Assembly (NCBI GenBank): GCA_016916535.1
Contig: CP070276.1
Span: forward strand, 248,001 to 312,000
Direction of reading: 5' to 3'
DNA from: Dysgonomonadaceae bacterium zrk40
Lineage (GTDB): Bacteria; Bacteroidota; Bacteroidia; Bacteroidales; Dysgonomonadaceae
Length of the DNA stretch: 64,000 bases
Position numbers and translations under genes: made by a program. Of the stretch, positions 1 through 64,000 are shown one piece after another; within the stretch, counting starts at the first letter, position 1, and each line of letters opens with the position of its first letter. The notes under the pieces are model-generated. The model was not told the origin of the DNA, searched no databases, and saw nothing but the letters and a program-made list of their open reading frames with translations.

Positions 1-1
1 C

Positions 2-748
2 TACACCGAGTATGTGATCACCCTGCTGATGTTCTTCGGCGGCACCAACTTCATGCTGCTCTACACCTTCTTCACCCGGTTCAAACTTTCAATCTTCAGG
101 GAAGAGGAGTTTCGCTGGTACCTGGCCATCATCCTGCTTTTCACCCTGCTCATCACCTTCCTGCTCCTCACCACGGGTGAGATGAGCGGACTGGAATCCA
201 CCTTCCGCACGGCGCTCTTCCAGGTGGTGGCGGCGGTCACCACCACCGGCTATGCCACCATCGATTTTCAAATGTGGGGACATGTCTACTGGCTCCTGCT
301 GCTTGCCATGATTCTCTTCTGCGGCAGCGAGGGATCCACCTCCGGAGGCATGAAGATCTCGCGACTGGTGGTCCTCTTCAAGAGCACCATGCTGGTGTTC
401 AAAAAGCAGGTGCACCCCGACGCGCTCTACCGGGTGAAGCTCAACGGCAATGTGATCACCGGCAGCGTTTCCGCCAAGGTGCTGGCCTTCGTCTTCCTCT
501 ACCTCTCACTGGCAGCCTTCAGCGCGCTGGTGCTGAGTTTCACCGGCATGACCTTCGACGAGTCGATCGGCGTCTCCATCTCCACCATCAGCAGCTATGG
601 CTTTGGCCTTGGCTCCTACGGCCCCAGCGGCAATTTCGAGTCGGCAACTCCCTTTGCCAAGTACTACCTCACCTTCCTGATGCTGGTGGGGCGCCTCGAG
701 GTCTTTACCGTGCTCTCCCTCTTCATCCCGGGATTCTGGAAGAGGTAG
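2..748 (+). CDS. trkH: TrkH-family potassium uptake protein, C-terminal part
   Basis: This is the membrane subunit of a Trk/Ktr-type K+ uptake system, cut by the left window edge; the reading frame is open from base 2, so the true start lies outside. About 248 residues remain. Two K+ filter loops can be read: GSEGSTSGGMK, followed by the MKxSR helix start typical of TrkH, and SSYGFGLGSYGPSGNF. The end, LVGRLEVFTVLSLFIPGFWKR, is the standard TrkH C terminus (GRLE-F-hydrophobic-PxFW). Several hydrophobic segments alternate with these loops. The TrkA partner would be expected outside the window. The stop codon is only 10 bp from the stop of the convergent clpB gene, with no terminator hairpin between them. 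Confidence 0.93.
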   Translation, partial: YTEYVITLLMFFGGTNFMLLYTFFTRFKLSIFREEEFRWYLAIILLFTLLITFLLLTTGEMSGLESTFRTALFQVVAAVTTTGYATIDFQMWGHVYWLLLLAMILFCGSEGSTSGGMKISRLVVLFKSTMLVFKKQVHPDALYRVKLNGNVITGSVSAKVLAFVFLYLSLAAFSALVLSFTGMTFDESIGVSISTISSYGFGLGSYGPSGNFESATPFAKYYLTFLMLVGRLEVFTVLSLFIPGFWKR

Positions 749-758
749 CTGAAAGCTG

Positions 759-3347
<2,589 letters not shown>

Positions 3348-3424
3348 ATGCTTTATCCTTTTATAGATGATGGTCAAAATCTTTGCCATTTGTAAAAGCG
3401 TGACTTTTTGTCAGATTATTGTGC

Positions 3425-3432
3425 TACCTTTA
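3425..3432 (+). promoter_or_regulatory. Bacteroidota-type -7 box for hemolysin III gene
   Basis: TACCTTTA is one mismatch from the TAnnTTTG box of the major Bacteroidota sigma factor, with a TTTTTG run 14-17 bp upstream as a possible -33 element. It lies about 20 bp before the ATG at 3454, which would give a short leader and excludes the in-frame upstream start at 3367. Confidence 0.45.
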
Positions 3433-3453
3433 CGCTTCAATCAACCAGATTAT

Positions 3454-4110
3454 ATGTCAAAAGAGAAATTTTACACCGCCAGGGAAGAGAAGGCCAATTG
3501 GCTGACCCACGGGCTGGGAGTGCTGATGGGACTCGCGGGATCGCTCCTGCTGATCGGAAGAGCTGTTGTAGCGGGTGACCAAAGGGCGGTGGTGGCCTTT
3601 GCCCTCTTCGGCGTGGGGATGATCGGATGCATGGGTGCCTCCACCCTTTACCATTACGTGCAGGAGCCACTGCGCAAAGCCATGCTGCGTCACTACGACC
3701 ATGCAGCCATCTACCTGCTCATCGCGGCAAGCTATTCACCTTTCACGCTGATCCTGCTGCGGGATGAACCGTTCTGGGGCTGGTTTATTTTCGGGGTTGT
3801 ATGGCTGATCGCACTCACCGGCATCCTCATCAGCTTCCGTCCGCTGAAACGCAACAGTCACCTCAAGACCGCCTCCTACGTGCTGATGGGACTGATCGTG
3901 CTGATCGCCTTTAAGCCGCTGCTGGAAGTAGCACGTGCTGCGGATGCCATGAACACGGTGCTCTGGCTGCTCGTGGGAGGAGTCTTCTACATTGTGGGGG
4001 CAGTGATCTACGCCACCGCGAAGCGGGAGTTCGTTCACACCATTTTTCACCTCTTCGTGCTGCTGGGACTTGCCAGCCATATCTATGCCGCCTGGCTGAT
4101 ACCAATGTAA
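3454..4110 (+). CDS. Hemolysin III / YqfA family membrane protein
   Basis: This 218-residue integral membrane protein belongs to the HlyIII (PAQR-like) family, with about seven membrane helices. Family marks are EEKANWLTHGLG near the N terminus, STLYHY, DHAAIYLLIAASYSP, and a last helix with HTIFHLFVLLGLASHIYA. The Ser/Asp/His residues on these helices form the metal site in the PAQR/HlyIII superfamily. The cellular role is unsettled; the name hemolysin comes from one Bacillus protein and should not be taken as function. The start at MSKEKF is preferred because the promoter-like box lies within the longer reading frame. It is monocistronic, with a bidirectional terminator at 4317-4349 after the dispersed repeat. 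Confidence 0.9.
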   Translation: MSKEKFYTAREEKANWLTHGLGVLMGLAGSLLLIGRAVVAGDQRAVVAFALFGVGMIGCMGASTLYHYVQEPLRKAMLRHYDHAAIYLLIAASYSPFTLILLRDEPFWGWFIFGVVWLIALTGILISFRPLKRNSHLKTASYVLMGLIVLIAFKPLLEVARAADAMNTVLWLLVGGVFYIVGAVIYATAKREFVHTIFHLFVLLGLASHIYAAWLIPM

Positions 4111-4164
4111 ACAATTGCGGGAGGAGTTGCCGCTAAATTCCGGGGGATTTTGCCCTCTTTCCTC

Positions 4165-4350
4165 CGTTACTCGTTCTAATCTCGTTCTAATCTCGTTCTA
4201 ATATGGTTCTAATATGGTTCTAACAGATTCGAACCAGTAAAGAGTCAGTTACGAGTGAGATTACACGCTGTAAAAAGCCAAATAAGGCGATTCCCTGTGG
4301 ATGGGATAATAAAAAAGCCATCTCATTTTGTTGATGAGATGGCCTCTTTT
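4165..4350 (+). repeat. Dispersed ~185-bp intergenic repeat, copy A, with 11-bp tandem units
   Basis: This fills most of the 321-bp gene-free stretch 4111-4431. It opens with CGTTACT, then four tandem 11-mers (4173-4216: GTTCTAATCTC twice, GTTCTAATATG twice) and a partial fifth, then AGATTCGAACC, which can pair with the preceding GGTTC. Next come AGAGTCAGTTACGA, GTAAAAAGCCAA and TAAGGCGA blocks, and finally a hairpin at 4317-4343. The same blocks occur in the same order and orientation at 55424-55606. No reading frame of note is present. Whether it is transcribed as part of the hemolysin III 3' UTR or separately cannot be told. Confidence 0.85.
4317..4349. terminator. Bidirectional intrinsic terminator (end of repeat copy A)
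   Basis: A perfect 10-bp stem, GCCATCTCAT with ATGAGATGGC, and a 7-nt loop, with an A-tract on the left and a CTCTTTTTT tract on the right. It can stop the hemolysin III transcript on plus and the MFS transporter transcript on minus. Its core recurs at 34510, 55331 and 55574. Confidence 0.85.
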
Positions 4351-4431
4351 TTGCCTCTGGCTTGAACGGTTACATTTATTAAACATTCACCGCCCTAAGG
4401 GTAAGCTGAATATTTTCAGTTTACAAACATT

Positions 4432-5817
4432 CTACGATTGAATGTTCGGCATCTCCAGCCCGTATCCCTTCTTTTTGTCCTCCGCTTTCAGCAGGAAGGC
4501 GAAGATGAGTGCCAGCACACCGAAGCTGGTGAAGATGAGCATGGGGAGCGTGTAATCGTAGGTGTTGACGGTGAGACCGTCGCGCACGGTTTGCCCGGTG
4601 ATGCAATATTTCTCCAGCACCCAGCCAATCAGGAGGGGTACCCCCATCAGGCCCCAGTTCTGCACCCAGAAGATCAGCGAATAGGCGGTACCCAGTCGCT
4701 TTTCCGGGATGATCTTGGGCACGGAGGGCCACATGGCCGACGGTACCAGCGAGAAGGCGATACCAAGCACCACCACCAGCACCATGGCGAAGATCCAGCT
4801 GTTGAGGCCCGGCACCGAGAAGAGTGCATGCACGAAGATCAGCAACACGGCACCGATGATCATGATGGAGGCTCCTTTCCCCTTGCGGTCGTAGATGCCG
4901 CCGAAGAGGGGGGTCAGCAGGATGTTGCCGAAGGGGAGCAGCATCGGGATCAGTCCCGCGAGGTCCTCCTTCACACCGAACTTATTCACCATCAGATCGG
5001 TGGCATATTTCAGGAAGGGGAATACCGCCGAGTAGAACAGCACGCAGAGGATGGCGATGTACCACCACCCCTTGTTGGTCAGGATCTTGCCGATGTCGGC
5101 GATCTTGAACTCCTCTTCCGGTACGCTTACTTCACCCTCTTCCAGTGCTTCTGAGGCATCCAGCTTCTTGTCCATCATCACGTAGACGATAAAGGAGATC
5201 AGGCCGATACAGAGACCGATCAGCGCCACCAGCACGGGACGGGATACATCCACCACGCCGGTAGCCTTGGCGATGGGCACCGAGAATCCGAGTGCCATGG
5301 CCGTACCGATACGGGCCATCGCCATCTCCATACCCATGGCCATGGCCATCTCCTTCCCCTTGAACCATTTCACGATGATCTTGGAGACGGTGATGCCGGC
5401 CACCTCAACGCCCACGGCGAAGGTGGCAAAGCCGATGCTGGCCCAGAACACCTGTGCATCAAGTCCGAAGAGGGTGGTGCCACTCAGTGAAGGAGTCGAT
5501 ACGGCCCAGTACTTGATGGCGGTGCCGGCCACCATCACCCCGGCGGCACCCAGCCCGGTGAGGCGCACTCCCAGCTTGTCAAGGATGATCCCGCCGAAGA
5601 TCAGCATCAGCAGGAAAACGTTGAACCAGCCATAGGAGCTGGTGAAGGTGCCGTAGTCGGCGCGGGACCAGCCCAGCTGTCCCTCCAGCAGGCCCGCCAA
5701 GGGGGCCATGATATCGGTTAAAAAGTATCCGCACATCATCGTGAAGGAGACAATGACCAGTGCTGTCCATCGTGCCGCTGCAGAATCCCTGAGCGATTTC
5801 CTCAAATTCTCTACCAT
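4432..5817 (-). CDS. MFS transporter at the end of the histidine-utilisation cluster
   Basis: This 461-residue permease has about 12 hydrophobic helices and reads like an OxlT-type member of the major facilitator superfamily (FTSSYGWFNVFLLM, then GGIILDKLGVRLTG as the loop 2-3 motif, and GGIYDRKGKGAS as its repeat in the second half). The substrate is not visible from sequence. Its place directly after hutH on the same strand suggests import of histidine or urocanate, or export of a product such as glutamate or formamide; this is inference. It probably has its own promoter (TATCTTTG box at 5870-5877), which lies inside the longer reading frame beginning at 5880, so the ATG at 5817 is chosen. 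Transcription ends at the hairpin at 4317-4349. Confidence 0.85.
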   Translation of the reverse strand: MVENLRKSLRDSAAARWTALVIVSFTMMCGYFLTDIMAPLAGLLEGQLGWSRADYGTFTSSYGWFNVFLLMLIFGGIILDKLGVRLTGLGAAGVMVAGTAIKYWAVSTPSLSGTTLFGLDAQVFWASIGFATFAVGVEVAGITVSKIIVKWFKGKEMAMAMGMEMAMARIGTAMALGFSVPIAKATGVVDVSRPVLVALIGLCIGLISFIVYVMMDKKLDASEALEEGEVSVPEEEFKIADIGKILTNKGWWYIAILCVLFYSAVFPFLKYATDLMVNKFGVKEDLAGLIPMLLPFGNILLTPLFGGIYDRKGKGASIMIIGAVLLIFVHALFSVPGLNSWIFAMVLVVVLGIAFSLVPSAMWPSVPKIIPEKRLGTAYSLIFWVQNWGLMGVPLLIGWVLEKYCITGQTVRDGLTVNTYDYTLPMLIFTSFGVLALIFAFLLKAEDKKKGYGLEMPNIQS

Positions 5818-5869
5818 TTTGTCTTTTGTTATAGGTTTGTAGTTAACTCTGATTGTCCATGTGAAGGTG

Positions 5870-5877
5870 CAAAGATA
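5870..5877 (-). promoter_or_regulatory. -7 box (TATCTTTG) for the MFS gene
   Basis: A perfect TAnnTTTG match on the minus strand in the 106-bp gap after hutH, about 50 bp before the MFS ATG. No clear -33 TTTG at the usual spacing was seen. Confidence 0.5.
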
Positions 5878-5923
5878 CACAAAGAGATCATTTTGACCTT
5901 TTTTTTAACATTTAAATTGACTC

Positions 5924-7423
5924 TCAGAGTCCATCCACGTCGAGCCGGTTGAGGAAGGAGACCGTCTTGCGGATCTCCTTGTACATCACGATATCCTCAT
6001 CGATGAAGGGTACCTCCTTGCGGTAGGCCTTCACCACCTTCTCGATGAGAGGCGAGGAACGTAGGGGACGGCGGAAGTCGAGCGCCTGCACAGCGTTCAT
6101 CATTTCAATGGAGAGGATGGTGTCGAGGTTGTCCAACAGCGGCAGCAGCTTGATGGCGGAGGTGGCCCCCATGCTTACATGATCCTCCTGTCCGTTGGAG
6201 GAGACGATGGAGTCGGTGCTGGCGGCGTAGCTGTACATCTTGTTCTGACTCACCACCGATGCGGCGACGTACTGCGGGATCATGAAACCGGAGTTGAGGC
6301 CGGGACTGGCCACCAGGAACTCGGGCAGTCCCCGCTTGCCGAGGATCAGCTGCGCCGTGCGCCGTTCGGAGATGTTACCCAGCTCCGCCAGGGCGATGGC
6401 CAGGAAGTCGAAGGCGATGGCCAGGGGCTGACCGTGGAAGTTGCCCCCTGAGATGATCTCATCATCGTCGGGGAAGATGGTGGGGTTGTCGGTCACCGAG
6501 TTGATCTCGGTCACCACCACCTGCTCCACATAGTCGATTGCATCCTTGGTGGCACCATGCACCTGCGGTACACAGCGGAAGGAATAGGGATCCTGCAGGT
6601 GTTCCTTCTTGCGTGAGATGAGCTCACTCCCCTCCAGGAAGCGGCGGAAGTTGCGGCTTGTTTCCTGTTGACCGCGATGGGGACGGAGTTTATGAAGCCG
6701 TTCATCGAACGGTTCAAGGTGGCCGTCATAGGCGTCGAGCGAGAGGGCGGCGATCAGGTCGGCCCGCTTGGAGAGTCTCTTCGCTTTCATGATGGCGTAG
6801 ACACCGTGTGCCGACATGAACTGGGTACCGTTGAGCAGTGCCAGCCCCTCCTTGCTCTTGAGACGGATAGGGCTCCACCCGAACTCATCGAGCACCGCAC
6901 CGATATCACGTTTCTGCCCCTTGTAGAAGACATCCCCCACCCCGATCAGCGGCAGGAAGAGGTTGGCCAGCGGCGCCAGGTCGCCCGACGCGCCCAGCGA
7001 TCCCTTGTCATAGACCACCGGCAGGATGTCGTTGTTGAACAGGTCAACCATCCGCTGCACGGTGGCCACCTGCACCCCGCTGTAACCCAGTGAGAGAGCA
7101 TGCGCCTTTAGCAGGAACATCAGCTTGACGATCAACGGTGCCACCTCGTTGCCCACGCTGCAGGCGTGCGATTTCACCAGATTCTCCTGCAGGGTGTTCA
7201 GATCCTCCCCCGAGATGTTACGGTCACAGAGTGATCCAAAGCCGGTGGTGATGCCGTAGATCGGTTCCTTCTGTGTTTCCATTTTGCGATCCAGGTGAAC
7301 GCGGCATCGTTGTATCCGCTCTATCGCCTCAGGAGCCAGCTCCACCTTGATGTTTTCAGTGATGATCTTCTCCAGGTCGCTGATGGTGAGCTCTCCCCGG
7401 CCGATCAGAAAGATGTTTTTCAT
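5924..7423 (-). CDS. hutH: Histidine ammonia-lyase
   Basis: HutH removes ammonia from L-histidine to give urocanate, the first step of histidine degradation, in the cytoplasm. The 499-residue product has the family length. The Ala-Ser-Gly triad that cyclises into the MIO electrophile is at residues 145-147 within GSLGASGDLAPL. Other family segments are YGITTGFGSLCDR near residue 56 and NFHGQPLAIAFDFLA. The ATG immediately follows the fchA stop codon (0 bp spacing), so the two are almost certainly co-transcribed and may be translationally coupled. No hut regulator is encoded in the window. Confidence 0.97.
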   Translation of the reverse strand: MKNIFLIGRGELTISDLEKIITENIKVELAPEAIERIQRCRVHLDRKMETQKEPIYGITTGFGSLCDRNISGEDLNTLQENLVKSHACSVGNEVAPLIVKLMFLLKAHALSLGYSGVQVATVQRMVDLFNNDILPVVYDKGSLGASGDLAPLANLFLPLIGVGDVFYKGQKRDIGAVLDEFGWSPIRLKSKEGLALLNGTQFMSAHGVYAIMKAKRLSKRADLIAALSLDAYDGHLEPFDERLHKLRPHRGQQETSRNFRRFLEGSELISRKKEHLQDPYSFRCVPQVHGATKDAIDYVEQVVVTEINSVTDNPTIFPDDDEIISGGNFHGQPLAIAFDFLAIALAELGNISERRTAQLILGKRGLPEFLVASPGLNSGFMIPQYVAASVVSQNKMYSYAASTDSIVSSNGQEDHVSMGATSAIKLLPLLDNLDTILSIEMMNAVQALDFRRPLRSSPLIEKVVKAYRKEVPFIDEDIVMYKEIRKTVSFLNRLDVDGL

Positions 7424-8050
7424 TTAGATTCTTGATTTAATCAGTTCAATCGCTTTGGCTTCTATCTGCATGGTATCGTTTTCCAGTCGGTCGCACTTCG
7501 CGTTCATCTCCTCGACAAACGACTGATCCGTGATCCCCCCCAGGTTGACACGCACGTTGAGCAGTGCGCTCAGGATGGCGGTACGGCAGTTCATCAGCCC
7601 CACTAACCCATCGGTAGTCGCGTTGGGGTTTCCTGTCTGCAACGTCTCCCACATGGTCTCCAGCAGGGAGAAGGCTCTCTCTGCCACCTCCATCGGCACC
7701 AGCGATGCCCATTTGGTTGCCTCCAGGATTTTCGCCTCGCGTTGCTCTTTTTCTTTCTCCGTCTCTTTGGGGAGCCGGTAGGCCTCCATCACCCGGCGAT
7801 AAGCCTCCGCATCACGGTCGATATCTTCCAGGAAGTGGCTTCGTTGTGCCGACATCTCAGCTGCGATCTCCCGCATCCGTTCATCTGCATCGGCATACTT
7901 CTTCCTGCCGATGGTGAGGTTGGCCACCATCTCGGTGAGCGCTGTCGCCATGGCGGCATTCAGTGCGGCACTGCTGCCGCCGCCCGGTACCGGTTCATTG
8001 GCTGCGGTTTTCTCGAGAAATTCTTTCAGTAAAAGATCTTGTAGTTTCAT
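7424..8050 (-). CDS. fchA: Formimidoyltetrahydrofolate cyclodeaminase
   Basis: This enzyme converts 5-formimidoyl-THF to 5,10-methenyl-THF and ammonia, completing recovery of the one-carbon unit from histidine. The 208-residue all-helical product carries the PVPGGGSSAALNAAMATALTEMVANL signature region near residue 20 (written here by its core, PGGGSSAAL). It corresponds to the C-terminal domain of the fused mammalian FTCD protein; here it is a separate gene, with the transferase encoded by ftcD at 10074-10970. It directly abuts hutH and is separated from hutI by 204 bp, a spacer with AT-rich degenerate repeats (ACTTACTAACTTACC-like) and no obvious hairpin or TAnnTTTG box on this strand. Confidence 0.93.
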   Translation of the reverse strand: MKLQDLLLKEFLEKTAANEPVPGGGSSAALNAAMATALTEMVANLTIGRKKYADADERMREIAAEMSAQRSHFLEDIDRDAEAYRRVMEAYRLPKETEKEKEQREAKILEATKWASLVPMEVAERAFSLLETMWETLQTGNPNATTDGLVGLMNCRTAILSALLNVRVNLGGITDQSFVEEMNAKCDRLENDTMQIEAKAIELIKSRI

Positions 8051-8254
8051 ATTGCTATATTTTAGCTTTCAGATTTCAGTGGTCAGTTGTAAGCTTTTCT
8101 GGTAGAATGTACTCTCATTCAATGGTCTTGGAATTCAAACATCGAAACCGTTAACTTTGAGCCTACTAATTAACTTACTAACTTACCTACTTTCCAACTT
8201 ACGAACCAGTTAATTTTCAAATAAAGTACATCGAACATCAAACAAAGAACTATT

Positions 8255-9493
8255 TTATACCACAACTTCCCCTTTCTTGATCACCCGCTCCACGATGTTC
8301 ATCCCTACATGGTAAGGCAGGAACTTGTAGGAGGGGAACTGCAGCAGCAGCAGGTCGCCCTGCTTGCCCGGATCAATGCTGCCGATGCGGTCAGCACGTC
8401 CCAGTGCTGCCGCACTGTTGAGGGTGAAGGCGGTGACTGCCTCCTCGGGTGTGAGTTGCATGTAGATGCAGGCCAGGGCGAAGAGCAGCGGCACCGAGGC
8501 GGTGAAGGAGCTGCCCGGGTTGAGGTCGGTGGCCATCGCCACGATGCAGCCGGCATCGATCATTGTGCGGGCACGGGCGTAGGGCTCACGCAGTGAGAAG
8601 GCGGTCAGCGGCAGCAGCGTGGCCACCGTTCCTGTTGCCGCCAGGGCAGCAATCCCCTTGTCGGAGGCCTGCAGCAGGTGATCTGCCGAGAGGCAGTGCA
8701 GTTCCGCTGCCAGCTCGGCACCTCCCAGGGGGATGATCTCGTCGGCATGCAACTTGGGTTTCAGTCCGAGCGAGGCAGCTGCCTGCAGGTAACGGCGCGA
8801 CTGTTCGATCGAGAAGACCCCTTTCTCACAGAAGATATCTGCCGCTTCGGCCAACCCCTCTCCCGCCACCAACGGAAGCATCTCCGCGATCTGAAAATCA
8901 ATAAAAGCATCCTCCCTGCCCTTCCATTCCTCCGGAATGGCGTGTGCACCCATATAGGTGGAGACAATATCTGCAGGATGGAGATCATTTAATTGATGCA
9001 TCACCCGCAGCTGCTTCAGCTCTGTCTCCCGGTCCAGCCCGTAGCCACTTTTCCCCTCCACGGTGGTGATGCCCAGCCGCAGCATCGCATCCAGCCGTTG
9101 TCGCCCTGAGTCGATCAGCTCCTCTTCCGTGGCATTGCGGGTGGCACGCGTGGTGTTGACGATGCCGCCGCCCCGCTCCATGATCGCCATGTAGCTGTCG
9201 CCCCTCATCCGCCAGGAGAACTCCTCCTCTCGATAGCCGCCGAAGACGAAATGGGTGTGGGGATCCACAAAACCCGGCAGCAATGCCTTGCCGGTGGCAT
9301 CAATCACCTTGTAGTCAGCCTCGGATACCGGCAGCGGTTCACCCTGTTGCAAGACATGTGAGATGATGCCCCCGGTGACGATCACAGTTCCGTTTTCGAT
9401 CACACCCAGGTTGTTCATCTCCCTGCCTCTTTTTCCTTCGAAGCCGCTGCAGGTTACCACCTGTGCGGCATTTTTGATGATCAGGTTATGCAT
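8255..9493 (-). CDS. hutI: Imidazolonepropionase
   Basis: HutI hydrolyses 4-imidazolone-5-propanoate to N-formimidoyl-L-glutamate. The 412-residue product is a metal-dependent amidohydrolase: the DPHTHFVFGGYR motif holds the first metal-binding histidines, HADEIIPLGGAEL supplies later ones, and ATDLNPGSS near the C terminus contains the aspartate and the family-typical NPG. The ATG at 9493 (MHNLIIKNAAQ) overlaps the end of pnuC by 8 bp, which argues for translational coupling; the longer frame beginning at 9646 runs through pnuC and is rejected. Confidence 0.96.
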   Translation of the reverse strand: MHNLIIKNAAQVVTCSGFEGKRGREMNNLGVIENGTVIVTGGIISHVLQQGEPLPVSEADYKVIDATGKALLPGFVDPHTHFVFGGYREEEFSWRMRGDSYMAIMERGGGIVNTTRATRNATEEELIDSGRQRLDAMLRLGITTVEGKSGYGLDRETELKQLRVMHQLNDLHPADIVSTYMGAHAIPEEWKGREDAFIDFQIAEMLPLVAGEGLAEAADIFCEKGVFSIEQSRRYLQAAASLGLKPKLHADEIIPLGGAELAAELHCLSADHLLQASDKGIAALAATGTVATLLPLTAFSLREPYARARTMIDAGCIVAMATDLNPGSSFTASVPLLFALACIYMQLTPEEAVTAFTLNSAAALGRADRIGSIDPGKQGDLLLLQFPSYKFLPYHVGMNIVERVIKKGEVVV

Positions 9494-10073
9494 GATTTCT
9501 TTTGGCTTTTGCGTTCCACTCCCGCAGTCCCATGATGGCCAGCACCAGGAAGACGGTGTACTGACCCGAAGTGAAGTAGAGACCCTGCGAGGCATATATC
9601 GGTATGGATACAATGTTGCCGATGATCCAGAAATGCCAGTTTTCAAGCCTCTTCACCGCCATCAGAACGGTGGCGACCAGGAAGAAGGAGGTGTTGAAGG
9701 CATCGATCCGGGGAAGCCATGATGCCAGGTAGGCAGCATCCTCCCTGTTCACCCATCGCAGCAGGAAATATACAGCCAGGTAAATCAGCAGCACGCTGCT
9801 CCAGGTGATAACCTGCTGTCGGGGTGTATTGCGCCTGATCTGCAGCTTCTGGTTGTCGTCGCCGGTGCGGGACCACATGTACCAGCCGAAGATATTGGAT
9901 GCCAGGTAGACCATGTTGATGCCTGCATTGGCATAGAGGCGTGCCTCAAAGCAGATGTAGATATAGATCGCCACGTTGATGATACCAAAGGGAAAGACTA
10001 GTATCTTCTCCTTGCGGGCATACCATACGCTGATCACTCCGAAGATGGCGGCAGTCAGTTCAATCCAGTTCAT
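9486..10073 (-). CDS. pnuC: PnuC-family vitamin transporter inside the hut operon
   Basis: This 195-residue membrane protein has about seven helices and the PnuC signature: an N-terminal WxEL segment, PFGIINVAIYIYICF, NIFGWYMWSR (the WxxW-type motif), and a late helix LENWHFWIIGNIVSIPIY. PnuC proteins carry nicotinamide riboside by facilitated diffusion; related PnuT/PnuX members carry thiamine or riboflavin, and sequence reading alone does not settle the substrate. It sits exactly between ftcD (0 bp upstream) and hutI (8-bp overlap), so it is part of the operon. Urocanase (HutU) needs tightly bound NAD+, which gives a plausible reason for a nicotinamide riboside carrier here, although this is inference. 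Confidence 0.88.
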   Translation of the reverse strand: MNWIELTAAIFGVISVWYARKEKILVFPFGIINVAIYIYICFEARLYANAGINMVYLASNIFGWYMWSRTGDDNQKLQIRRNTPRQQVITWSSVLLIYLAVYFLLRWVNREDAAYLASWLPRIDAFNTSFFLVATVLMAVKRLENWHFWIIGNIVSIPIYASQGLYFTSGQYTVFLVLAIMGLREWNAKAKRNHA

Positions 10074-10970
10074 CTATTCCATCAGTTTTGCCTCGAGCAC
10101 CTGGCTCATTGAGAAGTTTTCCAATCCGAGGTAGTAGGCAGCCGCATCGACAAGGGCCTCCATAGGTACCAGTCCAATCACCTCGGCACCTACAACCGGT
10201 ACACCATAGCGCTGCGCTTCAATCCGTACCAGTTCATGGGCGCGATAGATTGCTGTTTTGGTGAAGTCGGTCAGGTTCATCGAGACCTGGGTGATGCCCC
10301 GCTCACCGAGGGTCACTCCCATTGCCTTGCAGTAGCGGAGTCCGCCCCCCACGAAGCGCACCTTTTTGGCGATGGCGGTAGCGATCTCCAGGTTGTCGGT
10401 GCCCAGGTTGACATTGTAGGCCACCAGCGGCATGCGTGCCCCAATGGCCACCGCGCCGGCGGTGGGGTGCGGTGCGGCGGGACCGAAATCGGGCTGCCAC
10501 TCCGGCAACAGCATCTTCTCCTGCAACCCTTCGAACTCCCCCTTGCGCACTGTGGCCAGGTTCTCACGATGGGTTGCCGTGGCCGACTTCTCATAGAGGA
10601 AGACCGGCAGTTTAAATTGTTCGCCTACCGCCTCAGCCACCTCCTTAGAGAGTGCAACCGCCTCCTCCATCGTCACGTTTCGGATGGGAATAAAGGGCAC
10701 CACGTCGACCGCCCCCATGCGGGGATGCTGTCCGTTGTGCCGTGTCAGGTCGATCAGTTCCACTGCCCTGCCGATGGCATCGATCACGGCTGCCTTCAAC
10801 GCCTCCGGCTCACCTACCACGGTGATCACCGACCGGTTGTGGTCTGCATCACTGCTGTAATCCAGCAGCTTCACTCCCTCTCTGCCGCGGAAGGCATCCG
10901 CAATCTGCTCCACTTTTGCTTTGTCGCGTCCCTCGCTGAAATTGGGTACGCACTCCATGATTCTGTTCAT
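10074..10970 (-). CDS. ftcD: Glutamate formimidoyltransferase (stand-alone)
   Basis: This enzyme moves the formimidoyl group from N-formimidoyl-glutamate to tetrahydrofolate, releasing glutamate. The 298-residue product covers only the two transferase subdomains; the cyclodeaminase domain found fused in animals is absent and is encoded by fchA. The N terminus MNRIMECVPNFSEGRD and the segment HPRMGAVDVVPFIPI are characteristic. The ATG at 10970 is chosen; an in-frame TTG three codons upstream is less likely. The stop codon touches the pnuC start. A TACATTTG box at 11012-11019 suggests a promoter for ftcD-pnuC-hutI separate from that of hutU. Confidence 0.96.
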   Translation of the reverse strand: MNRIMECVPNFSEGRDKAKVEQIADAFRGREGVKLLDYSSDADHNRSVITVVGEPEALKAAVIDAIGRAVELIDLTRHNGQHPRMGAVDVVPFIPIRNVTMEEAVALSKEVAEAVGEQFKLPVFLYEKSATATHRENLATVRKGEFEGLQEKMLLPEWQPDFGPAAPHPTAGAVAIGARMPLVAYNVNLGTDNLEIATAIAKKVRFVGGGLRYCKAMGVTLGERGITQVSMNLTDFTKTAIYRAHELVRIEAQRYGVPVVGAEVIGLVPMEALVDAAAYYLGLENFSMSQVLEAKLME

Positions 10971-11011
10971 TGATATCAATCTGTTTTCTGCTTTATTAAA
11001 TTGCTTTGATG

Positions 11012-11019
11012 CAAATGTA
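11012..11019 (-). promoter_or_regulatory. -7 box (TACATTTG) for ftcD-pnuC-hutI
   Basis: A perfect TAnnTTTG match on the minus strand in the 122-bp gap between hutU and ftcD, about 40 bp before the ATG. The -33 region is not clear. Confidence 0.45.
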
Positions 11020-11092
11020 TCGTTATATTTCTGGAATTGACTCTTTTTGGATGATGATTTTCATTGCTCTCTGTTCGGGAAGTAATCCCCGC

Positions 11093-13081
11093 TTAGAGAT
11101 CTGTCAGCAGATTCTCCAGCATCTCTCTGTCTGCCACATAGGGTTCAGTAATGTTGTAATCCTCTGCATGTGAGCGGTTAAAACCCTGCAGGGTTTCGAT
11201 GGCATGGGGGTTGCGGGCCCAGGCACGGCGTGCCACGCCGCCCATCACATCCCACAACATGGCACTGCGGAGGATCTCATCCACCCGCTCGCTGCCGTCG
11301 AGCACCATGCCGAAGCCACCATTCACCGCCTTGCCAATACCCACACCGCCTCCGTTGTGCAGCGCCACAAGGCTCATGCCACGGGCAGCGTTGCCGGCGA
11401 AGCACTGCACAGCCATGTCGGCCATCACATTACTACCGTCGCGGATGTTGGCCGTCTCCCGGAAGGGGGAATCGGTGCCGCTCACGTCATGGTGGTCACG
11501 TCCCAGCATCACAGGGCCGACCTCCCCGTTGCGCACCATCTCATTGAAGCGCAATGCTATCTTCAACCGTCCCTCGGCATCCTGGTAGAGGATGCGTGCC
11601 TGGCTGCCCACCACAAGTTGGTGTTTCTCCGCATCCCGAATCCAAATCCAGTTGTCACGGTCCTGCGCACGCCGGTGCGGGTCAATGCAGGCCATTGCCG
11701 CCCGGTCGGTTTTCATGAGATCCTCCGGCATCCCGCTCAGACAAACCCAGCGGAAAGGACCGTAGCCATAGTCAAACAACTCTGGACCCATGATATCCTC
11801 CACATAGGAGGGCCAGATAAACCCATCCTTCTCATCGATGCCGTTGCGTGATATCTCTTTCACACCGGCATCGTAAACTGCCTTCATGAAGGAGTTGCCG
11901 TAGTCAAAGAAATAGGTGCCCCGCTCAGTCAGGCGGGCAATCACCCGGTAATGACGTTGCAGCGACAGATCGACCAGCTCCCTGAACTTATTCCGTTCAT
12001 CATGCAGCAACCGGGTGCGCTCCTCATAACTGATCCCCACAGGGCAGTAACCGCCGCTGTAGGGTTCATGGCAGGAGGTCTGGTCGCTCAGCAGGTCAAT
12101 TGCTATCTCCTGGTCAGCCGCATACTCCAGCAGATCGACGATGTTGCCGTGATAGGCAACCGAGAGGGGTTTTTTTCGATTCATCGCCTCCCCTGCCCAA
12201 TGGAACGCCTGCCGGAGATCACCGGTGACACGCTGCACCCATCCCTGCCTGCTGCGGGTCTCAATGCGGGAGCCATCCACCTCGGCGATGACCGACACTG
12301 CCCCGGCGATATCAGCCGCCTTGGGTTGTGCACCGCTCATGCCACCGAGGCCGGAGGAGACGAAGAGGTGCCCCCGCAGGTCGCCATCCTGCGGTATTCC
12401 CAGACGAAGGCGTCCCGCGTTGAGCAAGGTATTGAAGGTGCCGTGGACAATGCCCTGGGGACCGATGTACATCCACCCACCGGCGGTCATCTGCCCGTAG
12501 TTGGCCACTCCCAGCTGCGCCGCCACCTCCCAGTCGGCCTGGTTGTCGAACAGGCCCACCATCATCGAGTTGGTGATGATCACCCGCGGTGCATCGGGAC
12601 GGGAGCGGAAGAGCCCCAGCGGATGTCCGCTCTCCACCACCAGCGTCTGCTCACGCGTCATCACTTCCAGGTAATGCTTGATGAGGCGGTACTGCATCCA
12701 GTTCTGACACACCTGTCCCGTCTCGCCGTAGGTGACCAGCTCGTATGGGTAAAGCGCGATGTCGAAGCTGAGGTTGTTGTCGATCATCAGTTGAAACGCT
12801 TTTCCCTCGAGGCAGTTTCCCTTGTATTGATCCACCGGCTTGGCTTTCAGATCTCCTTCGGGTCGGTAGCGATAGCCGTAGATGCGTCCGCGGCTGCGCA
12901 GCTCTTCCAGGAACTCGGGTGCCAAGGTTTCGTGCAGGGCAGGAGGGATATAGCGCAAAGCATTTTGCAGCGCTGTCAGGGTCTGCGCTTTGGTAAGCCG
13001 GTATCCCCTGTCGGGGGCACGACGGATTGACTCATCGAAGACCGGGGAGGGTGGCAGCTGATTGGAGAGTGATAATTTCAT
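11093..13081 (-). CDS. hutU: Urocanate hydratase, long form
   Basis: Urocanase adds water to urocanate to give 4-imidazolone-5-propanoate, using tightly bound NAD+ as an electrophile. The 662-residue product is longer than the roughly 560-residue proteobacterial enzyme, a size I associate with Bacteroidota-type urocanases. Recognisable segments are YGYRYRPEGDLKAKPVDQY, TAGGWMYIGPQGIVHGT, SSGLGGMSGAQPKAA (nucleotide-binding glycine-rich loop) and SLVALHNGGGVGIGKAVNGG. It is the first gene of the cluster. A TATTTTTG box lies at 13113-13120, about 30 bp upstream on the minus strand. The 292-bp gap to the divergent cutC gene holds promoter regions only. Confidence 0.95.
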   Translation of the reverse strand: MKLSLSNQLPPSPVFDESIRRAPDRGYRLTKAQTLTALQNALRYIPPALHETLAPEFLEELRSRGRIYGYRYRPEGDLKAKPVDQYKGNCLEGKAFQLMIDNNLSFDIALYPYELVTYGETGQVCQNWMQYRLIKHYLEVMTREQTLVVESGHPLGLFRSRPDAPRVIITNSMMVGLFDNQADWEVAAQLGVANYGQMTAGGWMYIGPQGIVHGTFNTLLNAGRLRLGIPQDGDLRGHLFVSSGLGGMSGAQPKAADIAGAVSVIAEVDGSRIETRSRQGWVQRVTGDLRQAFHWAGEAMNRKKPLSVAYHGNIVDLLEYAADQEIAIDLLSDQTSCHEPYSGGYCPVGISYEERTRLLHDERNKFRELVDLSLQRHYRVIARLTERGTYFFDYGNSFMKAVYDAGVKEISRNGIDEKDGFIWPSYVEDIMGPELFDYGYGPFRWVCLSGMPEDLMKTDRAAMACIDPHRRAQDRDNWIWIRDAEKHQLVVGSQARILYQDAEGRLKIALRFNEMVRNGEVGPVMLGRDHHDVSGTDSPFRETANIRDGSNVMADMAVQCFAGNAARGMSLVALHNGGGVGIGKAVNGGFGMVLDGSERVDEILRSAMLWDVMGGVARRAWARNPHAIETLQGFNRSHAEDYNITEPYVADREMLENLLTDL

Positions 13082-13290
13082 AAGCAGCTAATTCATCTCA
13101 AGGTTATGAAAGCAAAAATAGCAAATTTTATCCAAAATCAGTCAAAGATAGTGATTATTCAAGCGTTGAATTGAAGGAAGTTTTAATGCGGACGAAAGAC
13201 TTTAAGGTATTTGAAAAAGGGATATACAACATTTATGACAATTTTAATGGATTGAATCACGATATCCTTCCGTTTTTTCTTGTAAATTAT

Positions 13291-13298
13291 TACTTTTG
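13291..13298 (+). promoter_or_regulatory. -7 box (TACTTTTG) for cutC-GH20
   Basis: A perfect TAnnTTTG match on plus about 75 bp before the cutC ATG, predicting a leader of about 70 nt that contains the hairpin at 13330-13359. Confidence 0.5.
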
Positions 13299-13329
13299 TT
13301 AATTAATTTATTAAACTTTTTGATTAACC

Positions 13330-13359
13330 ACCTGCGTATCGGTAATATCGATTGCAGGT
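13330..13359 (+). promoter_or_regulatory. Leader hairpin upstream of cutC
   Basis: Two stacked stems: ACCTGC (13330-13335) with GCAGGT (13354-13359), and inside it ATCG (13338-13341) with CGAT (13449 offset removed: 13349-13352), closing a 7-nt loop. It ends 14 nt before the cutC start codon, so it could influence translation. It has no T-tract and is not a terminator. No known riboswitch class was recognised. Confidence 0.45.
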
Positions 13360-13373
13360 AGAGCGTTATCAGG

Positions 13374-14147
13374 ATGAAAAAAGATTACAAACTGGAGATC
13401 TGTGCCAACTCAGTGGCCAGCTGCCTGGAAGCAGAGAAGGGAGGTGCTTACAGGGTAGAGCTCTGTGCAGGTATTCCGGAGGGGGGCACCACCCCATCCT
13501 ACGGAGAGATGGCTTTGGCCCGTAAGCTGCTTCATATCAAGCTCAACGTAATCATCCGTCCACGGGGAGGTGATTTTCTCTACTCTGACCTGGAACAGCG
13601 AATCATGCTTGAAGATATCCGCATGGCCCGCGATGTGGGGGTAGATGGTGTTGTAATCGGCTCCCTGACACGTGAGGGAGAGGTGGACATGCTCCGCAAC
13701 CGGGAGCTGATGGAAGCAGCCAAAGGGATGAGTGTCACCTTCCACCGTGCCTTCGACATGTGCCGTGATCCCTTTGATAGCCTGGAGCGCATCATTGAAC
13801 TGGGATGCGACAGGATTCTCACCTCAGGCGGTCAACCCAGGGCAGAGCAGGGTATTCCCCTCCTTCGGCAGCTGGTAGAGCGTGCCGGCAACCGGATCAT
13901 CATCATGCCGGGTAGCGGTGTGAACGCATCGAACATTGCCCAGCTGGCTCTGGAAACAGGGGCAGAGGAGTTTCACCTCTCAGCACGGGAGCAACAGGAA
14001 AGCGGCATGGTCTATCGCAATCCAAACGTGAAGATGGGAGGAGAGAGCATTGTGATAGACGAGTACGCCATCCCGGTCACACAGGCACACAAGGTAGCGC
14101 AGACCCTTCAAGCACTAGACAACAACCCTAAACAACATATTCAATAA
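13374..14147 (+). CDS. cutC: CutC family protein
   Basis: This 257-residue TIM-barrel protein belongs to the CutC family (LEICANSVASCLEAEKGGA, RVELCAGIPEGGTTPSYG, VIIRPRGGDFLYS, GVVIGSLT, TFHRAFDM, ILTSGGQ). The family was first linked to copper tolerance in E. coli, but that link has been questioned and the reaction is not established. It lies 16 bp upstream of a beta-hexosaminidase gene on the same strand, a pairing that suggests a link to cell-surface or mucin glycan metabolism instead of copper; that is inference. A stem-loop directly precedes the start. Confidence 0.92.
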   Translation: MKKDYKLEICANSVASCLEAEKGGAYRVELCAGIPEGGTTPSYGEMALARKLLHIKLNVIIRPRGGDFLYSDLEQRIMLEDIRMARDVGVDGVVIGSLTREGEVDMLRNRELMEAAKGMSVTFHRAFDMCRDPFDSLERIIELGCDRILTSGGQPRAEQGIPLLRQLVERAGNRIIIMPGSGVNASNIAQLALETGAEEFHLSAREQQESGMVYRNPNVKMGGESIVIDEYAIPVTQAHKVAQTLQALDNNPKQHIQ

Positions 14148-14163
14148 ACTAACAGAAAACGAA

Positions 14164-16491
14164 ATGATCAAAAGATTACAACTACTGATGACTGCGGCTA
14201 TCCTTCTTATTTCCTGTGAAAAGGGAGGTAACGGCAGCACCGAAGCTGACTACAGGGTGGTTCCTTTACCCGATCAGATTGAAATGACCGAAGGTGAGTC
14301 GTTCCCTCTCACCGGCAGCACAAAAATTGTTTATCCCGAAGGGAATGAAAAGATGGAACGCAATGCAGCCTTTCTGGCTGATTACCTGGAGCTCTCCGCC
14401 GGCATCAAACCAAAGTTAACGATTGATGCAGGTGAGCAGGATGCAGTCATCCTCTCATTGGGCCTGCAACATGAGAATCCCGAAGCCTATCGCATCCGGA
14501 TCGACGGTCAGACCATACAGATTGAGGGAGCCAGCGAAGCGGCCGTCTTCTATGGCATCCAGACCCTGCGTAAGTCGGTACCGGTAGGGAACTACAAGGC
14601 TATCAACTTCACCCCTGCCACCATCAGTGATGCCCCCCGCTTTGCCTATCGCGGCATGATGCTCGATGTGGCCCGTCACTTCCAGTCGGTCGATTTCGTG
14701 AAGAAGTACATCGACCTGTTGGCACTGCACAACATTAACCGTTTTCACTGGCACCTCACGGAAGACCAGGGATGGCGCATCGAGATTGAATCCTATCCCA
14801 AATTGACGGAAGTGGGCTCCATGCGCAGCGAGACGGTGATTGGCCGCAACACGGGTGAGTATGACGGCACTCCCCACGGTGGTTTCTATACCAAGGATGA
14901 ACTTAAAGAGGTGGTTGCTTACGCCGCCGAGCGTTACATCACCATCATCCCCGAAGTTGACCTTCCGGGACACATGCTGGCGGCACTTACCGCATACCCG
15001 GAGCTTGGTTGCACGGGAGGTCCCTATGAAGTTGCACGTGAATGGGGTGTTTTTGACGATGTGCTCTGCCCCGGCAAGGAGGAGACCTTCACCTTCCTGG
15101 AAGCGGTGCTCACCGAGGTGATGGAGATTTTCCCGTCGGATTACATTCACATCGGTGGTGACGAATCTCCCAAGACACGCTGGGAAGAGTGTCCCGATTG
15201 TCAGGCACGTATCAAAGAGTTGGGGTTGACCGATCACGATGGTCATATGGCAGAACACTACCTGCAGAGCTATGTGACGGCACGCATCGAGAAATTTCTG
15301 AACGATCACGGCCGGAGAATCATCGGCTGGGATGAGATCCTGGAAGGGGAGCTGGCACCCAATGCCACGGTTATGTCATGGCGCGGCATGGCAGGCGGCA
15401 TACAGGCTGCACAGATGGGGCACGATGTAATCATGACCCCCACCACCTATTGCTACTTCGACTACTACCAAACAGACCAAACAGACGATGAGCCCCTGTC
15501 TATCGGTGGTTACGTACCACTGGAACTGGTTTATAGCTTTGAACCGGTACCCGATCAGCTGACCGCAGACCAGAAAGGCCATATTCTGGGAGCACAGGCC
15601 AACCTCTGGACAGAGTACATCCGCGAGGAAGAGCATGTGGAGTACATGACACTGCCACGTCTGGCAGCCATGAGTGAGGTACAGTGGATGCAACCAAAGA
15701 ATAAGGAGTACGCAGCGTTCCTGGAACGTTTGCCCCGTCTCCTGGCTCTTTATGATAAGATGGGCTACAATTATGCCACCCATGTATTTGATGTAAAGGC
15801 TGAGCTGACACCCAACTTCGACACCAACGCACTTGATGTCACCTTCAGTACGATCGACGATGCACCGGTCTACTACACACTGGACGGCAGTGAACCCAGT
15901 GAATCGTCACTCCGCTACGAGGGCAAGATCTCAATCAACGAGGAGTGCCAACTGAAAGCGGTAGCCATCCGCGAGGGAAAAATGAGCAAGATATTCAGCG
16001 AGCAAATCCTCGTCAGTAAATCCAGCTTCAAGCCTACAGAGCTGCTCACCACTCCAGCACCCAATTATGGCTTCGAAGGTGCTCCCATGCTGGTGGACGG
16101 GCTACAGGGCAACAGCACCAACTACCGTTCCGGTCGATGGATAGGCTTCCAGGGTGAGGAGCTGGTGGCGGTGATCGACATGCTGGAAGCTACAGAGATC
16201 AGCAGCGCTACCATCCGCAATGCCGTGGTTACCGGCGACTGGATCTTCGATGCCGCTGAAATCCTCATCGAAGGTTCTGACGACAACCAGCAGTTCACAC
16301 AGGTAACCTCCCAAACCATCACCGACGAGAAGCAGGAGCACTGGTCCGACATCTCTGAACACAAGCTCACTTTCGAACCGGTCACGGCCCGCTACTACAA
16401 GGTCACCGTGAAACCCTCGTTGATGCCAGAATGGCACCCCGGCAAGGGCAATAGGGCTTTCTTCTTCTTGGATGAAATCCGTCTCGACTGA
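14164..16491 (+). CDS. GH20 beta-N-acetylhexosaminidase lipoprotein
   Basis: This enzyme removes terminal GlcNAc or GalNAc from glycans. The 775-residue protein starts with a lipoprotein signal (hydrophobic run then LLISC, Cys about 19), so it is probably anchored in the outer or inner membrane. After a GH20b-type N-terminal domain, the catalytic domain begins at FAYRGMMLDVARHFQ and contains NRFHWHLTEDQGWR and the catalytic pair in HIGGDES (Asp-Glu). A short chitobiase C-terminal-like segment follows (VYYTLDGSEPSESS), and the last ~150 residues look like an F5/8 type C (CBM32-like) carbohydrate-binding domain. It is followed by a clear terminator at 16533. Confidence 0.94.
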   Translation: MIKRLQLLMTAAILLISCEKGGNGSTEADYRVVPLPDQIEMTEGESFPLTGSTKIVYPEGNEKMERNAAFLADYLELSAGIKPKLTIDAGEQDAVILSLGLQHENPEAYRIRIDGQTIQIEGASEAAVFYGIQTLRKSVPVGNYKAINFTPATISDAPRFAYRGMMLDVARHFQSVDFVKKYIDLLALHNINRFHWHLTEDQGWRIEIESYPKLTEVGSMRSETVIGRNTGEYDGTPHGGFYTKDELKEVVAYAAERYITIIPEVDLPGHMLAALTAYPELGCTGGPYEVAREWGVFDDVLCPGKEETFTFLEAVLTEVMEIFPSDYIHIGGDESPKTRWEECPDCQARIKELGLTDHDGHMAEHYLQSYVTARIEKFLNDHGRRIIGWDEILEGELAPNATVMSWRGMAGGIQAAQMGHDVIMTPTTYCYFDYYQTDQTDDEPLSIGGYVPLELVYSFEPVPDQLTADQKGHILGAQANLWTEYIREEEHVEYMTLPRLAAMSEVQWMQPKNKEYAAFLERLPRLLALYDKMGYNYATHVFDVKAELTPNFDTNALDVTFSTIDDAPVYYTLDGSEPSESSLRYEGKISINEECQLKAVAIREGKMSKIFSEQILVSKSSFKPTELLTTPAPNYGFEGAPMLVDGLQGNSTNYRSGRWIGFQGEELVAVIDMLEATEISSATIRNAVVTGDWIFDAAEILIEGSDDNQQFTQVTSQTITDEKQEHWSDISEHKLTFEPVTARYYKVTVKPSLMPEWHPGKGNRAFFFLDEIRLD

Positions 16492-16532
16492 GTGCAGAAG
16501 CGGTAGTTAGAAAAAGCTTGAATGATTGAAAG

Positions 16533-16566
16533 AGCGCCGTAACCTTTAGAAGGTACGGCGCTTTTA
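16533..16566 (+). terminator. Intrinsic terminator after GH20 gene
   Basis: A 9-bp stem AGCGCCGTA/TACGGCGCT extended by CCTT/AAGG around a small loop, followed by TTTT. It also stands before the convergent nhaD stop. Confidence 0.85.
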
Positions 16567-16591
16567 ACTTTTCATCAATACCATGTTGATC

Positions 16592-17998
16592 TCAGTGAAT
16601 CAACAAAAATGTCAAAATACCTGCAACATAACCCAACAAAGCGAGGGGTGTGAACCGCTTCAGGTAATAACCAAAACTGATTTTTTCAAGTCCCATCACC
16701 GCTACACCTGTGGCAGAGCCGATAATCAGTATACTGCCACCGGTTACGGCACAATAGGCTAGGAGGGTCCAGAACCCACCGTCTGCAATAAAGTATTGCA
16801 TATAAGAAGTCAGGTCTGCAGAGCTATCGGGTAGTGGGAACATACCCATTGTTGCAGACACCAGAGCCACATTATCGACCAGCGAAGAGGCGGCACCAAT
16901 CAACACACCAATCAGATAGGGTTCGGTAATCAATGAAGTAAGATAGCCGGCAATTTGCAATAGCTGACCGCTTACATTCAACGCGGCTACCGACATCAAG
17001 ATACCAAAGAAGAAGAAGATGGTCGGCATGTCCACCGAGCGGGACAATGCCGGAATACGCATTTTATCGGAGTCTCTTATTTCGCTTATCCGGCCATATA
17101 TGAGATCTGTATAGATCCAAAGAAGAGACAATCCAAACAATACACACATAAAAGCCGGGAGATGAGTCACCGTTTGAAACAGAGGCACCAACGCAAGAGA
17201 AAGGGTACCGATCCAGAAAATCAGAATTCGTGACCGCAACCGAATCTTATCGATAAAAACATTACCAGCAGAGATATCCCGGTTTTGCCGCAACACAGCT
17301 CCTTTTTTGAACAGCCAAAAGTTGGCAATCACCAATATGACCATGAGATTGATAAATGCCGGTAGAAAAAGATGGGTGATCTGGTGCATCGCTGTGATGT
17401 TTCCACCGTTCCAAAGCAACAAAGTAGTCACATCACCTATTGGAGACCAGGAACCGCCTGCATTTGCTGAGAGAACGATCATGCTGGCATATTTCAGCCT
17501 GTCTGTTTTGTCAGGAACGAGTTTACGCAAGACAGCTATCAACACAAATGCGGCAGCCAGGTTATCGAGCAATGCCGAAAACAGAAAGGAGGAGATACTA
17601 ATCAGCCACAACAACCTTCGTTTATTGTTGGTTCGCAACGAATGCGTAATGGCGAGAAATCCACCATACTTATCCACGATATTTACGATGAGGAGGGAAC
17701 ACATCACGAAAAAAAGTGTCTCAGACACATCACCCAGATGAGGCAGAAAAGTTCTCTCGGTGAGGTAGGAAATACTTTGCTGCTTTGGGCTGAGAAGGGC
17801 AATCTCTACGCGCTGAATATATCGCTGGAAATCATCATGCAATACACTGTCCAGTAACTGAGTGGAATTGAGCATGACCATCAACCAAAGCAGTACAGAC
17901 ATAAAAAGGGCTGTTGCCGATTTGTTGATGTGAATTTTATCTTCCAGTGTAATGAGTACGATACCCATTACAAAAATTATCGGCATCCAGATATCCAT
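16592..17998 (-). CDS. nhaD: NhaD-type sodium/proton antiporter
   Basis: This 468-residue inner-membrane protein has about 12 hydrophobic segments and belongs to the ion transporter superfamily members annotated NhaD, which exchange Na+ or Li+ for H+. Readable family segments are HLGDVSETLFFVMCSLLIV, LDNLAAAFVLIAVL, SANAGGSWSPIGDVTTLLLW and a C-terminal ITGGSILIIGSATGVA-like stretch (here AVTGGSILIIGSATGVAVMG). The charged residues in the unwound helices (Asp/Asn in LLDNL and SLVDNVALVSA) fit cation binding. Its bases are visibly AT-richer than the flanking hut and GH20 genes. It is followed downstream only by the GH20 terminator and preceded by nfo 22 bp upstream, so they may share a transcript. 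Confidence 0.88.
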   Translation of the reverse strand: MDIWMPIIFVMGIVLITLEDKIHINKSATALFMSVLLWLMVMLNSTQLLDSVLHDDFQRYIQRVEIALLSPKQQSISYLTERTFLPHLGDVSETLFFVMCSLLIVNIVDKYGGFLAITHSLRTNNKRRLLWLISISSFLFSALLDNLAAAFVLIAVLRKLVPDKTDRLKYASMIVLSANAGGSWSPIGDVTTLLLWNGGNITAMHQITHLFLPAFINLMVILVIANFWLFKKGAVLRQNRDISAGNVFIDKIRLRSRILIFWIGTLSLALVPLFQTVTHLPAFMCVLFGLSLLWIYTDLIYGRISEIRDSDKMRIPALSRSVDMPTIFFFFGILMSVAALNVSGQLLQIAGYLTSLITEPYLIGVLIGAASSLVDNVALVSATMGMFPLPDSSADLTSYMQYFIADGGFWTLLAYCAVTGGSILIIGSATGVAVMGLEKISFGYYLKRFTPLALLGYVAGILTFLLIH

Positions 17999-18020
17999 TG
18001 GAGTATCGAGACTTTAAGTA

Positions 18021-18863
18021 TTATTTTTGCAGCGAGTAGAGCACCTGAATCTCTTCTGCCCATAACGCTTCATCGGGTGTCTCAAGGATCAGTGGCATGT
18101 TGTCGAAGCGGGGATCGTTCATGATGAAGCCGAAAAGATCCATGTTCATCACACCCTTTCCGAGGCTGTCGTGGCGGTCCACACGTGTAGCCAGCTCTTT
18201 TTTGGAGTCGTTGATGTGCATCCCCTTGAGGTATTGAAAACCAATGACCTCCTCAAATTTTCGGAAGGTATCTTCAAAACCCTCGCCTGTTCTGATCTCG
18301 TAGCCGGCAGCGAGCGTATGAGCCGTGTCGAGGCAGACCCCCACCCTGCTCTTATCCTCCACCTTATCAATGATATGGGCTATTTGCTCGAAGGTATGTC
18401 CCAGGTTGGTTCCCTGTCCCGCGGTGTTTTCAATCACTGCGGTGACACCTCTTGTCTTCTCCAGGGAGAGGTTGATCGACTCGGTGATGCGGTCGAGACA
18501 ACCATCTACTGATATCTTGTTCAGGTGGCTCCCGGGATGGAAGTTAAGCCGGTTGATGCCCAGTTGTTCACACCGTTTCATCTCATCGTTGAAGGCGGCA
18601 CGCGATTTCTGCACCTCCTCCTCGCCCGGGTTTCCCAGGTTGATGAGGTAGCTGCTGTGCGGCAAAATCTGATCTGGGGTGTAGCCATATTCCTTGCAGC
18701 GTGAACGGAACAGTTCAATGTTCTGTTCACTATAAGCAGCGGCAAACCACTGCCGCTGGTTCTTGGTAAAAAAAGCAAACGCCTTGGCCCCAATGGCATG
18801 AGCGTTGACCGGTGCATTCTCCACACCGCCTGATGCGCTGATATGAGCTCCTACATATTTCAT
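18021..18863 (-). CDS. nfo: Endonuclease IV (AP endonuclease)
   Basis: Endonuclease IV cuts the DNA backbone 5' of abasic sites in base-excision repair, using three zinc ions. The 280-residue product has family length and signatures: [14 protein letters not shown] at the start, [76 protein letters not shown] and LILETPDE. All expected metal-binding His/Glu/Asp segments are present. A TATCTTTG box at 18986-18993 probably serves as promoter, and nhaD follows closely. Confidence 0.97.
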
Positions 18864-18985
18864 AAGATATAATTCAAATTATTCAGTGTGAAACCAGACG
18901 AAACATCTGTCGATCATCCACTTTCGCACGAATGAAAAACCGTTTCGTGCTGAACCTCACACACAATCTCACTTTGTTCTAAAAA

Positions 18986-18993
18986 CAAAGATA
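18986..18993 (-). promoter_or_regulatory. -7 box (TATCTTTG) for nfo
   Basis: A perfect TAnnTTTG match on the minus strand, about 120 bp before the nfo ATG, in the 182-bp gap between the kinase gene and nfo. Confidence 0.45.
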
Positions 18994-19045
18994 CAATGTT
19001 TTTCCCAAAAAGTGTGTCCGGATGCAATTGTATTGCAAGAATAGG

Positions 19046-20794
19046 CTAACTGCGTTTTTTGGGAAAAGTGATCAGGAAGGAGAGTCCCCCTTCGGGCCGG
19101 TTGCGGGCAAGGATGCTGCCCTTGTGAAAGAGCACCGCGTTCTTCACGATGGAGAGACCCAGCCCCGAGCCCCCTGTGGTGCGGGTACGCCCTTCATTCA
19201 CCCGGTAGAACCGTTCAAAGATCCGCACCAGGTGCTTCTCTTCCAAACCGGGACCGTTGTCATGAAACTCGAAGAAGTAAGCATCTTCATTCTCGTTGTG
19301 GCAGCGTATCACGATCTCTATTCCCTCACCAGCATAAGCGATCGCATTCTCTGTCAGGTTGCGGAAGATGGAGTATAGCAACGTGCGACTCCCGTAGAGC
19401 ACAACATCCTCATCCACCTCCACCATGAATCGGTCACCTTTCTCCCTGAGTTTTTCAGACAGGTCGCCCTCCATCTCCTGCAGCAACTCCCCTATGTTCA
19501 CCGGTTCCATTTCAAAGCGGTCGGAAGCCTCCTCAATCTTGGTAAGCATGCTGATGTCCTGAATCAGTTCCGATAGACGGATGGTCTGCAGGTAGGCTCT
19601 GTCGAGAAAACTGCGCAGGCGCACATCCACATCCTCACCGGCAAGTCCCAATATGGTCTCCAGGTAACCTCGGATACTGGTGACAGGCGTCCGCAACTCA
19701 TGCGCGATGTTGTTGGTCATCTCCTGCTTAAGCAGCCGACGCTTCTCCACGCGGGTGATGTCGCTGATATATAGCTCGAAGCTGTGGTCTTCAAAGATGA
19801 TCACCCGTACGTTGAACATCTTGCCACTCTTCTCCATGCGCACCGAGAAAACGTTCTCCTCTGCATCCTTCCGGTCGAGGAAACCTACCACCTCCTTGAA
19901 TGCGGGATCAGCAAACAGGTTCTCCGTGACCAGCGTGGGTGACTCGAGGATCAGGTTGAGATATTGCAGAAAATGGGAATTGGCGTACACCTCTTTTCGT
20001 TCTTCCGAGAAGATGGCAATACCCTCTTCTGAGAACTGAAAGTGCTGCAGCAGCTTCTCCCGCTCGGCAGCCAGACGGCGTCGGTTCTCCTGCAGCAGGT
20101 TGTAGTTCTCGACAATGGCGGCACTCACCTCTCCCACCTCATCATCGGCAAAGACAAATGAGGGTGGGATTGCGGCACCGCTCTTCACGTTCTGTGAGAA
20201 AGCTCTCAGCTCCCTTATGGAGCGGGAGAAGCGGTCGGAGAAGTAAATCACCATCAGCACCGAGACGATAAAGAAAAGCAGGATGTAGTAGGCAAACGAG
20301 TTACCGGAATGAATGAATGAGCGTAGCTCTACATCGTAGGGCAGTGCTACACGTACAAAGAGGTTGTCACTGTATCGCACATGGTAAAGATACTCCAGCT
20401 GGTTGCTCGCTGAACGGCGTATATCCGACCCGCTGCCTTCGACAATGCTCTCCTGCACCTCCGGTCGCAACAGGTGGTTCTCCATGCTGTCTGCTTCCAA
20501 CCGGTTGTCATACAACACCTCCCCTTTGTGATCGATCAGGGTGAGCCTCACTTCCGGCTGCATGTATTGCAGCAGTTCCTTCAGCCTGGTGGTATCCATC
20601 TCGTGAAGAATCTGATTCTGCTCCAAATAGCGGGCAATCAGGAGTGCATCATTGTCCAGCATCCGCTGCAAGCTCTCGGTACGTTCTTTTCTCAGCTGCT
20701 GTTGTTCAAAGTAGATGATGCCTGCGGTGAAAAGAGCGATGATCAGTGAAAAAGTGAGCAGGATACGACTCTTAAAGGAGAACTTTATGCGCAT
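19046..20794 (-). CDS. Membrane sensor histidine kinase, PhoR-like
   Basis: This 582-residue kinase has a helix at about 10-28, a periplasmic sensor of about 130 residues, a second helix near 165-185 (YYILLFFIVSVLMVIYF), a HAMP-like linker, a PAS-like region, a HisKA domain with the phospho-accepting histidine in NNIAHELRTPVTSI, and an ATPase domain with N box NLTENAIAY, G1 DNGPGLEEKH, FERFYR and G2 GGSGLGLSIVKNA. It starts 2 bp after the response-regulator stop, so the pair is co-transcribed. The layout equals PhoR/ResE-type kinases, but no phosphate genes are nearby and the signal is unknown. Confidence 0.92.
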   Translation of the reverse strand: MRIKFSFKSRILLTFSLIIALFTAGIIYFEQQQLRKERTESLQRMLDNDALLIARYLEQNQILHEMDTTRLKELLQYMQPEVRLTLIDHKGEVLYDNRLEADSMENHLLRPEVQESIVEGSGSDIRRSASNQLEYLYHVRYSDNLFVRVALPYDVELRSFIHSGNSFAYYILLFFIVSVLMVIYFSDRFSRSIRELRAFSQNVKSGAAIPPSFVFADDEVGEVSAAIVENYNLLQENRRRLAAEREKLLQHFQFSEEGIAIFSEERKEVYANSHFLQYLNLILESPTLVTENLFADPAFKEVVGFLDRKDAEENVFSVRMEKSGKMFNVRVIIFEDHSFELYISDITRVEKRRLLKQEMTNNIAHELRTPVTSIRGYLETILGLAGEDVDVRLRSFLDRAYLQTIRLSELIQDISMLTKIEEASDRFEMEPVNIGELLQEMEGDLSEKLREKGDRFMVEVDEDVVLYGSRTLLYSIFRNLTENAIAYAGEGIEIVIRCHNENEDAYFFEFHDNGPGLEEKHLVRIFERFYRVNEGRTRTTGGSGLGLSIVKNAVLFHKGSILARNRPEGGLSFLITFPKKRS

Positions 20795-20796
20795 AA

Positions 20797-21483
20797 CTAC
20801 TTCTCATTGTCCAGGTTCAGCCAATAGCCGAAGCCGGAGCGATTGACGATGATGCCGGCATATTCACCCAGTTTCTTTCGCAAACGGGTGATATGCACGT
20901 CGACGGTACGGTCAAGTACATATTCATTCTCACCCCAGACGCTTCCAAGGATTTCCGCACGAGTGAGCAGGTTGGGTGATACCTGTGCCAACAGTGAGAG
21001 GATCTCGAATTCTTTCTTGGTAAGAGACACCTCAGACCCGTCGATGGTCACCCTGTTGGAAGGAATGTCAATGGTGAGCCCCCGGTAATTCCAGTGTGTC
21101 GCCGGCGGCATCCGCACCAACGTGGTACGTTTCAACAGTGCCCGCACGCGAGCCAGCAACTCCTTCACCGAAAAAGGTTTGGCAACATAGTCATCGCCAC
21201 CCAGAGAGAAGCCGGTGAGCTTGTCGTTCTCACTGTTCTTGGCCGTGAGAAAGATGATTGGGATTGTATTTCCCTCTTTCCGGAGTGTCTCTGCCATCTT
21301 AAAGCCTGACATGCCTCCCATCATCACATCCAAAATCAACAATTGATGCACATCGGTTAGCACTGCCAGCGCCTCTTCTGCTGAAGTAGCCACATCCACG
21401 ATGTACCCTTCCTGTTCCAGGTTGAACTGCAGGATATCACAGATATCCTTCTCATCATCCACCACCAGTATCCTCTCTTCCAT
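20797..21483 (-). CDS. Response regulator, OmpR/PhoB family
   Basis: This 228-residue regulator has a receiver domain (LVVDDEKD, phospho-acceptor Asp in LLILDVMMGGMSG, Thr in IIFLTA, Lys in VAKPFSVKEL) and a winged-helix DNA-binding domain of the OmpR type (SLTKKEFEILSLLAQ, RAEILGSVWG, RTVDVHITRLRKKLGEY). It is the upstream partner of the sensor kinase at 19046-20794. The ATG at 21483 (MEERILVVDDE) is chosen because receivers start within a few residues of the acidic pocket; 22 upstream in-frame codons are untypical. It is divergent from queC. Confidence 0.95.
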   Translation of the reverse strand: MEERILVVDDEKDICDILQFNLEQEGYIVDVATSAEEALAVLTDVHQLLILDVMMGGMSGFKMAETLRKEGNTIPIIFLTAKNSENDKLTGFSLGGDDYVAKPFSVKELLARVRALLKRTTLVRMPPATHWNYRGLTIDIPSNRVTIDGSEVSLTKKEFEILSLLAQVSPNLLTRAEILGSVWGENEYVLDRTVDVHITRLRKKLGEYAGIIVNRSGFGYWLNLDNEK

Positions 21484-21642
21484 TGTACAGTTGTAATTGG
21501 TTTCCAGCCCGACTGTGAGAGGGCCAATCTCTTTGCAAATGTACGACATGCATGTTACATTCCTGTTACAAATAGATTACTTTTTTGTTAAGATGGTTTT
21601 AAATACCCTATCAGACAATGAGACAAATAAAGGGAAATATGT

Positions 21643-21650
21643 TATCTTTG
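21643..21650 (+). promoter_or_regulatory. -7 box (TATCTTTG) for queC-queF
   Basis: A perfect TAnnTTTG box. Transcription would start near 21655, exactly at the first hairpin of the leader, leaving a transcript leader of about 55 nt. Confidence 0.6.
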
Positions 21651-21655
21651 TATCC

Positions 21656-21709
21656 GGAAGCCAACAGCTTCCTGTGTAGCTTAGGAAACCACATAAAAAA
21701 CAAAGAAAG
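21656..21709 (+). promoter_or_regulatory. Candidate preQ1-I riboswitch in the queC leader
   Basis: Two elements lie end to end. A hairpin GGAAGC-CAACA-GCTTCC (21656-21672) is followed directly by P1, TGTG (21673-21676) with CACA (21690-21693). Inside P1, U21677 and C21689 occupy the places of the preQ1-contacting U and C. An A-rich tail (21695-21700) follows, and CAAAG (21701-21705) can pair with CTTAG (21680-21684), apart from one A-A mismatch, to make the pseudoknot helix P2. The tail overlaps the region where ribosomes would bind before the ATG at 21710, so ligand binding would reduce translation. The class, the A-rich tail and the AACC before P1' are known preQ1-I features; the 4-bp P1 is shorter than the usual 5. 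Confidence 0.7.
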
Positions 21710-22378
21710 ATGAAAGATTACCATCAGGAGGATGCACTTGTCCTCTTCTCCGGTGGTCAGGACTCCACCACCTGCCTTTACTGGGCCAGGCAACAGTTCC
21801 GTCAAGTCCATGCACTCTGTTTCACCTACGGTCAGCGCCACTCGCAGGAGGTGGAGAACGCTCGCCGCATTGCAGAGATGGCCGGCACACCTTTCCGGGT
21901 GCTCGATGCCTCCATCATTTCGCGGCTGGCACCCAACTCGCTGACCGATCTCTCCATGACGATGGATGAGACACAACCCAAAGACTCCTACCCCAACACC
22001 TTTGTTCCCGGCAGGAATCTCTTGTTCCTCACCTTCGCTGCCACGCTGGCTTATGCACAGGGAATCCGCCACATGGTCACCGGTGTCTCGGAAGCAGACT
22101 ACAGCGGCTACCCCGACTGCAGGGATACCTTTATCCACTCGGCCAATACCACTCTGAACCTGGCAATGGACAGGCAGTTCGTGATCCACACACCACTGAT
22201 GTGGCGCAACAAGAAGGAGGTATGGCAACTGGCCGACGAACTGGGGGTATTTGAAATCATCCGCAACGAGACGCTCACCTGCTACAATGGTATTCTGGCC
22301 GGGGGTTGTGGCCATTGTCCTGCCTGCCTGCTGCGCAACAAAGGGCTGGAGGCCTACCTCGCCGAAAAAGGAGGATAA
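21710..22378 (+). CDS. queC: 7-cyano-7-deazaguanine (preQ0) synthase QueC
   Basis: QueC turns 7-carboxy-7-deazaguanine into preQ0 with ATP and ammonia, a step in queuosine synthesis. The 222-residue product has the PP-loop SGGQDS at residues 14-19 and a zinc site at the C terminus ([13 protein letters not shown]). The internal [18 protein letters not shown] is a family hallmark. queF follows 41 bp downstream on the same strand. The start directly follows a leader that fits a preQ1-I aptamer, which agrees with feedback control by the pathway product. Confidence 0.97.
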
Positions 22379-22419
22379 CAGTTATTATTCGTTCATCAAC
22401 TACAATAGAGATATCCCAT

Positions 22420-22881
22420 ATGGAAAAAGATCAACTCACCCTATTGGGTAGCCAAACCGTCTACCGGCAGGATTATGCACCCGAGGTGCTGGAGGCATTC
22501 ACCAACAAACACCCTGAGAACGACTATTGGGTGACCTTCGACTGTCCCGAATTCACCAGCCTCTGCCCCATCACCGGACAACCCGACTTTGCCACCATCC
22601 GCGTCGATTACATTCCGGATGTGAAGATGGTGGAGAGCAAGAGCCTGAAGCTATACCTCTTCAGTTTCCGCAACCATGGGGCCTTTCATGAGGATTGCGT
22701 GAACATCATCATGAAAGATTTGATCCAACTGATGGATCCCAGGTACATCGAGGTGACAGGCATGTTCACCCCCCGGGGCGGCATCAGCATCTACCCTTAC
22801 ACCAACCATGGCCGTAAGGGTACAAAGTATGAAAAGCTGGGCGAAGAGCGCCTCTTCGCCCATTCTGTCCCCCTGAAATAA
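22420..22881 (+). CDS. queF: preQ0 reductase QueF (NADPH-dependent)
   Basis: QueF reduces the nitrile of preQ0 to the aminomethyl group of preQ1. The 153-residue length is that of the single-domain type I enzyme. The catalytic Cys49 ([13 protein letters not shown]) and Asp56 have the spacing of the Bacillus Cys55/Asp62 pair, and [23 protein letters not shown] carries the NADPH-binding and substrate residues (shown by its core, [11 protein letters not shown]). The ATG at 22420 is chosen because upstream in-frame codons lie in queC. A strong terminator follows at 22899. Confidence 0.97.
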
Positions 22882-22898
22882 ACTGACAGGGTAGAAAC

Positions 22899-22941
22899 AA
22901 AAGACATCCGGCAGGGGAATTCCCGACCGGATGTCTTTTTC
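22899..22941. terminator. Terminator between queF and the GH16-like gene
   Basis: A 13-bp stem, AAAAGACATCCGG with CCGGATGTCTTTT, with an internal GGGGAATTCCC region, then a T-tract on plus and on minus. It can end transcription from both sides. Confidence 0.88.
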
Positions 22942-22977
22942 TTGAAAGATAAAAAGTTACAGCTTGTTGCCAATCAC

Positions 22978-23778
22978 TTATTCCTCTTCGCCCACTTTTG
23001 GCTCATAGACCCTCACCCAATCAATCAACATATCGGCAGGCAATTGCTCAGGATCGGTATCCTTGTTGAGACGGATGCCGAGGAAGAGATCAAAATCCTG
23101 TTCGTCGTATGGGTATTGTCCAGCCATGTCGGTAAGCACACGGGGATACTTCCGCGTGCGGATGTCATCCACGAAAAAGACCAGGCTGTCCGGATACTTC
23201 TCAACACCGTAGATGCGGTACTCCACCGGATTGACTCCTACCAGCGAGCTTGAGGGTGGATTTTCTGCCATCCCCTGCGATGTAGTATATTCAGAAGTTA
23301 CCGACTGGTAAACAAACTCATCCATGCCGTAATGTTCCATGAAGTCGATCGAGATATGATTTTCCGATGGATCAACCGGCAGCAATGAGAGATAATGGGT
23401 GGCACCCTCAGCAGGGTTCACCCGGACCTTCACCTCGATCCGGGATACCTTCCCACTCTTCATACCTTCACGGGTGATGCCACCGGTGAGAAATGGCATC
23501 GTATCATTCGGCACCGAATTGGGCATTGCTCGCAGCACCAGGTTGCCCTCCTGTGAGAGATACAACGCATCATGCGTACTGGCATAACGGTTCATATGTT
23601 GTTTTCCCTTTGAGATTTTTGACCATTCATTCCCGTTCAGACCATCGTCAAAATCATCTTCCCATACCAGTTCCCATCCCTTGCGGAACTTCTCGTCACT
23701 CTCCTCCTTCTGGCCCGTACAGGAAACTATTCCACCAACGAGTGCCAATGTGAGGATCAGTAAAGTAGTTTTTTTCAT
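22978..23778 (-). CDS. GH16-like lipoprotein lacking the nucleophile Glu
   Basis: This 266-residue protein has a lipoprotein signal (LALVGGIVSC, Cys20) and a GH16 beta-jelly-roll reading: WELVWEDDFDDGLNGNEW at the start, GKVSRIEVKVRVNP in the middle, YPDSLVFFVDD, and MLIDWVRVYEP at the end. GH16 enzymes cleave beta-glucans and galactans using an ExDxxE motif. Here the motif reads SIDFME (143-148): the first Glu, the nucleophile, is Ser, while the Asp and the acid/base Glu are kept. It may therefore bind glycan without cutting it, or act differently. It stands alone between terminators, with a TATTTTTG box at 23814-23821 upstream on minus. Confidence 0.82.
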   Translation of the reverse strand: MKKTTLLILTLALVGGIVSCTGQKEESDEKFRKGWELVWEDDFDDGLNGNEWSKISKGKQHMNRYASTHDALYLSQEGNLVLRAMPNSVPNDTMPFLTGGITREGMKSGKVSRIEVKVRVNPAEGATHYLSLLPVDPSENHISIDFMEHYGMDEFVYQSVTSEYTTSQGMAENPPSSSLVGVNPVEYRIYGVEKYPDSLVFFVDDIRTRKYPRVLTDMAGQYPYDEQDFDLFLGIRLNKDTDPEQLPADMLIDWVRVYEPKVGEEE

Positions 23779-23970
23779 GCAATAAAGTTTGTTGTTTCAT
23801 TCATATTGTTCTGCAAAAATAACAATAAGAGGTGGTAGAGAGGTTCAATTGGAACACAATAAGTGTTAAACGAGGGGGCTGGCTTATCATTTTTATCAGA
23901 AACGGGGGAATCAAATATCGATTTCACACCAACAATAAGCTAAATAAAACAATTGAAAGGAAACTTTTAT

Positions 23971-23978
23971 TACCTTTG
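23971..23978 (+). promoter_or_regulatory. -7 box (TACCTTTG) for the aminotransferase gene
   Basis: A perfect TAnnTTTG match with a TTG 15 bp upstream (23953-23955) as a possible -33 element. It lies inside the longer in-frame extension of the aminotransferase, so the ATG at 24034 is preferred. Confidence 0.55.
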
Positions 23979-24033
23979 CCCCTTGCATCTACATAGAAAA
24001 AGATCAACAGAGGTTACAATCAACGCAATCAAT

Positions 24034-25230
24034 ATGCCGGAAATTTCTCAGCGGGGATTTGAGATGCCCGCTTCACCCATACGCAAATTAGCCCCCCTCT
24101 CCGATGCTGCCAAAGCACGTGGCACCAAGGTGTACCACCTCAACATCGGGCAGCCCGACCTGCCCTCACCACAAGCTGCCCTGGAGGCAATCCGCAACAT
24201 AGACCGCACTACGCTTGAGTACAGTCCCAGCGACGGTTACCGCTTTTACAGGGAGAACCTGACGGAGTACTACAGAGAGTACAACATTGAACTGACACCC
24301 GAAGAGATCATCGTCACCGCGGGGGGATCGGAAGCGGTGCTCTATGCCTTTATGGCCTGCCTGAACCCGGGTGACGAGATCATCGTCCCGGAGCCGGCCT
24401 ATGCCAACTACATGGCCTTTGCCATCTCCGCCGGAGCAGTGATCCGCTCCCTGCCCTCAACCATTGAATCGGGATTCGCACTACCCCATATCGATGACTT
24501 TGAACAACTGATCAACGAGCGCACCAAGGGAATCCTGATCTGTAACCCGAACAACCCCACCGGTTATGTCTACACGCCCCAGGAGATGGAGCAGATACGC
24601 CAGTTGGTGATGAAGCACAACCTCTATCTCTTCTCCGACGAGGTATACCGGGAGTTCATCTACAATGACACGCCATACGTCTCCGCCTGCCACCTGGAAG
24701 GAGTGGAAGAGAATGTGGTGCTGATCGACTCGGTTTCGAAACGATACAGTGAGTGCGGCATCCGCATCGGGGCATTGATAACCAGGAACCGTAAGGTGCA
24801 CGACACCGTGATGAAGTTCTGCCAGGCGCGTCTCAGTCCCCCGCTCATCGGCCAGATTGCTGCCAACGCATCGTTACAGGAGAACGGCAGCTACATGCAG
24901 CATAACTTTGAAGAGTACAAGAGCCGCCGTGATTACCTGATGGAACGACTCAACAACATTCCGGGTGTCTTCTCCCCCATGCCGCAGGGTGCCTTCTACA
25001 CGTTGGCACGACTGCCCATCGACGATGCCGACAGATTCTGTGCCTGGTGTCTTTCAGATTTCTCCTACGAGGGTCAGACCATCTTCATGGCACCTGCAAC
25101 CGGTTTTTACGTGACTCCGGGCTTGGGTAAGAACGAAGTACGCATCGCTTATGTACTGAACAAGACTGAGCTGGGAAAAGCACTGACGGTGTTGGAGAAA
25201 GCACTGGAGGCATATCCGGGAAGAAGATAA
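24034..25230 (+). CDS. Class I/II pyridoxal-phosphate aminotransferase
   Basis: This 398-residue fold-type I aminotransferase moves amino groups between an amino acid and a 2-oxo acid. Visible family residues are LNIGQPDLPSP, the PLP loop VTAGGSEAVLYA, ICNPNNPTGYVY (substrate Asn), YLFSDEVYREFIY (Asp that binds the pyridine), the PLP lysine in SVSKRYSECGIRIGA, and the C-terminal NEVRIAYV (substrate carboxylate Arg). Aspartate, tyrosine or alanine are possible substrates; the sequence does not decide. The permease gene at 25240 starts 9 bp after the stop, so the two are likely co-transcribed, although no functional link is clear. Confidence 0.9.
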   Translation: MPEISQRGFEMPASPIRKLAPLSDAAKARGTKVYHLNIGQPDLPSPQAALEAIRNIDRTTLEYSPSDGYRFYRENLTEYYREYNIELTPEEIIVTAGGSEAVLYAFMACLNPGDEIIVPEPAYANYMAFAISAGAVIRSLPSTIESGFALPHIDDFEQLINERTKGILICNPNNPTGYVYTPQEMEQIRQLVMKHNLYLFSDEVYREFIYNDTPYVSACHLEGVEENVVLIDSVSKRYSECGIRIGALITRNRKVHDTVMKFCQARLSPPLIGQIAANASLQENGSYMQHNFEEYKSRRDYLMERLNNIPGVFSPMPQGAFYTLARLPIDDADRFCAWCLSDFSYEGQTIFMAPATGFYVTPGLGKNEVRIAYVLNKTELGKALTVLEKALEAYPGRR

Positions 25231-25239
25231 AGCGTTGAG

Positions 25240-26487
25240 ATGAGTACCGAACTTTTCATAGCCAGACGTATCTACAGAGGAGAGAAGCAAAACGACAAGC
25301 GTGTCTCCTCTCCCGCCATACGCATCGCTATCACCGGCATCGCACTGGGACTGGCCGTGATGCTTGTATCGGTTTGTATCATCGTAGGGTTTAAAAAGGA
25401 AGTACGTGCCAAGGTGGTGGGTTTCGGATCCCATATCCAGGTCACAACCTTCGACAACAACAACTCATACGAACAGACTCCCATCGCCTTCTCCGACACA
25501 CTGAGGGAGCTGCTCACCTCCAATCCAGACATCTCCCATCTTCAGGAGTACATCTCCAAGCCGGGCATCATCAAGACCGAGGAAGACTTCCTGGGTGTCA
25601 TCCTCAAAGGTGTCTCTGAAAGCTACGACTGGGAGTTTTTCCGAAAGAACATGGTGGAGGGAGAGGTGATTCATCCGGATGACACCACCGCCGGCAACCG
25701 GGCCATCCTCTCCCGTGAGATCGCAGACAAGCTGCAACTGAAGCTGGGTGACAGTTTCACCTGCTATTTCGTGCAGGAGCCGGTACGTGCCCGTCGGTTT
25801 ACCATCACAGGCATCTACGAGACCAATTTCGAGGATTACGACAAGCTTTATGTCATCACCGGGAAAGGAGTGCTTGCCTCCCTCAACGGGTGGGATGACG
25901 ATATGGTGAGCGGTATCGAACTGCTGGTAAAGGATTACGAGAACCTCGACCGCACCACGCAAGATCTCTTCTTTACCATGGCATCCTACAAAGACCGCCT
26001 CGGCAACAACCTGTACACACGTTCCATCAAGGATATCAACCCCATGATATTCAACTGGCTCAACCTGCTTGACATGAATGTCTGGGTGATCATCATCCTG
26101 ATGTTGGTGGTATCCGGCTTCACCATGATCTCGGGACTGCTGATCATCATCCTTGAACGCACCAATATGATTGGCATGCTCAAGTCGATGGGTGCCCGCG
26201 ACTTCAGCATCCGCAAGGTGTTCCTCTACCTCTCCGCCTTCCTGATTGGTCAGGGGATGCTTTGGGGCAATGTGATCGCGCTTCTCTTCTGCATCCTGCA
26301 GGATCGCTTTCACCTGCTGAAACTGGATCCTGCCACCTACTACCTCTCCTCGGTGCCGGTAGACCTGAACCTGCTTTACATCCTGCTGCTGAATGCAGGC
26401 ACGCTGCTGGTCACCCTGCTGATGATGCTGGGACCCTCCTATCTCGTTGCCCGCATTACCCCTGCCCGCTCCATCCGTTTTGAATAG
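25240..26487 (+). CDS. LolE/FtsX-type ABC transporter permease
   Basis: This 415-residue protein has one N-terminal helix (about 30-50), a long extracytoplasmic MacB-like domain, and three C-terminal helices beginning near residue 275 (WVIIILMLVVSGFTMISGLLIIILERTN, given here by its position). The segment ERTNMIGMLKSMGARDFSIRKVFLY is a standard FtsX-domain coupling region (core: IGMLKSMGA). This fits LolC/LolE, which release lipoproteins from the inner membrane with the LolD ATPase. No ATPase gene is adjacent, so the partner must be elsewhere. Confidence 0.87.
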   Translation: MSTELFIARRIYRGEKQNDKRVSSPAIRIAITGIALGLAVMLVSVCIIVGFKKEVRAKVVGFGSHIQVTTFDNNNSYEQTPIAFSDTLRELLTSNPDISHLQEYISKPGIIKTEEDFLGVILKGVSESYDWEFFRKNMVEGEVIHPDDTTAGNRAILSREIADKLQLKLGDSFTCYFVQEPVRARRFTITGIYETNFEDYDKLYVITGKGVLASLNGWDDDMVSGIELLVKDYENLDRTTQDLFFTMASYKDRLGNNLYTRSIKDINPMIFNWLNLLDMNVWVIIILMLVVSGFTMISGLLIIILERTNMIGMLKSMGARDFSIRKVFLYLSAFLIGQGMLWGNVIALLFCILQDRFHLLKLDPATYYLSSVPVDLNLLYILLLNAGTLLVTLLMMLGPSYLVARITPARSIRFE

Positions 26488-26539
26488 CGTTTCCAAAAAG
26501 TAACTCCCGTAGTCAACCCGTCGACTGAAAAATATTGGT

Positions 26540-26547
26540 TATATTTG
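26540..26547 (+). promoter_or_regulatory. -7 box (TATATTTG) for sbcD-sbcC
   Basis: A perfect TAnnTTTG match 16 bp before the sbcD ATG, which would give a very short leader. Confidence 0.5.
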
Positions 26548-26563
26548 ACAGCAAAAAGAGGGT

Positions 26564-27784
26564 ATGCGCATATTACACACTGCCGACTGGCATCTGGGGA
26601 AACGGCTCGATGATTTCCCGCGGCTGGAAGAGCAACGGGAAGTGATGGAGGAGATCTGCGAAATTGCAGACAGGGAAGCAGCCGATGTGGTACTGGTTGC
26701 AGGTGATCTCTTCGACACCTTCAACCCTCCCACCGAGGCAGTCGACCTACTCTACCAAACACTCAAACGACTCACCGCAGGGGGTCGCCGTCCCGTGATC
26801 GCCATCGCCGGGAACCATGACTCACCCGACCGGATAGAGTCTCCCGACCCGCTGGCGCGGGAGTGTGGCATCATCTTCGCCGGTTATCCCCATACGGTGG
26901 TACCTCCCTATCTGCTCGAGTCGGGATTAAAAGTACTACAGAGCGACAGGGGTTTTCTGGAGCTATCGTTGCCGGGTTCATCCGCTCCTTTACGCATCCT
27001 TTTCACACCCTATGCCAACGAGTACCGTCTCAAAACCTTTCTCGGTAGGGAGGATAGCGAGGAGGAGTTACGGTCTCTTCTGCAGGAGCGATGGCAGCAG
27101 CTGGCCGACCGTTACTGCGACCATACGGGTGTCAACATCCTCCTCACACATCTCTTCGTGGCAAGAAGAGGTGCCACTCTTCCCGAAGAGCCGGAGGAGG
27201 AGAAGCCGATCCTGCAGGTAGGCGGTGCACAGGCGGTTTACACGGACAATATCCCCGCACAGATACAATACACCGCGCTGGGACATCTCCACCGGATGCA
27301 GTTCGTGGAGAAAGGGCCGTCGCCGGTCTGCTACAGCGGGAGCCCCCTCTCCTACAGCTTTGCCGAAGCAGGTCAGCAGAAACAGCTGCTGCTGATCGAC
27401 CTTGAGCCCCGTGAAGCAGCCGTTGTACGAGAGGTACCCCTTACCCGGTCGAGGCTGCTGCTGCGGAAAAAGGCGGAGGGTGTGGATGAGGCACTGCAGT
27501 GGCTCAGCGAGCACAGGGATGCACTGGTAGAACTGACCATCGTCACCGACAGCTTTCTCACCGCCATGGAACGGAAAGCCCTTCTGGCAGCTCACCCCGG
27601 CATCGTGAGCATCATTCCCGAGGTTGCGGATGCTGAGACACTGAGGAAGGGAGGAAAACAGCAGATAGACCTCTCCAAGGGTATGGAAGCGCTGTTCCGC
27701 GATTATTTCCTGCATGAGAAGGGGCAGGAACCCAACGAAGAGATCATGCAATTGTTTCACGAAATAGTGGCAGAAGAGGAATGA
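26564..27784 (+). CDS. sbcD: Nuclease subunit SbcD
   Basis: SbcD is the Mre11-type nuclease of the SbcCD complex, which opens hairpins and removes protein-blocked DNA ends. The 406-residue product shows the calcineurin-like metallophosphatase motifs in order: HTADWHLGKRLDD, VVLVAGDLFDTFNPP, IAGNHDSPDR, LLTHLFV and ALGHLHRMQ, which supply the two-metal site ligands. The last ~100 residues form the C-terminal domain that contacts SbcC. The stop overlaps the sbcC start by 4 bp (ATGA), implying coupled translation. Confidence 0.96.
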   Translation: MRILHTADWHLGKRLDDFPRLEEQREVMEEICEIADREAADVVLVAGDLFDTFNPPTEAVDLLYQTLKRLTAGGRRPVIAIAGNHDSPDRIESPDPLARECGIIFAGYPHTVVPPYLLESGLKVLQSDRGFLELSLPGSSAPLRILFTPYANEYRLKTFLGREDSEEELRSLLQERWQQLADRYCDHTGVNILLTHLFVARRGATLPEEPEEEKPILQVGGAQAVYTDNIPAQIQYTALGHLHRMQFVEKGPSPVCYSGSPLSYSFAEAGQQKQLLLIDLEPREAAVVREVPLTRSRLLLRKKAEGVDEALQWLSEHRDALVELTIVTDSFLTAMERKALLAAHPGIVSIIPEVADAETLRKGGKQQIDLSKGMEALFRDYFLHEKGQEPNEEIMQLFHEIVAEEE

Positions 27785-30700
27785 TACCAATAAAACTTAC
27801 TCTGCAGGGACTTTACTCCTACCAGGCAAAACAGACCATCGACTTCACCCGGCTCACCTCCTCCGGCTTGTTTGGCATCTTCGGCATGGTGGGCAGCGGC
27901 AAGTCGTCGATCCTGGAAGCGATCACCTTCGCCCTTTACGGACGTACCGACCGCCTCAACCTCTCGGGCGACAACCGCAACTACAACATGATGAACCTGA
28001 AATCGAAGGAGCTGCAGATCGACTTCATCTTCGAGGCCGGCAGCGAGCATACGCTCTACCGCTCCACAGTGAAGGGCAGGCGCAACAGTAAACGGTTTGA
28101 GGAGGTGAAAACGCTCGATCGCACTGCCTACAGGAAGGTCGACAGCGAATGGATTCCAATTGAGCAGGAGGCTCTGCAGGCAGCCATCGGGCTGAGCTAC
28201 GAGAACTTCAAACGCACCATCATCATCCCCCAGGGCCAGTTTCAGGAGTTCCTGCAACTGGGCAACAAAGATCGCACCCAGATGCTGAAAGAGCTGTTCA
28301 ACCTGGGGAAGTATGAGTTTTATTATAAGGTGGCGGCACTCGAGACAAGGAACAACGAAAAGAAACATATCCTGGAAGGTGAACTGAAAGCACTGGGCGA
28401 CATCGATGAAAGTCAGCTTGATCAGTACGAGTCAGGGCTGGATCAGCTGGAGAAAATCATATCTGAACACAAAAGCAGGCTCATCGAACTACAGCGTAAG
28501 GAGGAACAACAGCGGAAATTAAGGGAGTTGCAGCAGAAGAGCAGTGAGGCTGAGCGTGAGCTGCGGAAGCTGGAAAATGAAGAGCCGTTTTTTCGTGCCC
28601 TCGAAAAGAGCATCAACCGTTACGAGCAGTGTCACTACCGGTTCAAACATCGGCTTGAACTTTTGGAGGAGTGGAGCAGCAAGAAGAAGAAGAGAGAAGA
28701 GCTGATGTCTCTTGACAGAAAGCACCTGAAAGAGGTGGAGCAGACGATTGAAGAGATTGGGAAGCTGCTCACTGAGGTCAGACCGGCATACGAGAAACGG
28801 GAAGAGTTGCAGAAAAGGGCGACAGATCTGTCTCTGCTGCTGCAGATGAAAGGTGCCGAAGAGATCATCACCAAGGAAAAGAGACGTTCAGAAACAGGAA
28901 AAGGTTTTCTTGAGGAAGCCACAAAACAGCTAGAGCGTCTGAAATCGGAGAAGCAGCGCCTCGGGGATCTGATCAGTGAGTTGCGCGCGAAGATGCCCGA
29001 TCTCATGTTGCTCTCTGCCATCAGAAGCTGGCATGCCGAAAAGAAGACCCTAGAGAAACAACTGGGCGACATCGGTGGGGAAACAGAGCGATATGCCCGT
29101 GAGGAGGAGGAGATCAAGCAGGAGAGAGCGCTCCTACGGCACAACAAGCTGTTTGAAGGAGTGTCGCTCGATGCAGCCCCTACAGCACTGGAGGATTGCC
29201 TGAGACAGGAGGTTGACACGTTGAAAAACCGGCAGCGTAAGATGGGTGAAGAGGAACATCATCTGCTGGTAAAAGAGCAGTTGAAAAGCTACGCCAGCGA
29301 GCTGGAAGAGGGACACCCCTGCCCGCTCTGCGGATCCAGACAGCATCCGGAAATATTCCGGAGTGATGATCAGGAAAAGCAACTGCTGCAGCTGACGGAA
29401 GAGAAAAGAGTTCTAGAGCAGCAACTCAACCAGCTTGCATCGCTCAGCGAGCAGCTCCTGCTGCTCAGGAGCCGTGAACGACAGGCATGCAAGCAGAAGG
29501 AAGAGTGGATTGGCAAAGGCAGCCTGGTAAAGCAACAGCTTGAGATGCACGAAGGGCAGTTTCAGTGGGAGAAGTACCACGATGAAGCGGCGCTGAACAA
29601 CGCTTTCCTGGAAGTGAAGAAACTCCAGGATGAACTCAGGATACAAGAGGACTCACTTGCCGAAAAAGTGACCCAGCTGGAGCAGGAGGAGAAGAACAGG
29701 GAACGCTACCGTGCAGCGCTGGATCAGATACGGACCACGCTCACGGTCCAGGAGACCACTTTGGCCACCCTTCAGGAGCAACTTGAAATCATCGACCCCA
29801 GTCACTACCGGGAGTCCGGCAGCGAGGAGATTGAAAGGGAAAGGCAGCAGCTGCTCGAGAAGCATCAGCATGTGGTGAAGCAGTTCGAAGAAAAGAGCGG
29901 ACTCCTGCAGGAACAGACCCGGGAGAAGGATGCCCTCATGGGTGCATTGGTGATCAACAACCGGGAGCTGGAACAGCAGCAGGCGGCCATCGACAGTTTG
30001 CAGGAACAGCTCAAGGAGGAGCTGGCAAAATCTACCTTCAGCAACATCGGCGAGGTGAAGGAGATCCTCTCCGCAGCGATGGATCCTGAAACAGAAAAGA
30101 AAAAGCTGGCAACGTTCCGTGACGCGATGATGCACTACAGATCTGCTTTCGACCAGTTCCAAAAGGAGATGGAGGGGAGGGTGTACGATGCACGGGCGCA
30201 TGAGATGCTGATAGACGAAATGAACAGGATCAGTGAGGAGGTGACAGCCAAAAACCAGGAACATGGAAGTATCACCGGATTGCTCACGAAGCTAAAGAGT
30301 GATCTGCATAAAATGTCAGAACTGAAGGAGACAATGGAGAAGCTACTGGCAAGGGGTGAAAATATCCGAACAATGAAATCGCTCTTCACGGCGAGTGGAT
30401 TCGTGAACTACATCTCCACCGTCTATCTCCAGAATCTCTGCAATGCCGCCAACGACCGATTCTTCCGGCTCACGCGACAGAAGCTGAGCCTCGAGATCAC
30501 CCCCGACAACAGTTTTCAGGTGCGTGACTTCATGCACGAGGGGAAGGTAAGGAGCGTCAAAACCCTCTCCGGTGGTCAGACCTTTCAGGCATCCCTATCA
30601 CTGGCACTGGCACTGGCCGACAACATCCAGCAGATCACCCGCTCCAGTCAAAACTTCTTCTTCCTCGACGAAGGGTTCGGCTCACTCGACAAAGAGTCAC

Positions 30701-30861
30701 TCGGAATTGTATTTGACACGTTGAAGACACTGCGCCGGGAGAACCGCATCGTGGGAGTGATCTCACACGTGGAGGAGATGCAGCAGGAGATTGAGGCACA
30801 CCTCCGCATTGAGAACGACCCGGAACGGGGCAGCCTGATCCGTCGCAGTTGGGAAGAGTAA
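27781..30861 (+). CDS. sbcC: Exonuclease ATPase subunit SbcC
   Basis: SbcC is the Rad50-type SMC ATPase that pairs with SbcD. The 1026-residue product has an N-terminal ATPase half with Walker A GMVGSGKS (35-42), long coiled coils (about 190-500 and 540-840), a zinc hook CPLC (514-517) at the tip, and a C-terminal half with the ABC signature LSGGQTFQASLSLALALA and Walker B FFFLDEGFGSLD. Length and order match the family. The gene converges on the SMR gene with 24 bp between stops and no clear terminator. Confidence 0.96.
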   Translation: MIPIKLTLQGLYSYQAKQTIDFTRLTSSGLFGIFGMVGSGKSSILEAITFALYGRTDRLNLSGDNRNYNMMNLKSKELQIDFIFEAGSEHTLYRSTVKGRRNSKRFEEVKTLDRTAYRKVDSEWIPIEQEALQAAIGLSYENFKRTIIIPQGQFQEFLQLGNKDRTQMLKELFNLGKYEFYYKVAALETRNNEKKHILEGELKALGDIDESQLDQYESGLDQLEKIISEHKSRLIELQRKEEQQRKLRELQQKSSEAERELRKLENEEPFFRALEKSINRYEQCHYRFKHRLELLEEWSSKKKKREELMSLDRKHLKEVEQTIEEIGKLLTEVRPAYEKREELQKRATDLSLLLQMKGAEEIITKEKRRSETGKGFLEEATKQLERLKSEKQRLGDLISELRAKMPDLMLLSAIRSWHAEKKTLEKQLGDIGGETERYAREEEEIKQERALLRHNKLFEGVSLDAAPTALEDCLRQEVDTLKNRQRKMGEEEHHLLVKEQLKSYASELEEGHPCPLCGSRQHPEIFRSDDQEKQLLQLTEEKRVLEQQLNQLASLSEQLLLLRSRERQACKQKEEWIGKGSLVKQQLEMHEGQFQWEKYHDEAALNNAFLEVKKLQDELRIQEDSLAEKVTQLEQEEKNRERYRAALDQIRTTLTVQETTLATLQEQLEIIDPSHYRESGSEEIERERQQLLEKHQHVVKQFEEKSGLLQEQTREKDALMGALVINNRELEQQQAAIDSLQEQLKEELAKSTFSNIGEVKEILSAAMDPETEKKKLATFRDAMMHYRSAFDQFQKEMEGRVYDARAHEMLIDEMNRISEEVTAKNQEHGSITGLLTKLKSDLHKMSELKETMEKLLARGENIRTMKSLFTASGFVNYISTVYLQNLCNAANDRFFRLTRQKLSLEITPDNSFQVRDFMHEGKVRSVKTLSGGQTFQASLSLALALADNIQQITRSSQNFFFLDEGFGSLDKESLGIVFDTLKTLRRENRIVGVISHVEEMQQEIEAHLRIENDPERGSLIRRSWEE

Positions 30862-30885
30862 CTCTTGAAAATGATTATTCCCTGA

Positions 30886-31221
30886 TCATTTGTGTGAGAT
30901 TAGATTTAACCCCACGATTGACATGATTAAGGTACACAGGAAGACAATCTTTAACACCGATACCGGTTCTTTTAAAATAAATATTCCAGCCAGTACTGTG
31001 AATGTCGCACCCAATCCCGACCAGACAGCATATCCAACACTCACGTTGATGCCGTTGTCTATGGCCTTGTAGAGCATCAACATGCTCAATGAAACCGATC
31101 CTATAAAAACCAGTACCCATAAAATCATCTCCCTGCCGTTGGATACAGAAATTTTGGAGAGGCTGAACGCAAACAGAGCTTCAAACAACCCACCTATCAG
31201 TAACAAGATCCAGTTCATCAT
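30886..31221 (-). CDS. Small multidrug resistance (SMR) family transporter
   Basis: This 111-residue protein has four membrane helices, the standard SMR size. The essential membrane glutamate is in GGLFEALFAFSLSK (helix 1), and helix 3 has SVGYAVWSGLGATFTV. SMR proteins act as antiparallel dimers that exchange H+ for cationic drugs (EmrE type) or guanidinium (Gdx/SugE type); the segment features do not clearly place this one. A TATCTTTG box at 31237-31244 on minus would start transcription near 31230, so the start is the ATGATG at 31221/31218 and an upstream in-frame start at 31239 is excluded. Confidence 0.87.
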   Translation of the reverse strand: MMNWILLLIGGLFEALFAFSLSKISVSNGREMILWVLVFIGSVSLSMLMLYKAIDNGINVSVGYAVWSGLGATFTVLAGIFILKEPVSVLKIVFLCTLIMSIVGLNLISHK

Positions 31222-31236
31222 TTCAATCTTTACCTG

Positions 31237-31244
31237 CAAAGATA
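31237..31244 (-). promoter_or_regulatory. -7 box (TATCTTTG) for the SMR gene, near-leaderless
   Basis: A perfect TAnnTTTG match only 15 bp before the first possible ATG, so the predicted mRNA would have a leader of about 10 nt. Confidence 0.55.
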
Positions 31245-32342
31245 ACAGATTATTGGTTGAGTATCCCCTTGATTATAATTTACGTTTAGTGTAATCCTAT
31301 TTAAGAATTGAACACCTTTACCGCTCTGAGCGCCATTTAGGGGTGCTGTTCATAACTTGTTGATATCCTGTTCGTATGTTGTTCACAACAACAGCCAAAA
31401 ATATTTGCTTATTCTGTGTCACTATTGTTATATTTGCAAACAACGATAACGAAACAATTCCGCATAAGGCGGTAAAAAAGTTATAGGAGTTCATTGACAT
31501 TTTGTACACAACCGAAAAGAATTGCATTCAGGAGAAGAACGGACTTGTCCGATGAAGCTCCGTGTGTTTGTTGATGATGGCTTCCCGCTTTTTATCACTG
31601 CACAGGATGACAATTTTGCCACATGCACGTATCCGCTGCCTCTGCACATTGTATGCTCTCGGGCAACAGTGTTTTCAGCGAAAAAGCGTGATGGAACAGT
31701 GAAACAAATGGTAAAACGGATGTTTCATACCCCATTTCGTCCAGTTTAGACGGAGATCATCTTTCGGGTTCTCGGAATTTTTCAAGGTAATGATGAAGCC
31801 TGGTAAATGATTGACAGATACAAACAGGTCGTTGAAGAGTGATAGGCCGGTTTCGGGAAAAAGGATGTTCTACTACATCAACTCACCTCGTTCGCGGGGG
31901 AGAGGGAGATGGTAAGAATGTTCGGGGCTGAATACCCTTACACGAAAAACGCTTCTTGCATGCATTACCCAAAAGCAGGTTCGCCTGTTTGAAGTGAAGG
32001 CATTGCAGAAAAACGTTTGTGTATCTATTCTGCTTCACAGTTCGGAAAAAACGTATCAAACGATTGAATGTTATCGAAACGAATGATATTGTGACTTCCC
32101 TGGACAGCTTTAACAGCTTCAAACACTGTTCCAGATGTTTATCGAAGTATCTGTACTCTGAAGTATTTTGCCTGCAGCACGAAAAAGATAAACCTCCAAG
32201 TCTATTGGCTTCAAACTGCGTTTCTCAGAAACATGGCACACACGGCACTGCAACAGCAGTTTAACGATGTGACCGTTTGGTACAAGACGATTTGAACTCC
32301 TACCCACAAGAAGCCCCGGTCATCCGGGGCTTTTTTTTGCAC
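31245..32342 (+). other. 1.1-kb stretch without a recognisable gene; possible long non-coding transcript
   Basis: No reading frame here resembles a known protein; the longest are 60-80 codons and overlap each other. A promoter-like pair is present on plus: TTTG at 31404-31407 and TATATTTG at 31429-31436 with 21 bp between. A strong terminator closes the stretch at 32311-32338. Many small hairpins lie between, such as CGGA-CTTG-TCCG near 31540, a 7-bp stem with a TTCG loop near 31974-31991, GCAGAA/TTCTGC near 32005-32033, and ACTGC-AACA-GCAGT near 32248-32261. Before the promoter, GTTGTT-CAC-AACAAC occurs at 31378-31392. This could be a structured RNA of about 890 nt or decayed DNA. Confidence 0.4.
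32311..32338 (+). terminator. Strong plus-strand intrinsic terminator
   Basis: GCCCCGG-TCAT-CCGGGGC, a perfect 7-bp GC-rich stem with a 4-nt loop, followed by eight T. The T-tract is on plus, yet the nearest plus-strand protein gene upstream is sbcC, 1.4 kb away and separated by the SMR gene. On minus it has only a weak T-tract after the sigma factor stop. Confidence 0.88.
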
Positions 32343-32936
32343 TTAAGTGAGGCTCAGGATCATTTGGTGATCAGCAGCCAGCCTGCGCATGTTGAGGATG
32401 GCATAACGCATGCGGCCCAATGCCGTATTGATACTTACGCCCGTGATGTCAGCAATCTCCTTGAAGCTCAATTCTTCGTAATATCGCATCTCCACCACCT
32501 CGCGTTGCGTGTGGGGCAGGTGTTTCACCAGTTTCTTCACATCACTGTGTACCTGCCTTCTCACCAGTTCACCCTCCACAGTTTCTTCACAAAGGGTAGG
32601 ATTGTTGAGCAGATCTATGCCCCATTCATCGTTTGAGAGGGTCTTCTCGTTCTTCTTCTGCCGGAAATAGTCGATCATCAGGTTATGTGCAATGCGCATC
32701 AGCCAGGAACGGAAACGACCGCTCTCGGTATAACGCCCTTGCCGGATGGTGGTGATGGCCTTGCAGAAGGTTTCCTGAAAGAAATCGTCCGCGAGATTCT
32801 TGTTTCGTACCGTGTAGAGGATATAACTGAATACCACCTGCTGGTGTCTCTCCAGTAACAGGTCAAACGCGTCATCGTTGCCACCGGCATACATGACGAC
32901 CAACTCCTCATCGGTCATCGTGCTGAGAATATCCAT
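32343..32936 (-). CDS. RNA polymerase ECF-type sigma factor
   Basis: This 197-residue protein is a group IV sigma factor. Region 2 is at about 20-90 (ERHQQVVFSYILYTVRNKNLADDFFQETF given by its core, ADDFFQETF; RFRSWLMRIAHNLMIDYFRQ binds the -10/-7 element) and region 4 at about 135-190 (LPHTQREVVEMRYYEELSF, then KEIADITGVSINTALGRMRYA as helix-turn-helix). No anti-sigma gene is adjacent; the divergent neighbour is an outer-membrane protein, a possible target. The target promoter cannot be read from this window. Confidence 0.92.
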   Translation of the reverse strand: MDILSTMTDEELVVMYAGGNDDAFDLLLERHQQVVFSYILYTVRNKNLADDFFQETFCKAITTIRQGRYTESGRFRSWLMRIAHNLMIDYFRQKKNEKTLSNDEWGIDLLNNPTLCEETVEGELVRRQVHSDVKKLVKHLPHTQREVVEMRYYEELSFKEIADITGVSINTALGRMRYAILNMRRLAADHQMILSLT

Positions 32937-33146
32937 AGCTTTACTGCTTCAATTGTTATGTGCAATGTTCGGAGTAAAGTGGACTTATAGGCAATCGATT
33001 TTAGCGTTTGTTATTTTTCAGTAACAAAGTAAAACAAAAAAGTGAGAACGAGCAACTCTGAATAGTTAAATGCGTAGCGGCATTGGCGAAACCATCAGAC
33101 GTTGATCGATTATTTTAAAATTTAAGATGTTCTTTGCAAAGTTTGT

Positions 33147-33154
33147 TACCTTTG
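33147..33154 (+). promoter_or_regulatory. -7 box (TACCTTTG) for the outer-membrane protein gene
   Basis: A perfect TAnnTTTG match 35 bp before the ATG at 33189, indicating use of the main sigma factor and not only of the neighbouring ECF factor. Confidence 0.55.
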
Positions 33155-33188
33155 CAAACATAGTATTCATCTCAAAGCGTCAATTCTT

Positions 33189-34079
33189 ATGAGACAGTTT
33201 TATTTCCCGCTGCTAATGCTGTTCATTTGCTCAACCCTGAATGCGCAGGATATCCCGGTGAAGCAGGACAGCCTCAAACTGGAGGGAGGAAAATCATCTG
33301 AGGTGACAATCGATTCATTGGCAATTGAACGCAACGAAACGGTGCCACTGCGGCTGCCCCGTCTCAATCCGGCAGAGAACCTGGCGCCGCAGTTCACCCC
33401 CTACGAGCGCCACAGGATTAGCCTGAAGAGGGAAAGAGGCTCCTCCCTGCTACCCCCTATTCATTGGTCCGGTGCCGCTTCCGATTTGATCAACACAAAA
33501 AGCCGCACCGCTGTTGCCAGCATGATGCCCGCACGCAACACGCTGATATATGGTGCTGCCACGCTGGGATTGGTGGAGACTCCTTACTTTGGCAAGGCTA
33601 ATTACTACAACCTGAACGCAGGGGCAAGTTATCTCTTTTCACCACAACTCTCTCTGGGTGTGAGTGGCAGTTACCAATCCGACTTTGGCTACCTGCCCCA
33701 CTGGAGCACGGGGCTGGATGCGAGCTACCAGATCAACAGGAATTTGATGTTCGAAGGTGGTCTCACCTACATGCAAACGGCAGGCAACATGTTAGGCCTT
33801 TCTCAGAACGCCGTGACGATGGATCTGCACGGTCGCTACCGGTTGAACGACGACTGGTTTCTGAACGCCTACGGCGGGATGCCGGTGATGCAGCAGAACA
33901 ACCTTCCCGCAGCACCCATGATGCCGGTGATGAACACCCCCTACTACGGAGGGTCGGTGGAGCACTGGTTCAACTCAACCACCGGTGTGGAGGCGGGCGT
34001 CATCTGGATGCGTGACATGTTCAGCGGGAAGATGCGTCCCCAGCCCAAGCTGGAGCTGCTCTTCCGACCGGGCAGATAG
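33189..34079 (+). CDS. Predicted outer-membrane beta-barrel protein, function unknown
   Basis: I do not recognise a named family. The 296-residue protein has a signal peptide (LLMLFICSTLNAQ, cleavage after about residue 20), a polar N-terminal part, and from about residue 115 a run of alternating hydrophobic/aromatic strands (YYNLNAGASYLFSPQLSLGVSGSYQ and similar, here indicated by position) with turns, which fits an outer-membrane barrel of eight or more strands. It ends in LELLFRPGR, without the usual terminal aromatic. It is monocistronic, between a clear promoter box and a strong terminator, and divergent from the ECF sigma gene. Confidence 0.75.
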   Translation: MRQFYFPLLMLFICSTLNAQDIPVKQDSLKLEGGKSSEVTIDSLAIERNETVPLRLPRLNPAENLAPQFTPYERHRISLKRERGSSLLPPIHWSGAASDLINTKSRTAVASMMPARNTLIYGAATLGLVETPYFGKANYYNLNAGASYLFSPQLSLGVSGSYQSDFGYLPHWSTGLDASYQINRNLMFEGGLTYMQTAGNMLGLSQNAVTMDLHGRYRLNDDWFLNAYGGMPVMQQNNLPAAPMMPVMNTPYYGGSVEHWFNSTTGVEAGVIWMRDMFSGKMRPQPKLELLFRPGR

Positions 34080-34097
34080 GATGATCCGGAACGGCAC

Positions 34098-34145
34098 ACA
34101 CAAAAGAGAGACTGTCTCAAAACAGAGGCAGTCTCTCTTTTGTGT
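34098..34145 (+). terminator. Intrinsic terminator with 17-bp stem
   Basis: ACACAAAAGAGAGACTG pairs perfectly with CAGTCTCTCTTTTGTGT around a 14-nt loop. It ends the outer-membrane protein transcript. Confidence 0.85.
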
Positions 34146-34222
34146 AGAATATGCCTCATCCTGAAAATGTGTCTGTGTCTCGTCCTGTTTTTGGAAGCTT
34201 ATCCTATATTCTAAGTTAATAC

Positions 34223-34287
34223 CACCCTTATACCCACTCCAATAATTATTGGAGTGGGTATAAGGGTGCAATAAGGGTGCAATAAGG
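34223..34287. repeat. 46-bp perfect palindrome followed by 11-bp tandem repeats
   Basis: Positions 34223-34268 form a perfect inverted repeat with two 23-bp arms and no spacer (arm begins CACCCTTATACCCACTCC, centre AATAATTATT). Directly overlapping its right arm are tandem 11-mers TAAGGGTGCAA at 34261-34271 and 34272-34282, then TAAGG. It lies in the 485-bp gene-free stretch 34080-34564, which otherwise holds two terminators and about 220 bp (34290-34509) where I see nothing further. Confidence 0.9.
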
Positions 34288-34509
34288 CTAGAGGCTCCGA
34301 GAACCCTTCAAGGAGGATTGGGTTGCGGTCTCAAATGGCCCGGTGGCTTCTATGTTTCTTTGTTTTGTACTAGTTAAAAAGAACGGTAAGTTCTCATTCC
34401 TACCAGTGATAATCTGCTACTTCCACCCAGTTTTTGGGGAAATGATTCCGCAAAACGATCCTGGAGGAAGAAGGTTTCGTTAGCCTGGAAAAAGTAAGAA
34501 AGAAAAAAA

Positions 34510-34545
34510 GGCCATCTCACTACAATTATGAGACGGCCTCTTTTT
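34510..34545. terminator. Terminator after the acyl-CoA dehydrogenase gene
   Basis: GGCCATCTCA pairs with TGAGACGGCC apart from one A-C mismatch, with A-tract left and CTCTTTTT right. It serves the minus-strand dehydrogenase and shares its core with hairpins at 4317, 55331 and 55574. Confidence 0.8.
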
Positions 34546-34564
34546 GTGTCATTAATGTGATTTA

Positions 34565-36283
34565 TTACTCAGCAATTGCCGGCTTGTAGTAGGCCATATC
34601 CTCAATGCCCAGGCGGGTGATGAAGTTGTAATTCTTCACAACCTCCACCTCTCCATAATGGATATATACCTCCGCGCTGCGGCGGAAGAGGGCGGCATCC
34701 TTGTTTGCATCCTGCAGCAGCAGGTGGCCCATCACGAGGTGACCGGCGCACTCCACCAGACGGCGGGCGTGGAAATCGAGATAATCTTCCTCCTTCTGGT
34801 TGGTGACCAGCTCCACAAGCTTCTCGTACATCTCAGCCATCTGTTTCAGCACCTTTTTAAGCTGTTCCAGCTCGGGTGTCACCGGCATCGCTTCATACTC
34901 TTTGATGCGTTGCAAGTAGGTACCGGTGGTGACATGGCGGATGGCAGCCACCACCTGGAGTTGCGTGGTCCCTTCGTAGATGTTGGTGATGCGGGCATCG
35001 CGGTAAAGCCGCTCGCACTTGTAATCCTTCATGTAGCCTGAGCCTCCGTGCACCTGGATGGCATCATAGGCGTTCTGATTGGCATACTCGCTGCTCATAG
35101 CCTTGCCCAGCGGTGTGAAGGCATCGGCCAGGCGGGAGTAGCGTTTCATCTCTTCACGTTCTTCGGGAGTCAGCTTCCTTTCGCGAGCGATATCCTCGAG
35201 CGTTTTGTACATATCGACAAATCGACAAGTTTCATACAGCATGGTGCGCGATGCATCGGCCTTGGCACGCATGGTGGCCAGCATCTCATAGACCGGCGGG
35301 AACTCGATGATCGCCTTGCCGAATTGGCGGCGTTCCAACGCATAGCTGTTGGCTTCCCTTACAGCCGCTTCACAGAGACCTACCGACTGGGCGATGATGC
35401 CAAGGCGGGCACCATTCATCAGCGACATCACATACTTGATCAGACCCATGCGGCGTGTGCCCACCAGCTCCGCCTTCGCGTTCTTGAAGACCAGTTCGCA
35501 GGTGGGGGCTCCCTTGATTCCCATCTTGTTCTCGATGCGGCGTACGTTTACTCCGCCGTTTTTCTTGTCATAGACAAACATGGAGAGACCCCGGGCATCC
35601 TTGGTCCCCTCCTCTGAGCGTGCCAGCACCAAGTGGATGTCGGCATCGCCATTGGTGATGAACCGCTTCACCCCGTTCAGGTACCACTGCTTCTCCTCCT
35701 CGTTGTAGGATGCCTTGAGCATCACTGCCTGCAGGTCGGAACCGGCATCCGGCTCGGTGAGGTCCATCGACATGGTCTCCCCCTGTACGATGCGCGGCAG
35801 AAAACGCTCTTTCTGCTCATCCTCAGCAAACTCATAGATGGTCTCGCCGCAATCCTGCAGCATCCATATATTCTGGAAGCTGGCATCGGCACGGCTCACA
35901 ATGTCGGCACTCATCATGTAGGGGACCATGGGGAAGTTGAGACCACCGAACCTGCGGCTCAGCCCCATCCCCATCAGCTCAGCCTTGTTGAGCGCATCGA
36001 GGTTCTGCTGCGTGGGGGCGGCATAGGTCACCCGTCCGTTCTCCACGGTGGGTCCACTGTGGTCCACCTCCTCGGCATTGGGTTCGATGATGTCGGCACA
36101 GATCTCGCCCACCACCTCCAGCACCTTGTCGTAGCTGTCCATGGCATCCTCGAAGTCCATCGGGGCGTAATCATACTTTTCCTTGTCTGCGTAGTTTCTC
36201 TCTTTCAGTTCCACGATCCTCTTCATCAGCGGATGTTGCAGGTGGTGACGGAACTGTGGTGTATCGGTATAAAAGTTGGCCAT
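34565..36283 (-). CDS. Acyl-CoA dehydrogenase, long form
   Basis: This FAD flavoenzyme oxidises (or, in fermenters, reduces) an acyl-CoA at the alpha-beta position. The 572-residue product exceeds the ~380 of short-chain enzymes; the core (about 60-450) has the N-terminal helical part, the FAD loop MDLTEPDAGSDLQAV, the beta domain, and the C-terminal helices with the catalytic Glu in NIYEGTTQLQ. The last ~120 residues form an extra helical domain seen in long bacterial members. It follows etfB and etfA on the same strand (9 bp after etfA), so electrons probably pass to or from that ETF. Substrate chain length cannot be read from the sequence. Confidence 0.92.
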   Translation of the reverse strand: MANFYTDTPQFRHHLQHPLMKRIVELKERNYADKEKYDYAPMDFEDAMDSYDKVLEVVGEICADIIEPNAEEVDHSGPTVENGRVTYAAPTQQNLDALNKAELMGMGLSRRFGGLNFPMVPYMMSADIVSRADASFQNIWMLQDCGETIYEFAEDEQKERFLPRIVQGETMSMDLTEPDAGSDLQAVMLKASYNEEEKQWYLNGVKRFITNGDADIHLVLARSEEGTKDARGLSMFVYDKKNGGVNVRRIENKMGIKGAPTCELVFKNAKAELVGTRRMGLIKYVMSLMNGARLGIIAQSVGLCEAAVREANSYALERRQFGKAIIEFPPVYEMLATMRAKADASRTMLYETCRFVDMYKTLEDIARERKLTPEEREEMKRYSRLADAFTPLGKAMSSEYANQNAYDAIQVHGGSGYMKDYKCERLYRDARITNIYEGTTQLQVVAAIRHVTTGTYLQRIKEYEAMPVTPELEQLKKVLKQMAEMYEKLVELVTNQKEEDYLDFHARRLVECAGHLVMGHLLLQDANKDAALFRRSAEVYIHYGEVEVVKNYNFITRLGIEDMAYYKPAIAE

Positions 36284-36292
36284 AATTGTTTT

Positions 36293-37312
36293 CTACTTGG
36301 TATTTTTCCTGTAATATTTGATCATCCTCGGGATCACGGTTTCAATGTCACCCGTGATGACATAATCGGCGATGGTGTTGATGGGTGCGTTGGGATCGTT
36401 GTTGATGGAGATGATCAGTGAACTCTCCTGCATGCCGGCGATATGTTGTATCTGACCGGAGATGCCGCAAGCGATGTAGAGTTTGGGACGAACGGTGACA
36501 CCTGTCTGACCGATCTGACGTTCATGTCCGGCATAACCGGCATCAACGGCGGCACGGGAGGCTCCCACCTCGGCACCCAGCACGTCGGCAAGCTGATAGA
36601 GCAGGTCGAAGTTCTCCTTCGAACCTACGCCATAGCCACCGGAGACGATGATGGGCGCATTCTTGATGTTCACCTTCGATTTTTCGATGTGACGGTCGAT
36701 GATGGCAACCACGTAGTCCTCCTCACTGACAAAGTCGGCCACCTGGTGTTCTACCACTTCTCCCTTGTAATAGGGATCGAGAATCTCCTTCTTCATCACC
36801 CCCTCGCGCACGGTGGCCATCTGTGGCCGGTGGTCGGGGTTGATGATCCAGGCTACGATGTTGCCGCCAAAGGCGGGACGGATCTGATAGAGCAGGTTTT
36901 CGTACACCTTACCCGCCTTCTTCTCTTCATGATCTCCGATCTCGAGCGAGGTACAGTCTGCCGTCAGTCCGCTGCCCAATGCTGATGAGACACGGGGACC
37001 CAGGTCGCGGCCGATGATGGTGGCACCCATCAGGCAGATCTGCGGTTGCTCCTGTTTGAACAGCTCGACCAGGATGGAGGTATGGGGTAATGTGGTGTAG
37101 GGGGAGAGGCGATCATCCCGGAAGATGTGCAGCCTGTCTACACCATAGGGAAAGACCTGTTCCGCTACACCCTCCGTTTGAGCAGCTGCAGCGATGGCTT
37201 CCAGGCGACAATTCAACTGTGTGGCCAGTGACCGTCCCTTGGTAAGGAGCTCCTGGCTCACCTCGGCCACCCTACCCTCTTCTATTTCCAGATATACAAA
37301 TATATTGTTCAT
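36293..37312 (-). CDS. etfA: Electron transfer flavoprotein, alpha subunit
   Basis: EtfA carries the FAD that shuttles electrons between EtfB and the dehydrogenase. The 339-residue product has the N-terminal nucleotide-fold domain (NIFVYLEIEEGRVAEVS) and the C-terminal FAD-binding domain with GGYGVGSKENFDLLYQLAD, GASRAAVDAGYAGHERQIGQTG and YIACGISGQIQHIAGM, followed by INNDPNAPI. The ATG at 37312 is chosen; a TTG two codons upstream is less likely. It lies 18 bp downstream of etfB and 9 bp upstream of the dehydrogenase gene. Confidence 0.96.
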   Translation of the reverse strand: MNNIFVYLEIEEGRVAEVSQELLTKGRSLATQLNCRLEAIAAAAQTEGVAEQVFPYGVDRLHIFRDDRLSPYTTLPHTSILVELFKQEQPQICLMGATIIGRDLGPRVSSALGSGLTADCTSLEIGDHEEKKAGKVYENLLYQIRPAFGGNIVAWIINPDHRPQMATVREGVMKKEILDPYYKGEVVEHQVADFVSEEDYVVAIIDRHIEKSKVNIKNAPIIVSGGYGVGSKENFDLLYQLADVLGAEVGASRAAVDAGYAGHERQIGQTGVTVRPKLYIACGISGQIQHIAGMQESSLIISINNDPNAPINTIADYVITGDIETVIPRMIKYYRKNTK

Positions 37313-37330
37313 GTTCAATGTGTAATTGTG

Positions 37331-38203
37331 TTAACCAATAGTGTGATTTTCAATCAGTTCACGCATCAAATCGTCGATCTCGGCATCACTGCCCGAGAGC
37401 TGCTTGCTCTCTTTGGCCTGGAACACCACGTTCTCGATCTTCTTCACCTTGGTGGGAGAACCAGAGAGCCCGCACTGTTGGGGATCTGCATCGACATCAG
37501 CCACACTCCACTCGGTGAGGTTCAGATAGGGACGGCTGCTGTAGATATCGATGTAATCGATGTGTTCCACCTGTCGCTCGGTGATGGTTTTCGCATGCTT
37601 GTACTGCTGCAGCAGTTTGGCGTTACGCGGCCTGCAGGTTGCCGCAGAGCTGTTCACGGTAATCACTGCGGGAAGCGGACATTCCACCACTTCAACACCA
37701 TGTTCCAGACGACGCTTCACCTTTATATGACCGGGGGTCACCTCTTCAATGGCTTCGGCATAGGTAATCTGGGGGATCCCCAGTTTCTCAGCAATCTGAG
37801 GTCCCACCTGGGCGGTATCGCCGTCAATGGCCTGTCGTCCGGAGATGATGAGATCGTAGTCTGCCAACTTGCGTACTGCCATGGAGAGGGCGTAGGAGGT
37901 GGCCAGTGTATCGGCACCGGCAAATGCTCTGTCGGTAAGCAGTACCCCGTCATCGGCACCGCGAAAGAGGCCTTCGCGCAAGATCTCCGCAGCCCGGCCG
38001 GGTCCCATGGTGAGCACTGTTATTTTACTGCCCGGATGGCGGTCTTTGATCTGCAGTGCCTGCTCAAGTGCGTTCAGGTCCTCAGGGTTAAAGATGGCGG
38101 GCAACGCCGCCCTGTTGACTGTTCCGTCGGCTTTCATCGCGTCCTTCCCCACATTGCGGGTATCGGGAACCTGCTTCGCCAACACAATAATGTTAAATGC
38201 CAT
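37331..38203 (-). CDS. etfB: Electron transfer flavoprotein, beta subunit (bifurcating-type motif)
   Basis: EtfB pairs with EtfA. The 290-residue product starts MAFNIIVLAKQVPDT and holds GRQAIDGDTAQVGPQ (about 122-136). That DGDTAQVGP form is the one known from electron-bifurcating ETFs, where EtfB carries a second FAD and accepts NADH; classical respiratory EtfB differs there. This suggests that NADH oxidation is split between the acyl-CoA dehydrogenase and ferredoxin, as in butyrate-type fermenters. First gene of the etfB-etfA-dehydrogenase unit, with a TATATTTG box at 38245-38252. The upstream in-frame codons MKN are not needed. Confidence 0.95.
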   Translation of the reverse strand: MAFNIIVLAKQVPDTRNVGKDAMKADGTVNRAALPAIFNPEDLNALEQALQIKDRHPGSKITVLTMGPGRAAEILREGLFRGADDGVLLTDRAFAGADTLATSYALSMAVRKLADYDLIISGRQAIDGDTAQVGPQIAEKLGIPQITYAEAIEEVTPGHIKVKRRLEHGVEVVECPLPAVITVNSSAATCRPRNAKLLQQYKHAKTITERQVEHIDYIDIYSSRPYLNLTEWSVADVDADPQQCGLSGSPTKVKKIENVVFQAKESKQLSGSDAEIDDLMRELIENHTIG

Positions 38204-38244
38204 GTTCTTCAATTGTTACGAAGTGTTTGTTTCAAAGAGAGCAA

Positions 38245-38252
38245 CAAATATA
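38245..38252 (-). promoter_or_regulatory. -7 box (TATATTTG) for etfB-etfA-dehydrogenase
   Basis: A perfect TAnnTTTG match on minus, about 40 bp before the etfB ATG. Confidence 0.5.
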
Positions 38253-38491
38253 CACAAAAATGAATAATATGTGCTGTTTTCAGGCCATTTTTCAGAAATA
38301 AAAAAATGTTACCATTCATTAAACCAATGGGCGGCTCGTTAGTCAGAAAAATGCGAAAGATGCTATTCCGTAAAACATATCTGAATGATAAATGTTAATT
38401 AAGCAGATGCTCAACACAGAGAACACCATTCTATCATCAGCAAAAGAAGGGGAATAGCCGTATAGTCATTTGTATAAATTGAAAAACAGAT

Positions 38492-39538
38492 ATGAAACAT
38501 CTCACACTGATTCTTACCCTCCTTTCCCTCATGTTGCTTGGCAGCTGTTCAGGGATCAAGTACCTTACAGTGGAAACCAGGGAGCCGGCACAGGTCACAT
38601 TGCCTTCTGAAGTGCTTTCAATAGCCATTGTAAACAATGTGGTCAAACAACCCGATGAGGTTGGCCACACCATTCAGAAGATCGGACATTCCACAAGTGA
38701 CAAGACAGAAGCATCAGCCGACAGCATGGCACTCTTTTATACAGAGGCACTGGCTCAGTTCTTAGAGGAAGAAGATTATTTTCACCGTGTACATTTTATA
38801 GCCGAGGGTCTGCGGAAAGACAACAATTTTTTCAGAGAAGAACCTCTGACTCCTGAGAAAATGAACGAGATTAGAAGTAGTACAGCTGCTCAAGCCGTGG
38901 TTTCACTCGACAAACTGATTCTTGAAACTCACACAAAGGAGCATTACCGTCAGCAGGGTTATAGCTACGGTCAGATGACTGGCAGGATCATATCGCTTAT
39001 CAGGGTTTATCTGCCTACAATGGAGGGTAAGATACCGGTGGTGCACTTTAGCGACAGTCTTGTATGGGAAGGGTTTGACATACGTGACGACAAGGCATAT
39101 GCTGAGTTGATGCTTCCATCGCGTGAAGAAGCGATGAAGCAGTTGGTTGTGCGGGCTGCTGAGAAAATGACCTATGTCTTTGCACCACATTGGGAGATGC
39201 AGGACAGGTGGTACTACACGCTTCCTTCCTCCTTGATGAGAGAAGGTGAGACTTATGCGAAAGCAGCCGACTGGCTTCTTGCAATTGAGAAATGGGAAGC
39301 ATTTTACAACAGGAGTTCCAAAAAAACAGATCGGGCAAAGGCTGCCGCTAACATCGCGTTGGCCTACGAGATGCTGGATGAGATGCAGCAATCGTACGAG
39401 TGGGCAACAATCGCCAACGATTTATTCGTTGAATCCACTTCGCCCAATTCACTCGAACGGAGGAGATCCCTTCTCTACAAGAATGAGATTGCCAGGAGGA
39501 TGAACACACTCAACCAGATCAACATGAACGAGATGTAA
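38492..39538 (+). CDS. Lipoprotein of unknown function (DUF6340-like)
   Basis: This 348-residue protein has a lipoprotein signal (LLSLMLLGSC, Cys about 19) and no enzymatic motif that I can see. A Rossmann-like or receptor-like N-terminal part (LPSEVLSIAIVNNVV) is followed by a region with AQAVVSLDKLILET, and the last ~100 residues are helical and TPR-like (AADWLLAIEKWEAFYN, AKAAANIALAYEMLDEM). The pattern reminds me of a Bacteroidota lipoprotein family annotated as DUF6340, but I cannot confirm this. It is monocistronic, with a terminator at 39572. Confidence 0.75.
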   Translation: MKHLTLILTLLSLMLLGSCSGIKYLTVETREPAQVTLPSEVLSIAIVNNVVKQPDEVGHTIQKIGHSTSDKTEASADSMALFYTEALAQFLEEEDYFHRVHFIAEGLRKDNNFFREEPLTPEKMNEIRSSTAAQAVVSLDKLILETHTKEHYRQQGYSYGQMTGRIISLIRVYLPTMEGKIPVVHFSDSLVWEGFDIRDDKAYAELMLPSREEAMKQLVVRAAEKMTYVFAPHWEMQDRWYYTLPSSLMREGETYAKAADWLLAIEKWEAFYNRSSKKTDRAKAAANIALAYEMLDEMQQSYEWATIANDLFVESTSPNSLERRRSLLYKNEIARRMNTLNQINMNEM

Positions 39539-39571
39539 ACAAACAATGATTGAAAGAGCGTTTTGCATGAT

Positions 39572-39600
39572 AAAAGAGAGGTTTCCAGCCTCTCTTTTTC
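39572..39600 (+). terminator. Intrinsic terminator after the lipoprotein gene
   Basis: AAAAGAGAGG pairs with CCTCTCTTTT around a 7-nt loop, followed by TCATTTTTTT. It separates the lipoprotein gene from rho. Confidence 0.85.
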
Positions 39601-39642
39601 ATTTTTTTGTTACCCGCTAGAAAAAAAAAGGAACAAACCTCA

Positions 39643-39848
39643 TTGGTTCTCAAAAAAAAGATTACCTTTGCAACAGAATCTTCAACAGTACATTGACTCA
39701 CTACTGTTATTCATTAGCTTTTATTTCAATTTAGATATATCCGGTCGTTTTGCCAAAGAATGAAATGGATCATCCGCATCCGTTGCGCAATTCTGACACA
39801 ATTCTAACAACATTTCATACAGAAACCATAACGTATTTTTTAATCCAA
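39643..39848 (+). promoter_or_regulatory. rho promoter and ~170-nt leader
   Basis: TTG at 39643-39645 and TACCTTTG at 39663-39670 (17 bp apart) form a good Bacteroidota promoter. Transcription would start near 39676, leaving an unusually long AT-rich leader before the rho ATG at 39849. No strong hairpin was seen apart from a short GGAT/ATCC stem near 39756-39770. Autoregulation through a long leader is known for rho in E. coli; here it is only a possibility. Confidence 0.6.
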
Positions 39849-41957
39849 ATGGCTTATAATATCATTGAGCTCAATGAAAAGCTCACAACCGAATTGCGGG
39901 TACTTGCAAAAGAGATGGGCATCAGACGCCCCGACGCATACAAAAAAGAGGAACTGATTTACAAGATCCTGGATGAACAGGCAATAGCCGAAACCAAGAA
40001 ACTGGGTCCTGAACCGGGTCCTAAACATGGCAGCAACGGCAGAAATCGTTCAGAGAACAGTCGCAATCAAAAGAGTAGAACTGCCGACAGAAAGACAGCG
40101 CCTGCAGCCAAGGGCTCCTCTACCCGGCAAAAGTCTAAACCTTCCAAAGCTTCATCAGGAGCACAACCAATTCAGACAGAGCAAAATGCCCCGACGAAGC
40201 AGGTTGCACAAAATGCTCCAACGAAGCAGGCTGCACAAAATACTCCCATGAAGCAGGCTGCACAAAATGCGCAGCCCAAAGCGCCGGAGAAGGCACCTTC
40301 TGCTGAAAAACAGCCCCAGGCCGAAAGACCGAGGTTAATCAAAAAAGAGGAGGTTAGTGTTAAAAAGACAGAAGAGCCAAAACAGGAAGAGCAAACTGTT
40401 GCAACTCCACAACAAACGGTCTCCGTCGACGCAGAAACAAAGAACACGGAGAAAGTTGCAACAAAGAGTGTAAGCACAGAAAAGAGTGCAAACACAGAAA
40501 AGAAAGAAGAATCAACAACTCCCTCACAGGCAAAAGCTCCTGAAAAACCAACCCAACTGGTCTTTCGCTCTTCCAAACATCGCAACGACGAGAAAAAGAG
40601 CACTCCCGCACCTGTGACACTCCCACCGGTAATCGCTGAAGACCCATCGGTAGAGGTAGCAACACCGGTCGAAAAGGAGACTCCTGTTTCAGGCGGTAAG
40701 ATGTCACTGCAGGATCTGATTGCTCCTTCACCACTGCAAGCAAAACAACAAGCATCTCAAGGAAAAGGGCACAATCAGGGACAACCTCAGCAACAACGGG
40801 AACAGCAGAAAGAAAAAGAGAAGGAGCCTGTCTACGATTTCGACGGCATACTCACCGCTACTGGCGTACTGGAGATTATGCCCGACGGCTATGGCTTCCT
40901 CCGTTCCTCCGACTACAATTATATGTCTTCTCCCGATGACATTTATGTATCGCAATCGCAGATCCGTCTCTTTGGTCTGAAAACAGGCGATGTGGTAGAA
41001 GGCCCTATTCGCCCTCCAAAGGAGGGTGAAAAGTTCTTCCCGCTGGTGAAGGTGGACAACATCAACGGCCGCAAGCCGGACGATGTGAGAGACCGGGTAC
41101 CGTTTGATCACCTGAAACCGCTTTTCCCCGACGAGAAGTTCAACCTCACAAAGGGACACAACGACAACCTCTCCTGCCGCGTAGTGGATATGTTCTCCCC
41201 CATCGGCAAGGGACAGCGTGGGTTGATCGTGGCGCAACCCAAGACCGGTAAGACAATGCTCCTCAAGGATATCGCCAACGCAATTGCCGACAATCACCCT
41301 GAGGTATACATGATCATACTGCTCATTGACGAGCGACCCGAAGAGGTGACCGACATGGAGCGGAGCGTGAACGCCGAGGTGATCGCCTCCACTTTCGATG
41401 AACCTGCCGACCGCCACGTGAAGATTGCCGAGATCGTGCTCAACAAAGCACGCCGCCTGGTGGAATGCGGTCACGACGTGGTGATCCTGCTCGACTCCAT
41501 CACCCGCCTGGCACGTGCCTACAACACCGTACAACCTGCATCCGGCAAGGTGCTCTCTGGAGGTGTTGATGCCAACGCACTGCACAAGCCCAAGCGCTTC
41601 TTTGGTGCCGCCCGTAACATTGAGCATGGCGGCTCACTCACCATCATCGCCACGGCACTTACCGAAACGGGATCCAAGATGGATGATGTGATCTTCGAAG
41701 AGTTCAAGGGTACCGGTAACATGGAGCTGCAGCTCGACCGCAGGCTCTCCAACAAGCGAATTTTCCCCTCGGTCGACATCATCGCTTCCAGTACGCGGCG
41801 TGACGATCTTTTGCTTTCGGAAGAGACACTCAACCGGATGTGGGTACTACGCAACTTCCTCTCCGACATGAACTCGGTAGAAGCGATGGAGTTCCTGCTG
41901 AACCGCTTGAGACGAACCTCCAGCAACGAGGAGTTCCTGATCTCAATGAACGATTGA
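39849..41957 (+). CDS. rho: Transcription termination factor Rho with long disordered insert
   Basis: Rho is a hexameric RNA helicase that ends transcription. The 702-residue product is much longer than the ~420 of E. coli Rho. Order: helical Rho-N domain (about 1-48), a low-complexity Lys/Gln/Thr/Ala/Pro-rich insert (about 50-327), a cold-shock RNA-binding domain ([14 protein letters not shown] onward), and the RecA-like ATPase with Walker A AQPKTGKT (near 462-470), Walker [17 protein letters not shown], and Q/R loop regions. Such inserts are known in Bacteroidota Rho, and in Bacteroides thetaiotaomicron the insert has been tied to phase separation. The ATG at 39849 is chosen over an upstream in-frame ATG at 39750 because MAYNIIELN begins the conserved domain. 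Confidence 0.96.
40182..40262 (+). repeat. Three tandem 27-bp repeats within rho
   Basis: Three in-frame 27-bp units (40182-40208, 40209-40235, 40236-40262) plus a partial fourth encode 9-residue repeats of the form [27 protein letters not shown] (residues about 112-138). They lie in the disordered insert and keep the frame, so copy number could vary without harming the ATPase. Confidence 0.9.
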
Positions 41958-42009
41958 CAATAATATCAACTGACTCCGCATCTGTGGAGAAAGATATGGA
42001 CAAAAACGC

Positions 42010-42045
42010 AACGCAGCGGTCACTATTAAGTGCCGCTGCGTTTTT
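42010..42045. terminator. Terminator between rho and truA
   Basis: AACGCAGCGG pairs with CCGCTGCGTT, extended inside by CACT/AGTG around ATTA, followed by TTTTT. The A-rich left flank allows termination on minus as well. Confidence 0.88.
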
Positions 42046-42090
42046 ATTACCCAAAAACTGTCACAAAAATATCTTATCAATCAGGTGATG

Positions 42091-42840
42091 TCATAACCAT
42101 ATCTCGTCAGGATACATCACATCCTCCAGGAAGAGGGCATGTCCCGGCACCGAGTCACCGGCCACATTGCGGTCTCGGGCTTCTATGATCCGGCGGAAGC
42201 CACGCTCATCCAATCTTCCCCTGCCCGCTTCGAGCAGCGTGCCGATGATGGCACGTACCATGTTGCGCAAAAACCGGTCGGCGGTAATGGTAAAAATATA
42301 GTGATCCTCCTTCTTGATCCATCCTGCTTTGGTTATCCGACAGATATTGGTCTTCACGTCGGTATGCAACTTGCTGAAGCTGGTAAAATCGTCATACTCC
42401 TTCAATACTTCACACAATACATTCATCTTTTCCAGATCGGGATTGAAATGAACCCTGTAAGTCATTTCATGTTGAAAGGGATCCTTTCGGGTGGTGAGAT
42501 GGTAGCTGTAGGTGCGTGAAAGGGCACTGAACCGTGCATGTGCATCAGCAATAACCGGACGGATTTCCTGCACAGCAATATCTTTCGGAAGGAAATTGTT
42601 GAGTTTGTGAACCAGATCTGCTTCACCAAATGAATCTCCCTCCCAGTCGAAATGGGCAATCATCTTGCGGGCATGTACCCCCGCATCTGTTCTACCTGCA
42701 CCGGTGATCACCGTCTCGTGGCGCAGGATGACTGATAGTGATTCCTGCAGCACCTGCTGAACACTTGTACCGTTGGGCTGGACCTGCCAGCCCACGTAAT
42801 TACTTCCATTGTATGAGAGGGTGATAAAAAAGCGAGGCAT
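42091..42840 (-). CDS. truA: tRNA pseudouridine(38-40) synthase TruA
   Basis: TruA makes pseudouridine at positions 38-40 of tRNA anticodon arms. The 249-residue product has the family length, with the catalytic aspartate Asp52 in GAGRTDAGVHA, and SYNGSNYVGWQVQPN at the start, RTYSYHL and FLRNMVRAIIGTLLEAG later. It is the last gene of a minus-strand run (dnaN, exonuclease, lipoprotein, truA) and ends before the terminator at 42010. Confidence 0.97.
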   Translation of the reverse strand: MPRFFITLSYNGSNYVGWQVQPNGTSVQQVLQESLSVILRHETVITGAGRTDAGVHARKMIAHFDWEGDSFGEADLVHKLNNFLPKDIAVQEIRPVIADAHARFSALSRTYSYHLTTRKDPFQHEMTYRVHFNPDLEKMNVLCEVLKEYDDFTSFSKLHTDVKTNICRITKAGWIKKEDHYIFTITADRFLRNMVRAIIGTLLEAGRGRLDERGFRRIIEARDRNVAGDSVPGHALFLEDVMYPDEIWL

Positions 42841-42864
42841 CGTTCGTGTTACAAGAAAGGATGT

Positions 42865-43551
42865 TTACTTCAGTATGTAAAAGATATTTTTCTGATTCCT
42901 TGACGTAGAAACAAGTCCTAAAGTACGCTCTTTGCTCTTGGTTACATGTGAGATATAAAACGCATCTCTGATGACTCTTTCAGAATGATCCTTTTCGTTA
43001 ACGATGGTCAGATAACTCCGAAACACCAGAGGTGAGTCCTCTTTCGTAAACTGAGCTCTCTTCACAATAGAAACACCAATGTATCCTTTTTCGAAAGAGG
43101 ATTTGGGTATAGAATTAAGATTAAAAATCTGAGACAGAGCAATGGGAGTATAAGTTGTTTTTTCACCTGGTGGGATAAACAATCTCTCATTTGGGAGCTC
43201 GACCTTTCCGCTGAAGGATCCGGTAGAAACGTAGGCATTGTTTTGACTACTCATGCTTCCGCTAATTCTACCACGGTTGACATCCTGATACACTTTATCA
43301 TCCACACTAACCACCGATTTGTTCCAATCCACACTGATCGGATCATCCGAACGGTTTTCAATCTGATAGACAAACTCTCCGTTACGATCACTGAATGAAT
43401 AGGTAACCACAACAGTTGTATCATTGTGAATAAAGCTACCATCCTCAGCCTGAACCAAGGTATCATTGTATGCGTTCACATTGGAGTAATAATAAGTGGA
43501 ACAACCTGATAGGGCAAAAACCATCAGTAACAAAGAGAATGAATGTTTCAT
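42865..43551 (-). CDS. Lipoprotein of unknown function
   Basis: I do not recognise the family. The 228-residue protein starts with a lipoprotein signal (LLLMVFALSGC, Cys about 17) and continues with beta-rich sequence (VVVTYSFSDRNGEFVYQIENRSDDPISV, given by position 48-75; a possible Ig-like fold). No catalytic motif is seen. It sits 24 bp upstream of truA and 9 bp downstream of the exonuclease gene, and its bases are AT-richer than truA. The tight spacing suggests shared transcription without a clear shared function. Confidence 0.75.
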   Translation of the reverse strand: MKHSFSLLLMVFALSGCSTYYYSNVNAYNDTLVQAEDGSFIHNDTTVVVTYSFSDRNGEFVYQIENRSDDPISVDWNKSVVSVDDKVYQDVNRGRISGSMSSQNNAYVSTGSFSGKVELPNERLFIPPGEKTTYTPIALSQIFNLNSIPKSSFEKGYIGVSIVKRAQFTKEDSPLVFRSYLTIVNEKDHSERVIRDAFYISHVTKSKERTLGLVSTSRNQKNIFYILK

Positions 43552-43560
43552 ATCTTTATC

Positions 43561-44334
43561 TTATCCGTTTAACCCCTTGAGACGAATTTTTGTTAATACC
43601 TGCTTGGTGTTGAGCGGGAAATCGCCCTCCATCATCCAGGAATAGTAGCTAGGCTCTTTGGCCAACACTTCCATAACCGGCTTTCCCCTGTGTTTGCCAA
43701 AGTTGAACACCTCTACACCCTTGTCGTTGTAAATGATTCTGCCGGCAAAATCGACATTGTTGTTAAAGCTGGAATACTCTTTCGAAAGGGATTCCACATC
43801 GTTTGTAAGATCGGGATAACGGTCCAGTTGTGATTTGAGCACCTCATAGGTGGCAATGGTGTCTGCTTCTGCCGAGTGGGCATCATCGAGCTTCTTGTTA
43901 CAGTAAAAGGCGTAGGCGGCCTCCAGGGTGCGTTGTTCCTTTTTGTGAAAAATGATCTGCACATCCACAAACTTTCGTTTGCTCATATCAAAGTCAACTC
44001 CTGCACGCAAGAACTCCTCTGCCAGCAATGGCACATCGAAGCGGCTCGAGTTGAACCCGGCAAGATCACATCCCTCCAGCTGTTCAGCCAGTGAGCGAGC
44101 CACCTGTTTGAAAGTGGGGCAATCCTTCACATCCTCATCGGTGATACCATGAATGGCTGTTGCCTGTGGCGGGATGGGCATCTCAGGGTTAATGCGGCGC
44201 GATTTGATCTCTTCTTTGCCGTTGGGATGAACTTTCAGAAAAGAGATCTCAACGATACGGTCGTGTGTGATGTTGATCCCTGTTGTTTCAAGGTCGAAGA
44301 AAACAATTGGATTTTTGAGGTTTAACTGCATCAT
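43561..44334 (-). CDS. DEDDh 3'-5' exonuclease with C-terminal DUF3820-like domain
   Basis: This 257-residue protein has a DnaQ-type exonuclease domain: FFDLETTGI (ExoI, Asp and Glu), HGITDEDVKDCPTF and GFNSSRFDVPLLAEEF (ExoII), and DAHSAEADTIATYEVL (ExoIII with the histidine). The C-terminal ~70 residues, with FNFGKHRGKPVMEV and SYYSWMMEGDF, resemble the small DUF3820 domain. It follows dnaN by 7-10 bp, so a proofreading role with the sliding clamp is likely but not proven. Either of two adjacent ATG codons (44334 or 44331) may be the start. Confidence 0.88.
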   Translation of the reverse strand: MMQLNLKNPIVFFDLETTGINITHDRIVEISFLKVHPNGKEEIKSRRINPEMPIPPQATAIHGITDEDVKDCPTFKQVARSLAEQLEGCDLAGFNSSRFDVPLLAEEFLRAGVDFDMSKRKFVDVQIIFHKKEQRTLEAAYAFYCNKKLDDAHSAEADTIATYEVLKSQLDRYPDLTNDVESLSKEYSSFNNNVDFAGRIIYNDKGVEVFNFGKHRGKPVMEVLAKEPSYYSWMMEGDFPLNTKQVLTKIRLKGLNG

Positions 44335-44341
44335 CAACAAT

Positions 44342-45466
44342 TTAATCGTTCAACATCATGGGCATCAGCAGCGTCAGCATCTCCTCATTCTCTTCTTTCT
44401 CTACTGGAAGAATCAACCCTGCCCGCGAAGGATCAGAGAGTTCAATCCGCACATCGGAAGAGGGGATGTTGTTGAGGATGTCAATCAGGAATGCAGCCTT
44501 GAACCCGATGTTCATCACATTCCCTTCGTAAGCGCAGGGAATCATCTCCTCCGCAGCGGTGAGGAAATCAATGTCCTGTGCAGAAACAACAATCTTCTCT
44601 TCCGAAAGCTGGAATTTCACCAGACTGCTGGCAGGATTGGAGAAGACTGCGACACGCTTGAGCGCATTGAGCAAAGCCAACCGGTCGAGAATAAATTGAT
44701 TGGGGTTGTTTTGCGGGATTACGGAGTTGTAGTTGGGATAACGCCCCTCAACAAAGCGACATACCATCTTGTATTCGCTCATGGTGATATAGGCATTGTT
44801 CTCGTCGAAGCGTATTTCAACCTGGCCGCTCTCCTTGGGGAGGAGGGCTTTGAGCAGGTTCGCAGGTTTCTTGGGCAGGATAAAGGAGGAACGTCCCTCA
44901 CCTTTCGCCTCAGTTGTGGTAACCCGAACAAGCTTGTGTCCGTCAGATGCCACAAATGTGAGGTCATCGGCTGTGATATCGAAATAGATACCGTTCATCA
45001 CGGGACGTAACTCATCATCGGCAGTGGCGAAGACAGTACGGTTGATGCCGGAAAAGAGGGTATCAGCCTCCAGTGTGATTGTCATGAAATCTTCCTTCAG
45101 CGGTTTCGGCTCGGGATACTCATCTCCCTTCAATCCCACAAAGTTGTATTTACCATTGTGATAGTAGATAAACACCTCCAGCGTTTCGTCGTTGATATCA
45201 ATTGTCAACGGCTGATCAGGCAGTTCACGCAAGGGGTCCAGCAGGTTGCGGGCATTGATAGCCAGGCTACCCTCACCTTCGGCACTGTTCACTTCAACGG
45301 TTGTTTCCAGCCTTGTTTCATTGTCGGCAGCCGTGAGTGAAAGCATGTTGCCCTTCAGGTCCAGGAGAAAACAGTCCAGTATGGGTAGGGTATTCTTGGA
45401 GTTGATCACCCTGCTGATGGCTTGCAGGTGATTCAGCAATGTTGCGCTAGATACTACAAATTTCAT
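44342..45466 (-). CDS. dnaN: DNA polymerase III sliding clamp (beta subunit)
   Basis: DnaN encircles DNA and tethers polymerase III. The 374-residue product has three similar domains (about 1-120, 121-245, 246-374), beginning MKFVVSSATLLNHLQAISRVI, with the typical NTLPILDCFLL, EGSLAINARNLLDPL and the C-terminal LLMPMMLND (usual clamp end is MPMRL-like). The ATG at 45466 is chosen over an in-frame start seven codons upstream. A TATATTTG box lies at 45485-45492. It starts the run exonuclease, lipoprotein, truA. Confidence 0.97.
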   Translation of the reverse strand: MKFVVSSATLLNHLQAISRVINSKNTLPILDCFLLDLKGNMLSLTAADNETRLETTVEVNSAEGEGSLAINARNLLDPLRELPDQPLTIDINDETLEVFIYYHNGKYNFVGLKGDEYPEPKPLKEDFMTITLEADTLFSGINRTVFATADDELRPVMNGIYFDITADDLTFVASDGHKLVRVTTTEAKGEGRSSFILPKKPANLLKALLPKESGQVEIRFDENNAYITMSEYKMVCRFVEGRYPNYNSVIPQNNPNQFILDRLALLNALKRVAVFSNPASSLVKFQLSEEKIVVSAQDIDFLTAAEEMIPCAYEGNVMNIGFKAAFLIDILNNIPSSDVRIELSDPSRAGLILPVEKEENEEMLTLLMPMMLND

Positions 45467-45484
45467 GATGCTATTTTTTTTGAA

Positions 45485-45492
45485 CAAATATA
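45485..45492 (-). promoter_or_regulatory. -7 box (TATATTTG) for dnaN
   Basis: A perfect TAnnTTTG match on minus 18 bp before the dnaN ATG, predicting a short leader. It lies in the 107-bp gap after xerD. Confidence 0.5.
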
Positions 45493-45573
45493 GGAAATAA
45501 TCTTGGAGCGGAACTCATTTTCCATATTAAATTTAACGTTCATAGGTCAGAAGTCAGCTACAGGTGATAAGCC

Positions 45574-46470
45574 CTATGCTTTGTTTCGCGGATGGTGTTC
45601 AATAATCTCTTGCCGAAGAAAGTTGCGGTCAAGGTGGGTATAGATCTCGGTGGTGGTGATCTTCTCGTGTCCCAGCATCTCCTGAATCACCCTTATGTTG
45701 GCACCCCTCTCCAAAAGATGAGTGGCAAAAGAGTGGCGCAACACGTGCGGACTGATTACCTTCTTCAGTTCTGCCATCTCAGCAAACAGTCTCAGATAAT
45801 AAAATATGGTGATACGGGAGATGGCTTTGCCACGGGAACTGATAAACACAACATCCTCATGTCCCTTTTTGATGTCGATCTGGGAACGGTATGGAAGCCA
45901 GTTGCGAATAGCTTGCAGCGCCGAGTCAGAGATAGGTACAAGCCGTTGCTTGCTCCCTTTACCCTCCACACGGATGAACCCCTCATCGGAGTATAGATCT
46001 GAAAAACGAAGGTTGGTCAGTTCAGAGATCCGCAAACCGCAACTGTAAAGTGTTTCGATGATGGCATAATTGCGTGTACCTTCGGCAGTTGACAGATCAA
46101 TCACGCCAAGGAGTTTGTCGATTTCTTCCACGGTGAGCACCACTGGCAGCTTCAGTCCAATCTTGGGTGTCTCCAACAACTCTGCGGGATTGTCTTCACG
46201 GAACTGATCCATCAACAAAAAACGAAAGAAAGATTTCATTCCCGAAATGGTACGGGCAATTGAACGTGGCGCGATGCCACTCTTGTAGAGTTGGGCCAGG
46301 AATAATTCCAGATGATGCTGTTCAATGTTGATGAAACTAAGATCCTGTTCATCAACAAAAACAATCAGCTTCTGAAGGTCGCTCATGTAGGCCTCGATGG
46401 TGTGAGGTGAAAGACCTTTCTCCAGCAGGAGGTGTCGTCGGTAAGATGCAATGATTGATGGTTGTGTCAT
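45574..46470 (-). CDS. xerD: Tyrosine recombinase XerD-like
   Basis: Xer recombinases resolve chromosome dimers at dif. The 298-residue product has the SAM-like core-binding N domain (about 1-90) and a catalytic domain with the expected residues: Arg in [11 protein letters not shown], Lys in [10 protein letters not shown], His and Arg in [19 protein letters not shown], His in [14 protein letters not shown], and the Tyr nucleophile in the same segment (IYTHLD). Length and the absence of phage or integron genes support a housekeeping role. It starts 3 bp after the stop of the hybrid kinase gene, so it may be co-expressed with it. Confidence 0.93.
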
Positions 46471-46473
46471 TGT

Positions 46474-48969
46474 TTAATCGACAGATAACTTTTCCACCAT
46501 CACAGAAGCTTCTACCACGCTTTCTTTCAACATATCCAGCAACTCATCTGTCTCCTGTTTGGAAAGATTCTTTTTCTTTTCAAGCTGTTGCAAATAGAAG
46601 ACAACCATCTTGTTACGCATCATCCGATATAGCGGTAACATTTTATGTGACAGTTTCGAGGCCGCATTGGTATCGTTGTCCTCCAGATAGCGTTTCAGCT
46701 CTTCAATGTTGTCGCTTGTCTCATCGATAAACGACTGAAGAATGGCCTTTGAAACGACAGGATCATCCTTCACAAAATCAATCAAGGTGGAAACACCTGT
46801 AAGATGGTTCGATGTATGTATCTCTGGGATTGTCAGGTTTTCTTCAATACCCGGCAAATAGGCAAAAATGGTTTCACGCAACTCATTCAAGGTGAATGGC
46901 TTTCCCAAAAAGCCGCTGAAGCCGGCATCGCGAAAATCAGCATCTGTTATTTCCGCCTGAGCAGTGAGTGCTATGAGTGGTATCTCATTATCCTGCAAGG
47001 CTGCCTTCACCTTCTCCAGCACCGTAAATCCATTGGTGTGCGGCATTTGTATATCGATGAAAATGATGTTGAATGAATGATTTTTCAAATGAGGAATAAC
47101 CTTCTCCATATCCCGCTCAGTGATACAATCCATACCCAACTTCTGCAACATCTCAGAGATCATTGTCAGTTGAACGACATCGTCATCGACAACCAGGACG
47201 GATGGCTTCACCTGAAGGCTTGTAGGCGATACATCAGTCAAATTCTCCTGTGAAGGAATATTGTTTTTAAGCGGCAGACCAATGATAAATGTCGATCCCT
47301 TTCCTATTTCAGAGATTAGTTCAATCTCTCCCCCCAGCACATCCACAAATCCTTTTGTGATGGCAAGCCCAAGGCCGCTCCCCTCTATCGGCTCACTTTT
47401 TTCGCCATGTGAGTCAAGTTGTTGAAACTCCCTGAAAATAAGTTGCTGATCTGTTTCTTTGATTCCCTCTCCGGTGTCCGATACAGTAAAAATGAACCAA
47501 TCGGATTGCTCCCTGATCTCTTCCTGCATCACTACCGATATTTCACCATGCATGGTATACTTGATGGCATTTGAGAGTAAATTTCCCATGATTTGTCTGA
47601 TCACGTAAAGATCACCAAATCGATAACTCTTCTCGGGAATCCTGTTTTCAACGGTATACATCAATTCTTTCTGCATTGCCAATGGCCGGAAGCTCTCCAC
47701 AGTCTCTTCAGTCAGCGTGTGCAGGTCAAAACGGCTTTCTTTCAGTTGCCACCTCCCCGACTCAATGCGATGGTAATCCAACAATGTAGATACGAGGCGC
47801 AGTACATGCTCACCCGAATGTTTCATGTGATATAGAAAACGCCCCCTCTTTACCGGGTCCTCTTCCTCCTCAATTAGCTCCACGTAGCCCATGATGGAGC
47901 TCATTGGCGCCTTGATGTCGTGCGAGATGGTGAGCATCAGCTTCTCACGCGCGGCAAGCAGATCTGAAATTCGTTTATGGGATTGCTCCAGCTCCCTGCG
48001 GTATCGACGACTTTTGTTCAGATCAATCAGAAACAGGAGTCCAAAGAGCAGGGCTATCAATACAGCCAAAGTGGAAGCAATTAAAAGCGTCTGCTGTGAA
48101 CTGCTGATCGCCTTTTGTCGGTCCATCACCAATCGGATCGACTTCGCTCTCTCCTCCTGTTCAACACTCTTCAACAGTCCGTCTATCCGCGCGGTCAGCA
48201 TGCGGTTGGTCACGCTTGCCACTTCCAGTTGTTGCAGAAACTCCAACTCCAGCTGTTTGTAACGTTTCAGATCCAGCTTCTCAGAGGTACGGATCTTGTT
48301 GATCAGCGTGTCTACCATCACCTTGAACTGATTGGCAGTGACCACCGATTGCTTTTCTATCACCAGGGTGGAGTCTTCTGAGGCAACAAAGACGTTGCGT
48401 ACTCTTTCCATGAAACCTTTACGCTCTCCCTTCACCACACTGGTGTCGCTATTCTGTTCGAGTGAGGGATTCATATTTCTGCTGGTCAGATACCTGGTTA
48501 TTTCCCTGTTGAGGGCAGGTGGCACATAACTGCTCTCCATTGTGGTTGTGATTTCGGGGGCAGTACGCATCGAATCGAGCAACATGGCAGCCTTTTCCAG
48601 GATATCCCGCTTCTGATTGACCAGCATAATGATGCTATCTAACTTATTGATTCGCAAGGAATCTTCACTCATCATTTTCAGCGAATCGAGTCCTTTTGCA
48701 ATCTGCGGAACGATTGAATCATATTTCCGGAAATAAGCCGTGGCATTTTCAGCGGTGAACAGGTTCTGTTCACTTTCAATTTCATACAACCTGGAAAGTG
48801 TGTTGCCGACAATCAGCAACTCACGATGCTCTTCATTTTTAATCCTGCTGTCGGAGAAGGCTACCAGGTTTCGGTACAAGATAAAGAGTCCGGCAAGCAT
48901 AACCATCACAATCAGCAGGTAGCCTGCGATTACCTTGAAACCAGTTTTTGGTGCTACATCATTTTTCAT
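46474..48969 (-). CDS. Hybrid sensor histidine kinase with receiver and HPt domains
   Basis: This 831-residue kinase has membrane helices at about 13-31 and 290-312 with a helical sensor region between them, a HisKA domain (LMLTISHDIKAPMSSIMG, phospho-histidine), an ATPase domain (N box GNLLSNAIKYT, G1 DTGEGIKE, G2 GSGLGLAITKG), a receiver (VLVVDDDVVQ, Asp in FIDIQMPHTNG, Lys in LGKPF), and a C-terminal HPt domain (KLSHKMLPLYRMM). The order matches RteA-type kinases of Bacteroides, paired with the NtrC-like regulator upstream (48997-50304). The signal is unknown. It is AT-richer than neighbouring genes. Confidence 0.9.
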   Translation of the reverse strand: MKNDVAPKTGFKVIAGYLLIVMVMLAGLFILYRNLVAFSDSRIKNEEHRELLIVGNTLSRLYEIESEQNLFTAENATAYFRKYDSIVPQIAKGLDSLKMMSEDSLRINKLDSIIMLVNQKRDILEKAAMLLDSMRTAPEITTTMESSYVPPALNREITRYLTSRNMNPSLEQNSDTSVVKGERKGFMERVRNVFVASEDSTLVIEKQSVVTANQFKVMVDTLINKIRTSEKLDLKRYKQLELEFLQQLEVASVTNRMLTARIDGLLKSVEQEERAKSIRLVMDRQKAISSSQQTLLIASTLAVLIALLFGLLFLIDLNKSRRYRRELEQSHKRISDLLAAREKLMLTISHDIKAPMSSIMGYVELIEEEEDPVKRGRFLYHMKHSGEHVLRLVSTLLDYHRIESGRWQLKESRFDLHTLTEETVESFRPLAMQKELMYTVENRIPEKSYRFGDLYVIRQIMGNLLSNAIKYTMHGEISVVMQEEIREQSDWFIFTVSDTGEGIKETDQQLIFREFQQLDSHGEKSEPIEGSGLGLAITKGFVDVLGGEIELISEIGKGSTFIIGLPLKNNIPSQENLTDVSPTSLQVKPSVLVVDDDVVQLTMISEMLQKLGMDCITERDMEKVIPHLKNHSFNIIFIDIQMPHTNGFTVLEKVKAALQDNEIPLIALTAQAEITDADFRDAGFSGFLGKPFTLNELRETIFAYLPGIEENLTIPEIHTSNHLTGVSTLIDFVKDDPVVSKAILQSFIDETSDNIEELKRYLEDNDTNAASKLSHKMLPLYRMMRNKMVVFYLQQLEKKKNLSKQETDELLDMLKESVVEASVMVEKLSVD

Positions 48970-48996
48970 GGCGAGAATCCTTATCCATGCATTGGT

Positions 48997-50304
48997 CTAA
49001 TTTGATATGTCGTAAAGCTTCATTTTGTTGTAAAGTGTCTTCCGGTCAATGTTAAGAATGGAGGCAGCCATGGTCTTGTTCCCTTTGGCAAGTTGAAGCG
49101 CTTCCATAATTTTCTCCTTTTCGTAGTTCTCTTTCCGCAGTTTGTACATCGAACTGATTGGTTGAGAGACCTGTTCTTTTTTGGTCTCAGTTTTGCCAAA
49201 CAATTCCGGTACAAGTGCTGTAGTAATCCGGTTACCATCAGTCAGCAACACCGCTTTCAATATCGTGTTCTTCAATTCCTGGATATTCCCTTTCCAGGAA
49301 TACCCATAGAAATGTTGCATCATCCCCGGTTCAATTCCTTCTATCTCCTTGTTCAGAATATAATTGGAGAATGTGAGAAAATGGTTTGTAAATGCATCAA
49401 TCACCTCTCTCTCACCTCTCAGATTGGGGAGTACTACACTACTCTTCTCGAGAAGTGTATACAGCTTGGGAATCAACAATCTCTGCAGTTCTTCTTTCTT
49501 CTTCTCCGAACTGATCACTACCTGTACAAAATCATCATCCCGGCATTGACGGGTAAGAATGCTCAACAGTTCGTTTTGTTGATTCAGATCCAGTAACTCT
49601 GCATTGCGGATGTGCAGAATACCTCCACGCGCCTCACCAAATCGTTCCATCAGCAATGATGCATCGTCGGAAGATCCTGTGAAATGACGTCTCAGTTCAC
49701 TGTCACTTTCAATCTGCTCCATATCAATGACCACCAGCGGCCTGCTCAGATCGTATCCCTTGTCGTGTAAGTATCTCACCACCGATGATTTACCAGTGCC
49801 ACTGTTCCCTGAGATCAGCAGATGACTTTTCGTTTCCACCACGTTGTCCAGATATTGCAACAACTCGGCATATCTCTTACCCGGCGGCTTGATCATCTCA
49901 TTGCATCGGATCTCTTTCCGTTGCCTGTTCAACTGCGTTTGGAAGGCCTCATCGATTTTCTGAAAGAGTTGTTCAGGTTCAATGGGTTTTGATATATAGT
50001 CTGATGCACCTGATTTCATCGATGCAATGGCCGATTCAATATCTGCATAACCGGTCATCATGATTACCAGTATCTCGGAATCGAATTTTTTTACCCACGA
50101 TAAAAAAGTGAAGCCGTCAACATCGGGCATTTTAATGTCAACCAGGATCAAGTCGAAAGGCTGATCACGCACCAATTGCTTGGCAGTATTCACATCTGAA
50201 GCTGTTTCGGCATGGTATCCTTTCTTCACCAACCATGACTTCAGCATCAGACAAACAGTCAGATTGTCATCTACAACTAGAAAATTTCTCTTCATCTCAT
50301 ACAT
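48997..50304 (-). CDS. NtrC-like response regulator with degenerate AAA+ domain
   Basis: This 435-residue regulator has a receiver (VVDDNLTV, phospho-Asp56 in LILVDIKMP, Lys in SKPIEP), an AAA+ domain, and a Fis-type helix-turn-helix at the C terminus (MAASILNIDRKTLYNKMK). Sigma54 activators need Walker B GGTLFLDE and a GAFTGA loop. Here Walker A is intact (GNSGTGKS, 166-173), but the Walker B site reads GGILHIRN, with Arg233 and Asn234 replacing Asp-Glu, and the loop reads RHFTGSS (206-212). It probably cannot hydrolyse ATP or open sigma54 promoters and may act as a plain DNA-binding regulator. The start is 50304 or 50295. It is encoded just upstream of its hybrid kinase. Confidence 0.85.
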   Translation of the reverse strand: MYEMKRNFLVVDDNLTVCLMLKSWLVKKGYHAETASDVNTAKQLVRDQPFDLILVDIKMPDVDGFTFLSWVKKFDSEILVIMMTGYADIESAIASMKSGASDYISKPIEPEQLFQKIDEAFQTQLNRQRKEIRCNEMIKPPGKRYAELLQYLDNVVETKSHLLISGNSGTGKSSVVRYLHDKGYDLSRPLVVIDMEQIESDSELRRHFTGSSDDASLLMERFGEARGGILHIRNAELLDLNQQNELLSILTRQCRDDDFVQVVISSEKKKEELQRLLIPKLYTLLEKSSVVLPNLRGEREVIDAFTNHFLTFSNYILNKEIEGIEPGMMQHFYGYSWKGNIQELKNTILKAVLLTDGNRITTALVPELFGKTETKKEQVSQPISSMYKLRKENYEKEKIMEALQLAKGNKTMAASILNIDRKTLYNKMKLYDISN

Positions 50305-50343
50305 AAAATAATGAACGAATCAGTACACAGATCCAGTCTGTGT

Positions 50344-50703
50344 TCACGCTTTGTCGTTCTTATCATCTGTTTCACTTTCCAATTCACGGGGTATCATCAC
50401 ACCTGCGTACAACATGAAAACAGCCCCGCACAACATGACAAGTGCCCATTCGTTCCTTTGTCTGAACATCAGATAGGTTGCCACGATCATTAACACAGTG
50501 GAGAAAACCTGAAAATGAAAAAGTCTTTTTCCTCGAATGCTTTTCCCGGGATAGGGAGAAGCAACCGTGCGTACTGCGAAAAGAGCTACCGAAACAGCCA
50601 TGATCCAGGGGGCCACGGTGGGGATCACTAGGTAAAGGGCAGCTGATAGCAAAATAAACAGTGCAGATATTCGCAGCAACATATCATTTGGGTATTGCGT
50701 CAT
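50344..50703 (-). CDS. Small membrane protein of unknown function
   Basis: This 119-residue protein has four hydrophobic segments (about 10-27, 30-47, 61-80, 86-104) and a charged tail ESETDDKNDK. I do not recognise a family. It lies between the divIC-like gene and the response-regulator gene on the same strand, 39 bp before the regulator start. The ATG at 50703 (MTQYPND) is chosen over an in-frame start 13 codons upstream, which lies in an AT-rich spacer. Confidence 0.7.
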   Translation of the reverse strand: MTQYPNDMLLRISALFILLSAALYLVIPTVAPWIMAVSVALFAVRTVASPYPGKSIRGKRLFHFQVFSTVLMIVATYLMFRQRNEWALVMLCGAVFMLYAGVMIPRELESETDDKNDKA

Positions 50704-50848
50704 TTTTTTTATATGGTGTGGCTCAAATTCGTCCTTTGTCAACAGTTGAAGGACCCTGTTACAGGTATGAAAGTGCCTTTATAGTTGAACAAGAAATGAT
50801 TTTCCGGTATAAACACAGTTATTCTGTTGCTGATCAGATGAGGATCTT

Positions 50849-51154
50849 TCAATCTATGATGAAAACATCCTCATTCTCTTTTTTCATGAGATAATTCTCA
50901 CGCGCAAATTTCTCTAAATCTTCATCATTGGAACGAAGCTCGTGCAACTTATCCATATCGGAAGCTGTTTGCTGTTGATAATAGTCAATCTGGGTTTCCA
51001 GTTCTCTGATCTGTGTATCGTAGCGAATCCTTTTAATCAAACTACTGTCACTCAGAAAAAACAACATCACTATCAACACTACAACAATCGCAACCTGATA
51101 GGCTGTAAGTCCGAAAAAACGTTTCAAGCCAAGCATATTTGCGATTCGGTTCAT
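50849..51154 (-). CDS. DivIC/FtsB-like septum formation initiator
   Basis: This 101-residue protein has one membrane helix (about 19-37, VAIVVVLIVMLFFL) followed by a coiled coil (RIRYDTQIRELETQIDYYQQQ, given by position 42-62) and the FtsB/DivIC end feature ARENYLMKKENEDVFII. These proteins join FtsL and FtsQ/DivIB in the divisome. The ATG at 51154 is chosen; a GTG five codons upstream is possible. A TACTTTTG box lies at 51192-51199. Confidence 0.9.
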   Translation of the reverse strand: MNRIANMLGLKRFFGLTAYQVAIVVVLIVMLFFLSDSSLIKRIRYDTQIRELETQIDYYQQQTASDMDKLHELRSNDEDLEKFARENYLMKKENEDVFIID

Positions 51155-51191
51155 TGCTTTCGTTGTCACAAAATAGTTTTATATATACTGA

Positions 51192-51199
51192 CAAAAGTA
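51192..51199 (-). promoter_or_regulatory. -7 box (TACTTTTG) for the divIC-like gene
   Basis: A perfect TAnnTTTG match on minus about 38 bp before the ATG, in the 182-bp divergent gap. Confidence 0.5.
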
Positions 51200-51285
51200 A
51201 AACTATTTTTCTATTTATACGAACCATTTCATGGAAATAAATGAAAATATCGTTGTCAGCAGCTATTAGATTGAACAAAAAAAAG

Positions 51286-51293
51286 TACCTTTA
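51286..51293 (+). promoter_or_regulatory. -7 box (TACCTTTA) for the C69 dipeptidase gene
   Basis: One mismatch from TAnnTTTG, 43 bp before the ATG at 51337; the -33 region is not clear. Confidence 0.4.
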
Positions 51294-51336
51294 CGCTGTA
51301 TAGTTTTGTTTTAATAATTGTTCACGCTAAATTGTA

Positions 51337-52980
51337 ATGAGAAAACTTTTTTTAACCACAACCCTGCTGGTCGGTTATGTGATTGCCTCATTGGCCTGTA
51401 CCAATTTGCTGGTCGGCAAAAAAGCATCAACCGACGGCTCCACCCTTATTTCTTATGCTGCTGATTCCTACGGTCTTTATGGAGAATTATACCACTGGCC
51501 TGCACGACAATACCGACCCGGAGAGATGTTAAAGGTCTATGAGTGGGATACCGGCAAATACCTGGGTGAGATACCCCAGGCACTCCGAACATACAATGTG
51601 GTGGGCAACATGAACGAGCATCAGCTTGCCATCGGCGAGACCACCTTCGGCGGCCGCAGTGAACTGGTTGACAGCACCGGAATCATGGACTACGGAAGTC
51701 TCATTTACATCACCCTCCAGAGGGCCAGAAACGCCCGTGAAGCCATCAGTGTGATGACAGAACTGGTCAGGGAGCATGGCTACTACAGTTCCGGTGAGTC
51801 GTTCTCCATTGCCGACCCCAATGAGGTATGGATGATGGAGATGATTGGAAAGGGAGCTGGTAATAAGGGAGCTGTATGGGTTGCCGTACGCATTCCCGAC
51901 GACTGCGTATCAGCACACGCCAACCAGGCTCGCATCCAACAGTTCCCGCTTAACGATCCTGAAAACTGCATCTACTCACCCGATGTGATCTCTTTTGCCC
52001 GTGAAAAAGGCTACTTCACAGGTGATGATGTCGACTTCAGCTTCGCACAGGCCTACGCACCCATCGATTTTGGGGCACTCCGCTTCTGTGAAGCCCGTGT
52101 GTGGTCATTCTTTAACAAGGTCAACAGTGAGATGGCACAGTATGTTACCTACGCACAGGGCAAGAGCACCGATCCCATGCCGCTATACATCAAACCAGAC
52201 AGGAAACTCAGCGCACAGGATATACAGGAGATGATGCGTGACCATTACGAAGGTACCGAACTGGACTGGCGATTCGACGTGGGTGCCGGTCCCTTCAACT
52301 CACCCTATCGCTGGTCCCCCCTCACCTTCGAGGTCGATTCCGTGGAATACTGCAACGAAAGGCCTATCGCTACCCAGCAGACCGGCTTCTCCTTTGTGGC
52401 ACAGATGCGTTCGTGGATGCCCGACGCGATAGGTGGCATCCTCTGGTTCGGCATCGATGATGCAGCACAAACGGTCTACTATCCCATTTACAGCGGTCAT
52501 ACCGAGGTGCCTCATGAGATGGCTCCAGGCAATGGTGACCTGCTCAATTTCTCCTGGACATCAGCCTTCTGGATTCACAACTGGGTATCCAACATGGTTT
52601 ACAACCGCTACAGCGACATGAGTGTGGATATGAAAAAAGTGCAATCCACCCTGGAAACACAATTCAGGAACTCCCAACCGGACGTGGAAAAACAGGCTCT
52701 GGCTCTTTATGAAAAGTCTCAACCGGAGGCGATTCACTACCTTACCCAATACTCCAACAACCTGGTGAAAGAGGGTGTGGCTGAATGGAAGAAGCTGGGA
52801 GAGTACTTGATGGTGAAATACATCGACGGTGTGGTCAAGAAAGAGGAAAACGGACAGTTCAAGCGAAACGAACATGGTCTACCCGCATTCCCCACCCGAC
52901 CCGGATACTCAAACGAATATTACAGGAAAATTGTCGACCAGACCGGCGACAAATACAAGGTACAACCGATTGAAAATTGA
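51337..52980 (+). CDS. C69-family dipeptidase (PepD-like)
   Basis: C69 peptidases (Ntn fold) hydrolyse dipeptides using an N-terminal cysteine exposed by processing. The 547-residue protein has a signal peptide ending VIASLAC, with Cys21 followed by TNLLVGKKASTDGSTL, the standard C69 start. SLAC also looks like a lipobox, so the same cysteine could be lipidated or be the nucleophile; the family favours nucleophile. NEHQLAIGETTFGGR and AHANQARIQQFPLNDPEN are family segments. It is exported, so it probably trims peptides in the periplasm or outside the cell. pgm follows 51 bp downstream. Confidence 0.88.
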   Translation: MRKLFLTTTLLVGYVIASLACTNLLVGKKASTDGSTLISYAADSYGLYGELYHWPARQYRPGEMLKVYEWDTGKYLGEIPQALRTYNVVGNMNEHQLAIGETTFGGRSELVDSTGIMDYGSLIYITLQRARNAREAISVMTELVREHGYYSSGESFSIADPNEVWMMEMIGKGAGNKGAVWVAVRIPDDCVSAHANQARIQQFPLNDPENCIYSPDVISFAREKGYFTGDDVDFSFAQAYAPIDFGALRFCEARVWSFFNKVNSEMAQYVTYAQGKSTDPMPLYIKPDRKLSAQDIQEMMRDHYEGTELDWRFDVGAGPFNSPYRWSPLTFEVDSVEYCNERPIATQQTGFSFVAQMRSWMPDAIGGILWFGIDDAAQTVYYPIYSGHTEVPHEMAPGNGDLLNFSWTSAFWIHNWVSNMVYNRYSDMSVDMKKVQSTLETQFRNSQPDVEKQALALYEKSQPEAIHYLTQYSNNLVKEGVAEWKKLGEYLMVKYIDGVVKKEENGQFKRNEHGLPAFPTRPGYSNEYYRKIVDQTGDKYKVQPIEN

Positions 52981-53031
52981 AAAAGCTGATAGCTTTTCAC
53001 TAAACATAGACTCATAACTTACACAACGAAT

Positions 53032-54780
53032 ATGGAAGAAGCAACTTTACTTGCACAGGTGACCGACAAAGCAATGTCGTGGTTGAATGGAAACTATGAT
53101 GTGGAAACGAAGGCAGAGGTACAACATCTCCTCGACAACGAAGACAAAAGACCGTTGATCGATGCCTTCTACAAAGATCTGGAGTTTGGTACCGGAGGGC
53201 TGCGCGGCATCATGGGTGCAGGCAGCAACCGCATGAACAAGTACACTGTAGGATCGGCTACACAGGGCCTTTCCAATTATCTTCGTAAAGAGTTTGACAA
53301 CCTTGAAGAGATCAAGGTGGTGATTGGGCACGATTGCCGCAACAACAGCCGCCGTTTCGCAGAGATCGCCGCCGGCATCTTCAGTGCCAACGGCATCAGG
53401 GTCTATCTCTTCGAGGATCTGCGTCCCACTCCGGAGGTATCCTATGCCATCCGTAAGCTGGGGTGCCAGAGCGGAATCATGATCACCGCATCGCACAATC
53501 CGAAGGAATATAACGGTTACAAGGCTTACTGGAACGATGGGGCCCAGGTTCTGGGACCGCACGACAAGAACATCATCGCTGAGGTGAACAGAATCTCTTC
53601 CGTTGATGAGATCCATTTCGAAGGAAAGAGCGACCTGATTGAAATCATAGGCAAGGATATGGACAAGGCATTCATTGAAGAGGTGAAGAAGTTGGTGCTC
53701 TCACCCGAAGCCATTGCCCGCCACCACGACATCAAGATGGTATACACCCCCATACACGGTGCCAGCAGCACCCTGGTACCCGACGCGATGAAAGCGGTTG
53801 GGTTCACCAACGTCATCCGTGTCCCTGAGCAAGATGTGATCAGCGGCGACTTCCCCACGGTAGTCTCCCCCAACCCGGAGGAACCGGCAGCCCTCGACCT
53901 GGCCATCAAGAAAGCTATTGAAACGGGTGCGGAGCTGGTGATGGCGACCGACCCTGACGGCGACCGGATTGGGACTGCCATTCGCGACAATGATGGCAAC
54001 TTCATCCTGGTAAACGGCAACCAAACCATGCTGATCTACCTCTATTACATCATGACCCGCCGGGAAGAGCTGGGACTCCTCACAGGTAAAGAGTTCGTGG
54101 TGAAGACCATTGTCACAACTGAGCTTGTGAAGGATATCGCCGAAAAGAAAAGTATTGAGATCTTCGATTGTTATACCGGCTTCAAGTGGATTGCAGACAT
54201 CATCCGCAAGAATGAGGGTAAGAAGAAGTACATCGGCGGTGGTGAAGAGAGCTATGGTTTCCTGGCGGGTGACTTTGTCCGCGACAAGGACTCGGTTTCG
54301 GCCTGCACCCTCTTCGCTGAGATTGCCGCATGGGCAAAGGACAAAGGCAAGAGCATGTACCAGTTGCTGGAAGACATCTACCTCGAGTATGGTTACTCGA
54401 AAGAGGTGGGTATCTCCCTTGTGCGCAAGGGAAAAGAGGGTGCCGATGAAATTGAAGCGATGATGAAGAAATTCCGCATCAACCCCATGGAAACTCTGGG
54501 TGGTTCACCGGTCACACTGATTAAGGATTTCGCCCGGCTGGAGGCGACCGATTTCATTCGGAACGAACAGGTAGCCCTGGAGATGCCCACCACCTCCAAT
54601 GTATTGCAATACTTCACCGAAGAGGGCACCAAGCTGTCCATCCGACCCTCCGGCACAGAACCAAAGATCAAGTTTTACATCGAAGTGAAGGGATCTGCAA
54701 AAACAAATGAGGAACTGACACATGCAGAAGCAGAAGCTGACGCCAAGATCAATGCCATCCGTCAGGAATTGGGTATTTAA
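53032..54780 (+). CDS. Phosphoglucomutase/phosphomannomutase
   Basis: This 582-residue alpha-D-phosphohexomutase interconverts hexose 1- and 6-phosphates. The active serine is Ser154 (ITASHNPKEYNGYK), the Mg2+ loop is DPDGDRIGTA, the sugar-binding loop GGGEESYGFLAG, and the phosphate-binding loop RPSGTEPKIKFYI. The length is that of the large PgcA/PgmB-type proteins. It lies between the peptidase and mgsA genes on the same strand and feeds central sugar phosphate metabolism. Confidence 0.95.
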   Translation: MEEATLLAQVTDKAMSWLNGNYDVETKAEVQHLLDNEDKRPLIDAFYKDLEFGTGGLRGIMGAGSNRMNKYTVGSATQGLSNYLRKEFDNLEEIKVVIGHDCRNNSRRFAEIAAGIFSANGIRVYLFEDLRPTPEVSYAIRKLGCQSGIMITASHNPKEYNGYKAYWNDGAQVLGPHDKNIIAEVNRISSVDEIHFEGKSDLIEIIGKDMDKAFIEEVKKLVLSPEAIARHHDIKMVYTPIHGASSTLVPDAMKAVGFTNVIRVPEQDVISGDFPTVVSPNPEEPAALDLAIKKAIETGAELVMATDPDGDRIGTAIRDNDGNFILVNGNQTMLIYLYYIMTRREELGLLTGKEFVVKTIVTTELVKDIAEKKSIEIFDCYTGFKWIADIIRKNEGKKKYIGGGEESYGFLAGDFVRDKDSVSACTLFAEIAAWAKDKGKSMYQLLEDIYLEYGYSKEVGISLVRKGKEGADEIEAMMKKFRINPMETLGGSPVTLIKDFARLEATDFIRNEQVALEMPTTSNVLQYFTEEGTKLSIRPSGTEPKIKFYIEVKGSAKTNEELTHAEAEADAKINAIRQELGI

Positions 54781-54848
54781 GTTACCTGGTTTGCAAGTTC
54801 ATGGTTCATGGTTAACTACTCACTAACTGACAACTGATAACTAAAAAA

Positions 54849-55307
54849 ATGAGACGAAAACTAACGATAGCGCTTGTGGCGCATGATCACCGGAAAGCCG
54901 ATATGGTGGAATGGGTGATCTTTAATTCCGACTTCCTGGCAGAGCACCATCTGGTCTGTACCGGCACTACCGGCAGTCTGGTAAGGGATGCCCTGAAAAA
55001 CGAAGGAGTCCATCCTGACTTTACAATTATGAACTCCGGCCCCATGGGGGGAGATGCAGAGATTGCCGCCATGGTGGTACGCAAGGAGATCGACCTGGCA
55101 GTGTTCCTGATCGACGACCTCAATGCCCAACCGCACGAGGCGGACATCATGATGTTGCTCCGGCAGTGCCGTGTGCACAACGTGCCCATCGCCTGTAACC
55201 GGTACAGTGCTGACCTGATGATCACCAGCAACCTCTGGGATGATGAGGAGTACAAACCCTCCCCCCCGCGCTACGAGAAATTTGACAGGGAGAAAATGGG
55301 TTTCTGA
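54849..55307 (+). CDS. mgsA: Methylglyoxal synthase
   Basis: MgsA turns dihydroxyacetone phosphate into methylglyoxal and phosphate, a bypass of lower glycolysis used when phosphate is low or sugar phosphates build up. The 152-residue product has the catalytic Asp69 in SGPMGGDAEIAA and His96 in QPHEADI, at the spacing of the E. coli Asp71/His98 pair. A phosphate-binding segment GTTGSL is at 39-44. It is 68 bp downstream of the hexomutase, with a degenerate AT-rich spacer of GGTTCATGGTTAACT-type motifs. A terminator follows. Confidence 0.96.
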   Translation: MRRKLTIALVAHDHRKADMVEWVIFNSDFLAEHHLVCTGTTGSLVRDALKNEGVHPDFTIMNSGPMGGDAEIAAMVVRKEIDLAVFLIDDLNAQPHEADIMMLLRQCRVHNVPIACNRYSADLMITSNLWDDEEYKPSPPRYEKFDREKMGF

Positions 55308-55330
55308 ACCATACCCTCCACAATAGTTAA

Positions 55331-55365
55331 GGCTGTCTCATCATATTACATGAGACGGCCTTTTT
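55331..55365 (+). terminator. Intrinsic terminator after mgsA
   Basis: GGCTGTCTCAT pairs with ATGAGACGGCC (one G-T pair) around 8 nt, followed by TTTTT. It separates mgsA from repeat copy B. Confidence 0.88.
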
Positions 55366-55423
55366 CTGTTTATACGTTTCAGTTTGAGTAGCCCTGTTAC
55401 AGGAAGAAACAACCTACTTTCTT

Positions 55424-55606
55424 CGTTACTGGTTCTAATCTCGTTCTAATATGGTTCTAATATGGTTCTAATATGGTTCTAATAGATTCGAGCCAGATTA
55501 GAGTCAGTTACGACTGAATTGATACGCAGTAAAAAGCCAACTAAGGCGAATCTTAGTGGGTGGGATGAGAAAAGGCCATCTCATTTGTATATTGAGACAG
55601 CCTCTT
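55424..55606 (+). repeat. Dispersed ~185-bp intergenic repeat, copy B, with 11-bp tandem units
   Basis: This occupies most of the 336-bp gene-free stretch 55308-55643. It begins CGTTACT, has four full 11-mers (55432-55475: GTTCTAATCTC once, GTTCTAATATG three times) and a partial fifth, then AGATTCGAGCC, AGAGTCAGTTACGA, GTAAAAAGCCAA, TAAGGCGA blocks and a GGCCATCTCA...TGAGACAGCC hairpin with two mismatches. The order and orientation equal copy A. The GGTTC/GAGCC pair keeps the pairing of copy A by a G-T wobble. It lies beyond the mgsA terminator, so it is not just that gene's 3' UTR. Confidence 0.85.
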
Positions 55607-55643
55607 CTTCTTGTCAGGGGCATTTCCCCTTTTGTCTTTCACA

Positions 55644-57770
55644 TTATTCGGCCACAACCAGCTCTTCCACAATATGGGGCGCACCCATCACCTTGTCAAT
55701 GACAAAAAGTACGTAGCGGATGTCCACACTGATGGTGCGCTGCATTTCCGGCTCAAAGAGGATGTCACCGCTCAGCGACTCCCAGTTGCCATCAAAGGCA
55801 AGCCCGATCAGCTCGGCGTTGCCGTTCAACACGGGGCTTCCGGAGTTACCTCCGGTGATATCGTTGGTTGAGAGGAAGTTCACACGCAGTCCCCCCTCGT
55901 TATCCACGTAGGGACCGAAGTCACCGGAGCGGATCACATCAAGGATATTCTCCTGCACGTTGAACTCGGGATCACCCGGCTTCTGTTTGTCGAGGATACC
56001 CTGAGAGGTGGTGTAATAGTCATACCACACCGCATCACGTGGCCAGTAACCCTTCACCGTGCCATAGCTCATCCGCTGTGTGAAGTTGGCATCGGGATAG
56101 AAGGTGCGATCGTTGTCCATCTCCATCAGGGCAGCCATGAACTCGCGTTCGCCACGCAACATCTGCTCATAGAAGGGCATCATCTTCCCGGAGAGCTCGT
56201 ACCCCATGTCGGTGGTCGACAATGCAAGCTCCATGGCAGGATCCTTGGTCAGCACCTCTGTATCGGCGCTTTTCAGCAGTTTCAGCAATTTCTCCATTGA
56301 GGTGAACTGCGAATTGGCAAAGAGCCAGTCGGCATATTTTGTGTAGTCTCCCCCGAAAAGAGAGTCAATCTTCTGGTAGATATCGGGGTGATACTCCGCG
56401 GGAACCCTCTCGGCATATAGCTTCATCACTACCGGCAACACCTTTTTGTCGAGTGCCGGATCGTAGTTCTTGTACGATTCAACCAGGCGGTCGTTGATGA
56501 AAGCCTGCTTCTCCTCTTCTGTACCATCGCTGTCGAAACGGAGGATGGTGCTGGCAAAGCGAATCAGCTCGATGCCATTGTTGAAGGTCTCCAGGAAGTA
56601 GGTGGTATTGCGCGCCAACTCATCGGAAGTGCTGTAGGCTTCCTTGAGGGTAGCCAGCGTACCTTCATATTTCTTTCCCTGTTCCGGGTTGTTCTTGATC
56701 CACTCAGCCAGCTTTGACTCCAGATCTTCCTTCTCTGGCAGCACCCCAAGGCGGGTCAGTGCCTCGTTCATCCCCATCGAGTTCTTCCAGTAGTTAGAGC
56801 TGCCGGCATGCTTGCTGGCATACTTGATGCGGATGGTATCGTTCTGCGTCATCGCATCCCACCAGATAGCCTGCTTGGCACCCCGCACCTCAATGCGTGG
56901 TTTGTTCTCCGACTCCATGCGCTGGCGAATGCCCCATGAGGAGAGATAGCGTTGAGTGCTTCCAGGGTATCCCACAGTCATTGCGTAATCACCTTCCGTC
57001 GCCCCTGCCAGCGATACCGGTACCACATATTTGGGCTGATAGGGTACATTATCGGCACTGTAATTGGCCGGTTGGTTGTCCTTGCCGGCATAAACACGGA
57101 ACACCGAGAAATCGCCTGTGTGGCGTGGCCACATCCAGTTGTCGGTATCCCCGCCGAACTTACCTACAGAGGAGGGAGGAGCTACAACCATGCGCACGTC
57201 ACGGAACAGATCGTAGAGCACAACATAATATTTGTTGCGAGAAAAGAAGGGTATCACCCGTGCACGGGTAAAAGGATCACTTTCATACTCACTGATCAAT
57301 TCGTTTGAAATGGAGTCAATGGCCAGCTCACGCTGAATCTCGCTCATTACCAGCGGCACATGGGGTGCAATGCGGTCTGTTACATCCTCCATCGAACGGA
57401 GAAAGGAGACTGTAAGACCGTCGGCATAGAGTTCATCGCTCTTGCTGGCAGCCGCAAAGCCGTCACGCAGGTAGTCATGCTCCACAGCACTCAGCTGCTG
57501 TATGGCTCCATAGCCGCAATGGTGGTTGGTGAAGACAAGTCCTTCTTCCGATACTACCACGCCCGTACATCCTCCGCCGAAGATTACGACGGCATCTTTG
57601 AGCGATGGGTTCTGTTCACTGTAAAGCTGGTCAGCAGGAAAAGTGAATCCCAGCTCCTGCATGCGAGCGATATTCTCACGGTTAAGCTCCTTCAGGAGCC
57701 ACATTCCTTCATCTGCTCTCGCAGTGAATGCCACAAATAAAATTGTGAGCGATAAGAAAAGTTTTTTCAT
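55644..57770 (-). CDS. S46-family dipeptidyl peptidase, DPP7-type
   Basis: S46 peptidases are periplasmic serine enzymes that release dipeptides from peptide N termini, central to asaccharolytic Bacteroidota. The 708-residue protein has a signal peptide (ending ARA before DEGMWLL) and the family motif TNHHCGYGAI (catalytic His84), the Ser in GGNSGSP (Ser643), and FDGNW. The glycine at Ser+18 (Gly661) corresponds to the residue that is Gly in DPP7 and Arg in DPP11, so hydrophobic P1 residues are expected and Asp/Glu are not. It is separated by 91 bp from the flippase gene. Confidence 0.93.
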   Translation of the reverse strand: MKKLFLSLTILFVAFTARADEGMWLLKELNRENIARMQELGFTFPADQLYSEQNPSLKDAVVIFGGGCTGVVVSEEGLVFTNHHCGYGAIQQLSAVEHDYLRDGFAAASKSDELYADGLTVSFLRSMEDVTDRIAPHVPLVMSEIQRELAIDSISNELISEYESDPFTRARVIPFFSRNKYYVVLYDLFRDVRMVVAPPSSVGKFGGDTDNWMWPRHTGDFSVFRVYAGKDNQPANYSADNVPYQPKYVVPVSLAGATEGDYAMTVGYPGSTQRYLSSWGIRQRMESENKPRIEVRGAKQAIWWDAMTQNDTIRIKYASKHAGSSNYWKNSMGMNEALTRLGVLPEKEDLESKLAEWIKNNPEQGKKYEGTLATLKEAYSTSDELARNTTYFLETFNNGIELIRFASTILRFDSDGTEEEKQAFINDRLVESYKNYDPALDKKVLPVVMKLYAERVPAEYHPDIYQKIDSLFGGDYTKYADWLFANSQFTSMEKLLKLLKSADTEVLTKDPAMELALSTTDMGYELSGKMMPFYEQMLRGEREFMAALMEMDNDRTFYPDANFTQRMSYGTVKGYWPRDAVWYDYYTTSQGILDKQKPGDPEFNVQENILDVIRSGDFGPYVDNEGGLRVNFLSTNDITGGNSGSPVLNGNAELIGLAFDGNWESLSGDILFEPEMQRTISVDIRYVLFVIDKVMGAPHIVEELVVAE

Positions 57771-57861
57771 AGGTTGGTGTAATTAGCAATAAGCCATAAG
57801 CGACAAGCTATAAGCTGTTAGCTTTGATAATGATTGTATAATTTATTAATATTCATTTTAA

Positions 57862-59355
57862 TTACTTGAAATATTTCCCGATAAATGGCCATTGTCTCAG
57901 CGGCAGTTCCCTCTTTATCATCACAATAAGATATATTGCCACCAGCAAGGTGCTGACAGCCAGTCGTAACGGGAGGCTCTCAATCTGTAGATAGCTTATC
58001 CTGATGCCTGCATAGAGAATGAGTGTGAGCAGAAAGAAGGTTGATGCAGATCGGAGATTGTAAGGGATGGGGTAATGTTTCTGTCCCAACCCGTAGGAGA
58101 TTGCCATCATCGCCAGGTTGGCGATAAACGATGCCCAGGCGCAGGCCATGTATCCAAAGCGGGGGATGAACAGAATGTTGATCAGCAAGGTGATGATGAA
58201 ACCGAAGACAGACATATAAGCTCCCCAGCGGGTCTGATCGGTAAGTTTATACCAGAGCGACAGGTTGAAGTAGACACCAAAGAAGAGCTCACCCATCAGC
58301 ACGATCGGCACCACCTTCAGCCCCTCGTGATAAGCTGTTGGTATCAGGAACTTGATGACATCAATGTAACCGGTGGTCAGCAGGAAGATGAGTAGCCCGA
58401 AGAGAATGAAATAGCGGGTGGCGTCGCTGAACGACTGCCGGTCGTCGGCAGCCTCCCTGTTGCGTGCAAAGATAAAGGGTTCGAAGGCGTAGCGGAACGC
58501 TTGGGTGAACATCACCATGATGATGGCGATCTTGAAGTTCTGCCCGTAGATGCCCAGTTCCCGGAAAGCGTTCGCCTTGTCGGGATAGAACCAGGGGAAG
58601 AGAATCTTGTCCACCGTCTGGTTGAGAATACCTGCAATCCCCAGGATCAGTATCGGGAAGGAGTAGCGCAGCATCCTCTTCAGCAGCGCCTTGTCGAAGG
58701 TGAAGCGAACCCTCAGTTCCGGTGCGACCATCAGCAGCTGCACCACCGAGGCGGTAAGGTTTGCGATCAGGATGTAATCGACGCCCCTGCTCAGATCGAA
58801 CCAGGCAAAAGCATCGGGGAACCGCTCCTGCAAGAGAGGACAAGCCAGGAAGAAGAAGAGGTTGATCAGGATGGTCAGCCCCACGTTGACCAGCTTGATG
58901 GCTGCAAAGCGGATGGGTCTCTTTTTGAAACGCAGGTTGGCGAAGGGGATGGCTCCCACCACGTCGAAACAGAGGATCAGTACCATCAGCAGCAGGTAGT
59001 GCGGCTTCATCTCACTGCCGCCCAGCGCAAATGCCACCGGGTTGAGGAAGAGAAGGGCCACCGTAAAGAAGAGAATCGTACTGGAGAGGATGCTGGTAAA
59101 GGCGGTGGAAAAGACTTTTGTAGGATCTGACTCCTTGTTGGCAAAACGGAAGAAGCCTGTTTCCATCCCATAGGTGAGGATCACCTGCAGCAGTGCCACC
59201 CAGGCATAAAAGTTGGTCAGTACGCCTATGTCGTCCACCCGCGGCAGGGCAAAGGCCCAGTAGAGGGAGAGGAACCAGCTCAGGAGTCTGGGCAGCACGC
59301 TGCCCATTCCGTAAAAGAAGGTCTCCTTTGCCAACGATCTCATTCCCCCTGCCAT
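57862..59355 (-). CDS. Polysaccharide flippase (MOP superfamily)
   Basis: This 497-residue protein has 12-14 membrane helices and resembles Wzx-type oligosaccharide flippases (LAKETFFYGMGSVLPRLLSW at the start, NLSLWYKLTDQTRWGAYMSV in the second half). It would flip lipid-linked sugars across the inner membrane. No glycosyltransferase genes are adjacent, so it is an isolated copy. The start at 59355 is supported by AGGAG seven bases before the ATG, one of the few clear Shine-Dalgarno sequences here. A TATTTTTG box lies at 59398-59405. Confidence 0.87.
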   Translation of the reverse strand: MAGGMRSLAKETFFYGMGSVLPRLLSWFLSLYWAFALPRVDDIGVLTNFYAWVALLQVILTYGMETGFFRFANKESDPTKVFSTAFTSILSSTILFFTVALLFLNPVAFALGGSEMKPHYLLLMVLILCFDVVGAIPFANLRFKKRPIRFAAIKLVNVGLTILINLFFFLACPLLQERFPDAFAWFDLSRGVDYILIANLTASVVQLLMVAPELRVRFTFDKALLKRMLRYSFPILILGIAGILNQTVDKILFPWFYPDKANAFRELGIYGQNFKIAIIMVMFTQAFRYAFEPFIFARNREAADDRQSFSDATRYFILFGLLIFLLTTGYIDVIKFLIPTAYHEGLKVVPIVLMGELFFGVYFNLSLWYKLTDQTRWGAYMSVFGFIITLLINILFIPRFGYMACAWASFIANLAMMAISYGLGQKHYPIPYNLRSASTFFLLTLILYAGIRISYLQIESLPLRLAVSTLLVAIYLIVMIKRELPLRQWPFIGKYFK

Positions 59356-59397
59356 CTAACTCCTGTTCTTTGTTTGTAGAATTGTCAGTGTAAGATG

Positions 59398-59405
59398 CAA
59401 AAATA
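59398..59405 (-). promoter_or_regulatory. -7 box (TATTTTTG) for the flippase gene
   Basis: A perfect TAnnTTTG match on minus with TTTG about 23 bp upstream, about 43 bp before the ATG. Confidence 0.5.
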
Positions 59406-59544
59406 CAATTTTTCCCTGATGTCGGCTTCAAATTGGCATCATTATTTATCTTTAAGCATTTTGGTGGCCCGAATCTCAAAAAAAACCTTTTACTTTGCAG
59501 GTTGAAAAAAGTGAACAGATAGCAATCAGAAACAAATACATGCA

Positions 59545-59564
59545 GGCGCATGATGAACTGCGCC
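59545..59564 (+). promoter_or_regulatory. Leader hairpin upstream of glyS
   Basis: GGCGCA pairs with TGCGCC around an 8-nt loop, ending 25 nt before the glyS ATG. There is no T-tract and no T-box features. Confidence 0.4.
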
Positions 59565-59589
59565 GAAGGTATGATTCCCTAAATTGAAT

Positions 59590-61134
59590 ATGGCACAACA
59601 GGAAGAGGTATTTAAGAAACTGGTATCACACTGCAAGGAATATGGATACGTGTTTCAGTCGAGCGAGATCTATGACGGGCTGGGCGCTGTGTATGACTAC
59701 GGTCAGATGGGCGTGGAGCTCAAGAACAACATCAAGAAATACTGGTGGGACAGCATGGTGCTGCTGCACGAAAACGTGGTGGGCATCGACTCCGCCATCT
59801 TCATGCACCCCACCATCTGGAAGGCATCGGGACACGTGGATGCATTCAACGACCCGTTGATCGACAACAAGGAGAGCAAGAAAAGGTATCGCGCCGATGT
59901 GCTGATTGAGGATCACCTGGCGAAGTACGACGACAAGATAGAGAAAGAGGTGCAGAAGGCGGCCAAGCGCTTCGGCGATAGTTTCGACGAGCAGATGTTC
60001 CGCGACACCAATCCCCGTGTACTGGAAAACCGCCAGAAGAGGGATGAGATCCATGCCCGCTTCGCCAAAGCACTCAACGACAACAACCTGGAAGAGCTGC
60101 GGCAGATCATCATCGACTGCGAGATCGCCTGCCCCATCAGCGGCACCCGCAACTGGACGGAGGTGCGTCAGTTCAACCTGATGTTCTCCACCGAGATGGG
60201 CTCAACTGCCGACGGTGCCATGAAGGTGTTCCTCCGTCCCGAGACGGCACAGGGCATCTTCGTCAACTTCCTAAACGTCCAGAAAACAGGCCGCATGAAG
60301 ATACCCTTCGGCATCGCCCAGATCGGCAAGGCGTTCCGCAACGAGATCGTAGCCCGTCAGTTCATCTTCCGCATGCGGGAGTTCGAGCAGATGGAGATGC
60401 AGTTCTTCGTGGCACCCGGTGAGGAGCTGAAGTGGTTCGAACACTGGAAGGCGTTCCGCATGAAGTGGCACCAGTCGCTCGGCTTTGGTGCCGACAAGTA
60501 CCGCTTCCACGACCACGACAAGCTGGCGCACTATGCCAACGCGGCTACCGACATCGAGTTCGAGATGCCCTTCGGCTTCAAGGAGGTGGAAGGAATCCAC
60601 TCCCGCACCGACTTCGACCTGAGCCAGCATGAGAAGTACTCCGGTAAGAAGCTGCAATACTTCGATCCGGAACAGAACAAATCTTACGTACCCTACGTGG
60701 TGGAGACCTCCATCGGCGTAGACCGCATGTTCCTCTCGGTGATGGCTGCCTCCTACTGCGAGGAAACGCTCGAGGGGGGTGAGACCCGCGTGTTGCTCAA
60801 CCTGCCGCCCGCCCTGGCACCGGTGAAGCTGGCCATCCTGCCGCTGGTGAAGAAAGACGGTCTGCCGGAGAAAGCACGTGAGATCATGGATGAGCTCAAG
60901 TTCAGCTTCGCCTGCCAGTACGACGAGAAAGACAGCATCGGCAAGCGCTACCGCCGCCAGGATGCCATCGGCACCCCTTTCTGTGCCACCATCGACCACC
61001 AGACGCTGGAGGACAACACCGTCACCATCCGCTATCGCGACACCATGGCGCAAGAGAGAGTGACAATCGATTCGCTGCAACGGGTGATCGCCGAAAAGAC
61101 CGATTTGAAAAATCTCCTGAAAAAAATCTCCTGA
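59590..61134 (+). CDS. glyS: Glycyl-tRNA synthetase (homodimeric type)
   Basis: This class II enzyme charges tRNA-Gly with glycine. The 514-residue product is the single-chain alpha2 type. It begins with YVFQSSEIYDGLGAVYDYG, carries motif 2 (IGKAFRNEIVARQFIFRMREFEQMEMQFF, given by its core FRNEI..REFEQ), EGIHSRTDFDL, motif 3 ETSIGVDRMF and an anticodon-binding C domain. The ATG at 59590 is chosen over one two codons upstream. The FKBP gene starts 2 bp after the stop. Confidence 0.97.
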   Translation: MAQQEEVFKKLVSHCKEYGYVFQSSEIYDGLGAVYDYGQMGVELKNNIKKYWWDSMVLLHENVVGIDSAIFMHPTIWKASGHVDAFNDPLIDNKESKKRYRADVLIEDHLAKYDDKIEKEVQKAAKRFGDSFDEQMFRDTNPRVLENRQKRDEIHARFAKALNDNNLEELRQIIIDCEIACPISGTRNWTEVRQFNLMFSTEMGSTADGAMKVFLRPETAQGIFVNFLNVQKTGRMKIPFGIAQIGKAFRNEIVARQFIFRMREFEQMEMQFFVAPGEELKWFEHWKAFRMKWHQSLGFGADKYRFHDHDKLAHYANAATDIEFEMPFGFKEVEGIHSRTDFDLSQHEKYSGKKLQYFDPEQNKSYVPYVVETSIGVDRMFLSVMAASYCEETLEGGETRVLLNLPPALAPVKLAILPLVKKDGLPEKAREIMDELKFSFACQYDEKDSIGKRYRRQDAIGTPFCATIDHQTLEDNTVTIRYRDTMAQERVTIDSLQRVIAEKTDLKNLLKKIS

Positions 61135-61136
61135 TC

Positions 61137-61685
61137 ATGAAGAAAAATTATCTACAATCCATCATATTGCTTACCGGGCTACTTTTCCTTGCCGTCTCCT
61201 GCGACAAGACCGAGACCTTCGACGACAAGTGGCAGCTCGACAACGAGGCACAGTTCGCCAGGGTGTCCGCCAACACGGAGTTTACAAAATTGAACTCTCA
61301 ATCGGGTAAAGGGTTCATCATGTACAAAGAGCTGGAACAGGGGGATGGTACAACCCCTTACTTCACCGATCAGGTGAAGGTGCTTTATACCGGCTGGTAC
61401 AAGAACAACTGGTCGCAGCCCGACAGCTATAACGATGACAAGGGAAACCTTATTCTGAACAAGATCATTTTTGATTCTACCGCCAACCGGAATGACATTC
61501 CCAGCACCTTCTCGGTGAACGGCGTGGTAGATGGCTTCTCCACAGCGTTGCAACACATGCAGGTAGGCGACAAGTGGGAGATCTGGATCCCCTGGAAGCT
61601 GGGATATGGAGAGGCGGGGAACAACTCTATTCCGGGTTACACCACGCTGGTCTTTGAAATCGAACTGGTCGATATCGTAGAGTAA
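61137..61685 (+). CDS. FKBP-type peptidyl-prolyl isomerase lipoprotein
   Basis: This 182-residue protein has a lipoprotein signal (LLFLAVSC, Cys about 22) and a C-terminal FKBP domain (about 70-180): VKVLYTGWY, FDSTANRNDIPSTF, NGVVDGFSTALQHMQVGDKW, IPWKLGYGEAG and VFEIELVDI. It would speed proline isomerisation in periplasmic protein folding. It starts 2 bp after glyS, a housekeeping pairing without an obvious link. Its stop is 5 bp from the convergent dacB stop. Confidence 0.92.
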   Translation: MKKNYLQSIILLTGLLFLAVSCDKTETFDDKWQLDNEAQFARVSANTEFTKLNSQSGKGFIMYKELEQGDGTTPYFTDQVKVLYTGWYKNNWSQPDSYNDDKGNLILNKIIFDSTANRNDIPSTFSVNGVVDGFSTALQHMQVGDKWEIWIPWKLGYGEAGNNSIPGYTTLVFEIELVDIVE

Positions 61686-61690
61686 GAAAC

Positions 61691-63127
61691 CTACAATCCC
61701 AACAACAAATGTTCAATGGCACTCCTCACTTGTGGGCGGGTGCCATTGAATTTATTCACCATCACGGTGAAGGCATATTTTTTGTTGCCGTCAATCAAAT
61801 AACCCGCATAACACTGTACGCCGCCAATGCTGCCGCTTTTGGCGGCAATCCTGCCACTCAGCCTTGTGTTCCTCAGAAAGGATGCTAGCGTCCCCTCCAG
61901 CCCCGCTTTCGGCAATGAATTGAAGAAGAGGGGTGCGTAATTACTCCGAGTATGCATATATACCAGCAGATCGGTCAGCAGCTGCGGGCTCACCGCGTTC
62001 TGCGGTGCCAGGCCACTGCCGTCATGCATCTGTAGGGAAGAAACCACAATACCCCTGCTTTTCCAGAAATCCAATGTTGCTGCACTTCCTGCTTCCAGAA
62101 CATCCCCCTCCTGTGTCATGTTGCTTTTTATGCCGAGGGTCCGAATCAGATGCTCCGCGAAGTGGTTGTTGCTCTCCACGTTCACCTCGCGGATGATATC
62201 CTTCAGTGGAGGTGACACCTGTGTTAAAAGCACTTTTCCCACCCGGTAGTTGACACCATGGCCGAATCCGCACACCCCTGAGAGATAATCCCCGCGTGCT
62301 GTCTCCACCTTTTTAACTTGTATGCCTGCCGCTTTCAGATATGTGGCCAACGTCTCACCCAGCAACAAGCCCGGATCGGGAATATCCCCCTTGATGCTGA
62401 ACGCCTTCCTACCAGCCGGGATGTTTCCCCGTAAAATCCGCTCGTTCGAGAAGGGGGCACCATAGATATAGCCGTTGTCGCGACCGGTGGTGTTCAGCGT
62501 CAGTTCGTTCTGGAAAGTGAGTTGTTCCATCTCCGGTTCGGTGCGCAGGATTTTGGGACAACTGCTCCGATCGGTGGTATCAAAGAAAAGCTTGTAGCTG
62601 TTGTCGAAGATGCTGATGCCGTAGGCACCCGCGGCATAGTAATTTCCCATGTCGATCCAGGTCCACTCGGGCGAGATGCCGTTGTAGCCGAAGAGATCAT
62701 CCACCACGTAGATGCTGTATTCCCTGCCGGAGGGGAGCGCTCTTCTGAGGGCATCTGCCGCCACGGTAAAGAATGTCTCGGGATGATCGCCAAAAGCCTC
62801 GCTACCCAGGGTGGGATCGCCTGCCCCAATCACCAGGATGCGGGTGGGATCATTGGCGTCGAGTGCCACCTCCGTCTTATAGCGGTAATGCTCTCCCAAC
62901 ATCTCCAGTGCCGTGGCAGTGGTGATCACCTTCAGCACCGATGCCGGTGTGAGCGATCGTTCGTTGTTGTACGACAGAATGCTCCTGCCTGTTACCATGT
63001 CGGTCACCGATACCCCCACGGAGGCATGTCTCAGCGCAGGGTGATTGACAAACTGTTCAAGTGCAGGTTGTGCAAAGCTGAAGCTGGCCGCAAAGAGTAA
63101 AACAACTAAATAGAGATGTCTTTTCAT
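61691..63127 (-). CDS. dacB: D-alanyl-D-alanine carboxypeptidase/endopeptidase (PBP4 type)
   Basis: This periplasmic enzyme cleaves D-Ala-D-Ala ends or cross-links in peptidoglycan. The 478-residue protein has a signal peptide (LVVLLFAASFSFA) and the three penicillin-binding motifs: SVLK (63-66), SNN in VESNNHFAEHL (about 318), and KSGS in AAKSGSIGGVQCYAG (about 435). A large insertion domain between the first two motifs matches the class C PBP4 family. A CAAAAATA/TATTTTTG box is at 63152-63159 on minus. Confidence 0.95.
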   Translation of the reverse strand: MKRHLYLVVLLFAASFSFAQPALEQFVNHPALRHASVGVSVTDMVTGRSILSYNNERSLTPASVLKVITTATALEMLGEHYRYKTEVALDANDPTRILVIGAGDPTLGSEAFGDHPETFFTVAADALRRALPSGREYSIYVVDDLFGYNGISPEWTWIDMGNYYAAGAYGISIFDNSYKLFFDTTDRSSCPKILRTEPEMEQLTFQNELTLNTTGRDNGYIYGAPFSNERILRGNIPAGRKAFSIKGDIPDPGLLLGETLATYLKAAGIQVKKVETARGDYLSGVCGFGHGVNYRVGKVLLTQVSPPLKDIIREVNVESNNHFAEHLIRTLGIKSNMTQEGDVLEAGSAATLDFWKSRGIVVSSLQMHDGSGLAPQNAVSPQLLTDLLVYMHTRSNYAPLFFNSLPKAGLEGTLASFLRNTRLSGRIAAKSGSIGGVQCYAGYLIDGNKKYAFTVMVNKFNGTRPQVRSAIEHLLLGL

Positions 63128-63181
63128 TTGTTCGGGAGATGATGGTTTCTACAAAAATAACAAAATTAAATTTTGTCCATG

Positions 63182-63211
63182 AAAAAACCCTGCAAGAAAT
63201 GTTGCAGGGTT
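63182..63211 (-). terminator. Intrinsic terminator for the beta-barrel gene
   Basis: On minus, AACCCTGCAA and TTGCAGGGTT form a perfect 10-bp stem with a 6-nt loop followed by TTTTTTC. It stands between the beta-barrel gene and dacB. Confidence 0.85.
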
Positions 63212-63232
63212 CTCTATCAGAAGGGTTGGCTG

Positions 63233-63853
63233 TTAAAACTTGTAGCCCACCGAAAGATATGCGTTCTGGTTTTTGGTGTTCCCGTTGTCACGGTTGGATA
63301 TATTCACCATTCCCATATCCCATCCAAGGTCGATCAGGAAGGCACCCATCTCGGCACCCACACCAAGACCGAGTCCGGCATCGAAGGGTTTGTACTGTCC
63401 GTTGGCATCACCGAAGATCTTGTCCACATCCCATTCTCCGCTCAGGCTACCCACTTTGGCTTCCCTGCTTCCGCCTACGCCATAGGCTGCATAGGGACCG
63501 GCGTGAAATACGATGCGTGAGCCTGGAGTAACATCCACCTTGTAAGCAAGGTGCAGCGGCAGCTGCAGGTACATGAGGTTTTCGGTGTACTCAGTATCCA
63601 TGGCATCGTTGACAGACTTAAATCCCTTCGTGCTTAAGAACAACCCGGTCTGGAGGGCCATATTGGGTGCAAAGTCCACATCAGCGGCCAGTCCGATATT
63701 GAATCCAATCTTCGGGTTCTTGTCATCCACCTCATCGTCATATACCAGGTTTGACATGTTCACACCTCCCTTGATACCCAAGCTCACCTGTGCACTGACG
63801 GCAGTTACGATGGCAAGCATGGCAATGACTGCTGTTAATCTCATTTTTTTCAT
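63233..63853 (-). CDS. Outer-membrane beta-barrel protein (PorT-like/OmpA-like fold)
   Basis: This 206-residue protein has a signal peptide (MKKMRLTAVIAMLAIVTAVSA, given by length 21-22) and the pattern of a small Bacteroidota barrel: SLGIKGGVNMSNL at the start, IGFNIGLAADVDF, LMYLQLPLHLAYKV, GAEMGAFLIDLGWDMGMVNI and YLSVGYKF, ending with the aromatic expected of outer-membrane proteins. The role is unknown. Starts at 63853, 63844 or 63865 are possible. The 135 bases from 63866 to the window edge hold only a CATCTTTG box, one mismatch from the consensus. Confidence 0.85.
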   Translation of the reverse strand: MKKMRLTAVIAMLAIVTAVSAQVSLGIKGGVNMSNLVYDDEVDDKNPKIGFNIGLAADVDFAPNMALQTGLFLSTKGFKSVNDAMDTEYTENLMYLQLPLHLAYKVDVTPGSRIVFHAGPYAAYGVGGSREAKVGSLSGEWDVDKIFGDANGQYKPFDAGLGLGVGAEMGAFLIDLGWDMGMVNISNRDNGNTKNQNAYLSVGYKF

Positions 63854-64000
63854 AATTTCATTCATTAAGTTGTTAATCCTAATCTTATTCTTTGGGTTTC
63901 AAAGATGACTTCTCTAAAACCAGCAATAAAACAGTTTGCCGCAGTGATTTGTTCGCAAACGTGGTACTTTGAACTGTAACAGGTTGGATTATCGGCTATA

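Follow-up and report, generated by a model that had tools for sequence, protein, structure and literature searches.

Porphyromonas gingivalis, the host of BrickBuilt, which is the closest known system to the repeat described here, belongs to the Bacteroidales, and REP/BIME elements are, like this repeat, intergenic and palindromic. In the passages of PMC4596501 that concern it, BrickBuilt is a MITE of 19 dispersed and always intergenic elements, with a 23-nt unit, 1 to 22.8 units per element and IS5-like ends; the term also appears in PMC5771137, among the matches listed. According to the same passages, the features shared with our repeat are a minisatellite of direct repeats that is enclosed by leader and tail, short inverted repeats at the ends, a limited host range, a variable unit number (between strains in BrickBuilt), long predicted stem-loops and the lack of a transposase remnant inside. 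Instead of the 23-nt unit and the IS5-like ends of BrickBuilt we found an 11-bp unit, repeated a few times and followed by an inverted arm, and AAAGAGGCTGTCTCA hairpin ends; moreover, the unit here differs between species and between element types of one genome, unlike what those passages describe (PMC4596501). MITE464/PgRS of P. gingivalis is also MITE-like with internal tandem repeats, but is described there with 41-nt units and repetitive flanks (PMC4596501). SPRITE and RUP of Streptococcus pneumoniae are intergenic and palindromic as well, and SPRITE is terminator-like, but the relevant section of PMC10969869 mentions no internal 11-bp array. The parC centromere of plasmid R1 consists, in the excerpt of PMC9426499, of phased 11-bp direct repeats bound by ParR, but it is a plasmid locus, whereas our repeat is dispersed on the chromosome and a scan of the genes neighbouring two of its copies (A and B) revealed no adjoining par genes. 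The FopS sRNAs of Bacteroides, with 14 members, are likewise paralogous, non-coding, multicopy and dispersed in a genome of the Bacteroidales; they are defined by sRNA sequence motifs in the abridged account of PMC11697453, and the likeness lies in this description. Within the open-licence literature we found no description of 11-bp direct repeats in intergenic Bacteroidetes DNA, and no title on this repeat among the matches listed for Proteiniphilum intergenic repeats or MITEs. The repeat is best filed as minisatellite-bearing, MITE-like and BrickBuilt-like.

The window, i.e. the whole stretch of 64,000 nucleotides that was analysed (C1:248001-312000 of genome G000, hereafter this genome), contains copies A and B, both with the order of blocks given in the preliminary description (Table 1). 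The two unit types had been counted there as 2+2 in copy A and 1+3 in copy B, and this is right: the successive spacers are CTC, CTC, ATG, ATG and then AGA in copy A, and CTC, ATG, ATG, ATG and then AGA in copy B. The wobble reported for the pairing GGTTC/GAACC is also present (GGTTC/GAACC in copy A, GGTTC/GAGCC in copy B), and the variation in unit types and numbers holds among copies in general and also across orthologues. The extent of about 185 bp fitted the blocks, but the element of copy B begins further to the left, with a hairpin at about 55330; similarly, the reading as a repeat family was correct, but the hairpin-ended, MITE-like nature of the full copies had not been recognised. Copy A has a leader unlike that of copy B and lacks the left hairpin. 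Tandem Repeats Finder returned 11-bp arrays at 4170-4223 and 55430-55484, and GTTCTAAT occurs 9 times in the window versus 1.2 times (sd 1.0) in shuffles. Copy A is located between an HlyIII-like and an MFS gene; copy B has an MGS-domain gene on one side and a gene for a peptidase S46 on the other.

Table 1. Positions, strands and basis of the repeat features in the window.
Feature	Position	Strand	Basis
Copy A leader, G068 type, up to diverged unit 0	4109..4170	+	leader-core alignment scores
Copy A, five direct 11-bp units	4173..4227	+	unit pattern
Copy A inverted arm (about two reversed units)	4228..4255	+	array-arm pairing
Copy A tail with GCC..GGC motif	4256..4310	+	gapless alignments A1, A2
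Copy A right hairpin, then T run (terminator-like)	4317..4343	+	hairpin family D3, folding
Element II, unit CCTTATTGCAC (ATAAGGGTGCA on +), palindromic turn	34101..34300	-	tandem-repeat finding
Hairpin like element ends	34506..34545	+	hairpin family D3
Copy B left hairpin / left terminal inverted repeat	55330..55361	+	folding
Copy B leader including diverged unit 0 CTTCGTTACTG	55362..55431	+	
Copy B, five direct 11-bp units	55432..55486	+	unit pattern
Copy B inverted arm	55487..55514	+	array-arm pairing
Copy B tail	55515..55567	+	tail alignment
Copy B right hairpin / right terminal inverted repeat	55574..55606	+	hairpin family D3, folding

A BLAST search of this genome (3,468,890 bp) with copy A as query gave 54 matches at E<=10. 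The top 30 of them each mark a separate array place on contig C1; at least 30 distinct places are thus present, and a weak array-like match near 2752709-2752760 was left out of this number. The arm pattern AGATTCGANCCAGNNNAGAGTCAGTTACGA, searched with up to 3 mismatches, matched the genome 18 times versus 0 times for the reversed control, and a pattern of three phased units matched 99 times versus 5, where overlapping registers of one array were counted separately. The idea of a two-copy curiosity is ruled out by the 30 array places, and the proposal of a repeat family with more copies, which the preliminary description had made dependent on copies beyond these two, was borne out in this genome (at least 30 places, arm motif 18 versus 0) and in related ones. 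Among public genome contigs the exact arm pattern was found at six loci, five on the Bacteroidales MAG AS23ysBPME_26 and one on Proteiniphilum sp. UBA1403, in a search that may omit the records of the window itself.

Full copies are about 275-290 bp long (about 277 bp at copy B) and consist, in this order, of a left hairpin, a leader, a diverged unit 0, the 11-bp units in direct orientation, an inverted arm some two units long, a tail and a right hairpin. Their inverted ends match (AAAGAGGCTGTCTCA / TGAGACAGCCTCTTT) and each end is a terminator-like hairpin, while unit 0, of which the CGTTACT block is a part, reads CTTCGTTACTG in most full copies. The full form, with one tail type, was found at 12 of the 30 places (L001-L012), incomplete in some; as judged by eye, 10 of these 12 tail-bearing copies have the left hairpin (all but L001 and L006) and 11 have the right one (partial in L004). 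The right end of L007 is interrupted by an insertion sequence (L007 66-1493, with HTH_Tnp_1 and rve integrase-core domains) that is absent from the corresponding UBA1403 contig (L051). At the other 18 places the array is kept and the hairpins are absent or out of position (L030 has one such hairpin beside the array); a decayed tail in the same register was found in some of them and no recognisable tail in others. Gapless alignments from the last two units through the tail were made of 31 (A1) and 49 (A2) sequences, and these omit copies that were off the extraction pattern, duplicated or without recognisable tail, among them L016, L025, L026, L028-L030, L116, L306 and L312. As in MITEs, the elements are short, non-coding and multicopy, and the tail-bearing copies have terminal inverted repeats. 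A coding repeat was rejected because every unit contains TAA on the plus strand and TAG on the minus strand, stops that the 11-bp period puts into all frames, and CRISPR was ruled out by units that stand head to tail, with three variable bases and no unique spacers. None of the 30 arrays lies inside an ORF of at least 250 aa (crude ORF calling, in which shorter overlapping ORFs were ignored); the neighbouring ORFs, called in the same crude way, are convergent at 12 places, co-directional at 16 and divergent at 2, which, against an assumed 25% each for convergent and divergent pairs, makes the convergent excess marginal (p = 0.051) and gives p = 0.011 for the divergent deficit.

The unusual part of this repeat is that its dispersed copies share a uniform unit sequence within one clade and have another in the neighbouring clade. 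Units were collected with a pattern that allowed T, G or A at position 5 and G or C at position 1 and that fixed positions 4, 6 and 7, whose constancy is for that reason uninformative. Position 5 is a T in all 153 units of this genome (30 loci) and in 73 of 73 units of the sister genome G070 (14 of about 20 places), whereas in G068 it is a G in 55 and an A in 2 of 57 units (14 of 17 places, with C110, C54 and C187 left out). Position 1 is a G in all 153 units of this genome, and three spacer positions are variable. Copies in G078 have T-type units, and those in G076 and G062 as well as the single match of G060/G058 have TTCG-type units. As judged from these sequences, the T-type looks confined to the clade of G000, G070 and G078, with C110 of G068 as the exception. 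The latter contig (L116) carries T-type units and may be misbinned, since identity to this genome is 90% in its left flank versus 70-86% in other G068 flanks. Unit 0 is still of the TTCG-type in most full copies here, and the arrays that have lost leader and hairpins are made up of T-type units, as are those of full copies. The number of pattern-matching units differs in 8 of the 13 orthologous pairs of G000 and G070, and in L310 a derived C is found at position 2 in 6 of 7 units, which is absent from the orthologue L013.

We also found other 11-bp elements of the same design. Element II in the window has a perfect palindrome of 46 bp (34223-34268) and units at 34260-34287, and was recognised by eye at six places elsewhere (G000 841748, 1096923, 1856756, 2077310, about 2782600 and 2958196). 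At the site of L053, element I (the repeat of copies A and B) is present in G070 and element II in this genome, and the sequences that flank the two elements are the same. Element III, with a unit of about ATTGGAGGGGC (about GCC.CTCCAAT), first direct and then inverted, was found on contig C1 at ~619,526 and ~677,793 (L265 19526-19570 and L268 17793-17836).

The distribution of the repeat among relatives is narrow. A 107-base query gave matches at E<=0.001 in 8 of 101 family genomes, three of which matched by 26-29 bases only, and model R1 matched at E<=0.001 only this genome itself among 393 genomes of the order (strict filters, 10 candidates scored per genome). At E<=0.1, R1 matched 12 of the 39 genomes of the genus, several of them weakly, and the matches were confined to the genus: 43 in this genome (reverse-strand duplicates included), 32 in G070 (on 20 contigs), 17 in G068, 5 in G062, 3 in G076, 2 each in G056 and G078 and one each in G052, G057, G058, G059 and G060. 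No R1 match was found in G071, G084, G079, G065 (77% complete) and G063 (59% complete). In a two-gene tree the presences are patchy (G000/G070/G078, G068/G076 and G062 with its neighbours). A copy in G056 is on contig C32, which may be misbinned, since it is 96% identical to this genome and G056 is otherwise only ~75% identical at the loci of copies A and B. In G052 (L285 13173-13202, E 0.034) and G059 (L239, E 0.017) the weak matches are 11-bp arrays built of different units. The sampled tandem arrays lend no support to an 11-bp habit of the whole genus: in non-coding DNA 12 of 45 arrays had period 11 in this genome, where half of the sampled stretches were chosen at known copies, against 1 of 8 in G053 and 4 of 11 in G052, and in coding DNA of this genome the share was 7 of 77. 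Among viral contigs there was one exact match to the three-unit pattern, on a contig of 266 kb (L315 1091-1120, three GTTCTAATAAA/G units), and a phage origin was discarded: L315 was judged probably unrelated, as a BLAST comparison of its 8,230 bases with 50 loci of this genome was negative at 1e-20 and a tail was not observed.

At the junction of copy B the element is absent in the five relatives examined (G071, G079, G078, G084 and G065), where another hairpin-like stretch is present, and at the junction of copy A it is absent in the four examined (G071, G078, G084 and G063). G071 has a different short tandem repeat of the AGCTATCAGC/GGTCAGC type at the latter junction (L205). G068 carries an element at the junction of copy A and the closer G071, G078 and G084 do not, so that either several losses or two insertions are needed.

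Copy A itself is a mosaic. Contig C278 of G068 (L295) has an element between the same two genes, its G068 orthologue. When the leader core of copy A (51 bp) was compared within a set of 46 sequences, the score was 74 for the G070 orthologue and 40 for the one in G068; other G068 and G076 copies reached 38, 34 and less, and the 29 paralogues of this genome at most 26. The five units of copy A are T-type, whereas those of the G068 orthologue at the same junction are G-type, and its arm is nearer to most paralogues of this genome than to the G068 orthologue. The tail with hairpin, cut to the element, scored 129 with G070, 116 with paralogue L003 and 112 with the G068 orthologue, and the tail alone scored best with paralogue L004 (92). 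An apparent preference of the tail for the G068 orthologue (144 versus 126) was dismissed as evidence for exchange, as it came from a query that overran into flanking DNA. The discordant part is thus the leader only, which resembles G068 leaders generally (38, 34) and not the orthologue alone. With a leader of G068 type and units, arm and tail of the local type, copy A makes the copies mosaic; its leader and site are thus old and its array, arm and tail local. This fits both a conversion that spanned array to tail and a newer copy that landed on an old relic. At a second shared junction (L009 with G068:C74, L297) the unit types differ and the leaders do not look alike, and therefore these may be two insertions.

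On balance we think it probable that the repeat is a non-coding, MITE-like foldback element that was moved by a transposase and whose minisatellite array turns over by slippage and exchange between copies. A transposase that worked on the inverted ends would once have moved the copies, and these would be tolerated at gene ends because their hairpins can act as terminators; slippage within a copy would change the number of units, and non-reciprocal exchange among copies (gene conversion or recombination) would keep the units alike within a genome. We favour such exchange as the cause of the uniformity of the units, and separate bursts are possible too. By eye, no consistent target-site duplication was seen in the flanks; no base-exact empty site was found at the junctions of copies A and B in the relatives examined, and a scan of 557,644 bp (538,712 of them unique, or 15.5% of this genome) for a parent transposase flanked by matching ends gave none; of two end pairs one lay in a coding region (L259) and the other was the element interrupted by an insertion sequence (L007). 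As neither a target duplication nor a parent transposase was found in these stretches, the name MITE-like is preferred to MITE. It is possible, though we think it unlikely, that the arrays are neutral relics, i.e. minisatellites made by slippage in copied elements without exchange between sites, in which case the split between T-type and G-type would reflect bursts from different masters and copy A a newer copy beside or in an older relic. The high copy numbers in separate clades agree with such bursts, as does the tail of copy A, which, cut to the element, is nearest to the other copies of this genome as a newer insertion predicts; but T-type units adjoin the older TTCG-type unit 0 within one copy, one junction holds element I in one relative and element II in the other, and arrays that lack leader and hairpins share the same T-type units, all of which speak against this reading.

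More doubtful is an array of putative binding sites for a sequence-specific DNA-binding protein, spaced by one helical turn (ParR/parC-like or nucleoid-associated), the unit changing in step because it would co-evolve with its protein. A protein-binding array had been suggested in the preliminary description as well, and is possible. The fixed 11-bp phase, the invariant G and T at positions 1 and 5 next to variable spacers, the persistence of arrays at the 18 places where most of the element is gone and the common design of the unrelated 11-mers of elements I, II and III are consistent with it, and ParR of plasmid R1 requires at least two 11-bp repeats (PMC9426499, in excerpt); the patchy presence among close species is unlike a core chromosome function, however, and uniform units are also expected from recent copying. 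A related and highly speculative notion, to which we give the least credence, is that chromosomal 11-bp arrays evolve in concert because the unit must match a fast-evolving trans-acting DNA-binding protein, with elements I, II and III and the T-type and G-type as unit dialects in one genus. It is also improbable that the repeat is a multicopy small RNA family, with a putative transcript in which array and arm would form a stem and the hairpin end would be the terminator. Copy B is predicted to fold end to end (-85.2 kcal/mol, z -4.9), a strong fold is predicted for copy A (z -4.4), and paralogous sRNA families such as FopS occur in Bacteroides, according to the portion of PMC11697453 that deals with them. 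In the array-arm stem, taken over all copies except L028-L030 (27 of 30), pairing holds at 409 of 486 positions versus 402.0 (sd 3.0) with shuffled arms (p = 0.015), and in A2 74.0% of the cells pair and 31 cells are changed on both sides versus 17.1 (sd 2.9) in shuffles (0/500). Nevertheless, the number of pairs with two-sided change is ordinary (8 versus 6.7, reached in 99/500), a slide by -1 still yields 27 such cells, and the shuffle test is inflated because the A2 sequences form two clades. Since a DNA inverted repeat gives the same signal, the pairing supports a maintained palindrome and not specifically RNA. An Rfam scan of the window gave 0 matches above the gathering score, and the hairpins on both sides would impede read-through into full copies; the suggestion of an RNA repeat family made in that description is thus weakly supported.

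With some 30 sites per genome and orthologues in sister species, the MITE-like element offers a compact natural system for following the turnover of dispersed non-coding arrays in bacteria, and it extends minisatellite-bearing MITE-like elements beyond Porphyromonas. If a protein did bind the units, the arrays would represent a novel type of chromosomal array system, and if unit and protein did evolve in concert, they would be a prokaryotic parallel of the co-evolution of satellites and centromere proteins.
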